Below are positions 1 to 64,000 of a stretch of DNA of 64,000 nt, piece after piece. The notes under the pieces are model-generated. The model made no database searches and was not told where the DNA came from. It saw only the letters and a list, made by a program, of their open reading frames with translations. Position 1 is the first letter of the stretch, and each line of letters opens with the position of its first letter. Both the position numbers and the translations under genes were made by a program. This DNA is from Polytrichum commune. Lineage: Eukaryota; Streptophyta; Polytrichopsida; Polytrichales; Polytrichaceae. Location: contig OX485805.1 in assembly GCA_950295325.1 (NCBI GenBank), positions 30,245,501 to 30,309,500 on the forward strand. Reading direction: 5' to 3'.

Positions 1-224
1 GGTGCCCCGACTACTCAAGGGTATCATCGGGTATTTCAAAATATAATGGGTTCCCGGTTTAGGGTTAGGGCTTAGGGTTTGAGGCTTTCGAATCTATATA
101 TTCGCTTTGAAGCTTTTGTATTCGGTTTTGGAGCCTTTGTGTCTTTGCTTTGGAGCCTTTGTGTGGTCGTTTTGGAGTGTGCTTGTGCTCATTTGGGAGG
201 GTCATCCTTGGCTTAAACAAACAC

Positions 225-419
225 ATGAATTGTGAGATGAAGTGTAGAGGCTCATGTAGTGGAGGTAGAGATAGGGAGAAGGAATATGTTACACCTGTAA
301 TTGCCACAACTCCTTCCAAAAGAGGGAGACCTCGAAAGGACCCTCTATCATTTGTGAATACTAATCCGACATCTACATTGAATACCCCTCTTAGACGCTC
401 TACAAGGTTTAAAAACTAG
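225..419 (+). CDS. Short ORF with AT-hook-like motif, possibly end of a TE gene
   Basis: A 64-codon reading frame from the ATG at 225 to the stop at 417-419. It contains a KRGRPRKDP stretch close to the AT-hook core (RGRP) and ends in RRSTRFKN, a basic tail often seen in plant transposon proteins. The frame is open further upstream with no obvious better start, so it may be the last exon of a gene that begins outside the window. No partner or promoter is visible. The family is not recognised; a chance ORF cannot be excluded. Confidence 0.25.
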   Translation: MNCEMKCRGSCSGGRDREKEYVTPVIATTPSKRGRPRKDPLSFVNTNPTSTLNTPLRRSTRFKN

Positions 420-3400
420 GTGTTTCAATTGTTTATATACGTTGGAGTTTTTTTTATAATAAATATGCAACCCAAAATTTTTTTCATCTCATTTTACTTA
501 ATTTGGTCTTCACCCAACTTTTTGATCATTTTAATTTGATATAATTTGATATAATTTTTACAAAAGCCATCCTCTAAGCCGTTTTTAATACGATGCCCCC
601 TGTGTATAATATGGGAGTTGCGTACTCGGGAAACTGATGAATTGCCTTCAACTTAGTATTTTTGAACCAGGTTCTTTTTTTATTTGTCAGTTTTGTAATC
701 GATTGCATATACAAACTTAGAGAAAATGACCGGGAAGCCAAAAAATGTTAGGTTTTTCATGAATCAAGTGACTGAGTTTAGGCATCAACCGGATGACCAT
801 GGAGCACCACCGAATGACATGTAGAAAGAGGGACAAAAATCTGAATCACCCCATAAACTCCCCATTGTATGGAGCGAAGGACATGAAAATGCAACCTTAT
901 GCGCCTTCACTCTTAAAGATTAGGCATCTAGCCAAATGTACAACTTACGGCACCTACTTCTTATACTTATCTTGGACCTAGTCTTAACAATTTCACAATT
1001 CCGAGGATCCTTGGATCGAACAAGCGATAGACTAGGTGTTGGGATCTCGTGAAGCCACTTCACCCAATCTTGTAAATATGGACACATACATCTAAGACGA
1101 TTTTGTATCAAATGGCTTGCCACTCATTGGTTGAGGTCATAACTAACTCCCACTTTTATAATGGACTTAAGAGGACACCTATCTACGAGTAAACAAATCC
1201 TAAGTTAGCACGTGTCAACAAGCCAAAGGGTAGACTTCAACACTTGTAAGACAAGGAACTATTGCATAATCTAAGTGTGTCACAAAATGAGAATTGTTTT
1301 CAAATTGTTTCAAAATGGAAGTTATGAGGCACCATTAAAAAGGTCACATCCAAAACGATTAGATATTGAGTAATTGTTTTTTAGCTTACTTATATATTGA
1401 GTTTAGAAGTAGTTATTTCAAAAATTAATCATTCACAAAGATTGCACTGTTTTTTGGGGGGAGAAATATGAATCATATAGCATGTCACGTAGAATGTTGG
1501 TGTTTATGAAGTGATAGGAAGCTTTCAAGTGGTACAAATACTATTAAAACGACTTGTCAGATGTGAACTTAATGTGAACAATGACTTTATAAGACATATA
1601 GATGATTATTGATCAAGCTTTTGGAGGTGACATGCAATTTCATAACTTGTGACTTAGAAAAAATAAAATTAATGTATTCTAACTACACTAAATGTGATAT
1701 TTAGTGTCACCAATTCTTTTTTTTTTTTGCTCGATACTAACTGTAAACTGCAGTGTAGTGTCACCAACACTAAATGTTGGCCCAACATTATTTGTCATTC
1801 CTTGGAATTTTTTTGGATGATTATGGATTTACAGTGTTGCAATTACAGTCACTTACCAAGTAACCTTTCATCCAAATTTCAATCACCCATGACAATCTTT
1901 CATCACAAGTTGAGACAAGAGAAGATAGGGTTTTGGCCAATGGATGAACTCATCCATCATCCATGACAATACTTGTTCACTTATTCATAAGAAGTCTCAT
2001 CCAAAACGACACCATAGTGATTTAAAACACCATATAACTCTAATTATCATATTTAGTGTAGATCTAAACAATGTTTGAAGTTAGATCATTTCAACTCAGG
2101 ATACTTAGGCATTCAAGAATCACCAATTAGACTTGAACCCCTCATGTGTGAGCAAGTTCTCTAAAATTAAAAATCCCCACCTACTTGAGCAATTTCTAAA
2201 AAACAATTGGCTCTTCCTTGGTCCATTTATGTGGAATGAAATGGCGACCTTTAACAACGTAGGTGGGATGAGAAAAAAACATGCACCAAACTATTTGGTT
2301 TAGGGTTTGCAAGGTTTTGCATGGATTGAACACTACAACCACATGACCCCTGGTCCATTTTTCTATTATTCTAAAAAATTGTCACACATCACAAGAATAT
2401 CTGTAAATTTATCATCGTGGTAGATTTACATAATTGTTTCACTGACACATGACAATTGCCTAGGACTCATGCTGGTAGTGAAACCGTTGAAATACACATA
2501 AGGTTACTTTGATTATGAGGATTCTTAGCAACTTGGGCATCCTTTGAGGAGCTAACAACTTGCTTAACTTCTTATCCAATTCCAACATCTGATGGAATGT
2601 CAAGTCGATTAATGTCATCGTTAGGACTCTTAGTTGAGTATGCTTGGGAGTCTTCATTGCCCTTCTTGGGGTTACAAGGTCACTTGGTTCCAGAGCAAGT
2701 GTCCAAGGGAGTTCATTTTTCCAATCCCCAAATAACTTTTGCGAATTGTTGGCAGTGTAATAATGTGTTTCCAAAACAAAACAAAAAAGGAACCAACCAA
2801 ACAAACAGAACGAACGAGCGAAAGGTTTGAGCCTATACCTTGAGCAGAGTTGTATACAATTAGGATCTAGGTACATGACAATTCAGAAGTCTCCTTTCCG
2901 ACAGAGCAAAGAATACCATGAGTTAATTGTAGTCGCAGTTCACTAGAACTGATACAGCACACACCCCATCTCACCATGTGCGAATCGACGAAGCAGTTGG
3001 GTTTTTGGAATCTTCTGCCACCATGTTATGTACGTGGTATTGTACGGAGTTTACAAGTACGAGATTGCAAGAAGCGCCTCACGTTGAACTCGAATTTGTG
3101 CGATTACTTTAAGTTTGTTGGCGGCGGAATTCACTTTGTTATGGTGGCCGTAAGCCAAGTTAGGTTAACTTACACAATCACGGAAGAATTCCACCAGATC
3201 ATCAGGACGTAAAATGAAACATAGCGCACTGGACATGATTATGATGATCTTGCAGAAGCAACAGCAGCAACGGTGGTCCGTCCATTTGTAGTTGATGGTC
3301 ATCGAGGTTTCGTTGTTGCTGTTGTTGTGGTGTTGATTTCGCTGCAGAAATCGAAGCTAATAAGGTTAGGCTGGTGGAGGTTGATATTTGAATGGGTATG

Positions 3401-3845
3401 GGTGTGTTGGGCTAAGCGCACATTTGTTTGTCTGCTGCTGCAGCAGCACGGACGTTGGGGTTTATGTGTCTGTCGATTCCTTGCTTTTTCGTGTATGATT
3501 AAACCCATCCAGGTAACATTCGTCTTCTGTAACAACTTGGTGGCTGGCAGCTTTGACGCAGGTCGCATCCAGTGATGGTCAATGTGTGTGACAATCTGCA
3601 ACACTCTACTCTTAAGTACTATATGGTCTGACTCGCATTTGTTTTCTTTTATCCGACATCTCTCCCCGGCTTCCTTTTGAGTTTTGAGTGACTTTTTGCA
3701 ATCCTGCAATAGTTAGTGTGCAGTGTAGGCTTCCAATTCACCAATCTGGGGAGCTTATATTTGTGGAGGATAATCATCTGCCGCTCTGGAGGATATAATA
3801 TTGGTGATAGTTTCAATGTGGGCGGGGTTACCATTGGCATCTGCA
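420..3845. other. Gene-free stretch, nothing recognised
   Basis: AT-rich sequence with only short ORFs lacking family motifs or splice context. The part near 1690-1980 has wording similar to 55.9-56.1 kb (a stretch with TTTCAATC and CATGACAAT in opposite orientation), so it probably holds an old dispersed repeat. I see no coding gene or RNA gene. Confidence 0.5.
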
Positions 3846-4226
3846 TAAGGTAGATGGGGTTTAAATGCTCGCGTTTCTTGACCAGTCCACTTCTCCCAGG
3901 ATATGAAAGCCGCGATTAGTACAAGATGGTTAGCAAATGCAAACGGAGGCCATAGCCATTTTCCTCATAATTTTTGGAGCACAATTGAGTATCTTGTGCA
4001 CTATCAAAGTGGAGATTCTCATGCTTGTTAACTGGTCGTATAGGTCTCCCCAATAATATTGACTATTGAGTTCAGAGTGGTTATCATATTTTGAGCATGC
4101 ACTCTAATCACCTTTTAACACGTGATACCTTTTTGTTATCCATTCTTAGAGCCACACCTAACCACACACCACTCAAATACAAGTGTTCAATTAAGATGAG
4201 TAACCAATTTATGCACATCTACCTTA
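3846..4226 (+). repeat. MITE family B, copy 1
   Basis: A 381-bp repeat starting TAAGGTAGATGGGG and ending CACATCTACCTTA, so its ends form an imperfect terminal inverted repeat. Related copies lie at 12236-12605 (in a transporter intron), 16886-17266 (in an ARM-gene intron) and, reversed, at 43282-43905; a start-only fragment is at about 38738-38795. No coding capacity; non-autonomous DNA element of undetermined superfamily. Confidence 0.75.
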
Positions 4227-4782
4227 CTCATCTGTGTCTCTAGAGAATATGATAATTACTCTGGAGAAGAAAATAATCCACAACAATAGTGAGTGTGGGA
4301 TGACGTGGCTGGTGTTGGGTGGTGAACCATGTGTTGCTGTTGAAAGTAACTCGCAGAGTTGATCTCTCTTTTTCCCACTGGTCTTTAATTCCAATGTGTG
4401 GCCCCACATAGTATGGCAGGGTGGCAAAATATTTCTTGTATTTAATAACAAATATTCTTCACTTCTGGACATGGGTTCGGAGACAGTCTGCGGAGCATCG
4501 AATTTCTGAAAAGGATGGAATCTTCCATCTCTTTCTGCTTTTGGGGAATTGCAGAATGATTTTTGCCGCTGGCATTTGGAGAGGTGGTCTATGGGACGAT
4601 GGTGAGTAGCTTCTGGTTGTTTTGCGGTCGACACCCACTTTGCGCCACATGGCTGCCACAGATAAGTGGGCACTACCTTTTTTACACATAGACTCTAAGC
4701 TTACCCCACCTTGATTGATGAATCGCCCTCTGCAGGTGGTTTTGCAGCAGCTTCAGTCTTATGTAGTAGTCTACCCATTGGC

Positions 4783-5184
4783 GATGAAATCTGCAGTTTC
4801 TTCGTATAATCCATGTTTGGGTTTTCTATGTAAATCTGTTACTAGTTACAAGAGACTCATCCAGTTGTTGTTCTACCATCCCACAGAGATCTCTTTAAGG
4901 ATACATTCTTAGGTGGTGTGTGATGAAATTTGCAATTTCTTCACATCTTCCATGTTTGGGTTTTCCATTTACTTCTGTAGCTACAAGAAACTCATCCAGT
5001 TGTGTTAGACCAGCCTTCTGAGATCTCTTTAAGGTTTCATTCCTAGGTGGTGCGTGATGAAATTCCAACTTCTTCACATCTTCCATATTTGGGTTTTCCG
5101 TGTACTTCTGTAGCTACATAAAACTCATCCACTTGTTGTTCTACCAGCCTTCAGAGATCTCTTTAAGGACATATGAAGATCTCT
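4783..5184 (+). repeat. Tandem array, three units of about 135 bp
   Basis: Units begin with GATGAAAT at 4783, 4922 and 5056. They share TTTGGGTTTTC, ACTCATCCA and GAGATCTCTTTAAGG at equivalent places. The array lies just upstream of the transporter leader and may form part of its promoter region. Confidence 0.8.
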
Positions 5185-5370
5185 TGGTGTGATTGACATC
5201 CCTTTGTAGATGGTCGCTTGCATGAATTCTGGGTTAGAGATTCACATGACTGATAATGTAATCCATATACTATGGGCAGGGTTATGATGGGATGAGACTT
5301 CCTGAACTGCGTCTCTGTACATATCCACGCTTTCGCTTTCCTGCCTACCTCCGCTCAGTTGAGAATTTTG

Positions 5371-5373
<3 letters not shown>

Positions 5374-5401
<28 letters not shown>
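5374..5401 (+). repeat. GA microsatellite
   Basis: An uninterrupted (GA)n run of about 28 bp, roughly 380 bp before the transporter start codon. GA runs are common in plant 5' leaders and core promoters, so it may mark the transporter promoter or 5' UTR. Confidence 0.85.
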
Positions 5402-5404
<3 letters not shown>

Positions 5405-5468
5405 TGGGTTAGAACAATACGTATATGTGAAAAGGTGGACACATACATACGAGGACGATTTGGTGAAC

Positions 5469-5558
5469 ATGGGAGGAATGACAACTGTTGACGAGGTTGC
5501 GGAATCCGGAGTTGAGAATTTCACAGGAACTTATTCAGAGAAGTGGAACCGGTTCTAG
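5469..5558 (+). CDS. Possible upstream ORF in the transporter leader (29 codons)
   Basis: ATG at 5469, in-frame TAG at 5556-5558, giving a 29-residue peptide that starts MGGMTTVDEVAES. The same frame stays open after the TAG for 49 more codons to a TAA at 5706-5708, with an acidic run (VDDDDVNE) near its end. It lies between a GA-rich stretch and the start codon at 5780, so if transcription begins near 5.4 kb it is a uORF. It could also be a decayed short gene with one nonsense mutation. No homology is recognised. Confidence 0.3.
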   Translation: MGGMTTVDEVAESGVENFTGTYSEKWNRF

Positions 5559-5779
5559 AATCCTCGTACGGATGGGTTGTATTACTCGCTACTTATTATA
5601 CTTGCCGCCTCGAGGGAATTGAATAAGCTGCTCGAGGGAAACGAAGAGAGTGTTGATGATGATGATGTGAATGAAATCTATCTGTGGTCAACTCCGCCTG
5701 CAGATTAATTGGAGTTTTCTAATTCCTTCAATTCTCCACAACCTGCAGTCCTCAATCATCCATCATCACCAATCTGGTC

Positions 5780-8700
5780 ATGGATCTTGAGTCTGCCGCC
5801 CCTCAGATTCAGGTGAACTTAATTTTACATCATTCATTCAGCCACATCCCCATTTGCCATGTTTCACCGCACACAACCCCATGCAATCTGTCTCGAGTCT
5901 TATCCATGGCGCCCTGATTGCTGAGCAGTTTGGTTTCCAGGTTCTTGATTCTTCAATGCTTCTCCATGCTCAGTTTTTCCAAACAAGAAGTCATTCTGGA
6001 TTCATTTGTGAGGTGGTTACAAGTGGATTTTTCGTCGGCTTAATTGAACAGTACCTAATTCGGTGCATGGAATATTTATGGGTATCTGTGCTTGAATGAG
6101 TTTTAAAAAAAAATTCAATCCATCAATTTCTAGGTCACCCAAGAGTTTAGAATGCCTGGTAGCATGTCAAGTTCTTGTAATGAGAAATCATCAATTCTAT
6201 TGCAAAGTGGTGTGATGAAGACTAGCAGTTTAGTTTCGGTTGTGATGCAACTCTCTGCAAGTCTTGCATGACTACAGCGCAGGAAGGAAGGAGGGGTCAA
6301 GATTAAATAAGTGGGTGTCTGAGGGAGAGAACTTAATTTCCAAGAGAAGTTGTATGGTTTACGCATGTACTGAGATGGGTGAGGATGCGGTGGATTGATT
6401 GCTGGTAGCATGAATTCCGTGTGAGAATCAACAATTCTATTGTAAAGTGGTGTGATGACTCGCAGTTTTAGTTCATGCATGTGTAGCTCAGCAAGTCTGG
6501 CATCACTGCAGCACAGGAAGGAAGGAGGGTTTAAATAAAAGTAATGGCAAACTTAATTTCCAAGAGTAGTTGTATGGATTGAGGATGCACTGTGATGACT
6601 GAGGGTGCGGTGGATTGATTTCTGATAGCATGAGTGGTTGTGAGGATCATCAATTTAATTGCAAAGTGGTATGACTCACAGTTTAGTTTGGGTTATGTAG
6701 CTTCTGCCATGACTGCAGCGCAAGAAGGAAGGAAGGACGGAAGGAAGGTTAAGATAAAAATAGTGGAGATTTTGATGGCGGGCTTAATTTCCAAGAGTGT
6801 TGTATGAGTTACACATGCACTAAGATGGGTGAGGTGCTTGTGGATTGATTGCTTGAGAATCAACAATTCTATTGCAAAGTGGTGTGTTGACTCGCAGTTT
6901 AGTTTGGGTGGTGTAGCTCAATTCTGGCATGACTGCAGCGCAGAAAGGAGGGGGCGAAGGTAGAATTAGTGAATAATTTTGATGGCACACTTAATTTCCA
7001 AGAGCGGTTATATGGGTTGCTTTCACAAGCACTGAGATGGGTGAGGTTGCTTTGTGATTGATGGCTGGCTGGCTGCAGACTCGAAAGGCATCCGCATTTG
7101 TGCTCCTCACACTTGCGTACCAAAGCCTCGGAGTGGTCTACGGAGACCTCTCTGTGTCGTCTCTCTACGTCTTTCGAAGCACGTTTGGGGGGAAATTGAG
7201 CTCGCACGTGACAGAGGGCGAGATTTATGGCGTGCTATCCTTCATCTTCTGGACGCTCACCCTGGTACCCCTTGTCAAGTATGCTTTCGTTGTCCTCAGC
7301 GCCGACGACAATGGAGAAGGTGCAATTCTTCATTATATATGGATTTTTCATGGCAGTTTTCCTGTTCAGAATTAGTCATACTGTCTTTGGGGTTCACTCG
7401 GAATCACCATCTTGTGATTGACGAAAGATTGATGGAAACCCATGTCCTCCACATGTGGTTGGACATGGCATTCATTGTATATGATGTCTTCATCACAGTT
7501 CAGTTCTCTAGGAATTGAGTTCACCCTGAATCTTGTGTTTAGTAAGGAATTTATGGAAACTTGTTGTTTTCTGCACATGCGGTTGGACAGGGGGAACATT
7601 TGCACTGTATTCTTTGCTGTGCCGTCATGCGAAGCTGAGCTTGATTTTGAACCAACAAACAGCGGATGAAGAGTTGTCCACTTACAAGTTAGCCCAGCCT
7701 CCGGAGACATCACGGGGAATTTGGATCCGCAAGCTGTTGGATAAACATGAATGCATTCGCACTGGGCTCCTCATCCTCACGTTGCTCGGCACTTGTATGG
7801 TCATTGGCGATGGCGTCCTCACTCCGGCTATCTCAGGCACAAAATTTAACTTAGAGGCCAACCTTCTTAAACCTTCAGTGATTCTTGGAAGCTTGATTCG
7901 TTTCTCCAAGATTATAAGAAAAATCTTAAATGAATTTTTGGGTTAAGTTGATGTCTCTCACTTTATAAGGAACTGCGTTCTGTGTGTCCAAGAAACAAAG
8001 CTCGAATGAATCCATGGGTTAAGTTGATCAATCTCACTCTGTGAGCAGCTGGGTTACATGTGTCCATGAAAGGAAGAATGAATGAATCCATGCCAGGTTA
8101 AGTTGATGAATCTCAGTTTGTGAGGAACTGGGTTATGTGTGGCATGCATGCAGTGTTGTCAGCGATCTCTGGGATTGGAGTTGCAGCACCTCATCTGCAC
8201 CAGGGTGAGTACCATTAGTCTCTGCAGGAATAGGAAATGAGCGATCCCAACGTCCAATTTAGCTCGGTGAAGAAGGTCTAACTTGGTTTTGTGATGCTTT
8301 GTTGATGGGTTGATGGTCACAAATGCAGGTTTTGTAACCTAGGCTAAAGGTTTCATCCGTAATAACTCGTCTGGTAATTAATGTGTGCACATGTGTTAGT
8401 ATGTGCAAGCGCATTAAAATTTAGATTGTACTGGCAGATGTAAAACCGGGCTTCAAAGAAGCTTCGCCCTTGCGGTACAATTTTGATGGGCGAGATTTGA
8501 CATGATTCTTCCAGCCTCATCATGTAAGGACAAAGATTCCTCTGAACTTACTTTCGCAAGTACTTCGAGGCCACGAAAAACCACAAAGTACGTCAGAGAG
8601 ACAGACAGGCAGAGAATGTTGGTATCATACTTGAACTTAACCTCAAGTTACTACTATAATTCTGCAGGTGTCACTGTGGCGGTTTCGTGCTGCATTTTGA

Positions 8701-11700
8701 TCCTGCTTTTCGCTCTACAGCACATCGGCACGCATCGTGTGTCGTTTCTTTTCGCACCGATCATTCTGGCATGGCTCTTTTGCAACAGCACCATTGGGTT
8801 GTACAACTTGTTCAACCATAACCTCGAAATATTGCGAGCAGTATCACCTTACTACATGTACAACTATTTCAAGGTGTCTGGACAGGATGGCTGGATCTCA
8901 CTTGGCGGTGTTCTCCTCTGTATCACAGGTAGGTAGGTAGATTGCACGAATTTATCCCTTTTCTTGCTGCAATTCATGTTACCATGATTTCACATCGACC
9001 CCAGAAGCACCTAATTTTTGAGGTGGGGTGAAAAATGTGCAGGATCAGAGGCCATGTACGCCGACCTGGGACACTTTTCTCGGTCATCCATAAAGGTACA
9101 GACAAAGAGGCAGCGCCGACCATGAAAGAAAAGTGACTCTGTACAGCTGTAATACCCCTGTAGCACTTTGCAATTGTTTGTGATGACAAGAGTACTCTTC
9201 CTGGGTTAATCATCAAGTGCTGCATCAACTGAATTGTTTTTGTTTTGTTTCTTTCTTTACCATTGCTTTGCAGATTGCCTTCACCGCTGTCGTGTACCCT
9301 TGCTTGCTGCTGGGATACGTAGGACAAGCCGCCTACCTCTCCAAGAACCTGGATGACGTCCACCACGCCTTTTATAAATCCATACCACGTGAGGCAGCAT
9401 CCAGTAACCTTAACTAACTACCCAATTTTTCTTCCAACACTGTAGCGTAGTACACCACATGTAGTGCTTCTGAAGGACACCCCTAACTTCCATCCTGTTG
9501 TGGTAAATCAAGTCCATGAGCGACAACTTGTTCTGATTTGCAACTTTGAGCTAATTGACAGTGTAGATGAAGGTCAAATCTTTAAATCTATATACAAAAC
9601 ACTTTAGAGGCATGGTGTCCTGTTCTCGAAATAATGAAGAATCTTAAGGAATACCATACTTGGGCTAAAATGCAACTTTGAGCTAGTTCACATTGTTGAA
9701 GTTCTTCAAATCCAAATGTAATCAATCATCAGTGCATAGTGTGCTGTTTTGCAAATTATGAAGTCTATGTATGCCACCTTGTAACGATTGGCAACTTTGA
9801 GCTGCTTGACAATGTTGCTGGTCTTCAGATCCATAGACAAACCAATTTGTATGGCATGGTGTCCTGTTCTTGAAATCATAAAGTCCAAGGAATGTCAACT
9901 TAGGCTAAATTACAAATTGGAGCTAATTAACATGGTTGAAGTTCTTCAACTCTATATTTATATAATCAGTTATCAGGGAATAGTGTCCTGTTTTGGAAAT
10001 CATTAAGTCCATGAACGCCACCTTGTCATAATTGCAACTTTGAGGTGCTTGACAGTATTGCGGTTCTTCAAATCCATAGATATTCAATTTGCAGGACGTG
10101 ATGTCATGTTCTGGAAATCAATAAGTCTATGAACGCCACCTTGTACTGTTTTTTGCAACTTTGACCTAATTGACGGTGTTGATGTTCTTCAAAAACCACA
10201 GTTAATCAATATGCAGGGAAATACTGTGATAGTGATGATGAGTGAGTGGTGGTTTGCAGATCCTGTCTTCTGGCCTGTGTTTGTAGTGGCAACCTTGGCA
10301 TCCGTAGTGGGTAGCCAAGCTGTCATTTCCGCGACCTTTTCCATCATAAATCAGTGCCTGGCACTCGGTTGCTTTCCCCGGGTGAAAGTGGTGCACACCT
10401 CCAAAAACATATATGGCCAGATATACATTCCGGAGATCAACTGGATCATGCTGATCATCTGCCTCGCCGTCACTGTTGGATTTCAAAACACTATTGACAT
10501 CGGCAATGCCTATGGTACGCTACCCATGATCATGAGTAACTTGAGGCTTTCACATGTTGTGGGGTTATCATTTCGTCAGATTGATGTGTATTATTCTACC
10601 TTTCTTTGAGATTTGTATTGGCAAGAATCTTGAAGGGGCTCAATGTGTGCAAAGAAATCGCAAACTCACTGTGACTGTTAAATTTTATGGTTCTCGCATG
10701 TGGCAATATCCGCCAATAACAAGAGAAGAACATGGCTGGCAAAGTGGAGGGCAATTTCCTGGATCCAGTCTGTGGTTGTAGTTTGTGGGTCAAAGTGGTT
10801 TGTGGGTCAGAATGGTTCATGTCTTTGGTTGAGTAGAAGTTATACACATCTAAGCTTCATGATCTGAAGGTATGACTTTTAAGGACTTCAAAGGACATGT
10901 GAAACAAATGTATTATACAAAGCCACTATGGGTATCGACATGGACCCACTACAACCCATGGCAAGGGTCTTCACATCCATTACCTAGTTCATAATCACCA
11001 GTAGGTTGTTTCCTGAAAGAATTGTTTCTAAAGTAATGGGAAAAGCATGTAGATCATTAGCTAGCTTCTCCATCACAGTAGAATCACAAACATGAGTTTG
11101 TGATGATGATCTGACCCATGTTTCTCAAACCAAAACTATATCCATCATGAAAGGTGACCTAAATTATGAAGTTGTTTTCACACCACATAACCACCTTTGG
11201 AAGATTGACCTTTTTAGTAACTAAGGCCAAAAACTTCCATATGACAACTACTTATAGCACTAGTTGGGGTTACTATCTTTAGAACTTGGTTTGGAGCTGC
11301 TAAATTGTTTCTAAGAAGCATTATTTGGGAGCAACTTTAAAAAAATACATATGTTAATATTTATTTTTTAATATTTCTATAAGTGAAATTGAACACATAG
11401 TAGGTCTAGATGGTGACCCACGTTACCCTAAATATTCTTCTTATTGGTTTTAACAATGACAATTGAAAGTGCAAATATTTTCTAATTTAGACACAAAGCA
11501 CATCAATGAATACTCAATGCCCTCTTTCCAAGCATGTTTCTCCCCTTTGTGAAAGAACAATTCATCAACTCATTCCAACTATGAGAAGTGATTTAGAAAC
11601 AACTAATCTAACATGGAGAGTTGCCACCCTGGGCCAAAAACATCAGATCTTGCAGTAGTAACTTAGTGTGCTCATGTGGATGTGGCATGCAGGCCTTGCG

Positions 11701-14700
11701 GTGATCACAGTAATGCTGGTCACAACATGCTTGATGACCTTAGTCATCATAATTGTGTGGCAACGTAGCATTCTACTTGCCCTATTGTTCCTTGTTTTCT
11801 TCGGATCAATTGAAGTGCTCTACATCTCCTCTGCCCTGTTCAAGGTTCCACAGGGAGGTTGGCTCCCCTTGGTGCTAGCTGCAGTCTTCATGTTCATCAT
11901 GTATGTCTGGCACTATGGAACAATGAAGAAATACGAATTCGACTATCAGAACAAGGTGTCCATGAATTGGCTGCTAAACCTCGGCCCCAGCCTTGGCATT
12001 GTGCGGGTCCCTGGCATTGGCTTGATTTACACTGAGCTCGTGACTGGTGTACCTGCCATCTTCTCACACTTTGTCACCAACTTGCCCGCCTTCCACGAAA
12101 TTTTGGTTTTCGTGTGTATGAAATCCGTGCCAGTTCCTTATGTTCCTCATAATGAACGCTACTTGGTTGGCCGTGTTGGCCCAAAGGATTTCCGCATGTA
12201 CAGGTCAGCTCCTTTATCTCTACTTTTAAGCCAAGTAAGGTAGATGGGTCTTACATGGTTACTTTTTCAAGCCCACTTCTCCTAGGATATGAAACAGGCT
12301 TTTAGTACGAGATGCTTAGCAGTTCCAAATCAAGGTCATCACCGTTTCCTCATAATTTTTGGAGCTCATGTGAAAATCTTATTCACTATCAAAGTGAAGA
12401 TTCACATGCTCATTAAATGGTCATATAGGTCCCCCAATTATGTTGATTATTGAGTCTAATATAGTTATCATATTTTTTTTTAGCACGCACTCCAATCTAT
12501 GTTAAACATATGTTTTTTTGGTTTTTGTTCTTGGAGCAACACCAGACCACATATCACTCAAATATGGGAGTCCAATTGAGTGACCAAATTAGGCACATCT
12601 ACCTAGCTTAAGTCATGGTGTTTCTTGGACACATGCATGTTAGATATGTGACCCTATTGTGGGCAGTTCCAACTTTGCAAAGAATTTTGACTATTGGATC
12701 GGCTTTGGATTTATCTCATCTTGTTATAAATTTAGAGGGGTCTTATGAATTGTCATTTCAAATTCCGTAAGCAGAGTTGAAATGAAAAATTCAGAAGAAG
12801 TGAAACAAATATTTCCTTTCTCTTAGTGATCACAAAGATCCTTCCAATTATGATGTTAACTATTGAATCTAGAATGATGTCTATATTTTAAGAACATAAG
12901 AGTGACCGCATAATGCCCACGCACCTTAGCTTGTTCTAAAAACAACTCACAATACTCTAAGGTATGTGTGAGCCTTATGTGGTTCAATCTTCTCGATCAA
13001 AGACCTATGTTTGAGTGGTATATGACAAGGTTTGTAATTAATAATGAACACTAAAGAGAAACACATTGTCATGAGTTTGGACTATATATACAAAATGTAG
13101 ACACCATTCTAGACTCAATAATTATCACAATAGGACCAAGCCTATGTGGTCATTTGAAGAGAGAAAATCTTGAAATTGGCTTCTTAGAACTTTTGCATCT
13201 CAACTTTGATTCCAAAACTTGAAAATGACAATCCTTATGATTTGTAATCGCTAACTGAATGAGACAATTTCCAAAGTTCAGACCCACAATAGGGCCACAT
13301 TTAATTTGATATGTATAGTAAGTTAATGTTCGATGGTTTTGGAAATGCAGATGTGTGGTGCGGTATGGCTACAAAGACATACACAGAGACGACAATGATT
13401 TTGAGAACCAGCTTGTAGTCAACCTTGCTGAGTTCATTCAAACTGAAGGTTCGGCGCCGTGGGTGTTGTCTAGTAGTGAAATGTCACTGGATGGGCGGAT
13501 GACCGTCATGGGTACAGTTCCTGGAGGCTTCTCAATACCAACCTCTTGCCTTTCTTTTGGTACAGACCATGAAGGAAGCATTGGATCTATTACAAACCAT
13601 CTCAATGGAGACAGCTTGCAGGTAATGAATTTCACATCATGGCTACCTTCTTATTGTTTCTCTTGATTCAATGAGTTGTGGATCCAACCTTCATATGGAA
13701 ATCAGGATTTACAACCTCATTTGTTAATGGGTCCGCAAAACTTTCATATCAATGTTGGACTAGAATGTATGGAATGCATGGGTATAAATAATTAAGTTAC
13801 ATCAATAATGGTATAAATAACCTACCCATGCGTATCAAACTAATATTACCAATCATATAATGATATTGGGTGGGTATGTCTAGGTGAGAGAAATTTTGTA
13901 TACTCAAGTTATTATTTGGGTCAATATTTTCCTGAACCATATGGTGTTGATATTAGGACAATTTTACCTAAGTATGATAGTTCTTGCATGGTACATAGAC
14001 CTTAATGCTATTGAAAAAAACAAAAACAAAGAAACCATCAAATACTCACACCCAACTGGTATCAAAAAAATGTCAAACTTCATTATGGATACTAAGGCGA
14101 TACCATAACAACATTGGTCCATATACACTAGAGTTATGCATCAAGTGTTGGGATCAAACTCCCAATGAGTTGACTAGAGCATATCCATAAAGTCACCCAA
14201 GTTTTCTTAAAGCTTAGGTTAACATACTCGAAGAATAGCCTCGGACTATCAGAACTAGTTTTCTAGCTTGTCAAACTAGAATGGCTAAATCAAGCTAGCA
14301 TTATATAAGCCAATCTAGGGTTTAGGGTGACAAGTCCCATGAACAGACCCTATTTTAAATCCTCAAGTTCTCTCAAAGTTTTCCGAGATGGCAAGAGAAG
14401 TTCCAAGGAGTTTCACCCAACTTTCAGAATAGGCTCTAACACACAACAAGTTAACAAACTCTTAATAGACAATTCTCTCAAATGTGGATCAAACCCACGG
14501 GTTTTATCCCTCTTTGAGGACATTATGCATAACTCTACAGTAGTACAAGATGATTATTGGGGTAGTATATCTCACAAGCAAGACTTGCAGTCGAAGATTT
14601 GCATCATTTTTCGATCAATTCTCAAGCTGACAGAGGAACTTGATTTGCTCTGATGCCTTGAAATGTAAGTAGGCATTATACCAATTTCCATAAAAAAATT

Positions 14701-15066
14701 ATTCAAACTTTTTTTTGTCCATTGCAGTCTGCAGAAGAGGTCACATCCATGGGCCTACCAGGGCGCAAGAGACAGGTTCGATTTGAGATTCCCCACAAAG
14801 GCAGCAACATAAGCGCAGACATCAGCATAGACATGGGGGCAGACATGAGGAAGGAACTGAGGGATCTTTTAGTGGCGAAGGAGGCTGGGATAGCATACGT
14901 GATGGGCCACGCATATGTGAAGGCCAAGAAATCTTCATCGCTGTTGAAGAAGTCTATCATCAACTTTGCCTACACTTTCTTGCGAAGGAACTGCCGGGAT
15001 CCAGCAATTGCTCTCTGCATCCCACACATCAGCCTCCTTGAGGTGGGCATGATTTGCTATATATAG
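5780..15066 (+). CDS. KUP: KUP/HAK/KT-family potassium transporter (11 exons, intact)
   Basis: Potassium uptake permease, expected to move K+ (probably with H+) across the plasma membrane or tonoplast. Exons: 5780-5812, 7079-7319, 7591-7836, 8154-8204, 8668-8928, 9043-9095, 9274-9388, 10260-10514, 11693-12203, 13351-13621, 14728-15066. All phases join without a stop, giving 791 aa, normal for the family. Visible signatures: GVVYGDLS (about residues 29-36), [20 protein letters not shown] across the exon 2/3 junction, [10 protein letters not shown] (about 164-173), QIYIPEINW, a hydrophobic core to about residue 510, then a soluble C-terminal domain ending FLRRNCRDP and LLEVGM. Exon 1 ([11 protein letters not shown]) is chosen because it has a good donor and keeps phase; an alternative is an unspliced start at ATG 7061. 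Intron 3 is GC-AG. The usual SPLYV after GDLS reads SSLYV. Convergent with the ARM gene. Confidence 0.95.
6186..7060 (+). repeat. Tandem array in transporter intron 1 (about 210-240-bp units)
   Basis: Four units and a partial one, each containing a CAATTCTATTGCAAAGTGGT-like stretch (at about 6189, 6432, 6650 and 6861), a CTGCAGCGCAGGAAGGAAGG-like stretch, an AACTTAATTTCCAAGAG stretch and a GATGGGTGAGG stretch. The last partial unit leads directly into the exon 2 acceptor GGCTGCAG at 7071-7078. Confidence 0.85.
7372..7590 (+). repeat. Duplicated unit in transporter intron 2 ending at the acceptor
   Basis: Two copies of about 120 bp. Each contains GTTCAC..GAATC, TTTATGGAAAC or TTGATGGAAAC, and CACATG.GGTTGGACA. 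The second copy ends exactly at the acceptor TTGGACAG before exon 3 (7591). Confidence 0.7.
7837..8153 (+). other. GC-AG intron (transporter intron 3) with three tandem units
   Basis: Exon 3 ends ATCTCAG and the intron starts GCACAAAA instead of GT. The acceptor is GCATGCAG at 8146-8153. Only this donor keeps the conserved [14 protein letters not shown] junction without a stop. The intron holds three units of about 76-82 bp starting GGTTAAGTTGAT (about 7943, 8018, 8097); the last ends at the acceptor. Confidence 0.8.
9538..10259 (+). repeat. Tandem array filling transporter intron 7 (six units of about 120 bp)
   Basis: Units start GCAACTTTGAGCT or close variants at about 9539, 9672, 9790, 9911, 10033 and 10154. 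They share GTTCTTCAAAT, a TGTCCTGTT stretch and AAGTC(C/T)ATGAACGCCACCTT. The last unit is cut by the exon 8 acceptor GGTTTGCAG at 10251-10259. A TTTGCAGG in the fifth unit and ATGCAGGG in the sixth look like cryptic acceptors. Confidence 0.85.
12236..12605 (+). repeat. MITE family B, copy 2 (transporter intron 9)
   Basis: Same order of motifs as the copy at 3846: TAAGGTAGATGGGTCTTA at the start, CCACTTCTCCTAGGATATGA, CTCATAATTTTTGGAGC, then TTAGGCACATCTACCTA at the end. It lies wholly inside the intron between exons 9 and 10. Confidence 0.75.
13622..14727 (+). other. Transporter intron 10, no feature recognised
   Basis: A 1.1-kb AT-rich intron with donor CAG|GTAATG and acceptor CCATTGCAG. 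No array or element boundary was found in it. Confidence 0.6.
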
Positions 15067-15862
15067 AATACTAAGTTCTATTCTTACAGTTCAGTGGTGG
15101 CCCTTCAGACTGTCAACGCGCGCCCCCCCCCCCCAAAATTGGATGATTATGTTTTTTTTTTTTTTCCTGGCCTATACACAAGTCCTCATTTGTGATCAGG
15201 GGTTCAAAGAGTTGATGCAACTTGACTGGCCCTTGGGCACACGTAAAATGCAACAGATTTTACTCGAAATTGTAAATAGCTGAGATAATCCGAAACTCCT
15301 TAACTCCGAGATTCTTTCTTTGGCTCAACTTCCTTCTCACCTTCTAAAATACCTTGCGGAGGTTGAGTTCATATCCATAATTTGTCTTGCATAATTCTGT
15401 TGCAGTGATTGTCAATGTTCTTTGGGAACTTCGCAATCCCAATATTAAGAACTAGGAGTAATTGATTGCAAGACAGGAGTGAGCTAAAACACCAAAGCCT
15501 GATGAACAGCCCAAAACACTAATGTTCTGAATGGCACAAAACACTTCAGAAATTGATGATATATTGAGGGGACATCTTTGAATTTTACAGAACTTCCAAT
15601 CTTCCTTCTCATCTGTGACCTATCTTTGTGCAGCTCATTGTACCTTCCATTGCAGTTGTTTGCTAAGGCATGTATTTGCACAGCACTTGAACAATGACCC
15701 TAATATCAGTGTACCCTCCATTAATTGACTGATAATTCTCCCTACAAAATTACATGAGAAACAAGCACCTGAGAGCATGTATTCACGCTTCCTTTGCTCT
15801 GATTTTGGAATGAACACCAATCAAAACTGCAATAACTCGGCTTCTCATTGGATTGTGGTGAA
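15067..15862. other. Convergent intergenic region
   Basis: Separates the transporter stop (15066) from the ARM gene stop (15863 on the minus strand), so it must hold both 3' UTRs. It contains a run of 12 C at 15123-15134 followed closely by a T run. No gene is seen. Confidence 0.6.
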
Positions 15863-18800
15863 CTAATTCGTGTTGCTCGCTTTCCATTGTTCCATCTTCT
15901 CAAGCAAGACAGAACTGTGTTCTTGCATCTCCTTATCGGTTGTCGACTTTGACAGTGTGTGCACTAAAAGCTGCCCTCCTGCATCATGCATTGCCTCCAC
16001 TGCAGGATCTGAAATGACCAGTACAAAATAGTCTTTCAGTACTGTACAATAACGAAGGAAAGAAAGAAATTTATATGTAATCCTGAGACAGGCTTTACAA
16101 TAATGAGAGAACCCCTATAGACTACTGCCTCTTTTCGAAGGTGAACTACTTGAACAAACGCGGACAAACCAGCCGGCACCTGTCTCCCCTAAGGGAGAGC
16201 CCCTAGGTTCCCAAATGCTTGGTTGAAAATATACGGTTCACTCAGATACCCCGACTATGATTGCGTGGACCATAATTGGTAGCTAGGGTGCATCGGAAAT
16301 CAAGTGCCAGGAAGGTCACCCATCTAAGTACTATTCCAACCTAGGCAGCTTAACCCCGGAGTTCCTATTGGAATCCAAGCCAAAGCCTGGGTTTAAGCCC
16401 CCCTTAACAAAGGAATGGCAGTATCCATTAACTGTGATAATGTCATTTCTGGGCATTCACACCAGAGGTTACTAGCCCCATTAAAACTTCTCCCACCTCA
16501 GTGAAGAATGTTTATCGGATATTCTGTGTATCATATTAATTATCCTAGAGATCACTTTGCAGAGGTGACCATAAATTAATTCTATAATGTGGAGTTTAGA
16601 ACCACTATTCATTGTGATCATCACCACGTAGTGAGTCAGAATCATATTTACCATAAGGAGCTAACATTGCTAGGGCCTTCACAGCTTCCCTGCGAGTGTC
16701 ATCATCACCGGCTGCTTTAAGCATGTTCATGAGCGCTACCACCCCACCAGCCTCCAAAATTCTTCTCCTTTTTACATCTACAGCACCAATTCAGTTCCAT
16801 CAATGTTATGAGACCTTCTTCTATACTTGAGTGCAGAAGCACCTTCACATTCACCTGAGGGATGAGGGCAACCACTAAACCTCAATAAAGATAGATGAGT
16901 CATAAATGGATACTATTTCTGACTAGCCCACTTCTCCTAAGATTAGAAACACGCCATTAATACAAGATGGTTAGAAAATCCAAATCGAGGCCATAGCCAC
17001 TTTCCTTATAATTTTTGGAGTTAATATGAATATCTTATTCATAAGCAAAGTGAAGATTATCGTGCTCATTAAGTGGTCATATAAATCCTCCCAATTTGGT
17101 TGCCTATTGAGCTTAGAAAGGTTATCATATTTTGAGCACATAATCCAATCTCTTTTTTAAACGCAAGTCTTTTTGGTGTCCATTCTTGGAGCCAGACCAA
17201 ACCACATACCACTCGAATACAGGTTTCTGATTAAAACAAGTAACCAAATTAGGCACGTCTACCTTATGTGCATATTCTAATCTACTTAAACACCATGCAA
17301 GCAAGCATAGTCTTGAGTACAAGATGAGATGTTTTGGGAAGTCCTAAAGCAACAACCCAACATCCTAGACACAACCATGACCCAAACAGGCACTTTCATG
17401 CTTGTCAATCACCAAACTTGGAACCCAAGGCAAAAGACAACGACCTCTTTGAAATTCGTCAAGGTATCCATTCATGAAGGAAACTCACCATCAGTAGCAA
17501 TAAGGATCAACCGTGAAGCACCGCTACGCTTCAAAAAAGGATCCTTAACTTTCACTAAGGCAACTGATTGCCGCACCATGCTGTCCCCTGCATTTTGAAA
17601 CCTGACATTCTGCTCATGGTTGTACTTCAGAAAATCAATGTACCCATATTTCAATTTCACTTGCTAACTCTAATTGCTAACAATCATTATGCTTACATTA
17701 GTGGTTTCTGCAATACCTATTTGCAAAAGATTGCATCAAAAACTTCCAAAGGGTGGTGTACAATGGAATAATCCTGTAATCCTGTAAAACAATCCTAAAT
17801 TAATCTTGTTTAACAGTTTGCTTCATATCAGTATTATGTGGCACACAATAGACGAAAATAACAAAATAATGTAATTATCACGACCTTAATTGAAGTTTTT
17901 ATGATGTTATTTCAACATTTTATCATTTTTAAGTAATAATTTTGCCTCCAAAAGTTGTGATGTGATAGAAACATAGGTCCATGAGTATAGAGGAAGAGAT
18001 TTTTAGAGTGCCAAACTTCAAGAGCAAGGCAATTGCAAGAGGCTAGAAAGATGACACACCCATAATTGGCATGACGTTCATGCCGATGTAAGTTAACATT
18101 GCAAGAACCAATCCTTTCACAACCCATGTGCCCCGTATCTCTTTTACTTCAGGATCTTGAAGGGAAACCCCACCTGTTGGCAAACAAAAAAGGAGCAGAC
18201 ATCTCAGTTAAGATTCATTAATCCTCCACAACCAAGACTTCCTTTATGTTCTGAATATAACTGATTGTAATTTTCAGCAAATTGAGGAGAGGAACTCCCA
18301 GCTCAATAGGAAGCCATAAACCTCAAAACATAAATGGGAATTGGTATTCTGTAAACGATGCTGATCCTGATGAGTTTAAAGGGCATCACGACCAAAATAT
18401 GTTTATTCAATTATGCAAGGTAGCCAGGGTGGCAATAAAAAATGTAGTACTGAAGTAGCCATTGAAATTACTATACAAGTAAAAGTTAGACAAAATTTAG
18501 AATTGGTCCAAAAACCTATCTTTGTTTAGAAATTGTAAGCGACATCATCCTGAATTGTGATGAAAGTTGGAAAATAATTGGTGAAATATGGAGTGAATCT
18601 TCAATCAGATATTCTCAGTTTACGATTCAAAGTAAGGATTCACCAAACCTATGACTCAAGAAGCACCAAGCAAGTTGACTTTGAGAATTTTGGGATTTAG
18701 GTTTCACCATTGTTAAAATCCAAGAAAGCGAGAAAGAATACATTTGTGAAGAGAAATTCCAGATTGCCACCGCTTACATGAAACCATTAGATACTGCTTC

Positions 18801-20281
18801 TAACCCTAATCATCACATAAACAAAAGCAGTGAAGTAAACAAGAATGGATCAGATAATGCATTTGGATCACAAAAAAAGGCATTGGCGTTGCACCATCAG
18901 CAGCAGATGAACTTGCAAATGCCCTCCACGAGCTTCTCCAAAAACAATCCGTTGCAAATTTGTTCAGCTGTATATCACTACTAAGTTGTACAGAATTCCG
19001 AATGCTCACTTGTCCTCCACCATCCTGGCCTCAGCCAAAAAATTAACTCAATTAAACACCAGTTTGAAAGACACACAACAACGATCTAGGACATGAGAAC
19101 GCTACATCTCAAAATGCAAGTGACCAGCATTTAATGTTGATACATACCCTTCAGGGTTTGATATCTTTCCAGTGCTAACTCAACATTTAGCTAATTATTC
19201 GGTAAGCATTAATTCAACTCACAACTCAACCTTTTGGGTCTTGCAACTGTAAAGTGTAGGAACAACAAATTACAGTTGCAACCCTATGTTTAATAGCCAC
19301 TCCTACAAAATTGACAGTTTCATGTTGAAATCAGTGTTGACACATACCTTCAGATTTTAACATCTTTTCAGTGAAAACTCAACATTTAGCTGACAATACA
19401 CGATTCAACCCTAACATTATCCAGGGGGGGTGGGCCTGGGAATAAGTCAAATAGTATTCGGGAACTACACCATGGTTATTCTCTTACCAGCTCTGCTATC
19501 TGAGATTCAGCCCGATAAACTCGGGTGAAGCACTGTCACTGAATATTATTAGAATGGATCGCCTGATAGCAGCTGAATAATGCTATGACCTTTTAAGACT
19601 TGCAACTATAAAGTGTACAAACTAAAGATTACAGTTGCAATCCTATGTTTAGTATGTGCTGCTTCAATATTGATAATTTCAATGTTGAGTCAGTGTTGAT
19701 TCATACCTTGCAGGGTTTAAGATCTTTTCAGTGCTACCTCAACATTAGCTACTAATTCATTCAAGATTGAATTAACTTACAATTATACCTTTTAGGTCTT
19801 ACAAGCATAAAATGAAGAAACCAAATATTACAATTTCAACCCTATGTTTGATAGCCATTGCTTCGATATTCACTTTCAAATTGCTTCACATTCAGTGTTG
19901 ATTGAACTGAAACTGTCCCCAATGAACCTGTTCCACTTCTCCAGAACTTTGTCATTGGCACCTCCACAAGATGAAGTGAGATTCAATAGACAGAGATAAA
20001 AGGTCAACACCAACTTAAAAAAGGGTTTATGGAGGTTTCTTGCCCTACTTCTAATATTGTTAAGATTGCTACAAGAATGTGAAGCAACCTCACTCCCACA
20101 TGACTTTCGAAATGAAAATAGAAGTAGGAGGAACACACTTGATTTCACATTCCACAAAGGGATTTTAGGAGGCATCATTCAAAAACCCCTGAAGCCATCC
20201 AGGTAAGGTGCTTACCAAAAGGCGGGGCAGGATGCGAGATCTTCGAAGAGCCTGCGCTAATGCACGGCCGCTCATCGCCAT
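15863..20281 (-). CDS. Armadillo-repeat protein, probably mitochondrial (7 small exons)
   Basis: Read on the minus strand with exons 20281-20216, 19961-19890, 19024-18895, 18173-18060, 17587-17489, 16777-16652 and 16008-15863. All splice phases agree and the frame is open for 250 codons. The start MAMSGRALAQALRRSRILPR is Arg-rich and acidic-free, like a mitochondrial presequence. The second half shows ARM/HEAT-like helices: ILEAGGVVALMNMLKAAG, DDTRREAVKALAMLA, DPAVEAMHDAGGQLLVHTLS, and a coiled C-terminus LLEKMEQWK. ARM repeats bind proteins; the partner is unknown. Exon 3 is the least certain: a shorter form (18967-18895) also keeps phase, and its residues look less typical. The gene resembles small plant ARM-superfamily proteins; no closer name is justified. 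Confidence 0.75.
16285..16400 (-). repeat. 5S rRNA-derived sequence (Cassandra-LTR-like or 5S-type SINE)
   Basis: On the minus strand the sequence carries GGGGTTAAGCTGCCTAGG, then AGTACTTAGATGGGTGACC, then a stretch matching the 3' end of 5S rRNA (TGGGTGACC, CCTGG, TGCACCCT). These are the order and spacing of plant 5S rRNA with its internal promoter region. It is diverged and sits inside an ARM-gene intron, so it is not a working 5S gene. Plant Cassandra TRIM retrotransposons carry 5S sequence in their LTRs; a 5S-derived SINE is the other option. A second LTR was not found. Confidence 0.7.
16886..17266 (+). repeat. MITE family B, copy 3 (ARM-gene intron 5)
   Basis: A 381-bp copy starting TAAAGATAGATGAGTCATAA and ending AGGCACGTCTACCTTA. 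It is the same length as the copy at 3846 and lies between ARM exons at 16777 and 17489. Confidence 0.8.
19137..19900 (-). repeat. Tandem array in ARM-gene intron 2 (about 200-bp units)
   Basis: Repeated order TGTTGATACATACC, CAGGGTTT, ATCTTTTCAGTGCTA, CTCAACATTTAGCT, TTGCAACT.TAAA and CAACCCTATGTTTAATAGCC, with units from about 19137, 19335 and 19693. The second is split by about 170 bp of foreign sequence (19417-19587) with ACATTATCCAG and CTGAATAATGC ends. The array reaches the donor of exon 2 (19890), whose last codons share the repeat wording. Confidence 0.75.
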
Positions 20282-20791
20282 CGCTCAAATTCACATGCCC
20301 TTTACATGCTCAAATTCATCGCTCTCGCCATCGTCGCTGCACAACTCCAACTCGCTCGCAACACCGTGGCAAACACCAACACCCAACACTTAAACTCGGT
20401 TCTTTTGGAATTGCAATCCCCCATAACCCCAGGTTTTCGGCGCCTGGAGGGAAACACTGGGTTTTGAAACACTGGGTTTTGACAACGCTACCTACCCGTA
20501 GTGTTGAGTAGTGTTGAGATGGGGCATTTTAGCTAGGAGCATTATGACAAGTGGACTCGCAAACAAAACACCAATTTAAGTTGATTTATTGGTCCTTGGT
20601 TCATTTTTTAAGGTGAATCACGAGGAAGCGTCACTTGGGGGTGAACTTGAACCAACATGTGGATAATTGTAGCTCCTTAGGCACATTTCCCTGTGTCGGT
20701 CATCCCAGCAAAGCCAAAGAATAGAGTTCATCAATATTGACGAAGTTTTTGCCAATATCTTCAAGCATCTTGATGGGCGAGCATCTTCATG

Positions 20792-21303
20792 TGTAGTAGG
20801 TGGGCACAACGTAAGAGATAGCAAATTTGACTTGTTGTCCAATAGTCCAGTTGGAATGCGACCGTCCTCGCACTTATTCGCTTTGAATGTTGCATGATCA
20901 GATTGATTGAACTTTATGTCTTGGGATTACTAGATATATGAGAATGATTCTTGATATTATGAAAAAAAATTGGGCAAGTTTTGAATAATAAGAATATGGC
21001 ATCACGAAGAAAAAATTTGTAAAATACAACAATCTCGGGTCCACGTCATGTGGAGTAGGTGGGCACAACATAAGAGATAGCAAATTTGACTTGTTGTCCA
21101 ATAGTCAAGTTGGAATGCGACCGTCCTCACAATTACTCGATTTGAATGTTGCATGATCAGATTGATTGAACTTTATATCCTGGGATTACTAGATATATGA
21201 GAATAATTCTTGATATTATAAAAAAAATTGGACAAGTTTTGAATAATTAGAATATGGCATCACGAAGAAAACATTTTGTAAAATACAACAATCTCGGGTC
21301 CAC
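20792..21303 (+). repeat. Direct tandem duplication, about 258-bp unit
   Basis: The stretch GTAGGTGGGCACAAC, AGATAGCAAATTTGACTTG and TTGGAATGCGACCGTCCTC at 20795-20875 recurs at 21053-21130. Both copies end in AATACAACAATCTCGGGTCC. It lies about 500 bp upstream of the ARM gene start, so it may belong to its promoter region. Confidence 0.85.
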
Positions 21304-21330
21304 AGGCGTCCACACAAACAGATTGGGCCC

Positions 21331-21568
21331 ATGCACTACACTGATATGTGCAATTAGGGTTCTTTCACAAATAGGTTGTCTCCTTACCCATGCATATTAC
21401 TTTGGGTTGAAATAAGATCACAAAAAACTTATAATTTGGTTTGTCAATCCATATGGCAACCACACCTTTTAACACATTTCATGTATTATGGTAACAAACA
21501 TTTTAAATAGTGTGGAATGTTCGTAACTTAATGTGGGGCGACCTAATTGCATATATGAGTGTACATAG
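21331..21568 (+). repeat. MITE family E, copy 1
   Basis: A 238-bp element whose ends are inverted repeats: ACACTGATATGTGCAATTAGG at the left and CCTAATTGCATATATGAGTG at the right. A second copy is at 45297-45540. No coding capacity. Confidence 0.7.
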
Positions 21569-21839
21569 TAGAGTTAGTTTACATTATTAGGTATTGTGTC
21601 AGAATACACTATACATGAGCCCCTTCCACAACTTCACTTCAATATAGACATCACAAGGAAAATGTCAGTGAATAGTGTACGGGTTTTCAACATATGGGGA
21701 AGTTCTAATTACTATCCTCTCTATTCATTTAACCCCTAACTTCCCATGTTTTATTACCCGGGCAGTCAACTCTTCATCAAAAACTTAAATGACATGCTTG
21801 AGTCTCTATGAAATTAAACCCCCTCACACAAAAAGTTTT

Positions 21840-22070
21840 TAAAGAAAAACAAGTGTATACGTACTAGTGTCATGCTAGAAAATGGACTCGTGTATTTATA
21901 CTTATTTTTCTGATATAATGTAATGAATGCCTCCACTACATATACAAAAGATAAATCTCAAATCAAGAAGCCATTTATTACACATAAAATCCACTCTTTC
22001 TTTCTTTTCAATAAATAAAAAGTTCACAAAACATTTTCTCATCCATAGCATGTAACTTAATAAGTGCCCT
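21840..22070 (+). repeat. Dispersed repeat F, copy 1
   Basis: Shares GCTAGAAAATGGACTC, AATGCCTCCACTACATATAC and AACATTTT.(C/T)(A/C)CCAT with 61345-61560 in the same order. Boundaries are approximate and the class is unknown. Confidence 0.65.
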
Positions 22071-23011
22071 CTCTTCTTCAAAAGAGGTAATAATGTAGGT
22101 TCGAGGCCTCTAGCCCCGTCTAGTCAAGGTCAAGTATTTTGTCCCAATCCTAAGAAGGCAAACCAATATGTTATAAATATCAAACAAGAACTCACTTATG
22201 TGCGAAGGTGAGACATACACCTCATTACACGACCATGCTCAAGCATGGTTACACTTGATACTACGCACAACTCAACCCATCTTCTCTAAAAAGAACTAGG
22301 TGATAAACAACCAGAGGGGTGCACTCAATGTGGCATGTACAGACCCACATGGGTACACAAAAGGGGTATTGAATGTGCATAGGGGTTGCAAAATATACAT
22401 AAGGTATGATTATTTTTTATACATAATGGAATTCCCCTTTGGGGAACTCCATTGGGAACTAAGGGTCCATATGGGAACCTTCAAAATCCCACACAAATGC
22501 TCTCATACAATAGATGAACAATCAACCCCTTCATCTTGCAAAAATTGAATTTTCATTTGCCGAAATCTCATCCATCATAAGTCTTTTCCCGGGTTGCCCG
22601 AGCAATTTCGTAGACCATAGGATGCGGCTTTGTGAATGGATGGCTTGGATGTGGTATGCCCACGACCACACACCCTCCATTCACAACGCCCTAGTGACAT
22701 GGCCTCACTAACTTCAGAAATAGCTAACGCCTTTCCACTAAGATACTCATCCATACAATCATATTATATAGACGACTCATTCACACGACCTGGTGGTCAA
22801 GGAAATGGAAACATAGCATGCTCGGGTGTATTCGATGCACCATTAGCTACTAATATACTTGCCAAACTCCTTGGCTGCCCGAATATCCTAAAGGTTGAAT
22901 TACATGCCTTACTACCAACAATATAATATACCAAAATACTTGTCATGGACACCTTCATCTTCACCGACAACCTTAACAACATATACCTTTCACTAAATCA
23001 CACAAGACACC

Positions 23012-23169
23012 CATAACATTATTCAGATCCATAACATTGTTATGGGATTGACAATTTTTCACATAATATTCTCCACATTCAAAGAGAATGAGCCACTCTA
23101 AATTTAAGGAATATTATGTGGAAATTGTCGGTCCCACAGAGCATTGTTATGGATTTGAATAATGTTATG
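23012..23169 (+). repeat. Palindromic MITE family G, copy 1
   Basis: A 158-bp element that is almost entirely inverted repeat, with arms of about 60 bp: CATAACATTATTCAGATCC at the left, GGATTTGAATAATGTTATG at the right. A one-arm copy lies at about 63401-63465. It would fold into a long hairpin if transcribed. Confidence 0.8.
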
Positions 23170-23247
23170 CCCCTCTTCCTGATATAACCACCCAGATTAA
23201 CTCCTCAATGCCCTCAACATAGACGGCATTAGAACCTCCACTCATTA

Positions 23248-23903
23248 CAGTAATCTCCCGCTTAAGTACGCACTTTGAACCGGAGCCGTTGGCGTACACT
23301 TAGTTGGTAGGTGCATACTTTACTCATATCATTTTCTAAACCCTTTAATTTAATAAATCGCAACAAGAAACGGATGAATCATGAGATAACATGCTTGATC
23401 AAAACCCAACAATGTGAAATCATTGTAAAGTTGAGCAAGCAGAACGCGCCAAGCAAGCGGACTACGTTCGATGATGCAAACAATGAAGAATATTGTGTTG
23501 TTATGATGAGGACGTTGATGAAGTTATGGAAACGATGTGAATTAAAGAAGAACCACCTATCGATAACGAAATCCAGCCTATCAAGGCATTTGGTGAATCG
23601 GAAAGGCTTTGAAGCTCTACACATCACTGTCCTTGACATATAAGACCAATTGCTTTGCTCCGATGTTCAAATGGAAGCTGCCACATATGTATGATGAATT
23701 GCAATGATCGTTAAAGATGTTTCAACAAAACATTTACAAACTAACATTGAATGTCAAGCGTAAAAAAATCATGCATACGTGGCAAATGACTCTACATGAC
23801 ATGTTCAAACAAGAAAATATAAACCCTAATTTTTGTCAAAAAAGTTGCGCACTTAACCGGGATGCGTACTTAAATGGGTGCGTACTTAAGCAGGAGATTA
23901 TTG
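23248..23903 (+). mobile_element. Pogo-like (Tc1/mariner) element with TA target duplication
   Basis: A 656-bp element starting CAGTAATCTCCCGCTTAAGT and ending with the reverse complement of CAATAATCTCCTGCTTAAGT. It is flanked by TA at 23246-23247 and 23904-23905. CAGT ends and a TA duplication fit pogo/Tigger elements. The interior (about 23311-23760) has broken frames with the acidic-then-helical look of a pogo transposase C-terminus, but that part is uncertain. It interrupts the LINE RNase H remnant. Confidence 0.75.
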
Positions 23904-24304
23904 TACATCACCATCAAAAAAGTTAGAACACACTCAAATATAGTTGGAAATGACAAGGCCGACAAGCTAACTAAACAAGGAGCAATGAATATGATACAAG
24001 TGTCACAGTCATATAGCCCTCACTTACAAATTCGCCCGAAATTTGCCTTGAGGTGGTCCTTTGTTGCTATAGCTGGCGATATTGAAGAAGAAGTTTAGGT
24101 ACCCGTTCTGAAGAAATTGTGCAGAAGGATTGGCAATGCCCGTGCCCTAACATACATGCCCCCCCCCCTTGGCTCTTGATTGACCCCATGATCTCCTACC
24201 ATTCATGGCCATGTCCACATTCAAATATGCTCTATGTTTTACATATACCCATACTACCCATTCGTAGGGCCGGTTTTCACTTATGTGATAGCGTCATACC
24301 CTAA

Positions 24305-25121
24305 GGGCGGGTTTAGACTTGGAGTCAAGGCTCAAAAATGGGTTGGGGTGAAAGAAATCCACTCCTCTCATTGGTAGAGAGGTTAGGACTCGCCTCTTCA
24401 AGTTTACACCATGAGTTGGGGCCAATTAACAAATAAATTATTTTATTCATCATGACAATGGCCTCAAGCCTTGGAAAAGAGAGCTCCCAACCTTGTGGAC
24501 TCTTTCCATCTAGTTGAGGCCATTGTCAGAGCTTTTATTTGCTTGTAGTAGTTTATTCTTTGAGCATTGAATAGGAGGGGAGAAATTCTAAATTTATTAT
24601 ACTTTAATCATTATCCATAGAATAGTTCATGAGTACGTTGGAGCCCTCTCATAATTGCAACCTCCAAATGGCCCCAACCCCACCTAAATAGGGATTTGCC
24701 TAAATACCCCCGACGAGCGTGGCTCGGAGGCTAGGTTCGGGAGGGGGTGGCAGGGTTGGAATAAAACATGCCCCCTATTTTTTTAATTGGGTGGAGCCTT
24801 ATTTGATCTCATAAGGGGCTCCCTAGGGTAATTTGGGGCCGTAGGACCCAAATTTAGCAAAAAAAAAACCAAAAAAGTCACCAAGTGGCTAAAACGGGGA
24901 GGGCCAAAAAAATAAACCCCACCGAACCTGGCCTCCGAACCTGACACCTGCAACGCTCTTCGGGGGTATTTAGGGAGCCCCCCTAAATAGGTTTACACAT
25001 GAAAGCAATGAATGGAGTTGGGTTACTTTCTTATTAATGGCCTTGGGGGCCCATTTGCATGCCACATGGGACATATTGGCCTTCGTTCACAATGGCCTTG
25101 GCCCCAAGTCTAAACAGGCCC
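24305..25121 (+). mobile_element. PIF/Harbinger-like MITE with TAA target duplication
   Basis: An 817-bp element starting GGGCGGGTTTAGACTTGG; its right end is the reverse complement of GGGCCTGTTTAGACTTGGGG. TAA lies on both sides (24302-24304 and 25122-25124). GGGCC ends with a TWA duplication are typical of Tourist/PIF-Harbinger MITEs. About 289 bp of its interior is a later insertion. Confidence 0.8.
24693..24981 (+). mobile_element. MULE-like MITE nested in the Harbinger MITE, 10-bp target duplication
   Basis: A 289-bp element flanked by CCTAAATAGG at 24683-24692 and 24982-24991. The ends are inverted repeats sharing CCTAAATACCCCCGA.GAGCGT. A 10-bp duplication and inverted ends suit a non-autonomous Mutator-like element. 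Confidence 0.75.
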
Positions 25122-25167
25122 TAAGTATCTTTGTCATCTTGAGAGGATATGAATTACCATGAGATGA

Positions 25168-25528
25168 GGGCCACTTCACACACGAGCCAAGAGCCGTGAC
25201 CATGAAATTGTGAGGGCCCACAAAGAAAGTGTCCAAAGGCCGTCCGAAAGACACCTCCAAAATCATGTAGTGTGGTCATGGACCCTCAAGTGTAGTGTGA
25301 AGTCATATGTGACGGGGACCTCAACCAAATGCTATTTCAATGAATTTCAATCCATGCAGGTCCTCACACATGATAAAAACATAAAAAAATAAAAATCAAT
25401 CAACGGTTGTGAGTGTGTTGGAGTGCCATGGTCTCCCAATTTTGTGTTAGGCCTACCTCCAAGAGGTGGTTTTTGAAAGTAGTCGAAGTGACCATGAAGC
25501 ATGATCCATTCGATGCCATGTAGGAATC
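25168..25528 (+). repeat. PIF/Harbinger-like MITE family A, copy 1, left part
   Basis: Starts GGGCCACTTCACACACGAG and follows the copy at 38174 through TCTCCCA.TTTTGTGTTAGGC to GATGCCATGTAGGAATC. It then stops at the inserted Mutator-like element; the remainder resumes at 36799. Copies at 38174-38675 and 42727-43224 are uninterrupted here. Confidence 0.9.
25519..25528 (+). repeat. Left target-site duplication of the MULE
   Basis: TGTAGGAATC, repeated exactly at 36799-36808. In the family A copy at 42727-43224 (read on the minus strand) this ten-mer occurs once in an uninterrupted context, so the duplication was made by the insertion. Confidence 0.9.
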
Positions 25529-25579
25529 GAGGGAAGCTATCTTATGAGCGATGAGCAGTGAGCAGTGAGCGGTGAGCAG
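25529..25579 (+). repeat. MULE left terminal inverted repeat with five heptamers
   Basis: The core GCTATCTTATGAGC is shared exactly with the right end. Heptamers TGAGCGA, TGAGCAG, TGAGCAG, TGAGCGG and TGAGCAG run from 25545 to 25579, followed by TAAC. Regular short repeats inside a TIR are candidate transposase binding sites. Confidence 0.85.
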
Positions 25580-26004
25580 TAACACATGAGCAATGAATCC
25601 AAATTTAGTAAAGACACACGGGTTTAGGGTTTACAACCAAATTTTTGACAAATTAATTGCATATTTTCAATTGTAAATTGCCAATATTTTAAATGAAGCA
25701 CAAGTGAAAGGGCCCTATTTCCATGGATCATTTAGAACACTTTCAATCCATTGCTGATTTTTATTATAATAATTCAAACCAATACTTGTCATTTATTGAC
25801 ATCCTTATACATGTAGCTACAACTAGCACTTGTACACCTACTCACATTCTACAACACCAGCAAATTCAAGTAGGTGCATAACCTCATTATACATATATGT
25901 CGGTGCCATAATTGTGAGCCACTCAAACTGCTCACGGGTTGAATAAAGGCCCAGAATCTACAAAAGAAAGAAAATTAGATATTAGAAATAATGAATATAT
26001 AGGT

Positions 26005-26212
26005 AGCTACTAGGTTTTGAGACATCCGCCTGTGGATGCGAGTTGCGTAAGAGACTGGTATTAGGTCTGGATCAACCCGGGTTCGAATCCGGTTGGTTAC
26101 ATTGACTGATGCTATCCCAAATTGAGCTAGTGATAAAGCATGAATAATCTATAGGCGGATACCAAGAAGACGTTACTACGCGGATGTGCGTAGAATCTTC
26201 TTAATTATTTTT
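26005..26212 (+). repeat. tRNA-derived SINE-like insert
   Basis: Contains GGGTTCGAATCCGGTTGG, an almost perfect RNA polymerase III B box, about 45 bp after GCGAGTTGCGTAAGAGACTGG, a plausible A-box region. It ends in a T-rich tail near 26200-26220. It cannot fold as a complete tRNA. Limits are approximate; no clear target duplication was found. Confidence 0.6.
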
Positions 26213-27715
26213 TATTTTTAGAAACGTGTTATTATTTATCCGTGTGAATCAATCAAGTCACACATGGTTGGGTCGCAGTCTAAATAAAAATGAAGTTACT
26301 GAATCATTTGAAATACTTTCAATCCACTGCTAATTTTTATTATAATAATCCAAACCAAAACATGTCATTTATTGACATTCAAATATATGTTGCTTAATAG
26401 AGCACTTACAATACTACTCACATTCTACAATACCAGCAAGTTCAAGTAGTCGCATGACCTCATTATAGGTATATGTAGGTGCATGAATGAACTTGTCACT
26501 CTCGTAATCCATCTTGCACAAAAATCTAAACACATAATAAAGATGTTTACAATACACCCATTTTCCTTTTTTTCCCAATGCATGAGAGGACATTTTTGTG
26601 AAATTTGGACATGTGCAATGCGGGATATCGCCAATTGTGACATGGTAGGTGATATCCTGCTTGGAGACAATGTTGCTTATCACTCCAAAGCCCGGATATG
26701 GAATGGCAGTGACCCCAACCACATAGTAACCTTCCATGAGTTCGGCGTTCTCCTATTTGTTTTTGTGATCCACCAGAGGTGCTGTTGGATTACGACGCAC
26801 TGTCTTCCCAAATTTGAATGTAGGGTGGGCGTCTGGGTTTGGTGGCATAGAAAAATGCAAGCGAGGGATGGGAAGAGTTGCAATTGTTGAAAGCCTACGA
26901 CGAGGAGACAATGCCTCCCTCTGCTGTAGTTGAAATCCAGCATCTTCAAGTGCCAAAACCTCCTCTCTCGATAGATTGGTACCTATCTTCACTGGCCACG
27001 TGTTGGGTACTATAGGCCAATCCAACACATATTTCTTCTTACTGCCACTCACACAACGTTTGATGTCGTCAGGACAAAACCAAAATTCATATTCCACATT
27101 GTTGGGAGAGCAAAATTCCTTCCTGAGCCCTTTGTATGTTGGAGCATGTGTGCCATGTTTCCCAGTCCCGACTTTCGCATTGCACATAGTCCCTGTTATG
27201 GCTTGCAGTGCCCAACAACGTTTGGCTGAGTTGGGTGGCAATCTTGCAATGTGCCACTTATAAGCAAGACAATCAGTCTCTAACACGGATGTAATATGAA
27301 CCACACCATGAATTGCAGAACTCAACGATTCCTCTATGCGTTGACGAGTTGCTCGAGTGTTGGGACGAGGAATGGAATAGTTCACTTTGTCGGGTCGATG
27401 AGAGTCACAATCAGCATCCGGTAGTAGGTTGAGTTTGCGTTTGGTGGAACCAAAGAGTTCTAACCCTTCCAATGCACAATCTCTAGTGTTGACGTCTTCT
27501 GCCCCTGGGTAAGACTTCATGGCATCAGCCAACATTTTTGGATCTCCACACCTGGCAGCTGCTTTGAGTTTCAAGGAGGCCGAATCAGGACCTTTACCAT
27601 CAGACCCCCCTTTCAACCATGTCCGGTAATTTGCAATTTGTATGAAGGCACGGATCATGTCGTCCACTGTAACTTCATATAAACAAGTCATCTTATTGCC
27701 GGACTGTTGGAGCCA

Positions 27716-28053
27716 TTTGTTGTGTACAGTCTCTACAAGGTTGCATGTTGGCATTTTTGCACGCTCTTTTATTGTCATATCCTATGAACAACACAGAAAT
27801 ACAAGGATAAGACAAACATAAGATAGATTATATATCTAGGTTTGGGTCGTTCGACCCAAAATGGCTGCCACGTTTGGGTCGTTCGACCCAAACTGCATAC
27901 AAGGTTTGGGTCGAACGACCCAAATTGCTTGTTGTTTGTTGTGTACAGTCTCTGCAAGGTTACATGTTGGCATTCCCACACGCTCTTCTATTGTCATATC
28001 CTATGAACAACACAGAAAGACAAAGATAAGAAAAACATAAGATATATTACATT
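27716..28053 (-). repeat. Duplicated exon edge and intron end around a palindrome array
   Basis: 27716-27834 recurs at 27935-28053 (shared TTTGTTGTGTACAGTCTCT, ATTGTCATATCCTATGAACA). Each copy holds the acceptor and first codons of the second transposase exon, so two possible acceptors exist. The palindrome array at 27841-27924 sits between the copies. Confidence 0.85.
27841..27924. repeat. Palindrome P2 array in the transposase intron (three copies, 32-bp steps)
   Basis: TTTGGGTCGTTCGACCCAAA at 27841 and 27873, and its reverse complement at 27905. Steps are exactly 32 bp. The motif is a 9-bp inverted repeat around a 2-bp centre. It recurs only at 32343-32517 in this window. Confidence 0.9.
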
Positions 28054-30737
28054 GAGTAATGAAGTTTGATATGTACTTACAAGTAGCATATGGCCACCCC
28101 ATTGTCTGTAACGAAAGTGCCAAAATCCCAACCACTCTGAAAGGCCAAGGATGCCTTCTTTGGAGGCAGCTCCAGATGACAACTACCAAAAACGAATCAC
28201 ATGGTACTTGGTCTCAACGTCGTCCATTGTTTTCGCGTCTTTGTAATCCTTGCATATTTGTTTGTGTTGAAATTGTAAGGATGGTTTGATATACTTTTGG
28301 GTCACCTTATCTAAGCTTGCGGACCAATGGAAAAGACATGTACACTCACGTGCAACCATGGGTAGACTTGGATCACCATCCCCGTAAATCGCCCTCACCG
28401 CATTCCAATTAGCTTGAGCACTATCAGCCATAAACCCTTTGAAGTTTACGTTTGGTACACCATTTTCTGCCATGACAGCATTCAAATTTTCCCAAAAGAA
28501 AATTTGTGTTGCACCATCTTCAGATTGCATGTCACAACACGTAATAGTCAACACTTTACAGTATCGACTGTCGTACACATGGCAAGCCATGGTCGTCCAG
28601 TCTTTCAAACGTTTGACATGGTCAAACATAATCCATGAATTCTCCATATCCCAACCGACTTGCATCCTCTTCACAAGCTCCACACCACTACCTGGAAGGT
28701 CTACAGACATCTTGAAAACAAACACTTTGTCCTTTGACTGCCCTGGGAACCGACTACCATGGACGAATTTGAAAGCAGAGTGGTCTTTGAGCGCCATAAT
28801 ACTATCCATAGTTCCCATTCTACTACGCAAAAAACGCTTTGATCCAGATACAAAGTTACGACAATTTGAAGACGCAAGAGTGCTGAATTTGTCAATGACG
28901 ACCTCTAGGGATGAACCAACCAAGTGATGGCCTTCGACATTTGCGGGAGATTTGAAAAGGTAATCAGCCAAGAATTGTTTGCTCGCCGCCATAACTATGG
29001 CTGAATTTTTTGCTGTGGGTGTTTTCAATACTTCATTTGCAACGCATTGGTATGCCATGTCCAATGATTCACGGCATGTGTCATTGGCCACAAGGTGATC
29101 ATGTACACCAAGATGAATGCAAACCCTGGACATTCCAACGGATGTGGAGTGGATGTATATGATTCAAGCATTACACAAAGCAATGCACACAGGTGTGGAA
29201 CGACATACCTTACACTCGACAGTGGACTTAGTAGGGGGAACAACACCCACAGCAAATGGGATAGGAGTTGAACCGGCCCATTCAGTGTTGTTCCGGAGGC
29301 TCCCATTGCGATTCATGTAATCACAGTAGTCATTATGACATTGAAGATGACCAGCACAAGTAGAGTGCCGAAAAGACAGTCCAAAGTCATTTTGGATATT
29401 CGTGGTTTTGATGGTGCACCAAGGGTGACCGTCGCACATCTTGTCCATGCCGTCCATTGAGCGACCATACGTACTTGGAGCTTTGAGTGTCACAGGAGGC
29501 AAGAGAAACAAAACATCACCATTAAAAGAAGATGGTAAGTACTTGACTTCACGAACATCTATACTGTCAAAATCAATGGATGCAAGATCGGACTTTGATT
29601 TTTTTCTTGACTTTGTCAGCTTCAAGGCATCAACCATAGTCAACCATGTAGATGAAGGTGAAGGGTATAGTGGAGGACGTTGAGAAGGTGAGATTTGGGG
29701 AACCACCTTCTTGTACATAAGACTGCAAGGGGATTTGGCTACATGTATAGGACGTTGGGAAAGAGTAGAATGAACACTTCTAAATGGAAATGGCGATGTG
29801 TTTGAAAGATCAACAGATGTACAAATGTCATCTTCTGAATCTGATAACACAAACACACTATCGTCAAGGGGTTCCACCTTAACAAGTGCGATAGAGGGAA
29901 TTTAAACTGTGGATGTACCGGATTCGTTTGTCAAAATGACAGTTGAAGCTTGCATCTGAGGTCAGAAAGTCCTATCACCCTAAATGAACCAGGTCCTAAG
30001 ATCCACATAAAACCAACATCAGTTCTATTTTTTGGAACCAAAATCGTTTCATACACCTCTCCATCTGCAGAGTACATCTCATGCTCTAAATACATGGTTC
30101 CTATCTGGAGATTGAATCTCAAACTAAGTAAATCCTTTGAAACACTCACATGACCATCATCTTGGAGTGGCAAGATGAAGGGAACAAAAGATCCATGAGC
30201 TCTAATGGTAGCCATAGAAAATCAAAAGAACATATGAACAACACATCACAAAAATATGGGGTGAATGTTGTTTTTGTATAGAGTTGTGTGAGGAAATGAA
30301 TGGAAATGAAAACGTGTGATACAATAATGGATGGAGATGAAAGCGTATGATACATAGCATCTAATAATACAGAAGTGGACATAATACAATAATAGTCAGA
30401 GAATATTTACGAGCAAGATATACACAAAATAACGTCAAATACTAAAAGTATTGGTAGAAATTTAAAATATATATGTGTGAACTGACATAGATGTAGAAAG
30501 AATTAAAATTGGTTGGAAAAATAAATTATTGATCATTATGAATAGAACAAAGTAGGTGTCAGAAAATTTTGGCGGATATAACAAAAATAAACACATAATG
30601 ACAAACGCGTCAAAATATCTCGTTCATTGAACGCCAATTACAACATGTGATCGTAATATAAGCCGGATTTTGTGAGATAGATACATTGGAAGAATAAATG
30701 ATAGTACCTGATAGAAAACATATCATAGACATCAAAG

Positions 30738-31020
30738 ATGGTAGACGATGTAGAGAGAACACCCGTGAGGCCGAAAAGAAGACATATGAAAGCTTTGTAT
30801 TTCATTTCCGAGAAAAAGAGGTTCAGACTGAGTGTGGGAAAGAAGAATGCAAATAAGGAAGGGAAAAGAAACTTGTTGAGTACGGTAGAAGAAACTGTGA
30901 AGACACTGAATTTTGATGCGATGGAGGATGATGAAGGTGCACAGAGCAAAGAAGATGTAGACGATCGTATATCAGAGTCCGAATTGAAGACGGGTTCAAA
31001 AAAGACAACAAACAAAAAGG
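30738..31020 (+). CDS. Small basic/acidic ORF with a splice donor, inside the MULE
   Basis: ATG at 30738 (MVDDVERTPVRPKRRHMKAL), open to AACAAAAAG|GTAAGT at 31021, a consensus donor. The peptide has a nuclear-localisation-like RPKRRHMK, Lys-rich middle and an acidic tail (MEDDEG, KEDVDDR). The acceptor at 32794 (TTTTAG|GACCAATCAATG) would join in phase to the start of the second gene, making the palindrome minisatellite intronic. It could equally be a separate gene or an upstream exon made obsolete by a nearer promoter. The family is not recognised. Confidence 0.4.
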
Positions 31021-31080
31021 TAAGTCAGTTCAATGTTCACATAATTTGATAGTGCATAAGTTGTAAGTTAGGACGGAGAA

Positions 31081-31645
31081 CCTTGTACGTTCACTCACAT
31101 GTCATGTAGTAGCAATTTATAGAGGTTATAAATTGGAGAGGAGAAACCCTATACGTTAATGCACATGGTATATAACAGAAATTTAGGAAGACTAGAAGTT
31201 AGGAGGAGCACGCACAGGGTTTATAAGAGCAACTTAGGAGGCGAGAGGTTGGGAGATAAAACCCTGTCCGTTAACGCACAGGATTTATAAGAGCAACTTA
31301 GAAGGCCAAAAGTTGGGAGGAAAAACCCTGTGCATTAACGAACTGGATTTGTAAGAGCAACTTAAGAGGCAAAAAGTTGGGAGGAGAAACCTTGTGCGTT
31401 CACGCACATGGTTTGTAAGAGCAACTTAGGAAGGCCAAAATTGGGAGGAGAAACCCTGTGCATTAACGCACAGGGTTTGTAAGCGCAACTTAGGAAGGCT
31501 AAAGTTGGGATGTAAAACCCTGTGCGTTAACGCACATGGTTTGTAAGAGCAACTTAGGAAGGCCAAAGTTGGGATGTAAAACCCTGTGCGTTAACGCACA
31601 TGGTTTGTAAGAGCAACTTAGGAAGGCCAAAAGTTGGGAGGTAAA
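31081..31645. repeat. 64-bp minisatellite built on palindrome P1 (nine units)
   Basis: Palindrome starts at 31081, 31147, about 31205 (truncated), 31262, 31326, 31390, 31454, 31518 and 31582; the last six are exactly 64 bp apart. Core CCTGTGCGTTAACGCACAGG is a perfect palindrome with a GTTAAC centre; single units vary at one or two positions. The spacer is GGTTTGTAAGAGCAACTTAG followed by GAAGGCCAAAAGTTGGGAGG. It lies between the two divergent genes of the MULE. Confidence 0.95.
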
Positions 31646-32036
31646 ACGACTAGGAGAGCCTAAAAGTAAAATAAATATCTATTGTATGAATTTAAATCGA
31701 TGTTCAAAGCGTAGGAGCAAAAAAATTATTCAAAACGGGGTTAGAATGCAAGAAATGAGAAATTTGTCTACTCAAGTATTCATGCAATACGTTATAGGAG
31801 CTAGAAAATGACACAAAATAGCATAATTTTTTTTTGCCCCGAAACCCAAAATTTACGAGGTGGCCCAAAACAAGGAAATAGATAGAAGAATGAGAAAAGA
31901 AAATGATTTCAAACCAAAACAAAATATCAGAAGAATTTGTAGCTACGGAGATTTAGATAATATAGCATTTTTTTATTTTTTTTTGGACCCCATTAGCATT
32001 TTTTCCAGATTTTATAAGTTTTGGCAAATCTACCAA

Positions 32037-32104
32037 GGGTCTACTTGCCTAGCTAGAGGCTTCACAAAGTTAGGCAAGTAGACCCTGTACGTTAACGCAC
32101 AGGG
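32037..32104. promoter_or_regulatory. Hairpin plus a single P1 palindrome upstream of the second MULE gene
   Basis: GGGTCTACTTGCCTA (32037) pairs with TAGGCAAGTAGACCC, the right arm ending at 32085 (one unpaired base next to the loop). Overlapping it, a P1 copy CCCTGTACGTTAACGCACAG runs to 32104. Another isolated P1 copy is at 32560-32581. The placement just before a TATA box suggests a regulatory role, by inference. Confidence 0.6.
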
Positions 32105-32179
32105 TCTACGCTGGCAACTTTCCAGCGGCTATGCGGGGCCACGAAGAGCCACACTACATATGGCTGCAGGGACGAGTAG

Positions 32180-32187
32180 TATAAATT
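32180..32187 (+). promoter_or_regulatory. TATA box candidate for the second MULE gene
   Basis: TATAAATT, followed about 30-40 bp later by a pyrimidine-rich TTTTTTTTCTCTCATC. A leader exon ending at 32307 (ACAAG|GTAATT) would splice to the acceptor at 32794. The P2 array then lies in the leader intron. Confidence 0.5.
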
Positions 32188-32342
32188 GCCACCCCCCCCA
32201 AAGCATTCAGTTTTTTTTCTCTCATCTGTCGGATCTGAGCTTGTCGCTGCAAGCTCTCTCATCTACAGGTGCAGTACAAGGTTTGTTTGCACTTTCGTAA
32301 TGACAAGGTAATTGCGCATAATTAGGCGTAAATTGCGGACAG

Positions 32343-32517
32343 TTTGGGTCGTTCGACCCAAACTGTGTGCCTAGTTTGGGTAGACCGATGTTCACAATTT
32401 GGATCGAGCGACCCAAACCACGCGCAAAAAGTTTGGGTCGTTCGATTCAAACTGGCTGTAGGCGGTTTGGGTCGCTCGATCGAAACCGCGTGGACAGTTT
32501 GGGTCGTTCGACCCAAA
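32343..32517. repeat. Palindrome P2 array, second location (six copies)
   Basis: Copies start at 32343, 32375 (decayed), 32398, 32432, 32466 and 32498. Those at 32343 and 32498 are perfect TTTGGGTCGTTCGACCCAAA; others differ by one to a few bases, often symmetrically decayed by C-to-T or G-to-A changes. Steps are 32, 23, 34, 34 and 32 bp. The array is in the probable leader intron of the second MULE gene. Confidence 0.9.
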
Positions 32518-32803
32518 CCTCGCACCCAACTTTGGTAGACCTGTAGTTGGACACACAGACCCTGTGCGTTAACGCACATGGTCTGCCCTTGTAGTTTGGG
32601 GTGAGCGGCCACCCTAATCGTACAATATTTAAAGGTGCAAATGACAGTGTCTAGAATAATTTTTGTCATTTTTTCCTGTGTTCGTGGTATTCTGTTGTTA
32701 TTGTTGTTGCTATTGCTATTGTTTTTGTGATGTTATTGCTAATGTGTTGCTACTGGTTTTGAAATATTTATGAAACTTATTTCATTTGTTTTAGGACCAA
32801 TCA

Positions 32804-35800
32804 ATGGATTTGGAGAGAACGACTCTTATTTCTACTGATGATGATTTCACAATGCATTCAACTCAAGATCGTCCATCTCAACAAGTTCATCATCATCAGG
32901 ACATATTGTCAAATCTTCATAATAAGAAAAAGAGAAAATAAATGAATCCCTCAATGATTTTGAGTCGGATGAAGATAATGATGCTGACAATAAAACTTAT
33001 CAAGAGAAAGTGTGAAAGCTTACGAACAAACAAAAGGTCAATTCCACTTCCACAATTTTTTCAATCCGTGCTGGACCTAATGCTCGCTTGCGTGTACCCT
33101 TATGTCGCATGGTTCCTATGCCGATTGTGCGTTCTACTTTGAAGGGTGACATTACTAAATTCGAGGCTGATTTTTTCAATGGTTATCGTGATGGTGACCA
33201 TGTGTTTTATATATCGGCCACCGATTCTAAGAGAAACTTTCAATTCGTAGATGATGAGGTTCGCACATCTTGGAGCCCAAATTGGGCTCAAGCCAATGCC
33301 CTGTTTGAATCTCAATTGGATACAGATTTGTCAGTGACGTCATACAAGAACAAAATGTTTTTTATATGAGATGGAAGTCACAATTTTTTTGCTTGGAGAA
33401 ATTATATTGACCGCGTATATACCGAAAATTATGAACGTCATGTCTTTGTAGATTCTATCATTTTGGCGCCCGAGCCTGACGACATTCCAAGTTTGTTCAC
33501 TGCTATACATGACATCAACAAGTAATGTTCTTACCTATTTTCTTACACTTATTTCTAGTTATATTTTGTTTTCCAAATTATATCATGATGAATCTAATCA
33601 ATTTAATGTTTTTTTCAGGTCAACCGAAAATTCTCACGTATCCACCAATTTGGTGCATACTTTATATCGGATGCAAAGTATTGGCACCATGCCTTTGATT
33701 TCCTTCAGAAAGCAACTGGATCCAAAGAGTTATAAACGATGTGAGGAGAAGTCCGTCGAAACTTGGTATTCTTTTACACGACCAAATTTTTTGGATTACA
33801 TGTACAGTGTAAGTTCTTCTACCATTGTTAATATGTGCCTTATGTTTATTCATCTTCATTTTACATTATATCTATATATACTTATAAATATTGATTTTTG
33901 TTTGATTTTTCAGCAAGAACTTGCTGAGGCTAGCGATATTACTCTCAACCAGTACAATGAAACTCATCCTCTTGAACGGACATGAGACGGAGTTTCAAAA
34001 ACAATGTCCGCAGCTGTTAACAAAAAATGTGCAATGTTATCTTCTAGTTTTACGAAACAACTAGCGATTGCCGACATCAACCTTACCTCTGCTTTCCTTG
34101 AAGAAGTTAAGCGCCATTGGGGTTCATTTTCGGTGCCTGAAATGCTACAAGAGAAACTTCATCGTGTTGCTGTCAGTAATGTGGATGCAGAAGTCAAAGT
34201 TGGATGCTCAAGCTTTGGAATGACAATAGATTTGACAAAGATGCATTGCATTTCTCGAAATCGCCCCTCTCTGATTCTGCACTTGATGATTGGTTATCAA
34301 AGTCTACATATTAGGCACAGTTGGAAAAAAAGGCTATCGAAGAGCTTCAAAGTATTCTTTCATCTCCTCTTTAGTTGCCTATAGATGTGCCTACTCTCTC
34401 CGAGTATATCCAAACCTGGAAGTTTGCGGCTTTCAATTCAATATTCTATCGTGAATTCCAAACCAAAGTTAAAAAACACAACGGTTGGGATGAGCAACCT
34501 AATATTGATCTTGCTATGAAACGTGTATTATACAGGTACAACCTAATCTTATTATTTTTTTGATTTTTTTTATTCCATTTGTCAAATTGTCATGGAATAT
34601 TTGACTTACAATATTTTTGTGTGTAGGTATTTTCGATATGTTTTGATTCTACATAAATGCGTTATAGGGGAACCTCGTTTTTTCCCAAATTGGCGTGACA
34701 CTGGTGTAGGAGATTCATGCATGTTCACTACTGAGATTTGTTTGGATTGGTCGCTCCCACACTATGAGGATTGTGGTTGGTATCTTGATTGTCCTAAGGA
34801 TCATGTCCGTCAAGTGAGAAAACAATCCGTCAAATAAATGATGCTAAAAATGTGGATCCTCGTGATACTGCAATTTTGCAAGCACAAATTGTGCAGCTTA
34901 AACTTAGAGAGCCAGAACCAAAAGAGACAAAATGTCGTAAGAGGAAACATGTTCCTGAAACCAAAATACAAGGTCAATCGGAAATTTCACAACATGAAGA
35001 ATTGCTTGTTCTTTCCAATGATTTGGATAAGAATCCACTTGGAGGCGAAAATTCAAAGTTTGGGTGCGATGTATTGGAATTTCATTACTCCAGCACCTAT
35101 GACGCTATTCATCGTGCGCCAACGGATATTTTGATAAAAGAGTTATTCATACTGAAGAACTTTCTCACGCTCTCGTTTGCTCGATCTACTACTGTCAAGA
35201 ACAAGTCTGAAGGGGTGGATGTTGGTCCTCCTGAGTGGATCCAATGGCGGGAATTTATTGAAAACGTAAGTATTATTGTTTTGGTATTTTCTCTAATGTT
35301 CTTACTTTCATTTGGGTTTATTTTGTGTGTTATATTGTGATATGTTGTGGTATTTCAGTTCAATGACAATCGTGAATTTCATGTCATGGGAAGTCCGACT
35401 CCCTTTGCCGTTGACTTGGTTTTTCTCCAATTTCCCGACGGTCTTGACTTCAACCTCTCCAATAGACCTGCTGAAATTCCTCTTTGGAATAAATATGACA
35501 AAAACTGGATGGTTGCAATAATGTCCTTGTGCAAGTCCATCTTGTCTGTTGATGGCGTCCTCATAGTATTTTCTGCTATCGATATGCAAACCAAGAAGGT
35601 TTTGAATTCAACCTTACACAACCGCAACATGAAAGTTCTTAGGACTTTTATTTGCCTCAATTCGTACATGGTGTTCAAGGATCCGGAGTCTCCAACCTAC
35701 ACCGTAAGTGTAACACATCACAATTGTTTCTATTTAATTATTTTGGTGTTATTTGTATTGTATATAGTTTTAACACAATTTACATTTTTTTGTAGACTCC

Positions 35801-36615
35801 GGCATTTATGGCTCATGTCTTGGTAAGGGATTTTACTACCACAAAATCCACGAGACAACTAAACTCCATTTTTTTTGGCATTGGATTGAAAAGCAAAAAC
35901 TTGCTTTTCAATTTTGTGGATGAAAAAAACATGCTTCTTCAAAAATCAGGAAGACCTTGGAGGGGGCCATATAAAAAATCGCCGCGTTTTTTTTCAAGAT
36001 CTTATTGAATTGTTTACACCATCGAATGGACGCGTTGTTGATTCGACATGTTCCACTGGAGCTTCTATCCTAGCAACACGCGCATGTGGCAGACATCTTC
36101 TTGCATTTGAGGGTGATAATGACATGTTTGAGCACATATTGAAACCGCTTTTGGAAAATATTTTGAAAGAGGGGTCATCTAAGGAGAATATACAAGATCT
36201 CACAAAAGAAGATGATGACCTCTCGGATGAGGAGATGCTTGAATTTGAGTGTGAGTAAGTTTTAATACAATAAATTTTTATTCAATTCATTCGTTTCATT
36301 CAATTCATTGGTTCATTTTTATTTCTTCACATTATTTACATGTTTCATCGATTTAATTTCAGGAATACGATTGGAAAGAGGACATGTCTCCCGTTTTGGG
36401 CACATAGACAATTCCTATGAAGTCCAAGCCGTAGCCCGCGTCTCCCATCATATGCCGAGAATGTTGCAATTGCAATGTTGAATCTCGAAGATTCGGATCC
36501 AAATGAAGAATCTTGCTATAGTTCCAAAATCAATTCGCAATACAAAGGTGCTCGAATATATATAGATGACGAGGCAAAAGATAGTTTCATGTCTAGTGCT
36601 ACTACTGATGAATAA
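32804..36615 (+). pseudogene. MULE passenger gene with permuted methyltransferase-like domain (broken)
   Basis: Exon chain on the plus strand with good junctions at 33521|33620, 33810|33914, 34535|34627, 35265|35360, 35703|35796 and about 36255|36363. The N-terminus is acidic (LNDFESDEDNDADN). The middle shows no recognised domain. The last third reads like a beta-class amino-methyltransferase in permuted order: an AVDLVFLQFPDG stretch in the place of the catalytic DPPY motif, then CKSILSVDGVLIVFS, then LIELFTPSNGRVVDSTCSTG and GRHLLAFEGDND resembling the SAM-binding DxFxGxG motif and following GR...E.D. The catalytic motif is not canonical (no PPY), so activity is doubtful even before decay. 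In-frame stops: TGA at 33014-33016, 33367-33369 and 33983-33985; frameshifts near 32935, 34205 and 35965. Function is unknown. Confidence 0.55.
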
Positions 36616-36761
36616 ATTTTTGGACTTCATGTTGTTTATCCTTCTCAACCCTCTTATTACTAAACCCTAAAATCATCATTTTTAAGGCCACAATTCCACG
36701 GTTATAGGATATTGGTGGCCCTATTACCAAAATTTTCATCTTCCTCACTGCTCATAAGTTA

Positions 36762-36798
36762 CCGCTCATCGCTCACCGCTCATAAGATAGCACTCCCC
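36762..36798 (-). repeat. MULE right terminal inverted repeat with three heptamers
   Basis: Read inward from 36798: GGGGAGTGCTATCTTATGAG, then heptamers TGAGCGG, TGAGCGA, TGAGCGG and TAAC, matching the left end in order but with two fewer heptamers. Confidence 0.85.
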
Positions 36799-36961
36799 TG
36801 TAGGAATCCATGTAGACTTTACATCCATCTTGCATTCACATACTCCATTGGTCCCTTGAGCGTAGCGTGAAGTGAACTTGGACCAACTCCGCATTTTCCA
36901 CCAATGACAATGTTTGAAGTGTAATGGTCACGGGCTCTCAATCCCGTGTGTGAAGTGACCA
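36799..36961 (+). repeat. MITE family A, copy 1, right part (starts with the target duplication)
   Basis: Begins with the second TGTAGGAATC (36799-36808) and continues CATGTAGACTTTACATCC as in the uninterrupted copies. It ends near GTGTGTGAAGTGACC, a decayed form of the family's GTGAAGTGGCCC end. Confidence 0.85.
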
Positions 36962-37020
36962 TAAGTCCGCTCTCCAAGAGATTTTTGGGCATACTGTAAT
37001 CAGTTGATATCCTAGTGTTT

Positions 37021-37195
37021 CCAAATCCAACCGGTTACATGTTGACATCTTTCAGTTTTCTTTAATAAATTGGGGTAAATCCTCTAAACGTCTCTCAAAT
37101 GATTGGTAATCTTCCTGAAGTCTTGAACATCAACCAGTTATTTCTCAAACTCAACTGGTTCATCTCTAACTAGCAGCCGTTTCTCCCTGTTCATT
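37021..37195 (-). repeat. Dispersed repeat C, copy 1
   Basis: Shares, in reverse orientation, AACAGGGAGAA, a TTGAG(A/T)TTG stretch, AGACTTCA and a CCAACCGGTTACATG end with 43327-43545 and 43948-44128. About 180 bp, no coding capacity. Confidence 0.6.
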
Positions 37196-37585
37196 GGGTG
37201 AGTCTTTGTACTTCCATCAATAGAGGTACAAGTGAATTAATGGCTCATTTTTCATGTCCAACAACATTAATGTTAGCGAGTTGGATCACACACTAATTTA
37301 GGATCCCACCGATCTATGCCACCTTGAAACCTCATATTTCAAAGTCTTTGCAGAGGAGTTATAACATCAAGAATTTTCCCTAATTCCCACAACCATGATG
37401 GCCAATCCACCATCGCCCCCCCCCCCCTTATTGTGTGACCCATGTTATTAATAGGGACCGCCTCTGACATGAGGCAATAGCACTTGTTTCATAACCCTAC
37501 TCAGTAAACCCGTTTCAGGTTCACATATGAGCTCACAATTATTATGATCAAGGTGAAGCGTCCCTCATTCACTCCAGCTTCTAAG

Positions 37586-37822
37586 ACCACTACACCGTTC
37601 ATGCTATTCAGTGTCACTTACTATTTGAAATTACGCGAGGCTATAACTTCTTGCTACAAATTTCATTTGTTACCAACAAAAATTAAATAAGTTGTGTGAA
37701 TGATATTCAACATTGATGATTTTTACTTGGTAAAAAATCATGTTTTCGGCAAAAAGTCATAACATTACATAACTCCGAATAGCAAGTGACACTAAACATC
37801 ATAAACGGTGTAGTGTAGTGTC
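37586..37822 (+). repeat. MITE family I
   Basis: A 237-bp element with long inverted ends: CACTACACCGTTCATGCTAT at the left; the right end in reverse complement reads CACTACACCGTTTATGATG, followed by AGTGTCACTTGCTATT. The CACTA start hints at the CACTA superfamily, but no matching 3-bp duplication is clear. Confidence 0.65.
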
Positions 37823-38173
37823 ATCTCTTTCTCTCCGGAGCTAAATGGTGGGCAAATGACAAGTGCGTTCACTTCACACAAATTCGAGTGGCTCATCACA
37901 TAGATTGTTTGACCAAACTTGGAATAGGTAGTTTGATACGAAGATTTTCTTATGTGTCTCATAACAATCAACATAAGTATCAACCACACCCACCAATGCA
38001 TGTACTTCAAGGAAATTGCATTTCAACAAGCCGTAATTAAGACCATACTCCATCAAAACCACAATAAACGGACAATTTAAAATAAATATGTCAGTTAGGG
38101 TATATGTCATCTAAAATGTGTCCACTCTTACAGGGAGATAGGCCAATCACAATCCAACTGGTGAACACCCTCA

Positions 38174-38675
38174 GGGCCACTTCACACACGAGCCGAGAGC
38201 CGTGACCATGAAATTGTGAGGGCCCACAAAGAAAGTGTCCAAAGGCCGTCCCAACACACCTCCAAAATCATGCAGTGTGGTCATGACCCTCAAGTGTAGT
38301 GTGAAGTCATATGTGCTTGGGCCCTCAACCAAATACTATTTCAATGAGTTTCTATTCATGCATGTCTTTACACATGGTAAAAAATAGAATAAACCAACAA
38401 TTGTGAGTGTTCGGAGTGCCATGGTCTCCCAGTTTTGTGTTAGGCCTACCTCCAAGAGGTGGTTTTTGAAAATAGTCCAAGTGACCATGAAACATGACCC
38501 ATTTGATGCCATGTAGAAATTCATGTAGACTTTTACATCCATCTTGCATTCACATACTCTGTTGGTCCCTCAATTGTAGTGTGAAGCGAACTTGGACTGG
38601 CTCCGCCTTTCCCACCAATGAGAGTGCTTGAAGTGTAATGGTCATGGGCTCTCAATCTCATGTGTGAAGTGGCCC
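38174..38675 (+). mobile_element. PIF/Harbinger-like MITE family A, copy 2 (complete)
   Basis: 502 bp from GGGCCACTTCACACACGAG to GTGTGAAGTGGCCC, flanked by TCA at 38171-38173 and 38676-38678. Inverted ends of about 40 bp. A 3-bp duplication and GGGCC ends fit PIF/Harbinger. It is one of the uninterrupted references for the MULE insertion site. Confidence 0.85.
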
Positions 38676-38737
38676 TCAACCAACATAAACTGGAGACATT
38701 ATTTAATTCTTTGGTAACCATTTTGCCCCCTGGAATT

Positions 38738-38795
38738 AAGGTAGTTGGGTCTTAAATGGAAACTTTTAGCTATGCACCTGCTTCTTGTAGGGAAT
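38738..38795 (+). repeat. MITE family B, start-only fragment
   Basis: TTAAGGTAGTTGGGTCTTAA and a decayed continuation match the first 55 bp of family B. The rest is missing. Confidence 0.5.
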
Positions 38796-39434
38796 TGAAT
38801 TATGTAATTACAGTCTAACCCCGATATATAATACAACACCTCGATTATATGGCCCAATTCCCATTGACTAGATTTTTTAGTGTTAATTTACCCTGATATT
38901 TCGACTACAACACTCATAATACAATATTTTGTAGGCTTGATTTGTCGCATAATAGAGGTAATTAATGCGTGCATGTGGTGGGACCAACATTGGGATTTGC
39001 CTTGGGATCGAGAGTTAATGGTGAATTCATCCATGGGTTAACTTAACTTAACACAAACGAATTGTGTAAACCTTCGCTTCAAAATAAACGTTGCACTTTT
39101 GGGTCTTTGGGGTTTGGGTGGAGGTTGAAGGGTTTAGGGATTGTTGGATTTGCATACTAGAGTTATGAAGTTGTTGATTTCTCATCTTGATTCGAAATAT
39201 GTCCTCACACATGAATCTCACGTCTCTCTAGATTGGAAACTTCAATCCTCGCCGACTTATACTCCTAGATTTGCCCATGTCAAGCTTCATTTTCTTGGCT
39301 TTGGAGGTGACGATAGTCTTGAGTGGCGGATGCTTTTCATTTTGGTTACAAGTTTAACAATTTTGATGTTGATGACCACATTTGCACACAAAACAACTTG
39401 CACACAATTTGGTGAGCACTGACCTCCCACCACA

Positions 39435-40000
39435 TTGGTTATGGCACTGAACGATGTTTTCAACATGGATGAGACTAGTTTCTTTTATTATGCTCAACCA
39501 AACAAGAAACCAAGCGCAAGGAAAATTTATTGGGCGCAAAATTCAAAGGATTGTCTTACTCTTGCTTTTGTTGTAAACACAACATGCATTGATAAGTTTA
39601 AACCTGTGATTATTTACAAATCTCTACTCCCAAGATGCTTTGGAAGGTGGTGGCCAACAAATTATGTGTGACGGTTTGCAAATCAAACGGCATGCATGTT
39701 TGAGAGTCAGATGATGAGCCTCGATGCACATTTCAAATCTCAAAAACGGAAGTGACTCATTCCTTTGAGCATGTTGGTACATGTTAATCATTTGGTTTTT
39801 CAATCTTACAGTTGAGAAATATTATTATTGCTTTCGTACCACCTAATGGGTTTCCTCTCAATTTTGTTCTTTTACTACTCACTTAGACCCGAGGAAAATA
39901 GTGCCCAACGTAAGGCATTCTATTATGTGGTGTTCTCAAATGTGGAGAGAGATGAATCCCCGAATCATACGAAACATCTGGAAAATATCCAAGATCTTAC
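39435..40000 (+). pseudogene. Pogo/Tigger transposase (DDE_1) remnant
   Basis: Translation from 39435 gives DVFNMDETSFFYYAQPNKK, then KDCLTLAFVVNTT, KPVIIYKS and PRCFGRWWP. This is the order of the DDE_1 domain (NMDET with the first catalytic Asp, the K.R.T stretch, PxxI, PRCF). A TGA follows at 39669-39671. After a shift of frame NIIIAFVPPN is visible near 39815-39845, the usual LPPN motif before the last catalytic acidic residue. The transposase cuts and pastes pogo elements; this copy is dead. Confidence 0.75.
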
Positions 40001-41441
40001 CTATAGACTAGGTTGCCGATGAAGGTGATACAAAACTTCTTTACAATGTGAAATAATGCCACCAAAAGATCTTGGAAGCAATGTTCATCCTAGCAAAATT
40101 CAATGAAAGTGCTAGCACTTGGCACTATCACTGAAAGTATCAACCCCATATCATCACTTGGCACTATTCAATAACAAGCATGTGTTTCCATATAAAAAAA
40201 ATTCACTCTCCAAAAACCTTAAAGTGCTTTTAAAAAAAATCTATGGTAAATGAGCATGTATTCATGAATTTAGTGTCACTCAATTATAAATAAATAAATA
40301 AATAAAAACCTCAAGTTACTTTGGGATTTGGCTAGATAGTGCATGCTTCGGGAATTAGTATCACCCTCATTAACCCCTAATGTCCTATGCAACCATAATT
40401 TGGTTGTGAGAAATTTGCTATGACACCTTTGACACTAATTCGGATGGTTTTTTGACCGTTTCAACTAATCCTCTTATTCATGTTTAAGTCTACTATGTTA
40501 TGCCACTAGGATAATTTTAATTGAATAGAGTTACTTATTTTTTAATCAATTCGAATATGAGAGTGTGTTATCAACTAGTTTACAATGGAAGTGGTCCACA
40601 AACAAAAACTTCACATTTGTCACCTTCGTAGTTTAGGGGCAACATATCCTAAACATGTGTATTGTTGTTCCTTATGTGCATATGACTCCCGATTGATCTA
40701 AAAACTTACATGACACTCAAATGCAACATGTCCTAAACATCTACCGTTGGACATGTGTTAGTGAGTTAAATCCATGTGGAAGGTGCACGATTGTGGCACT
40801 ACTGCCTCAAATTGCAAAGCTCCCCCAAAAAACACAAAAGAATGGTTTCAAGATTTGTGGCCGGTTTGAGTAGATATATTGCCACTCTCTTGAATTAGGG
40901 TAACATTTTGTCATTTGGAGATGATTTGAGTGCAGGCTCGATAAAAAAACCAACCCTGATTTAATTCCTAAGTTGTAGTCCTCAAGGCCAATATTGACAC
41001 TCCTATTATAATCTCCTACATAATAAAACTTCAATGTTTAAAAGTTGGGTTGTGAGTAGTCACCTCTAACCCTCAAAATCTGTATGGTTGGATTTGTCAA
41101 AAAAACTTAGATCTTCAACTACGGTCGTTGAAATTGAGGTCACATTTTATGGATAGATTTGAGGAAAAATTTCAAGACTAACGTTGTTTTGCGTGGGAAG
41201 TTAAGCGCTAATTGGGGTAATTAGTGTAGTTTGTATACAACCCATCATTCATCCAAGAACCAAATGGTTGTCAAAACCCGTTGTAATATTTTCATCCGTG
41301 GAGTTATGCTATCATCCATAATTCCCTTATTTTGTTTATAAATTGATCAATTACAACTAATAACCAACTCAAATGATTGGATGACTCGCCTCTCCCATAG
41401 CTCGTCCATCCACTCTCCTCTTGTCAATTACATTGTTTTCT

Positions 41442-41633
41442 CTAATTAGTGTGGGTTACCATTCAGAGTTACATGTTGCTATTTGTTTTACCGACACTAT
41501 TGTTTTTTATTAACCAAGTTATATCATATTCTTCAGTGTGCATACTAACTACTTATGTTACTTGGGTAAAATATTACTCTCAATAAAATGTTATAGCAAT
41601 GTGTAACTCCAAATGGTAGCCCTCACTAATTAG
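41442..41633 (+). repeat. MITE family J, 192 bp
   Basis: Ends are inverted repeats of about 41 bp: CTAATTAGTGTGGGTTACCA at the left, reverse complement of right CTAATTAGTGAGGGCTACCA. It is inserted in the pogo element. No coding capacity. Confidence 0.75.
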
Positions 41634-42726
41634 ACAAGATGGTGTATTGTTCTCCCTCTTTAGTATGACACGTTTGGGAAAACAAAACAAAAAGTTGTAT
41701 TATCCAGGTATCGTCTTCTCATTAATATGACAAATGGCGTAAAGTTGTCGTATTATTGAGGAATTACGAAAACATAAGTAATATGAGCTTAAAAATATAT
41801 ACAACGAGTTTAAGCAATACAAATATTCTCAAGAACTCTTGAAATAGGAGTCCAAAGATCTATGGTGTTGCCTACCCAAAGTTAGCAACAATCATCTTAT
41901 CTAAATTCCCTACTAACTTTTGAGAACTAATAATTTCATTAACACCAAAATATAAAGAGTTCTCTAATAAGAATCTAAACAACAATGATGCATGACGTTT
42001 AACATCACTAAGCTTTACTGTAGGAGTGCAAGAGAGTGCACAAGATACTAGTGATACTACATCACCATGAGTACAAAGCACCACACTAGGCAGGAGGCCA
42101 CTCTAACCCTAACCATGTCCATTCTACACTAGTAACCCTAATTACCATTAAATTCCCAATGATAAGTGAGGCTCCCAAGTAGTTCCCAAGTGAAAATGGA
42201 TACATTATAGATGTACATAACATAGATGAAAGGATTTTTTAGCATTAACTACCTCTTTAATATGACAAAACGAAGATTCTAAATGTCGCATTCTCGAGTG
42301 CCGTGGTCGTATAGAAGAGGGCATTTTGGATTAAAAAGTTTGGTCTCGCAAAAATGGGTCATAGTAGAGAGGGTGTCATATAAACAAGGTTAGACTATAG
42401 TCCGTATTAAGGACTAGGACATGCATGCAATTCCCACACAATTCCTTTTTAATATTGTGTCTCGAATTTAATATGAAAAGTGGCACCGAAGTCACGCTCT
42501 GGCCATACCATCCTAGTATCATATTTGTGATTTTAATGCATGTGGGTAAAGTGCCCATCCCCTCCTTCGTGGCTAAAGTCCAAAGTACTTATAAAGCCCT
42601 TGTACGAATTAATCGGCCTCATGCATGGCTCATTTCACCAGGTTCTCGGCATATCACACTTGTGGAGTTGCTATTGGAAAATCAATAATAGACGTAATCA
42701 TTTGTGAGAAAACATGCATGATATAA

Positions 42727-43224
42727 GTTCCACTTCACACACTAGACTGAGAGCCCATGACCATTACACTTCAAGCACTCTCATTGGTGGAAAAGGCGGA
42801 GCCGGTCCAAGTTCGCTTCACACTACGCTTGAGGGACCAACGGAGTACGTGAATGCAAGGTGGATGTAAAGTCTGCATGGATTCCTACATGGCATCAAAT
42901 AGATCATGTTTCATGATCATTTGGACGATTTTCAAAAACCATCTCTTGGAGGTAGGCATAATACAAAACCGGGAGACCATGGCACTCTGAATGCTCACAA
43001 CCGTTGATTTAGTCTACTTTATTGTGTGCGAGAACCCGCGTGAATAGAAATTCACTGAGATAGCATTTGGTTGAGGGCCCGGTCACATATGACTTGACAC
43101 TACACTTGAGGATATGTGACCACACTACATATCTTGGAGGTGTATTGGGACAACCTTTGGACACTTTCTTTTGGGCTCTCACAAATTCATGGTCACGGCT
43201 CTTGGCTCGTGTGTGAATTGGTCC
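42727..43224 (-). mobile_element. PIF/Harbinger-like MITE family A, copy 3 (complete)
   Basis: 498 bp in reverse orientation, flanked by TAA at 42724-42726 and 43225-43227. Read on the minus strand it has GATGCCATGTAGGAATCCAT without interruption, which is the unoccupied form of the MULE target in copy 1. Confidence 0.85.
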
Positions 43225-43281
43225 TAAGTAAGACACGTGCATGACGGTATATCATGATTATGGACAACTGTGGCTTATGCC

Positions 43282-43905
43282 TAAGGTAGACGTGCCTAAT
43301 TTGGTTGCTTATCTTAATCCAACAAACAGGGAGAACATACCGCTAGTTATAGATAAACCGGTTGAGTTTGCAAAATAACAAGCAAAGATCCAAGACTTCA
43401 AGAAAATTATCGATCATTCTCGAGGAACTTATCAATAGAAAAATAGAAAAATAACTGAAATATCACAACATGTAGTTGGTCAGACTTGGAAAGAGTAGGA
43501 TTTTGCCAGATGATGTTCAAAAATCTTCCTAGACATTGTTTTAATCAAACACTTATATATCGAGTGGTGCGTGGTTAGGTGTGGATCAGAGAACAAACAC
43601 CAAAATGACATATGTCTAAAAGAGAGCGAAATACATTTCAAACTACATCCACCATTCTAACCTCACAAGTCAACATAATTGAAGGCACTTATATGACCAT
43701 TTAACAAGCACATGAGATTTCACCTTGGTTACAAGTACGATACTTCATATGAACTAAATAAAAAGAATGAGGAAAGTGGCTATGCTCTCAACATGCAAAT
43801 TTGGAAAATGAATTTGCTAACCATCTCAAGCTTGTGACGTGTTTCATATCCTAGGAGAAGTAGGCTAGTAAGAAAAAATTGACCAATTAAGACCCATCTA
43901 CCTTA
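43282..43905 (-). repeat. MITE family B, copy 4, with repeat C inserted
   Basis: Starts TAAGGTAGACGTGCCTAATT and ends CCCATCTACCTTA in reverse orientation to the other copies. It is about 240 bp longer than they are because repeat C lies inside it. Confidence 0.75.
43327..43545 (+). repeat. Dispersed repeat C, copy 2, nested
   Basis: Begins near AACAGGGAGAACATACC. Flanks read TTAATCCAAC at the left and TTAATCAAAC at the right, a likely 10-bp target duplication with one change. That size suggests a Mutator-like non-autonomous element. Confidence 0.6.
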
Positions 43906-43947
43906 GTAGATAAGTTAGCCCCACCTAAACTTACCTATTTCAATTAT

Positions 43948-44128
43948 GAACAAGGAGAATCGACTGTTAGTTACAAATGAATGAGTTAAGTTTGAGAAAT
44001 ATTCAGTTGAAGTCCAAGACTTCAAGAAAAATATCCTTCGCTTTAGAGGAATCTATGGAATATACCTTGAATCAACAAAGAAAATTTGACAAATCACAAG
44101 ATGTAACCAGTTGGCTCAAGGAGGTCAT
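43948..44128 (+). repeat. Dispersed repeat C, copy 3
   Basis: CAAGGAGAATCGACTGTTAG, GTCCAAGACTTCAAGAAAA and ACAAGATGTAACCAGTTGG occur in the same order as in copy 2. It lies just beyond family B copy 4. Confidence 0.6.
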
Positions 44129-45296
44129 TTCCTCTTAGAATAAGTATACATGTACAATAACGTGGTATTTTATAGGGACTATTTACATACTGTAATGAAT
44201 TACAAGGCATGGTAATTTTCAAAATAATGGTAAATTGTTGTGATTATTGACACCATATGGACAATTATATATTTTTGAAAAAATGATTTAATGGTACCAT
44301 GTATTACTTATATATAAATAAAAAGGTACCCAATTTTCCAAAGTCCTTATAATATATGATCAACTATAAGCTTCACAAGAAGCACGTGTGCAAAACAAGG
44401 TAAACAAGCAAATTCTAGGGTTTAAGGTTTATGCTTTGAAATCACAATGAAGCCCAGTGCAAAGCAACACATTAGTGTATTAACAACGACAACGAACTAC
44501 AAGCATGTGTCATAAACTAAACAAGAATACAAATAATAAGTTTTGTGCTTATTAATGCATCTTAGGGGTTTCAAAATCTCTGCACGTGACGAAAGTGGAT
44601 TCCTCAAATGATCCCAACTCGAATCCCTCCCCACCTACACCAAAATCCAAAAAATCTCAACTCCAATCCACACTAGATGACAAACAAGTGTGACAAACAG
44701 GGTGGTAGGGGAGTCAAGCGACCATGCCCCAACCCCCTTGAAACCCTAGGAAACACCTCACAAGCGATTTCATCCATCCTTGATTCTTCGCAAAAAAAAA
44801 TCAACAACTATTCATCTACCCCCCCCCCCCCAATTGAAGTGTAAACCATACGATTTTGTTCTTATCTAGCGTTTTATATCTACGATATTTTATACGTATC
44901 ACTGAGATAATTTTATGATGTTATGTCAAATGCTATATTACTTACTATCAAGATTCTCACACTTAGAACACCCTATATTACGTGTACTTAGTAGTTTACA
45001 AATTCACCTAAAAAAGCTAGGATTTTGACTAAATATGCGGAAAAGTCTCTCCCGGACACCATACTACAATCCCATTTAAGGCAAGCATCTACTATAGAAT
45101 AAAGTCCCGTACAACCATAAGGTGTGGAGTGGCGTTATTTTCAAAGCACGAGTTACAAAGCTCTCCTTAGTGCTGACTCATGACCCTTCTCTGAGTCAGC
45201 CTTCCATCATTTGTCGGGATTTTTAGTCATTGTGATGTCACAATGACACATAGCCTTGAATTGAGGATAAGGTACCTAGTAAAAGTCCATAGGCTC
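44129..45296. other. No gene recognised
   Basis: AT-rich sequence with a run of 13 C at 44819-44831. No coding exon, RNA gene or element boundary was found. Confidence 0.5.
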
Positions 45297-45540
45297 TACA
45301 CCGAGATGTGCAATTAGGTTGCCCACTATAATTTATTGACATTCCACACTATTTTGGGTATTTGTTATCATGTACAAAATATAAGAAATGTCGTTTTATT
45401 AGAATTTTGTTTTCCATGCAGATTGGTGTACAAGGTTTATAGGTTTTGGTGGTTTGATTTTGACTTTAAGTAATTTGCATGGGTAAAGAGGCAACCTGTT
45501 CATGAAGGCAACCTAATTGCAAATATCATGAGTGTAGAGA
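45297..45540 (+). repeat. MITE family E, copy 2
   Basis: Starts TACACCGAGATGTGCAATTA and ends CCTAATTGCAAATATCATGA followed by GTGTA, matching the ends of 21331-21568. About 244 bp. Confidence 0.7.
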
Positions 45541-47879
45541 CCCGAAACCTTGACTTGTAGAGGGCTCTACAACTTTGCTTACATAGTTCCCCTCGAAATA
45601 TCACGCCATGTTTTGATTCCTACATTGGTTGAGAGCGTTTGGAAGTTACATTCTAGCGTTGTTAAACATGAATGAATTATTAAGAAACAAAATGTTTGTG
45701 TTAAGAGATTGATTTCTTCACTAACTTAGATAGAGTGTTCATTAATTAATGATGGTATAATTGGTTTTGTTGTTGGGTTCTCTAGGTAGGAGTTCTTGAG
45801 AGGTGAAGTTAAACTACACTAAACTAGCTAAGGTAAGAGTTGAAATAAGCACAATGCACCCATGGAACAATTAATTAAGCTAAAGTTAAGCTAATATATC
45901 CTTGGGCATTGAGAACAATGAAAGTTAACCAGTGGCGGAAAATGCTATGGGGACTTACAAAGGTAGATCACTTGTCACATTCCACCCACCCAATTATGAA
46001 TAACTATATTAGGTATAATGCCAACTAACATAGGAAGTAAGCATAATGAAGGGCTTTGGTGGCAACATCTACATATTCTCATTTGAAAGCCCAAGACACC
46101 AAACTTGCATTTTTGTGAAACATAGTCTATTTTTGTGGTTCTAGAATATCACATATCACGTGGTGTGAGATGACCCATTGTTTCAATCATGCTTAGCTAT
46201 CAACAACTAACATGCCTCGAGTCTCAATAAGGGCAGTCAAGAGCACTTTCAGTGTCACCCACCCACAAAAGGAACTTCATAAAAAGCTTTTGTGACACTC
46301 TCGTCTTCAGACTCCTAGTGCTTGTGGCTCTCAACTTGTAAAATATGTGTTTGTAACTCTCAGTTTGTATGAGAGTTGTTTGTCACTATTGCATTATACT
46401 TTGAGGAGTTTTTGGTTTGTGTTCTTAGTAGCTGTAGTCCTTCATTTGTATTCTTGAGACTTTTACATTCTTGGATGTTAATGATTACGTGAAATGTGTA
46501 TAAGTATATATTAGGATATATCAAGAATACTTTTGCTTTACTAACTAACCACATATCCCTTTCTAATATGACAATTAAGGTTTTGAAGGCAATATAATTT
46601 AGACCAACTGGCTATGTGCGCACATATTTGACATTCCCCATCCCAACATGGAAAAATGAGACTCCTTATGCCATTTTCGACAAGGTACTAACTAACTCCC
46701 ATGGACCCCTAACATCTTTGAAAGCAACTCCCTAGCTGTTTTTTTCCTTTAATCCCCATGACCAAATTTGGTTGCACTGGCACTTAGGGGTTAATGACAC
46801 ATAATTCATGCTATTTGCAAATAAAAGTTTTTACAACAATCAAATCCACCATCGAATTGTGGGAGACCTCTAGGTTTGTCAATCTAGAATTCCACTAATA
46901 TCACATTCACCACTTAAGATTGATCCAACACATATGGGAGACCTCTCCATGTTCTGTATTTGAATACGAATGATATTCTTATATAAAGTATTGTATTCTA
47001 CACATGAGATAATCCATAATATCTCAAAATAACATTATATATACATGTTTCCTCGTATCGAATCTATATTGTTAACCAAAATCTCATTTTCTATGTGGTT
47101 CCATTGATACAATTGAGTCCGATACCAAATTTTAAATTCGTTGTTTGTCCAATAAATCTACTTTTGATTTTTGTTGTGATACCAATTGTAAACGTCACGG
47201 AAATTAGCGTAATCTATACATAGACTTCAATATAGGGCGAGTGACATTTTTGGGGCAATGATACCAAACACCTCAAACAATGTGCATGCACCTCGAATGT
47301 CGAGTTGGGTGCAAGCACTTCAACATCTGCCATTACATTCAATAAAAATTGTACTTCCCATACTGACGGTCCTTATTTTATTTATTGGTGTAGGAATACA
47401 GTACATACACACGTGACCTAATAGGTTCCTACTCGAACTAACCCTAGCTAGCATCCATACCCCTTGTTGTCCCTTGCTCTCATTGATTGTTGCTATTTAC
47501 TCCTTTGGTAAGATGAATTCACAAAACTGTAAACTCTAATTCATAATTTTGCAAACTGATTTAGCAATAGGTCCTACCGATTTCATTGGAATCGCAAACC
47601 ACATTCACTGTATAGACAACCAATTTAACTTGAACTCTCAACCAATTCCAGGACATGTTGTGAACAACTTCATGATTTGGAACCCATATTTGCAACTTCA
47701 CAAAATTAATTTCATGAACTGTATGACTTTATTTCACAAAGAGCAATACACCATGTACAAGATTCTCTTAATCACTCCCCGTGACTAGCTCTACCAACAT
47801 GTCTATTGACCTCTCCTATCCATCCTTGCACTATGTCTGCAGTGATTGCTTGTATGTCATTATTTATGTGATGGAGTGA
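45541..47879. other. No gene recognised
   Basis: AT-rich sequence with only short, unrecognised ORFs (for example 47549-47788) and no splice-supported exon. Probably old repeat debris. Confidence 0.5.
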
Positions 47880-48345
47880 TGTTCGGTGATTTTGGAGATC
47901 ATATCGTTAGACATGGCTTTTGATGTGTCCACATTACGCAACATCGAGAAACGGATTATGTGACGGCAAACAAAAGTAGATGTGTCCAACATCTTCAAAA
48001 GCTTGTTGTATTTCACGAGATTTGTGAATTGGGACATTATCCCATGAGGATGAACCTTTGTCTATCAAGGCTAGGAATGACCTTGGTCTGAATGAATTCT
48101 AAGAACTTGTATGTATTGTAGGCACCAAGTGTGATATCGTGCGCAAGGACTCCTTCACGACCAACAACAACCACCAAAGATAAATTTCGACCCCTTCGAG
48201 TTGGACGAATTTGTTGGCATCTTTGTCCTCAATGAGCCCTTCAAAATCGACGTGTCAAACGTAAATTGAAACCATGCTCATCCACGTATACATCATCGGC
48301 CAAACTGCCACCGAGCTCTAAAAACTTTTTGACACCACTTTATGC
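47880..48345 (-). pseudogene. Tc1/mariner-IS630-type transposase remnant (DDE_3-like)
   Basis: Minus-strand translation with stops gives DDVYVDEHGFNLR (first catalytic Asp), RPTRRGRNLSLVVVV, VLAHDITLGAYNTYKFLEFI and RQRFILMG, where the second catalytic Asp would be expected next. Downstream, after a shift, NVPIHKSREIQQ and a PFLDVA stretch appear. This order is that of Tc1/mariner superfamily DDE_3 domains. Stops and frameshifts show it is dead. Confidence 0.65.
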
Positions 48346-49063
48346 TTTTGACAACAATCGGATGTTGTGAAACTAGAAGGCGAAAAGTTGAGAAGTTAAG
48401 AATACGAGAACTCCTTGTTTTGGAAGATTCATGAAGTTGCTAGAAGTAAAGGTCCACTATCATGAAATTGAGGTGTGCCACATGTCAAGTTGCTTTAGAA
48501 GAATCATGAACTAATTTAGAAGGTTCATGAAATTGGTAGGAGACTCCATATCATGATTTGGTAGGTTCATGAAGTAGATACCTTCATGAAATTGATTTTG
48601 CATTGCCATGAAGTCATCTTACCTTAATTATGGTGTATATTGTGGGCCACACTGTGAAGCTTATTTCCACACTAAGAACATTGCAGAAGTGTGTTGTTGC
48701 ATGTTGTTTGCCAACCTACATTATTTATCATCCTAGGTCCTACTTTGTAGATTGTGCTAGTTTTATTGTAAAGAATTTAACGTATGTTTTAAAAAAAATC
48801 CAACCTAGGGACAAGAAGTGGGTGGATGTATCACATGGACATGGCAAATGGGAACAACATTGCACACTCTTTTCTTGCGTAGTGGTGTACATTTTGGGTC
48901 ATTCTATACTTTTCCTGCACTATTTACCATAATAATGACAGTGAACGAAGAATGGGAGATTGAGCAAGAGAAGAGGAGAAATTTACAAGGAAAATGAGGA
49001 GAGCAAAGAATCTAAAAAAGAGTTGTCGCATACAAGCATGCATACTTTACATCCATCCAACAT
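48346..49063. other. No gene recognised
   Basis: Includes several near-repeats of AAGGTTCATGAA(A/G)TTG between about 48420 and 48600, probably the decayed 5' part or end of the neighbouring Tc1/mariner element. Confidence 0.4.
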
Positions 49064-49161
49064 AAAAGCTTGACCCCCTAGGTTTGTAGTTGATTCATCT
49101 TCAATGACTTCGATTCAACTAATACCTATGAGGTCTTTGAAGTTGTTTCTAGTATCAAATA
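49064..49161 (+). repeat. Direct repeat L, left copy
   Basis: AAAAGCTTGACCCCCTAG, ATCTTCAATGACTTCGATTC and ACCTATGAGGTCTTTGAAGT recur at 55461-55553 in the same orientation. The two copies flank about 6.3 kb with LINE-like remnants. Confidence 0.7.
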
Positions 49162-50100
49162 AACTTGCACTTGTTAAAGCTCTAAGGGAACATGCCCTAG
49201 AGAGAGGGCCTAAATTTCCACCAAAGTTACAAACTAGTATTGTACCTATAAGTCAAACATTTGACGAAACACATCAATATTAAACACCTAATCTTTATGA
49301 AATGCATATTCCTTTTTCCCCTTTTCTTTAAGATTGTAGCATAGCCTGCAAAGCTCTTTTCTTTGCTGCCAACAAATGTATGGAAAATATAGAGGAATTT
49401 ATGAATGATGAAATTCCTCTTAACCAAGCTACCAAAAGGACTCTCAAAAAAACAACCAAAAGCATGTGATGAGGAGTCTAACACTACATGTAGTACTCAA
49501 TATCTATCTATCTATATAAGACAACTTTGATGTTATGGAGCAACTTGAAAGAATTGATGGCCTACCTCTCATAGAATATTATCCATATGAAGAATTACTC
49601 AAGAGAGTTTTAATGACTAAAGATGCTCTAGAAATAACCTCTCGGAAGACTAAAATCAATCAACCTAGAAAAGTTCGATGACCATGAATTTTTTTTCGGT
49701 CTATGGTAGTACCAAACTTTCACCGAGGTTATGACCTTGAGATAACTCGAATAAATGAAAATGAAAGAGAACCTATGGCCTACTACCAAATGGCCTCTGA
49801 AGTGGGTTCACATTCAAATTAAAGTTATCATTTGACCATAAGATCTTAGAGCCTAGTGTTGTTCATAGCAACTTTCACACTATTCCAGATGATATTATTA
49901 GTAGGTTTGTCCTTATTCTCATTATTGGGAAAGTTGGTCATCTACTCCAAAAATAACAAGTTATCGAGGCCTTGTACAAACTAATGGGGGTAAAATTATA
50001 GTCTTTATATATTCTTTCTACCTCTAAGGAAGAGAATCACTTCGATAGTAAATGCAAAACTAACATTTCATTGTCTTAATCCTATAGTGTACAAATTGTA

Positions 50101-50471
50101 TTGGAATACCAACTGATGTATCACCCTCAATCCACAATCAAAAGTCTTCATGGAGCTTTTTGGCTCTTTGATGATGAAATGAAACAACTCTTTAAAGATG
50201 TATACGGTGTCGTAGCCAACATAGTCGTTGATATCAACAACACCCTCACTTCTTCAAACGCCATCATGAAAGTGAACCTCGAGCAATCTGACTAAGAGAT
50301 GAAGACTTATATCATGTTTGTAAAGAATGACGTGATCGTTGAATGCCAAAAATACACTAACAAAACCCTCAAAACCATCAAAGAGTCATTTGAAAAGAAC
50401 TTCACACAAATCGACTCCAAAGTCTTTGGTACACTTCTCACCAACACCACACCAAAGACCGTACAAAAATA
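50101..50471 (+). pseudogene. Decayed ORF of retroelement type, family unclear
   Basis: The frame from 50101 (MEYQLMYHPQSTIKSLHGAF) runs to a TAA-type break near 50293 and continues in frame with KNDVIVECQKYTNKTLKTIK and ESFEKNFTQIDSKVFG. The part after 50200 is helical with heptad-like Leu/Ile/Val spacing, as in a LINE ORF1 coiled coil. Naming it ORF1 is a guess from position. Confidence 0.3.
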
Positions 50472-51290
50472 AAGAAGTAGTAGACGAATAAAAAAATAAC
50501 AAGGAGTTATGTTTTTGATGTGTAGCCCTAATAAAGGAGTTAGTAATTCCAACTTCATAATAAAGGACAAACATTCTCTAAAAACATCTCTATATATAAA
50601 CAAATTACCAACATATACAACTTTACTTCTCATTTTCAACATATCACATCATTTGATCAAAAAACCTCTTAATTTTTTAAATCCCAACCTATATAATCAA
50701 AAAAATTCAATCTTTATCAACAGTCTCCCATACCTCCAACATACATCACACCCAAACCATACAATATAAACCTCTTAAACTCATATAAATACGCACCACT
50801 ACTCCACATGAGATTAGTCTTATTGACAAATCCTAGAAGTTAGACAATCATGTGGAACCAACTTAAGACAAAACCAATCCACACACATAGTAAAAATATT
50901 CATCCAAGGTGCAACATAATATACCATAAAATCCTATAAAAAAATACAAACCTATAAACAATAAAAGGATATCCTACCACTAATCACCTCTTCCTTCTAC
51001 GATGTGGAGATAATGAATCAATCTTTGGACCAATGCCTGATCTCTAACAAACATACCAACCACCCGCAAAAGACAATGAACAACATACTTTATGCCAATC
51101 CCAATAAAATTTCATCTAGAATATCAACACCTCTCTGAAAATTTTAAACCACTACTTTATAATATATAATCCTTACACATAAAATCAACACTCTCACTTC
51201 CATAATCATACATTTACATAGAACACCATGTTGACCACCCTTCAAAAATTATCTTCGCGTTGATAATAAAAATTAACCCCTCCCTTTAAA

Positions 51291-51661
51291 GATAGATAGA
51301 TAGAAACTCCAACCCCTTTCAAGCAAGGGGCCGGCGTGAACAAAGTGTCCGTTTGTAATGCCAATGACCCGATGCCCACTGGACAAGGGGACATTGGGAC
51401 AAATACTACTCTCCCCTTTCGAGGATGGACACTATAGTGACACACTATACAAGTTCCTAGCTAGCCACTAGTGCCTTGAAGATACCGGACATGGTATCCC
51501 CCCAAAGGGCTTTGAGGTACCCATACAACAAGGTCCAAGGACCCCCACCATAGTTGGGTGGACTAAGGTGGTGAGCACCACGCCGGCATGGGGAATAGAA
51601 CCCACAACCTCCTCATTGGGGGCCATGAGCCCTAACCACCAAGCCAAGGCCCGTGGTGCCT
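51291..51661 (-). mobile_element. tRNA-derived SINE with 12-bp target duplication
   Basis: On the minus strand the head (from 51661) reads GGCCTTGGCTTGGTGGTTAG (A-box region) and, about 30 bp on, GTGGGTTCTATTCCCC (B-box region). The body ends in a (TATC)n tail near 51291-51303. CCTCCCTTTAAA flanks it at 51279-51290 and 51662-51673. Pol III boxes, a simple-repeat tail and a long duplication define a SINE moved by LINE machinery. Confidence 0.85.
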
Positions 51662-52464
51662 CCTCCCTTTAAACATATAACTAACACTTACCACAACATC
51701 CACCCCTAATTGAACCCTAAAACTCTTTGAAAAATAACAAGACTATCACACCTACCAAAGTAGCATATAATATCTCTACACCCATATGTGAAGTTCTATA
51801 CCATTCACTTGAACATACTCACCCCCACAAATTCCATTCACAAAATACTATACGAACATATACATCTCAACTTGGAACCACCAAACATCCAAAATTGACA
51901 ATAAGTGTTCTCATACATGTTAGGATAAGATTTCCTCAAAGCACTTAGATGCACTTAATCTTTAATACAATACACACACCCCCCCCCTCTCCCCAAGATA
52001 CCGAATACTTTTATTTTATCATATATCCAAGACCTAGTAACATACTCACAAACACCCAACACAATCATCTCTATACATGAAACGAAACTTACCTCCATAT
52101 AAACCACAAAACACATACAAAATATGTCTCACATTACAAAGCTATTTCTCAATAACACACATAATGTCAAGAGAGTTATACCAGATAATGACGTACAAAA
52201 GCCATAGAGAAGGACTAGTCACACTTACCCACAACAAATATAGATTCACAAGCAATTTCTCTAAAATTTCTACCCCCGCATATATATCATCATTCTGCAT
52301 GTAATCCGCATAGTGAACCAACCATTCCAAGCATGGCTATTGATAAACTTATACAATTCCCTCACGAGAAGATTTACCTCTCATCTCCATTATCCAAAAC
52401 ATCACAACCAATCAAATAAATATCGATCTAGACCATACGTACATGTTTTGTAGAGATTTCAACT

Positions 52465-52494
52465 ATGATATAATAATAATAATAATAATAATAA
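52465..52494 (+). repeat. (TAA)n microsatellite
   Basis: A run of ATAATAATAATA, about ten units, in the G-poor region. Confidence 0.85.
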
Positions 52495-54412
52495 CAACTT
52501 CGGTCTCCGAAGGAGTAAAAACTATGATATAGCTCTAATTGGAAGACAAAATAACCAACAACCAACACCACCACAAGCCAAAGATTACCAATGGAGAACT
52601 TTTATGGACAACCTAGAACTCAATTACATTCCTACAAAATTTTCAAGACAACGAGGACACAATTACATTTAAAACATCTTAATTGATGATTTCTTTATAA
52701 GAACCCCTAACAACAACCATTACAACTTAACCACAAATATCAACATAGAACTCAATTCAAACCACATCCTTATCCAATTGCATATCATTCAAAATATACT
52801 AAATGCTAAAACATTGCTACCACAACCCAACCCTAATCCACAGATACTCAACCCAATCCCAAAGGTGAACCTTGAAACTTTCCACACATAATTCTTTGAC
52901 TCTAACTCAACCAAAATACACAAACTCACATAGCTACTAAAAATCTATGCGCAACATTTCAATATTTTCTCAACTTATTACTCATTTTAGGTTTCTTCCC
53001 ATGGTAAACAATCTCTGGACTATGGCCTAGGACATTAAATTAACATTTTCTTATGCAATTTTAGATTCAAGTTACTAAATAATCTTTAGAACTTACTTGA
53101 ATACAATCTCCACCTTCTCTTGAATTCTTTGGTGACCTTTCCTAGCCTATAGTCTTTGCGTGATAGCCTTTTGGCTATTGCAAACTATTGACCTTTCAAC
53201 ATTTGTCTTCTCCAAACAATCTCATGAAAGGAAACAATTTATAATCTGCCATATACTACAATGACATCCACTAGCATTTAGGAATTAGTCCTATTAATAT
53301 TATTCAGTATAATATTATTGCATGACAATAGTCTCCATTAGGACTACTCCTTGGCTCATTCAATATAGTCCTTCCTTGATATTGATGAAGGATTCATGTT
53401 AAATTCTCTAATCAACTATTCTTGTGATGACATTGTAGTTTGGATACTGAAGATAATCTTGTGTTTGTAATCATTTGTTCACTCTCATATCAGACCTTTG
53501 CCTCTCTTCATGGGTCCATATAATTTCACAACAAGTTAATAGTTTCAGATCATCATGGTTTTAATTCTTACAATTATCTTGAACCAGACTATGCACAAAC
53601 ATTCATTTGTGTATTCAATTGTACACACCATATATTTCCCTTTTAGGTTACTAACACAATGACTCAATCACGTAATTATTCAATTTAACATAATATTCTT
53701 TGTGACTTGCTCACCTCAATTATGAGATGATGGTATGGCCAATACTACCATTCAAGTTGCTAACAATTACATACAATCACTCACAGACAATTGGTTAAGT
53801 GATTTCAATTAAACATAGCCAATTATCACATTGACATAAACACTACGAAGTTCCTCTCTCACGATTGCAACCACATAATTTTACCGAATAGTACACATAC
53901 CATAGTCTCACATATAGAGATTGACTAACATTAAGTCATTGCAAATTAATTTTACAATCACATACACAAATTGTTATGTAGTTCATGGCCCAATGAATCA
54001 CTCTTCGTCAAAAGAATTAAAAAATAACCACTAGTTCTCACAACTAGCCTAAAATCAAAGTAATAGGGCTAATCTATGGTCCTTCACATTCTTGACGAGA
54101 TATTGGTCCTCCCGGTTTAAAAAATAAAGGTTTATGAGATGATGGTATGAGATGCTCTCCAAAGATATCACACACACTCAACATTTCTCATTCAATTTAT
54201 GTGTGTTTCTAGGGTGGTAACCCTCCCCATCAAACCATAGTCTCATGAGATTTTCTTTCTCTATCTCATGGGCCATGGCCGAATTTGGCACATGTTAATT
54301 AAATTTCTAGCTTCCTTTAACCTATTTTCACATTTTTTTTTACCATTGGAGCAAAAAAGTATAGTAATTTGACTCCACAAATTCCCTTGGCACAACCTAA
54401 AAGGCTACACCA

Positions 54413-55460
54413 TTGAACAAAGAGGGGAACCACTATTCCCACTTCATACCTATTTTGACCAAGAAATGTATGACATATACCTCAAAAAACCTAGCCAATA
54501 GAAAATCCTCTAGACTTGACAAAATCCCTAACTCCATACTAAAACATGCCACCAAAATTCCAAAAGCTCTTACTTTTATTTTCCGTGCATTGCTACAAAC
54601 AAATACAAATCCATACATCTCTAGAAAACAAGCCTAAGAATACTTCTATACAAAAAAAAAACCCGTACCAACCCACCAACCCACCAACCCACCAACCACA
54701 TACTAATAGCCCTTATCAACACAATATAGAAACCATTCACTAGCACATTTATCTAGAAGTTCGGCATAGAAGCATTCTCTAAAAAATAAAATGTGTACAT
54801 CGGATGCATTAGCGGATAACTTATCAATGCCCATAACGACAAAGGCAAACCTGGGATATTGTGCATTGGCTTAATGCAATATATATTTGCTAGGGATGGT
54901 GGAGCGCAATACCTAACACATATCTCATGCCATGACTGTACAAGATCTCCAACCACCCAAACCTTATTCCTACCTAAACTAGTTGGAGGAACTCACCTAC
55001 GAAGTACACTAGACGAATTCTCCCTCCTCCTTACACCACTCAAAACACAATGGATGGTTGCTCTGAGCAAGAAACATCTCAACACTAACTCCAACAATAT
55101 CCCAAAAATACCTACCACAAATCAATACTACGCAATATATATGAACTCAAACACAAATTGCACCCCAATGGCAAGCATTTGATGACTAATGACGACTTTA
55201 GACATTATTAAAGCACACTCTCTAAAGTAAACAAACTTGCGTTAGTTTACGCCACATTGCTCTTTGCAAGCTGTCATCCAAAAGCAATGCACCAACATGT
55301 GCCTAATAGAGAGCACTCCAAACACCTTGAAAATGAATACGTAATTCAAAACCACCACATCAACCCGAGTCCACCAGAAACACTTTACTCACTCCGGTCC
55401 CCTTTTATGAAGATTGGAGTTCTTCTTCTTCTTCTTCTTCTTCTTCCATTCATGCACCAC
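54413..55460 (+). pseudogene. LINE-like reverse-transcriptase remnant
   Basis: From 54480 the translation NRKSSRLDKIPNSILKHATK resembles the K.pG.DgIp.ellk stretch at the start of a LINE reverse-transcriptase domain, followed by a KKKP stretch and ALINTI in the positions of the P..WK...L.KK and L.nt.yK motifs. A further frame from 54859 includes QYIFARDGGAQYLTH. Several frameshifts and a CCAACCCAC tandem run (about 54660-54692) break it. A (TTC)n run at about 55410-55441 ends the region. Assigned to LINE with moderate confidence. Confidence 0.45.
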
Positions 55461-55553
55461 AAAAGCTTGACCCTCTAGTTTTGTGGTTGATCTTCAATGA
55501 CTTTGATTCGGCTAGTACCTATGAGGTCTTTGAAGTAGTTTCTAGTATTAAAT
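55461..55553 (+). repeat. Direct repeat L, right copy
   Basis: Matches 49064-49161 (AAAAGCTTGACCCTCTAG, ACCTATGAGGTCTTTGAAGT). It follows the LINE-like remnant directly. Confidence 0.7.
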
Positions 55554-56259
55554 ATATATTTCTTAAAAAACTAGTGGGTTGTATACTATTTGAAGGCTAA
55601 TCTTTATTGTGGATGAAGGGATGGTAGATTTTTTGCACAGACTAAATTATATGCACAATAGTCATCAGGTTCATATATCCACAACACCTACCAACAAGGG
55701 GGGGGGGGGGGTGTGTGTTGATTCCTATATAGAGCTCGACAATTACTTTTTAAGACACATTATCACCTAAACCGGGGTCAAGGACCCCAAATAAATCAAC
55801 TGAAGTTAATCTATTACGAATCAATTACAAACACATAAGACACAAATTATATTGCATCCTGATGGTAGGTGTTGGGCAACGAAATCTGTACATTAAATAT
55901 AGCATTTAGTGTCATACAATATTTAGTGTCATTGTGGTAACTTCTCTAATGACACTTTTCATTGAAAAAGTTTACAAATATTGTCATGGAGGATTGGAAC
56001 TTGGATGAAATCCATGTCCGTTATTAAAACAAGTTATGGTATATTCTACACTGTAACATTTTTGTAATGAAATATTGCCATGGATGGATTGAAACTTGGA
56101 CGAAAAACACATAACATGTGACGATAATTGCAGCATTGTCAATCTATAATGCCCAAATTCTTGTACTACAAGGAATGAAAAATAAGTTTAGGTTTACAAA
56201 CAGAATCGGTGACACTACGTGTGGTCATCTTTCGGGGGTTGCTATTTCACGAGCACCAT
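55554..56259. other. No gene recognised
   Basis: Contains a run of 14 G at 55698-55711 and two similar stretches near 55981 and 56078 (ATTG.CATGGA, GATTG.AACTTGGA), probably an old repeat. Confidence 0.4.
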
Positions 56260-56279
56260 GACATGAGCATGCTCATGTC
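56260..56279. promoter_or_regulatory. Perfect 20-bp palindrome upstream of the thaumatin-like gene
   Basis: GACATGAGCATGCTCATGTC, identical to its reverse complement. A half of it (GCTCATGCTCATGTC) recurs near 56458-56474. It lies about 520 bp before the start codon; a regulatory role is only a possibility. Confidence 0.4.
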
Positions 56280-56799
56280 AGACCCCTCGGTTATAAGGGT
56301 TATAGGGTTTTGACCCTCGATTACAGGGGCCTAAGGATCCACGGGCAGAGGTGCCCACCAAAAACAATTTAGCAACCATGAACAAAAAAAGATTTATACA
56401 TGCAAATTTCGATGTTTAGAAATCATGGGCAGGTCCGAAACAATTGGTGATAGGGCTTGCTCATGCTCATGTCCTAGCTTCACTCGGCTTCTTTTAATGT
56501 TTCCACTAATAAGGGGTGAATAAAGTGTCCTTCCTCAAGGTCCCACGCATTGACTAGTTGGTGGGCGTGCCTAGACGCAGCTACCCGCAGACGCTGACGC
56601 CGACGCTCACCCGAGTTTCTGCTTGCTCGCTGCCATAAAGCAAGCTTCGTCAAGAGCGTTCTCGGGCCACAGCATTCCATGAGCCGTGAATTGATGAGTA
56701 ACTTAGTGGTCTAGCCTAACTTAGTCGGCCCAATTCATTTCTCGCTTCAGTCAGCTCAGCCCATCTCTGTGGATCGGTTTCATCTTTTTCGCAAGAACC

Positions 56800-59767
56800 A
56801 TGTCTGGAGCGAGTTTCACCGGCCGGTCGGCACTGGCGGTGGCAGCCACGTTGGTGCTGATGATGGGCATCTTTAGCCCGCGTGCAGTTGATGGTAATTG
56901 AAGTTTCAAACACTTTCCATCACTTTGGAGATGATCGGTTGTGGCTTAAATCGCGAGGTGCACAGGTTTCACATTTTAGTGACCGGGAGTGAAGTCTTTC
57001 ACCAATCAAGTTGCAGGGTCGAAGCTGGTGGCAAAGATAGCCATGATGCTAGAATTTGGTAGCTTAGTGTACAGTTCTAGACGAACAATCTACATTCAAA
57101 ATCTGGTTGGTGAATGTTGTCTGCACGTGGAGGGTTGCATACGTACCGGTGCAGATTGTACCAGTCTCGAGTTTGGGTCTAGTCTGTTAATCAAAAATTT
57201 CTGTAACATATCTGCACTCAGCTTTCGAGGAATTAATCGAGAGCAATTGTAGTCTTACATTTTATTCTGACGTTGGGGGAGGCTCGAAGCTGATCGAAAC
57301 ACATGTCATAGCTCCAAATTGCAATCAAGCAGGTGACCGGCTACGTGCGCGCGCAGTTCTTGCGGAGGTCGAGTTGTGGGATGTGTTCGGAGGATCTAAA
57401 TTGGAGGAACCTGGGGCTTGTGCCAAATTTCCGCTGTCGACGTCGACCAGCGAACAAGGAACTTTGCGCAACTAATCACCTAGGGGAACATGTGGTGAAG
57501 TGGTCAAAACCTGGTGAACAGAGGCCTCCGTTCACCAGGTTTTGGCCCACTTACTTAAGCTTGTGGGCCTGGTGGATGATGAATGTTGTGTATGTGGAGT
57601 GCTTGTTGGTGTGTGAATTTTTTTGACAAGCTTAGTGGTTTGCAAAGGTATACATACCTGACAAGGGCCCTGAAGTTCATCACCTCTCTCCCAATATCTA
57701 GAAAGAATAGTGGCACCCTCTACGTTTGGCCCAAAATATTGGACAAATGTGATGTACTTCAAAGCCTTGTGTTGTGAGGAGGTTAAGGCGGAGGTTGTAC
57801 CCTAGGGTGGGTAAACTAGGGTCTAAGACCGAAGAAACTCCAACATCATGTGTTCTATTGGTCTAGAGTAAAACTTTGGATCCAAGGAGTTTACATAAAG
57901 GTATGGGTCCAAAGTATGAGAAAATTAAGTAGTGTTAATTTGACAACACTTTCCTTCCAAATTTTGTCGGACCGCACTCAAGAATAATACTCCTCCTAGT
58001 TTGAGAAGCCGATCTTCAAGCTTGAGTTCAATCTTGAGTCCGAAAATAAGTGGTCCATTGAGGGGTGTTTTGCACCCGAACTTTTTAGACTTAGATCTTA
58101 GTCTCAACCCATCCTTAACCTTAATTAATATGTCTTCACCAAGAGTGTCCACCACCAACAATGGTAGTGGCCTCCGGGTGAAGAAACTCTTCATGCATGC
58201 TTGCTTCCTCACGATGCCAACCTTTTTTTTAATTTTTTTTATCTATCTATATGTCTACTCCAATTTATATGCCGTTTTGATGCAGCTGGCAAGATTGACA
58301 TCATCAACCAATGTGGGCAAACTATCACGGCATGCGCCACTTGCTGTGGTGGAGGCAAAGTGAATTGCTACGCGTTGAACGGTAGAGGTGGGCGACAACA
58401 AATTGATGTTGGTGGGAACTGGCCTGCGGGTGTTATATGGGGCTTCCCAGGCAACAGTGGCAACCCCGGTATCGGTAACAATGCCAAACCACAAGCAAAC
58501 TTGGCAGAGCTCACCATTGGCGCCGGCGGTCAAGACTACTACGACATCAGCAATGTGGTGAGTTAAGGCGAATTAATAAGTGTCATACATACTTGATTTC
58601 CTTGTTGTTGTGTCAATGGGTTGTAGGACAATAGAGAGCACTCATTTGAATCATCCTTACTAGTGTTGGAATGTAGTTCTATGTGGGATTGATCAAGTGG
58701 GTCAAGTGATTGACACCTAGCATAACTTGAGAGGAAATTAATTGTATATTTGTTGGAATAGGGAGCCTTCTTTCATACTCTCCTTTCTACAATCTCATGA
58801 TGAATTCATGAATTTGTTCAATTAAAGATATGTTTATGTATAAGTTTCAGTGACATAAGCGATTGAACACTTGGGGTGGGAACTCTGCCCTCATGAACAT
58901 GAACATTTGTTTTAAGATCACTCAAATGCTTGCTTTGAAATCACGATTTGTTGTTCCACAAAGAGGAGCAACATGCTTGGCAAGGACTAGATAACCAACA
59001 AGAGAACAATGGATGGCAAGCTTTGGGGAGTGGTGAGTCATCGGCGAATCATCCACCTACTCAAGCTGGTTATTGGTCATAACCGGTCGCTCATTCAAGA
59101 GCAGAAGGGTTCTAAAAACTTGTCGCAAGAATAGCTTGAGTAGGTGGACAACTTAGCCGCTCCCGCAACTTGTCATCCACTCTCCTCTTGTTGATTATCC
59201 AGTCACAGTTGATCAACTCATGCACAAAGTATGAAAGTTGTGGAGAATATTGCACCTCCATGAATGGACACTGTGACAAGTTAGGATAATCCTTCTGCTC
59301 TTGAATGAGCAATTGGTTCTGAGGGCACTGCGAGGACTACTGTAAACTCTCTACGTCGATGAGGAAATCTATATAACATTTGTGTTGATGTGGGTATCTA
59401 CGATGTGCAGGATGCTTACAACCTTCCCATGAGGATGAACCCCACTCAGATCGCAGGCGGAGGAAGTCCATCCGGCAACCATTGTGGCACCATCATTTGC
59501 TCCGTCGGTGACCTCAACAGCTTCTGCAAGTCACCCAACTACCAGACTGGCTACCCTGGCTATGGCTGCAAGAACGTAAACGGACCAGGAGTATCGCCCA
59601 CGGACGGGACTCGTGCCTTCAAGAGCAAGTGCCCCGACGCATACTCGTACTCGAAGGATGATGCCAGAGTGGTGTACGGGTGCCAAACCGGAAGCAATTA
59701 CGAAGTCGTCTTCTGTCCCTACGGATCGACTATCCGCGAAGTTGTGCCTGAAGCCAATGTCTCCTAA
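56800..59767 (+). CDS. Thaumatin-like protein, short type, secreted (3 exons, intact)
   Basis: PR-5/thaumatin superfamily, apoplastic defence or stress proteins; some bind or cut beta-glucans. Exons 56800-56893, 58286-58557 and 59411-59767 join in phase to 240 aa. Exon 1 is a signal peptide with a hydrophobic core (ALAVAATLVLMMGIF) and a likely cleavage after AVDA. The mature part shows IDIINQCGQTITACA, NWPAGVIWG, ANLAELTIG, DYYDIS, DAYNLPM, CPDAYSYSKDD and NYEVVFCP, the order of thaumatin motifs. The signature GxCxTGDCGG between WG and LAE is missing and the CCTG loop is absent, as in short thaumatin-like proteins. I count 12 Cys in the mature part. The acidic-cleft E (LAEL) and two D (YYDIS, DAYN) are kept. 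Introns are 1,392 and 853 bp. Confidence 0.93.
57505..57544 (+). other. Perfect 15-bp hairpin in thaumatin-like gene intron 1
   Basis: CAAAACCTGGTGAAC (57505-57519) and GTTCACCAGGTTTTG (57530-57544) are exact inverted copies around a 10-base loop. Too short for a typical plant miRNA precursor. Confidence 0.6.
59049..59318 (+). repeat. Foldback element in thaumatin-like gene intron 2
   Basis: GCTCATTCAAGAGCAGAAGG (from 59089) and its exact reverse complement CCTTCTGCTCTTGAATGAGC (ending near 59310) form a 20-bp perfect pair. A second pair, CCACCTACTCAAGCT (about 59058) and AGCTTGAGTAGGTGG (about 59131), is interleaved. Probably a small non-autonomous foldback element, wholly intronic. Confidence 0.7.
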
Positions 59768-61344
59768 CTTCTCTTCGGGAGACTTGGGAATTCGTCCATA
59801 GCCTGAGTCCGCAAAATTATCAGGTTTACATATGAGCGTAGTCGATGCCCAAGGAAGTGAAGGATCTTGTTCACTCCAACGGGCATCTAACCTGTGGCTT
59901 AAAAGACCCTGCCTCAAAGATGTAAATCGATTTTGTAACCCTAGATGTATTTACCTCGTAAGCCGCCGTTAAATCATGTGCGTGTCAACTCTCTGGTGGT
60001 AAACTTGTCAACCATAGGACTGATCGATCACGAACAAATGCAGAGGTGATGAGTTTGGGTGATCTAAGCACAAACCTTAGACTGCGTGCGTGCTAGTCAT
60101 CCTAGCTGTCTACTTCTCTACTTATTGTAACTGAATACAACGCAGGGCACAGATTATATGATTGTCTTGGTGTTAAAAATCATGTGTTTGTAGATGAATG
60201 ATCAATCTGCTTTTACACTTCATGCACATTTGTTGTTCATGGCACTTATCAGCTCCGCTCCTGTTACTAATTATCCCCCAAGGTCCAAATCTAACAAATA
60301 CCCATTAGGTCAGGTGGCAGCTTGTGGTGGCAATATTTCGTAATAACTCTTAAATCTTTAACCCATCGCTATGTTCTTGTGTTCTCAGTTTTGCAATTAT
60401 GTTGTTGTTGTGGATAAGGTCTCATGTGAATGTTATTGAGACTGCAAGGTCAAAGAGGCCAAAGAGACCAAATTCTCGTTTCCTAAGTCTATGAAGTCAA
60501 GGAGAGCATATAAAAAATCGACGACATATTTTTGAATGGTCATTGAATGATCTTGATGTCTATGGAAAGAGCTTGAAAAGCACTATAAGACGGAGTATTT
60601 GCTTATGGAAGAAACAACAATGCTTGAGGGACATATTGCCAACCACCATTTTGTGTACAATGTAAGGGTTCAAATTCTTTCACCTTGGCCCATCAAACTT
60701 GCAAGCTTGTGCTTGAGCTCAAATTGTGTGTGGCAACCTCATTGAACATAATTATCCTCCACCTTTTGGTAAAAAAAGAGGGGAAAGTAAAGGCCCAAGG
60801 GGACATTTGTGGATTAGAGTGTCCGGGAACGAGTGTTCAAGAGCACTCAAGACAACTACAACCTCTTTGCTTTGTAAAAGCCACGTATTCCATACCCTTA
60901 TGTAAAGTTTGTTCCCAACGTGGAATCATGCTTCTCCTGCGTCTACGGAGAGTCCGGACTTCCTTTCCATCTCAAAATTTCCTTAAAAACCAAGAAAAAA
61001 TCTAGCCATGTTTTTACAAAGCCACAAAGAGTGAGATGCACTCCACACAAGAGCTTGAGGGTCCATGACCTTTGAAATCTAAAACCTCTCATCGGTAAAA
61101 AAAAGGTTGAGATAGTCTCCTTCACTTTACATTAGAGAGGGTTGAGGGCCTTTGGCACCAAAAGGGGTTGCATGGATGAAAACCTACATGGAGTTTTACA
61201 TGGCATGACAAGGATAAATTTCATACCTGGAATTCGCATCAAGTCTACCTCGAACTCGGGGGATGGGGACTTCATTAAAACCTACATGACATGCATGGGT
61301 GACTATGAAATACCCCCCCTTATATATACAAGAAAGTTATAGAG
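59768..61344. other. 3' flank of the thaumatin-like gene, no further gene recognised
   Basis: Probably includes the 3' UTR up to about 60.2 kb. The rest carries short ORFs (for example 60685-61005) with no recognised motif. Confidence 0.5.
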
Positions 61345-61560
61345 AATAACAAATGTATTTGTACTAAAAATAGGCTAGAAAATGGACTCATATATTTATA
61401 TTGAGCTTTTCAAATTTAAGTAATAAATGCCTCCACTACATATACAAAATAAAAATCAGGAAATAAAAATCTAGGCCTTTATTACATGTACAATCCACTT
61501 TCACTTCTAATGAAAAAGTCATAGAACATTTTTCACCCATATATAGGATACAACTTGTCA
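61345..61560 (+). repeat. Dispersed repeat F, copy 2
   Basis: Shares GCTAGAAAATGGACTC and AATGCCTCCACTACATATAC in order with 21840-22070. Confidence 0.65.
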
Positions 61561-61976
61561 TGATTTGACCCTAAAACACATGTCATTTGGTTATTAAGGT
61601 AAATTGGATGAAACTAGCACACCTATTGTTAATTTTCTCTCGAAACCTTAGGTGCCCCTTTTGTACACCTACCTTTACTTCAAATTTTTGAATAGCTTTT
61701 TTTAAGTCTACACAATAGAGGAAGGTGATACCTCCCTCTTATGTATGTTATGTAGTCTGATGCTTGAAATAATATTCCTTTCTACACTCATGTTAGTTTG
61801 TACGTGGTACAAAGAGTTGACCCCTAGGGACCTCAAGGAGGTGGATCTAGCACAAAACCGGGAGCCTGTGACACTTGAAAATCTCACAACCCATGTTATT
61901 ATTACCCATTGTACAAGGACCCACATGAATATGATGGTATTAAAAAAAACATTCAGTTGAAGGTCCAACCACACTA

Positions 61977-62205
61977 CACTAGAAGTTCATTGCAACCATC
62001 TATTGCAACTTGGCCAATGCAACTCATGGCAAGAAAAATGCATAAATTAATCATTTTGGTTGGTAATTGGAGGGTTTTGGTTACCCATTGTCCAAAAAAC
62101 ACAACCAAAAACCTTCGGTTGACGACCAAAATGATTTAGTTTATGCATGAGTCGCAATGGCCAAGTTGCAACATATGGTTGTAATGGACAAGTTTTCTTC
62201 TAGTG
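61977..62205 (+). mobile_element. CACTA-type MITE with CTA duplication
   Basis: 229 bp, starting CACTAGAAG and ending CTTCTAGTG. CTA lies on both sides (61974-61976, 62206-62208). Longer inverted arms share TTGCAACTTGGCCA and CATTGCAACCAT or close forms. CACTA ends with a 3-bp duplication are the mark of the CACTA/EnSpm superfamily. Confidence 0.8.
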
Positions 62206-62208
62206 CTA

Positions 62209-63400
62209 GATGCCAGTGAGAGTTTGTGCCATGACGTCAATGGCTTGAGTAACTGAGGTGAGGTAAAATAATGTTAGTATTGTAAGTTAAGAATCATGTC
62301 TTTCCCACCCCATCGGACTAACGAAGTTGATGCTTTAATGAGATCCCTTAACCCTTAAATGCTTACACAACTTGAAATGGGTCGGCACTTAATATTCTAC
62401 TGGGGTTTGCGACCCACTAGGTGGCAATCTACGTGGATGGAAAGGTATCTACTGGTGTAGGGTGGTGCCCACTACCATGTGGGCCAAAATTACATATAAG
62501 AACCTCATACTCCAAGCAAGTAGGATTTTTGATTAGATTGGCATTGCTTGTTTTGGGAGGTGGTTCCATGTGGTGCTCAAATGAAGTAGCCAAATTTAGA
62601 AGGAAATATCTTTCACATATGGGTTGGGGCTATATTTTATGTTGTTTTGCTTGGGCCCCGCCATGTCCCGCTTGACATGGGGCATCAAACCCTGCATGTC
62701 CCCGTTCAGCCCGCTTATGACCAACCCTCTAATCTGCCAATTCCATCCCTTTTCTCCAAAAGCTCAATGAAAAGTTTTGTGATTCTAAATTTCTAGAGTT
62801 ATTGCTCACCTTCCAACTCCAACTCCAAGGATCTCCACATCTGTTGTCGGATCGCAGAGTCCTCATGGAAGATCGATTAGGTCGAATTGCAACAAAAGTT
62901 GGAGTCTTGGAGCCTACATTGTTATTTTGCTCCAAAGGTAAGGGTTGGAGTTGGTAACAAAGTTTCGGGCCTAGACAAATTTCAAATGTGAAGAAGGTAT
63001 GGGATTTTGGGGCCACACAAAATTCCATATCAAATTTTCATGGGACAACTTTCAAACAACTTTCAAGGGCCCTCACCATAATCTCATGGTAATTACCCTT
63101 GACCATGTAGAGTGTACGAGCATGCTCACATGTTATCACTACATGGCTCTGCAACGGGACAATACCAGGTTTAGCCCACGAGTTGGACCCATGCGCTAGG
63201 CCCAACCGTTATTATACAGTTGGTGAGGCCTGGAAAGCTCTCCCGACTCCCGAGTTGTCCAGCTTTCAACTCCTCTACGAGAGAATCAACTATCAATACC
63301 TCACAATCTTTGACCAAAGAAAATCTTAGCTTTAATTAGTTCTATATAAAACCTTGTGTAATGTAAGATATTAGTTTTCGATCAAGAGACCCACAATCAC
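62209..63400. other. No gene recognised
   Basis: Short ORFs only (for example 62421-62675), no splice-supported exon and no element ends found. Confidence 0.45.
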
Positions 63401-63465
63401 AGGGAATATTTTGTGGAATACTGTCAGTCCCACATAACACTGTTATGGATCTGAATAATATTAGG
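63401..63465 (+). repeat. MITE family G, one-arm fragment
   Basis: GAATATTTTGTGGAATACTG, GTCAGTCCCACA and GTTATGGATCTGAATAATAT follow the right arm of the element at 23012-23169. Confidence 0.6.
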
Positions 63466-63923
63466 GTTCATAACGTGGGACGTATATATAATGAGAGTAC
63501 TCCCCACCAAAATAATGTGACCTGATTTAGCACCCCTTTGTGTTTGCAACGTGTGAACATGCCCTGAGTAAAAGTTGCCCTAACTTATGTTCCGACCCGG
63601 ATCCTGCTCCCCAATTCCTTGTTGTTTGGGAAGGAATGCGTGGCGATGGCCGTGAAGCCGGTGGCATTGGCGTTGCGGCGATGGAGGGTTCACTTTACAG
63701 CGAGGAATCGTGGCCCCACCCACAATACAAATCACAACAGAACCCAATTCATACCCAACTGCCTGCATCATCTGCCGCAGACGAACTCCTGGGCGACTCC
63801 TCATCCCCCTCATCCCGCCTTCCTCGCACCAAAATTCGCACCTACTAGTTGCGTGCTTGCTTGCTTCCTTCCTCCCATTGCCAATTGCACAGCACCAGCC
63901 AGTACGCACAAACTGCCGCATAC

Positions 63924-64000
63924 ATGGCACCGCCCACCAGATACACCCGTTTCCCCTGCGCACCACCACAACGAATCAATCCACTCCAACTCCGTACTGG
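63924..64000 (+). CDS. Possible 5' end of a gene running off the window
   Basis: From about 63.58 kb the sequence becomes GC-richer and CT-rich, like a plant 5' leader. An ATG at 63924 opens a frame (MAPPTRYTRFPCAPPQRINP) still open at 64000. It is basic and free of acidic residues, as organelle transit peptides often are. An earlier ATG at 63679 opens a different frame that stops at 63846-63848. Assignment is tentative. Confidence 0.3.
   Translation, partial: MAPPTRYTRFPCAPPQRINPLQLRT

Follow-up and report, generated by a model that had tools for sequence, protein, structure and literature searches.

Architecture of the transposon and its passenger gene

The 64,000-nucleotide stretch of Polytrichum commune DNA that was analysed, referred to here as the window, contains a Mutator-like DNA transposon of 11,270 bp (positions 25529–36798), the borders of which were determined by comparison with two full copies and by direct reading of the inverted ends. 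The element is flanked by a 10-bp direct repeat, the target-site duplication TGTAGGAATC, with the left copy at 25519–25528 and its right partner at 36799–36808. Target duplications of Mutator-like transposons are 8–11 bp in length, and the 10-bp duplication together with the inverted ends places the element among them. The inverted ends of the window element (repeat I12) span 45 nt at 80%, and those of other copies span 61–62 nt at 87%. A related stretch that is free of the insert is located at 38413–38674 (window repeats D7 and D12).

The element carries two divergent genes. The transposase gene occupies positions 26414–30221 on the minus strand, as delineated from its open reading frames and from copy L001, and is broken in the window. 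The two transposase reading frames of L001 encode 742 and 455 amino acids. A SWIM-like finger was detected in L001 with an E-value of 0.076, under the Pfam cut-off, and neither of the two reading frames matched the MULE transposase domain PF10551 at E ≤ 1. The genome search with PF10551 returned nothing at 63.98 Mb of C1 among the 150 scored of 271 candidates.

The second gene, the passenger, lies on the plus strand and comprises eight exons. Exon 1 (30738–31019, 94 codons) runs from an ATG to a GT donor in phase 0, in the window as well as in both full copies. It joins in phase to position 32795, and thus the 1.8-kb intron 1 with its palindrome arrays (31020–32794, acceptor TTTTAG at 32789–32794) belongs to the gene. 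Exon 2 (32795–33521) encodes the N-terminal domain, which reads PLCR..VRP..DGNHR..AW in open copies and is broken in the window. Exons 3 (33619–33808), 4 (33914–34535), 5 (34627–35265) and 8 (36363–36615, the gene end) were assigned from the splicing of copies. Exon 6 (35359–35703) encodes the first half of a methyltransferase-like domain, with QFPDG (35428–35442) at the place of the catalytic DPPY motif, and exon 7 (35796–36254) encodes the SAM-site half, which is frameshifted in the window, so that its SAM-site motif no longer shares a reading frame with the beginning of exon 7. An earlier note on this DNA had described a passenger gene within a DNA transposon at 32804–36615. The borders, target duplication and inverted ends bear out the transposon, and a plus-strand gene does occupy that interval, but the interval is too short at its 5′ end. 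The four strings cited in that note were all located on the plus strand: AVDLVFLQFPDG (35407–35442), VDGVLIVFS (35548–35574) and the SAM-site-like VVDSTCSTGAS (36034–36066) and GRHLLAFEGD (36088–36117).

The window gene is a pseudo-copy that, when spliced at six GT-AG introns, yields 3,226 nt with 47 in-frame stops. Four of the 13 copies spliced, the window included, are open (C1_63M, L009, L010 and L011), and read through 3,231 nt, or 1,076 codons, without a stop; L009 and L010 each have one altered splice dinucleotide. A gene captured or decaying, with no function for the transposon, would account for the broken window copy and for the stops present in many of the listed passenger copies. 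The open copies argue against this explanation, as do the retention of the methyltransferase domain in sister clades, at 23–36% identity to the window family, and the pattern of substitution, and we consider it very improbable. The dN/dS ratio is 0.10 for 66 pairs from 12 clade-C exons and 0.14–0.15 for four divergent pairs of window-family copies, selected as open ones; two very close pairs of open copies yield 0.26 and 0.57. These estimates show the predicted passenger genes to be under purifying selection, with dN/dS of about 0.10–0.15 except in very close pairs.

Homology of the C-terminal domain to beta-class amino-methyltransferases

A profile of 241 positions built from eight copies representing seven clades was compared with the PDB. 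The best agreement was with DpnA (E-value of 3.4e-10), chiefly over the SAM half, and the match to CcrM (E-value of 3.1e-7) extended across profile positions 16–233. The Pfam family PF01555 (N6_N4_Mtase) was detected at E ≤ 1 in six of eight domain sequences, the window family (1.8e-4) staying below the cut-off; copies L015 (1.5e-8) and L016 (1.1e-7) were above it. Alignment with phage amino-methyltransferases by hhalign yielded an E-value of 2.2e-7 and a score of 54.9, whereas 30 column-shuffled controls reached no more than 22.7. A tblastn search of phages with L015 returned 19 records, and the 15 listed are all weak amino-methyltransferase matches (E-values of 0.07–0.9). The homology to PF01555 is visible with open or sister copies and not with the raw window reading frames, for which Pfam gave no methyltransferase match, the only matches being weak and unrelated (best E-value of 0.0075). 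The proposal that the last exons read as a permuted beta-class amino-methyltransferase is therefore upheld: profile comparisons show the predicted C-terminal domain to be homologous to these enzymes (N6_N4_Mtase) in the permuted order. Numerous DNA transposons in this genome carry a second gene of bacterial-type DNA methyltransferase fold in which the catalytic site is altered.

The alteration concerns the DPPY/SPPY motif of N6_N4_Mtase, which is replaced by D/E/Q-x-P-D/E in nearly all copies read; the aromatic residue is thus gone, and the proline is kept. The PPY noted as lacking in the window is lacking in open copies too, and the position of the aromatic residue is acidic (D or E) in 29 of the 31 copies read, the other two having N and Y. 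By clade, the acid is found in all 13 window-family copies (QFPD in 12 and QFLD in one), six of eight readable copies of clade B, 4/4 of clade C, 3/3 of clade D, and the one copy read from each of clades E, F and G.

An active amino-methyltransferase with a D-x-P-D/E motif could mark the element's own palindromes, for instance with 4mC, as a self-label or as a shield against 5mC silencing. The SAM half is largely kept, with the aspartate and the last glycine of motif I (DxFxGxG) present in 8/8 sequences and the motif-II acid a glutamate in four of the five sequences that reach that far, L016 having a lysine. The first motif-I glycine, however, is serine or alanine in 5/8, and the aromatic residue is lost in 30 of the 31 copies read. 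L016 itself has DIPYG, which was rejected as the consensus and hence as a sign of activity, as the clade-B copies comprise six with DIPDG, one with EIPNG and one with DIPYG (11 loci examined, three unreadable). According to the available portion of the report on bdelloid rotifers, a bacterial N6_N4 enzyme there puts 4mC on transposons and tandem repeats, and replacement of the motif serine and tyrosine by alanine (SPPY to APPA) abolishes its activity (PMC8885841). On balance, continued methylation by the passenger seems to us improbable.

The N-terminal domain

Pfam identified no ParB domain in seven members of the N-terminal domain, and ParB was absent from the seven weak matches of the N-domain profile to the PDB. 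A genome-wide search with PF02195 found matches only on C10, C12 and C23, and none at a passenger locus. Alignment of the N-domain to ParB with hhalign gave a probability of 28 over 30 columns with seven sequences; with 24 sequences the score was 23.1, against a control maximum of 23.8 in 30 shuffles. A mismatched pair, the N-domain and the phage methyltransferases, scored 21.5 (shuffle maximum 18.5), so scores near 20 carry no meaning in these hhalign tests. The ParB assignment was rejected as unproven, the similarity being confined to the DGNHR-like helix. Looking for relatives of the N-domain in prokaryotes and viruses gave 13 stretches of viral contigs that fit the pattern, and none was confirmed. 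The single-sequence fold of the window N-domain has a pLDDT of 32, and the open window-family protein matched only PF01555 and, weakly, NTR2 in Pfam at E ≤ 1.

The protein of another repeat family (L044/L045) reads DGQH ... VDVWLWI ... GDCIFNVFGGS and resembles the same two-domain plan. Its eight reading frames have no Pfam match to ParB-like or methyltransferase-like domains, and the scores of its ParB-like part (16.5, shuffle maximum 16.3) and methyltransferase-like part (22.8, shuffle maximum 21.0) lie near the shuffle maxima. It was not accepted as a passenger homologue and is recorded as a lead only.

Clade-specific palindrome arrays

The window element contains 64-nt tandem repeats at 31145–31656, the units of which include CCTGTGCG-TTAA-CGCACAGG or decayed forms of it, and two further such sites begin at 32084 and 32561. 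These palindromes follow a single 20-bp design, N6-CG-N4-CG-N6, which occurs in clade-specific versions, at least four before the gene, in six of the eight clades examined (a ninth locus, L089, is all N and was dropped). The CG-N4-CG dyads number 6 in the window family, 7 in B, 4 in C, 13 in E, 8 in F and 4 in H; in the regions read, clade D has none and clade G has one. No such dyad occurs in the 48 kb of the window outside the element. Shuffled sequences (200 per clade) contained on average at most 0.06 dyads and never more than one, a comparison that is not independent because the CG-N4-CG rule was drawn from dyads of the same loci. When dyads were counted without the rule, clades B (16) and G (12) did not exceed their shuffle maxima (17 and 17), and groups of like sequence did (B, 6 vs 3; G, 4 vs 2). 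The clade-G dyads are devoid of CG, and in clade C a CG-free dyad, GGCCTCAG-CCT-CAGAGGCC, is equally frequent, occurring five times. The palindromes lie in intron 1 in the window family and, by eye, also in clades C and E.

A second palindrome, TTTGGGTCGNNCGACCCAAA, forms an array between the transposase reading frames (27839–27928), similar to one between both transposase reading frames of L001, and another set within intron 1 (32341–32520). It has 9,731 sites in the genome and was rejected as a private target of the passenger because it also fills another abundant repeat.

Gene and motif tend to occur together. Below 9.41 Mb on C1, each of the seven listed genes has the window motif 2.8–3.8 kb upstream, and the gene is present for seven of the eight window-motif clusters listed. 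Likewise, 6/7 listed clusters of the clade-E motif lie upstream of a clade-E gene, and two of the eight clade-E genes at ≥ 66% identity are without a listed cluster. The half-site TGTGCG is common to the window family and clade B, though their proteins are 26–36% alike, and clade C (36%) has another half-site; thus, the distances between palindromes do not follow the order of those between proteins.

The arrays might instead serve a promoter, RNA processing or a host factor, with the methyltransferase-like protein unrelated in role and carried along as a neighbour, since adjacent parts travel together in any case. Clades D and G, with no array in the region read, and the presence of TTTGGGTCGNNCGACCCAAA in another repeat are consistent with this explanation. 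However, neighbourhood predicts less than is observed: six clades share one design, each with half-sites of its own, and the mapped motifs lie with genes of the matching clade. In addition, a host factor would need no new half-site for each clade; we therefore judge mere co-travel unlikely. The repeated motifs of the element are laid out as are the targets of VANC, the anti-silencing protein of Arabidopsis VANDAL transposons, to which the earlier note pointed for comparison. Most clades examined carry palindromes of their own in one design, and the passenger protein may read its transposon's own DNA.

A clade-B and a window-family element were the sole pair compared end to end, and their DNA similarity is confined to the transposase and one end. 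Their transposases are 76–91% identical, whereas the methyltransferase domains of the two families are 26% identical and no DNA similarity was detected between the passenger-plus-array cassettes of the pair. In this pair, gene and array are shown by the alignment to differ together while the transposase and one end are shared. The passenger could instead be an accessory factor for transposition, which binds internal arrays and pairs copies or regulates cutting rather than countering silencing. In favour of this, many elements keep the gene, it was replaced as a cassette in this pair, and arrays are found also between the transposase reading frames. The arrays are nevertheless internal and away from the ends, and differing cassettes accompany closely similar transposases. 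Such a role has, in our estimate, a small chance of being the right one.

A candidate reader of the transposon's own palindromes

The explanation we tentatively prefer, at somewhat less than an even chance, is that the passenger has an amino-methyltransferase fold, probably dead as an enzyme, that now serves as a dimer to read the palindromes of the element, likely in anti-silencing. The protein would have lost amino-methylation and would act as a dimer, reading two half-sites and two CG steps; dimers are common among beta-class enzymes. Dense arrays would recruit the protein to elements of the family that encodes it. There it would prevent or remove CG methylation and silent chromatin across the non-coding DNA, allowing the divergent promoter common to both genes to fire. 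Divergence among clades would follow from joint change of reader and palindrome. A more specific and more doubtful version is a self-recognition code, in which the retired methyltransferase of each clade reads its own palindrome and binds unmethylated CG steps. The CG steps would then constitute a methylation switch, with occupancy and hypomethylation sustaining each other, and the reader-plus-array cassette would be traded among transposons as a portable anti-silencing module.

By analogy, the passenger would work like VANC, probably without being VANC. VANC carries DUF1985; the open window-family protein has PF01555 and weak NTR2 as its only Pfam entries at E ≤ 1. Like the passenger, VANC is, in the available parts of the published accounts, an extra gene beside the transposase of a Mutator-like transposon, with arrays of short motifs, differing by family, in non-coding DNA that includes introns of the element's own genes, and that text mentions no methyltransferase fold for it (PMC5735166, PMC10398659). 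The VANC motifs given there, YAGTATTAY and AGTTGTCC, are short and of single orientation (PMC5735166), unlike the 20-bp palindromes with a CG-N4-CG core described here. Binding and hypomethylation are reported there as demonstrated for VANC (PMC5735166, PMC10398659); for the passenger they are predictions.

Other systems share individual features. The N4CMT of bdelloid rotifers, as presented in the accessible text, is likewise a permuted PF01555 fold in a eukaryote tied to transposons and tandem repeats, but it belongs to the host, retains SPPY, includes a chromodomain and has a 4mC activity that was measured (PMC8885841). The passenger, in contrast, is carried by transposons in many copies and has neither SPPY nor DPPY. 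Another repeat-rich eukaryotic genome described as having many PF01555 genes is that of the red seaweed Asparagopsis taxiformis, with 66 compared with 4–6 in three other red algae; the available portion of that report ascribes the expansion to gene duplication and does not connect the genes with transposons, with palindromes or with an altered catalytic motif (PMC12115072). Phage ParB–methyltransferase fusions, for example the Wolbachia phage WO methylase (L035), are likewise encoded by mobile elements and place a GHxR/DGNHR-like N-domain before a PF01555 domain in permuted order, as far as the available text describes them (PMC3089641). In six aligned phage proteins DPPY is invariant, unlike in the passenger, and the ParB likeness of the passenger N-domain does not rise above controls. 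METTL14-type pseudo-methyltransferases belong to the MT-A70 family and act on RNA with an active partner. They resemble the passenger in combining a methyltransferase fold with a degenerate catalytic motif, the METTL14 fold being kept for binding.

The titles and abstract openings searched report no methyltransferase gene in a Mutator-like element and no such palindromes, and VANC is the case in that literature of an anti-silencing protein encoded by a transposon and reading arrays of motifs within its own element. The clade palindromes with their shared core offer ready protein–DNA pairs in which specificity shifts against a constant fold, and with which binding assays could address how reader and target coevolve. 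If the preferred explanation is true, the strategy would have arisen more than once and on an unrelated fold, and a DNA-modifying fold would have been turned into a sequence reader.

The element and its two genes

The window (G000:C3:30245501-30309500) belongs to a 408-Mb assembly with a CCCTAAA repeat at the one contig end read, consistent with a plant or alga. A target-site duplication, TGTAGGAATC, flanks the window copy of the element as a direct repeat at 25519-25528 and 36799-36808, giving an element length of 11,270 bp. Two full copies elsewhere (L001+L002 and L003+L004) are mutually 98.6-99% identical over two long matches; their alignment with the window starts at 25527 or 25528, ends at 36783 and is interrupted at the arrays. 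The stretch 38413-38674 is related to the element flank and lacks the insert. This flank is a genomic repeat (25281-25527 and 38285-38674) that is uninterrupted at 38413-38674, the empty form of the target. The transposase, on the minus strand, is represented in L001 by open reading frames of 742 and 455 residues and gives a SWIM-like finger match below the cut-off (E 0.076). The duplication, the inverted ends and this finger suggest membership of the Mutator superfamily. PF10551 was found neither by Pfam in the two L001 transposase ORFs (E<=1) nor, for this element, in a genome search with 150 of 271 candidates scored, and the label is therefore kept at "Mutator-like".

The second, "passenger" gene lies on the plus strand, where all the methyltransferase-like strings read in an earlier note are present. 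In both full copies, as in the window, an earlier coding exon (30738-31019) has a GT donor in phase 0 that is compatible with an acceptor at 32789-32794. Its joining to the passenger places this gene head to head with the transposase, with a predicted first intron of 1.8 kb. The window copy is broken; splicing at six GT-AG introns yields 3,226 nt with 47 in-frame stops. No methyltransferase match was obtained by Pfam in raw window ORFs, so that other gene copies were required. Genome searches with 35359-35700 (150 of 737 candidates scored) and 35890-36258 (150 of 831) gave identities of 35-100% and 45-100%, respectively, among the matches listed. With the window's exon map, four of 13 spliced copies, the window counted, are open at 3,231 nt without a stop (C1_63M, L009, L010 and L011). 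L009 and L010 each have one altered splice dinucleotide, which leaves two open copies free of visible defects.

Among these four, the four divergent pairs have dN/dS of 0.14-0.15 at dS 0.19-0.20, and the two close pairs 0.26 and 0.57, resting on few changes; selecting open copies pushes the ratio somewhat downward. For 12 N-domain exons of sister clade C, all selected for the absence of stops, mean dN is 0.063 and mean dS 0.626 over 66 pairs, a ratio of 0.10.

Fold and catalytic site of the passenger C-terminal domain

The passenger C-terminal domain almost certainly has an amino-methyltransferase fold, judging from sequence profiles. The top Pfam match of the open window-family protein is PF01555, at E 0.02 with the full-length sequence and 1.8e-4 with the isolated domain, both below the cut-off, which is exceeded in L015 (1.5e-8) and L016 (1.1e-7), two loci of one clade. 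A profile built from eight domain sequences of seven clades had 20 matches in the PDB at E<=1. Of these, the top 12 comprise ten named DNA amino-methyltransferases and two labelled only Methyltransferase; EcoP15I makes a thirteenth, and the remaining seven are arginine methyltransferases. The best match, DpnA (E 3.4e-10), aligns chiefly over the SAM half, and CcrM (E 3.1e-7) spans profile positions 16-233 of 241. Alignment to phage amino-methyltransferases with hhalign gave E 2.2e-7, probability 93.5 and a score of 54.9, versus a maximum of 22.7 for 30 column-shuffled controls. The catalytic loop precedes the SAM motif, as in the permuted beta class; Pfam, the PDB profile and the shuffled hhalign comparison bear out the earlier reading of the last exons.

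The earlier note asked whether the aromatic position of DPPY is acidic or aromatic; it is D or E in 29 of 31 copies read, N in one and Y in one. The window family has D in 13/13 (12 QFPD, 1 QFLD). Clade B, of whose 11 loci three are unreadable there, has six D, one N and one Y. Clade C (L017, L018, L025, L027) has D in 4/4 and clade D (L021-L023) E in 3/3, L020 being unreadable, while the single copies of clades E (L019), F (L024) and G (L029) have E. The preceding P is kept in 29/31 copies. Motif I retains its D and its last G in 8/8 domain sequences and has S or A in place of its first G in 5/8; the motif-II acid is E in four of the five sequences long enough to include it. According to the available text on a rotifer N6_N4 enzyme, changing SPPY to APPA abolishes activity (PMC8885841). 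Most passenger proteins, then, are likely to have lost amino-methylation.

The N-terminal domain and a second repeat family

The N-terminal domain contains a DGNHR..AW helix resembling ParB proteins, and phages such as WO phage fuse ParB to an amino-methyltransferase of the passenger's kind. A ParB identity was rejected as unproven, since the likeness was indistinguishable from controls in every test.

A second, very abundant repeat family (L044, G000:C1:616000-625999; L045, C1:1180300-1190299; L081-L084; 150 scored of 957 candidates) carries dense TTTGGGTCGNNCGACCCAAA sites and TTTGGGTCG palindromes. Its protein (FWLIDGQHSVEASKK ... GDCIFNVFGGSKP ... NIYSYVED) resembles the ParB-like plus methyltransferase-like plan, a resemblance that the profile does not establish. 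The palindrome TTTGGGTCGNNCGACCCAAA occurs 9,731 times in the whole genome and its reversed pattern 0 times. Contigs C10, C12 and C23, whose long frames match ParB_N or N6_N4_Mtase (both within one 501-residue frame in C12), are likely bacterial sequence in the assembly.

Palindromic arrays upstream of the passenger genes

In intron 1 of the window copy, the units of a tandem array of 64-nt repeats (31145-31656) contain CCTGTGCG-TTAA-CGCACAGG, intact or decayed, and two further sites of this type lie outside the array. TTTGGGTCGNNCGACCCAAA sites occur in intron 1 and between the transposase ORFs. All 12 dyads of the two kinds in the 64-kb window fall within the element.

DNA upstream of the passenger was read in seven clades besides the window family; a ninth, L089, consists entirely of N and was left out. 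Counted without any rule, the largest group of like-sequence dyads has 7, 6, 5, 6, 14, 9, 4 and 9 members in the window family and clades B to H, respectively, versus shuffle maxima of 1, 3, 2, 3, 3, 2, 2 and 3; that of clade D is made up of AT-rich, low-complexity dyads. In a control of 10 kb from the window the figure is 2 versus a shuffle maximum of 3, and in a second control, a transposase stretch, 7 versus 2 because it contains the intronic TTTGGGTCG array. Total dyads in this count exceed the shuffle maximum in the window family and clades C, D, E, F and H, but not in B and G.

The dyad groups of six clades share a CG-N4-CG design, which was then counted in the same loci as the core plus at least 5/6 flanking bases paired. 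The counts are 6 in the window family, 7 in B (one unlike the others), 4 in C, 13 in E, 8 in F, 4 in H, 1 in G and 0 in D, versus a mean of at most 0.06 and a maximum of 1 in 200 dinucleotide shuffles per locus. Since the rule derives from these loci, the shuffles rule out chance as the origin of the arrays, but the rule itself can be called general only provisionally. CG-spacer-CG dyads number 0 at every spacer of 0-9 in window positions 1-24000 and 40000-64000. N2 spacers occur three times each in the window family and clade D, with isolated matches at other spacers in D and E; B, C, F, G and H have no CG dyads with spacers other than N4. A non-CG dyad, GGCCTCAG-CCT-CAGAGGCC, is equally frequent in clade C. 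The half-sites differ among the six clades (CCTGTG, TTTGTG, GGGTGC, GGTGGT, TTGTCT and GGGTTT). An exon-1-like stretch ahead of the array is seen by eye in clade C and as a weak match in clade E (E 0.08), and was unrecognised in the other sister clades. Upstream of clade D (L020), L048:4158-4504 contains TTTACGAACGNNCGTTCGTAAA palindromes ~73-94 nt apart, perhaps part of that element.

Two of the palindromes were mapped in the genome, and most of their listed clusters are located near passenger genes of their own clade. CTGTGCGTTAACGCACA has 585 sites on one strand and 594 on the other, its reversed pattern 0. The 100 sites listed (C1 below 9.41 Mb) form eight sites or clusters, seven of them 2.8-3.8 kb upstream of seven window-family genes, which are all those listed in that interval; the cluster at 461.6 kb has no such gene among the matches listed. 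GGTGGTCGNNNNCGACCACC has 53 sites genome-wide (reversed pattern, 0). The 50 listed form seven clusters, six of which precede a clade-E gene (66-100% identity) by 2.9-4.1 kb, and the seventh, at C5:29.74 Mb, is without one among the matches listed. Conversely, six of the eight clade-E genes at >=66% identity have a cluster among the sites listed. Among more distant clade-E matches (150 scored of 1,333 candidates), none was noticed within 10 kb of a listed cluster.

Comparison of two elements

One pair, element B (L047+L032+L016) and a window-family element, was compared end to end (blastn, E<=1e-3). Similar DNA is confined to the transposase (83-91%) and to a 184-bp stretch (84%) towards the element end on the far side of the passenger; between them, across array and passenger, no similarity was found at this threshold. 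The transposases are 76-91% identical with dS 0.36-0.55, and the methyltransferase domains 26% identical (~36% in the best exon). This pattern suggests that array and passenger were exchanged as a cassette in this one pair. However, TGTGCG occurs in the half-sites of both cassettes despite the strongly different proteins, which speaks against a simple account. In element B, the stretch L032:1845-2761, situated between the transposase and the passenger, is kinase-like by eye (HCDLSFTNIIFHF..IGDWGSA) and may be an additional captured fragment.

Proposed role of the passenger protein

Beta-class amino-methyltransferases are often dimers, and a two-fold symmetric palindrome would suit a dimeric passenger protein. 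On balance, the passenger protein probably reads the palindromes; that their CG steps make its binding methylation-sensitive is a guess. That one eukaryote can have many N6_N4_Mtase genes is already known from the red seaweed Asparagopsis taxiformis, whose 66 such genes are reported as gene duplication (PMC12115072). The available text of that report makes no transposon link. The VANC genes of VANDAL elements, as described in the available parts of two reports (PMC5735166; PMC10398659), share the passenger's layout: a Mutator-like element carries a further gene besides its transposase, and motif arrays, different from clade to clade, lie in that gene's own intron. The purpose of the passenger may, tentatively, be anti-silencing.
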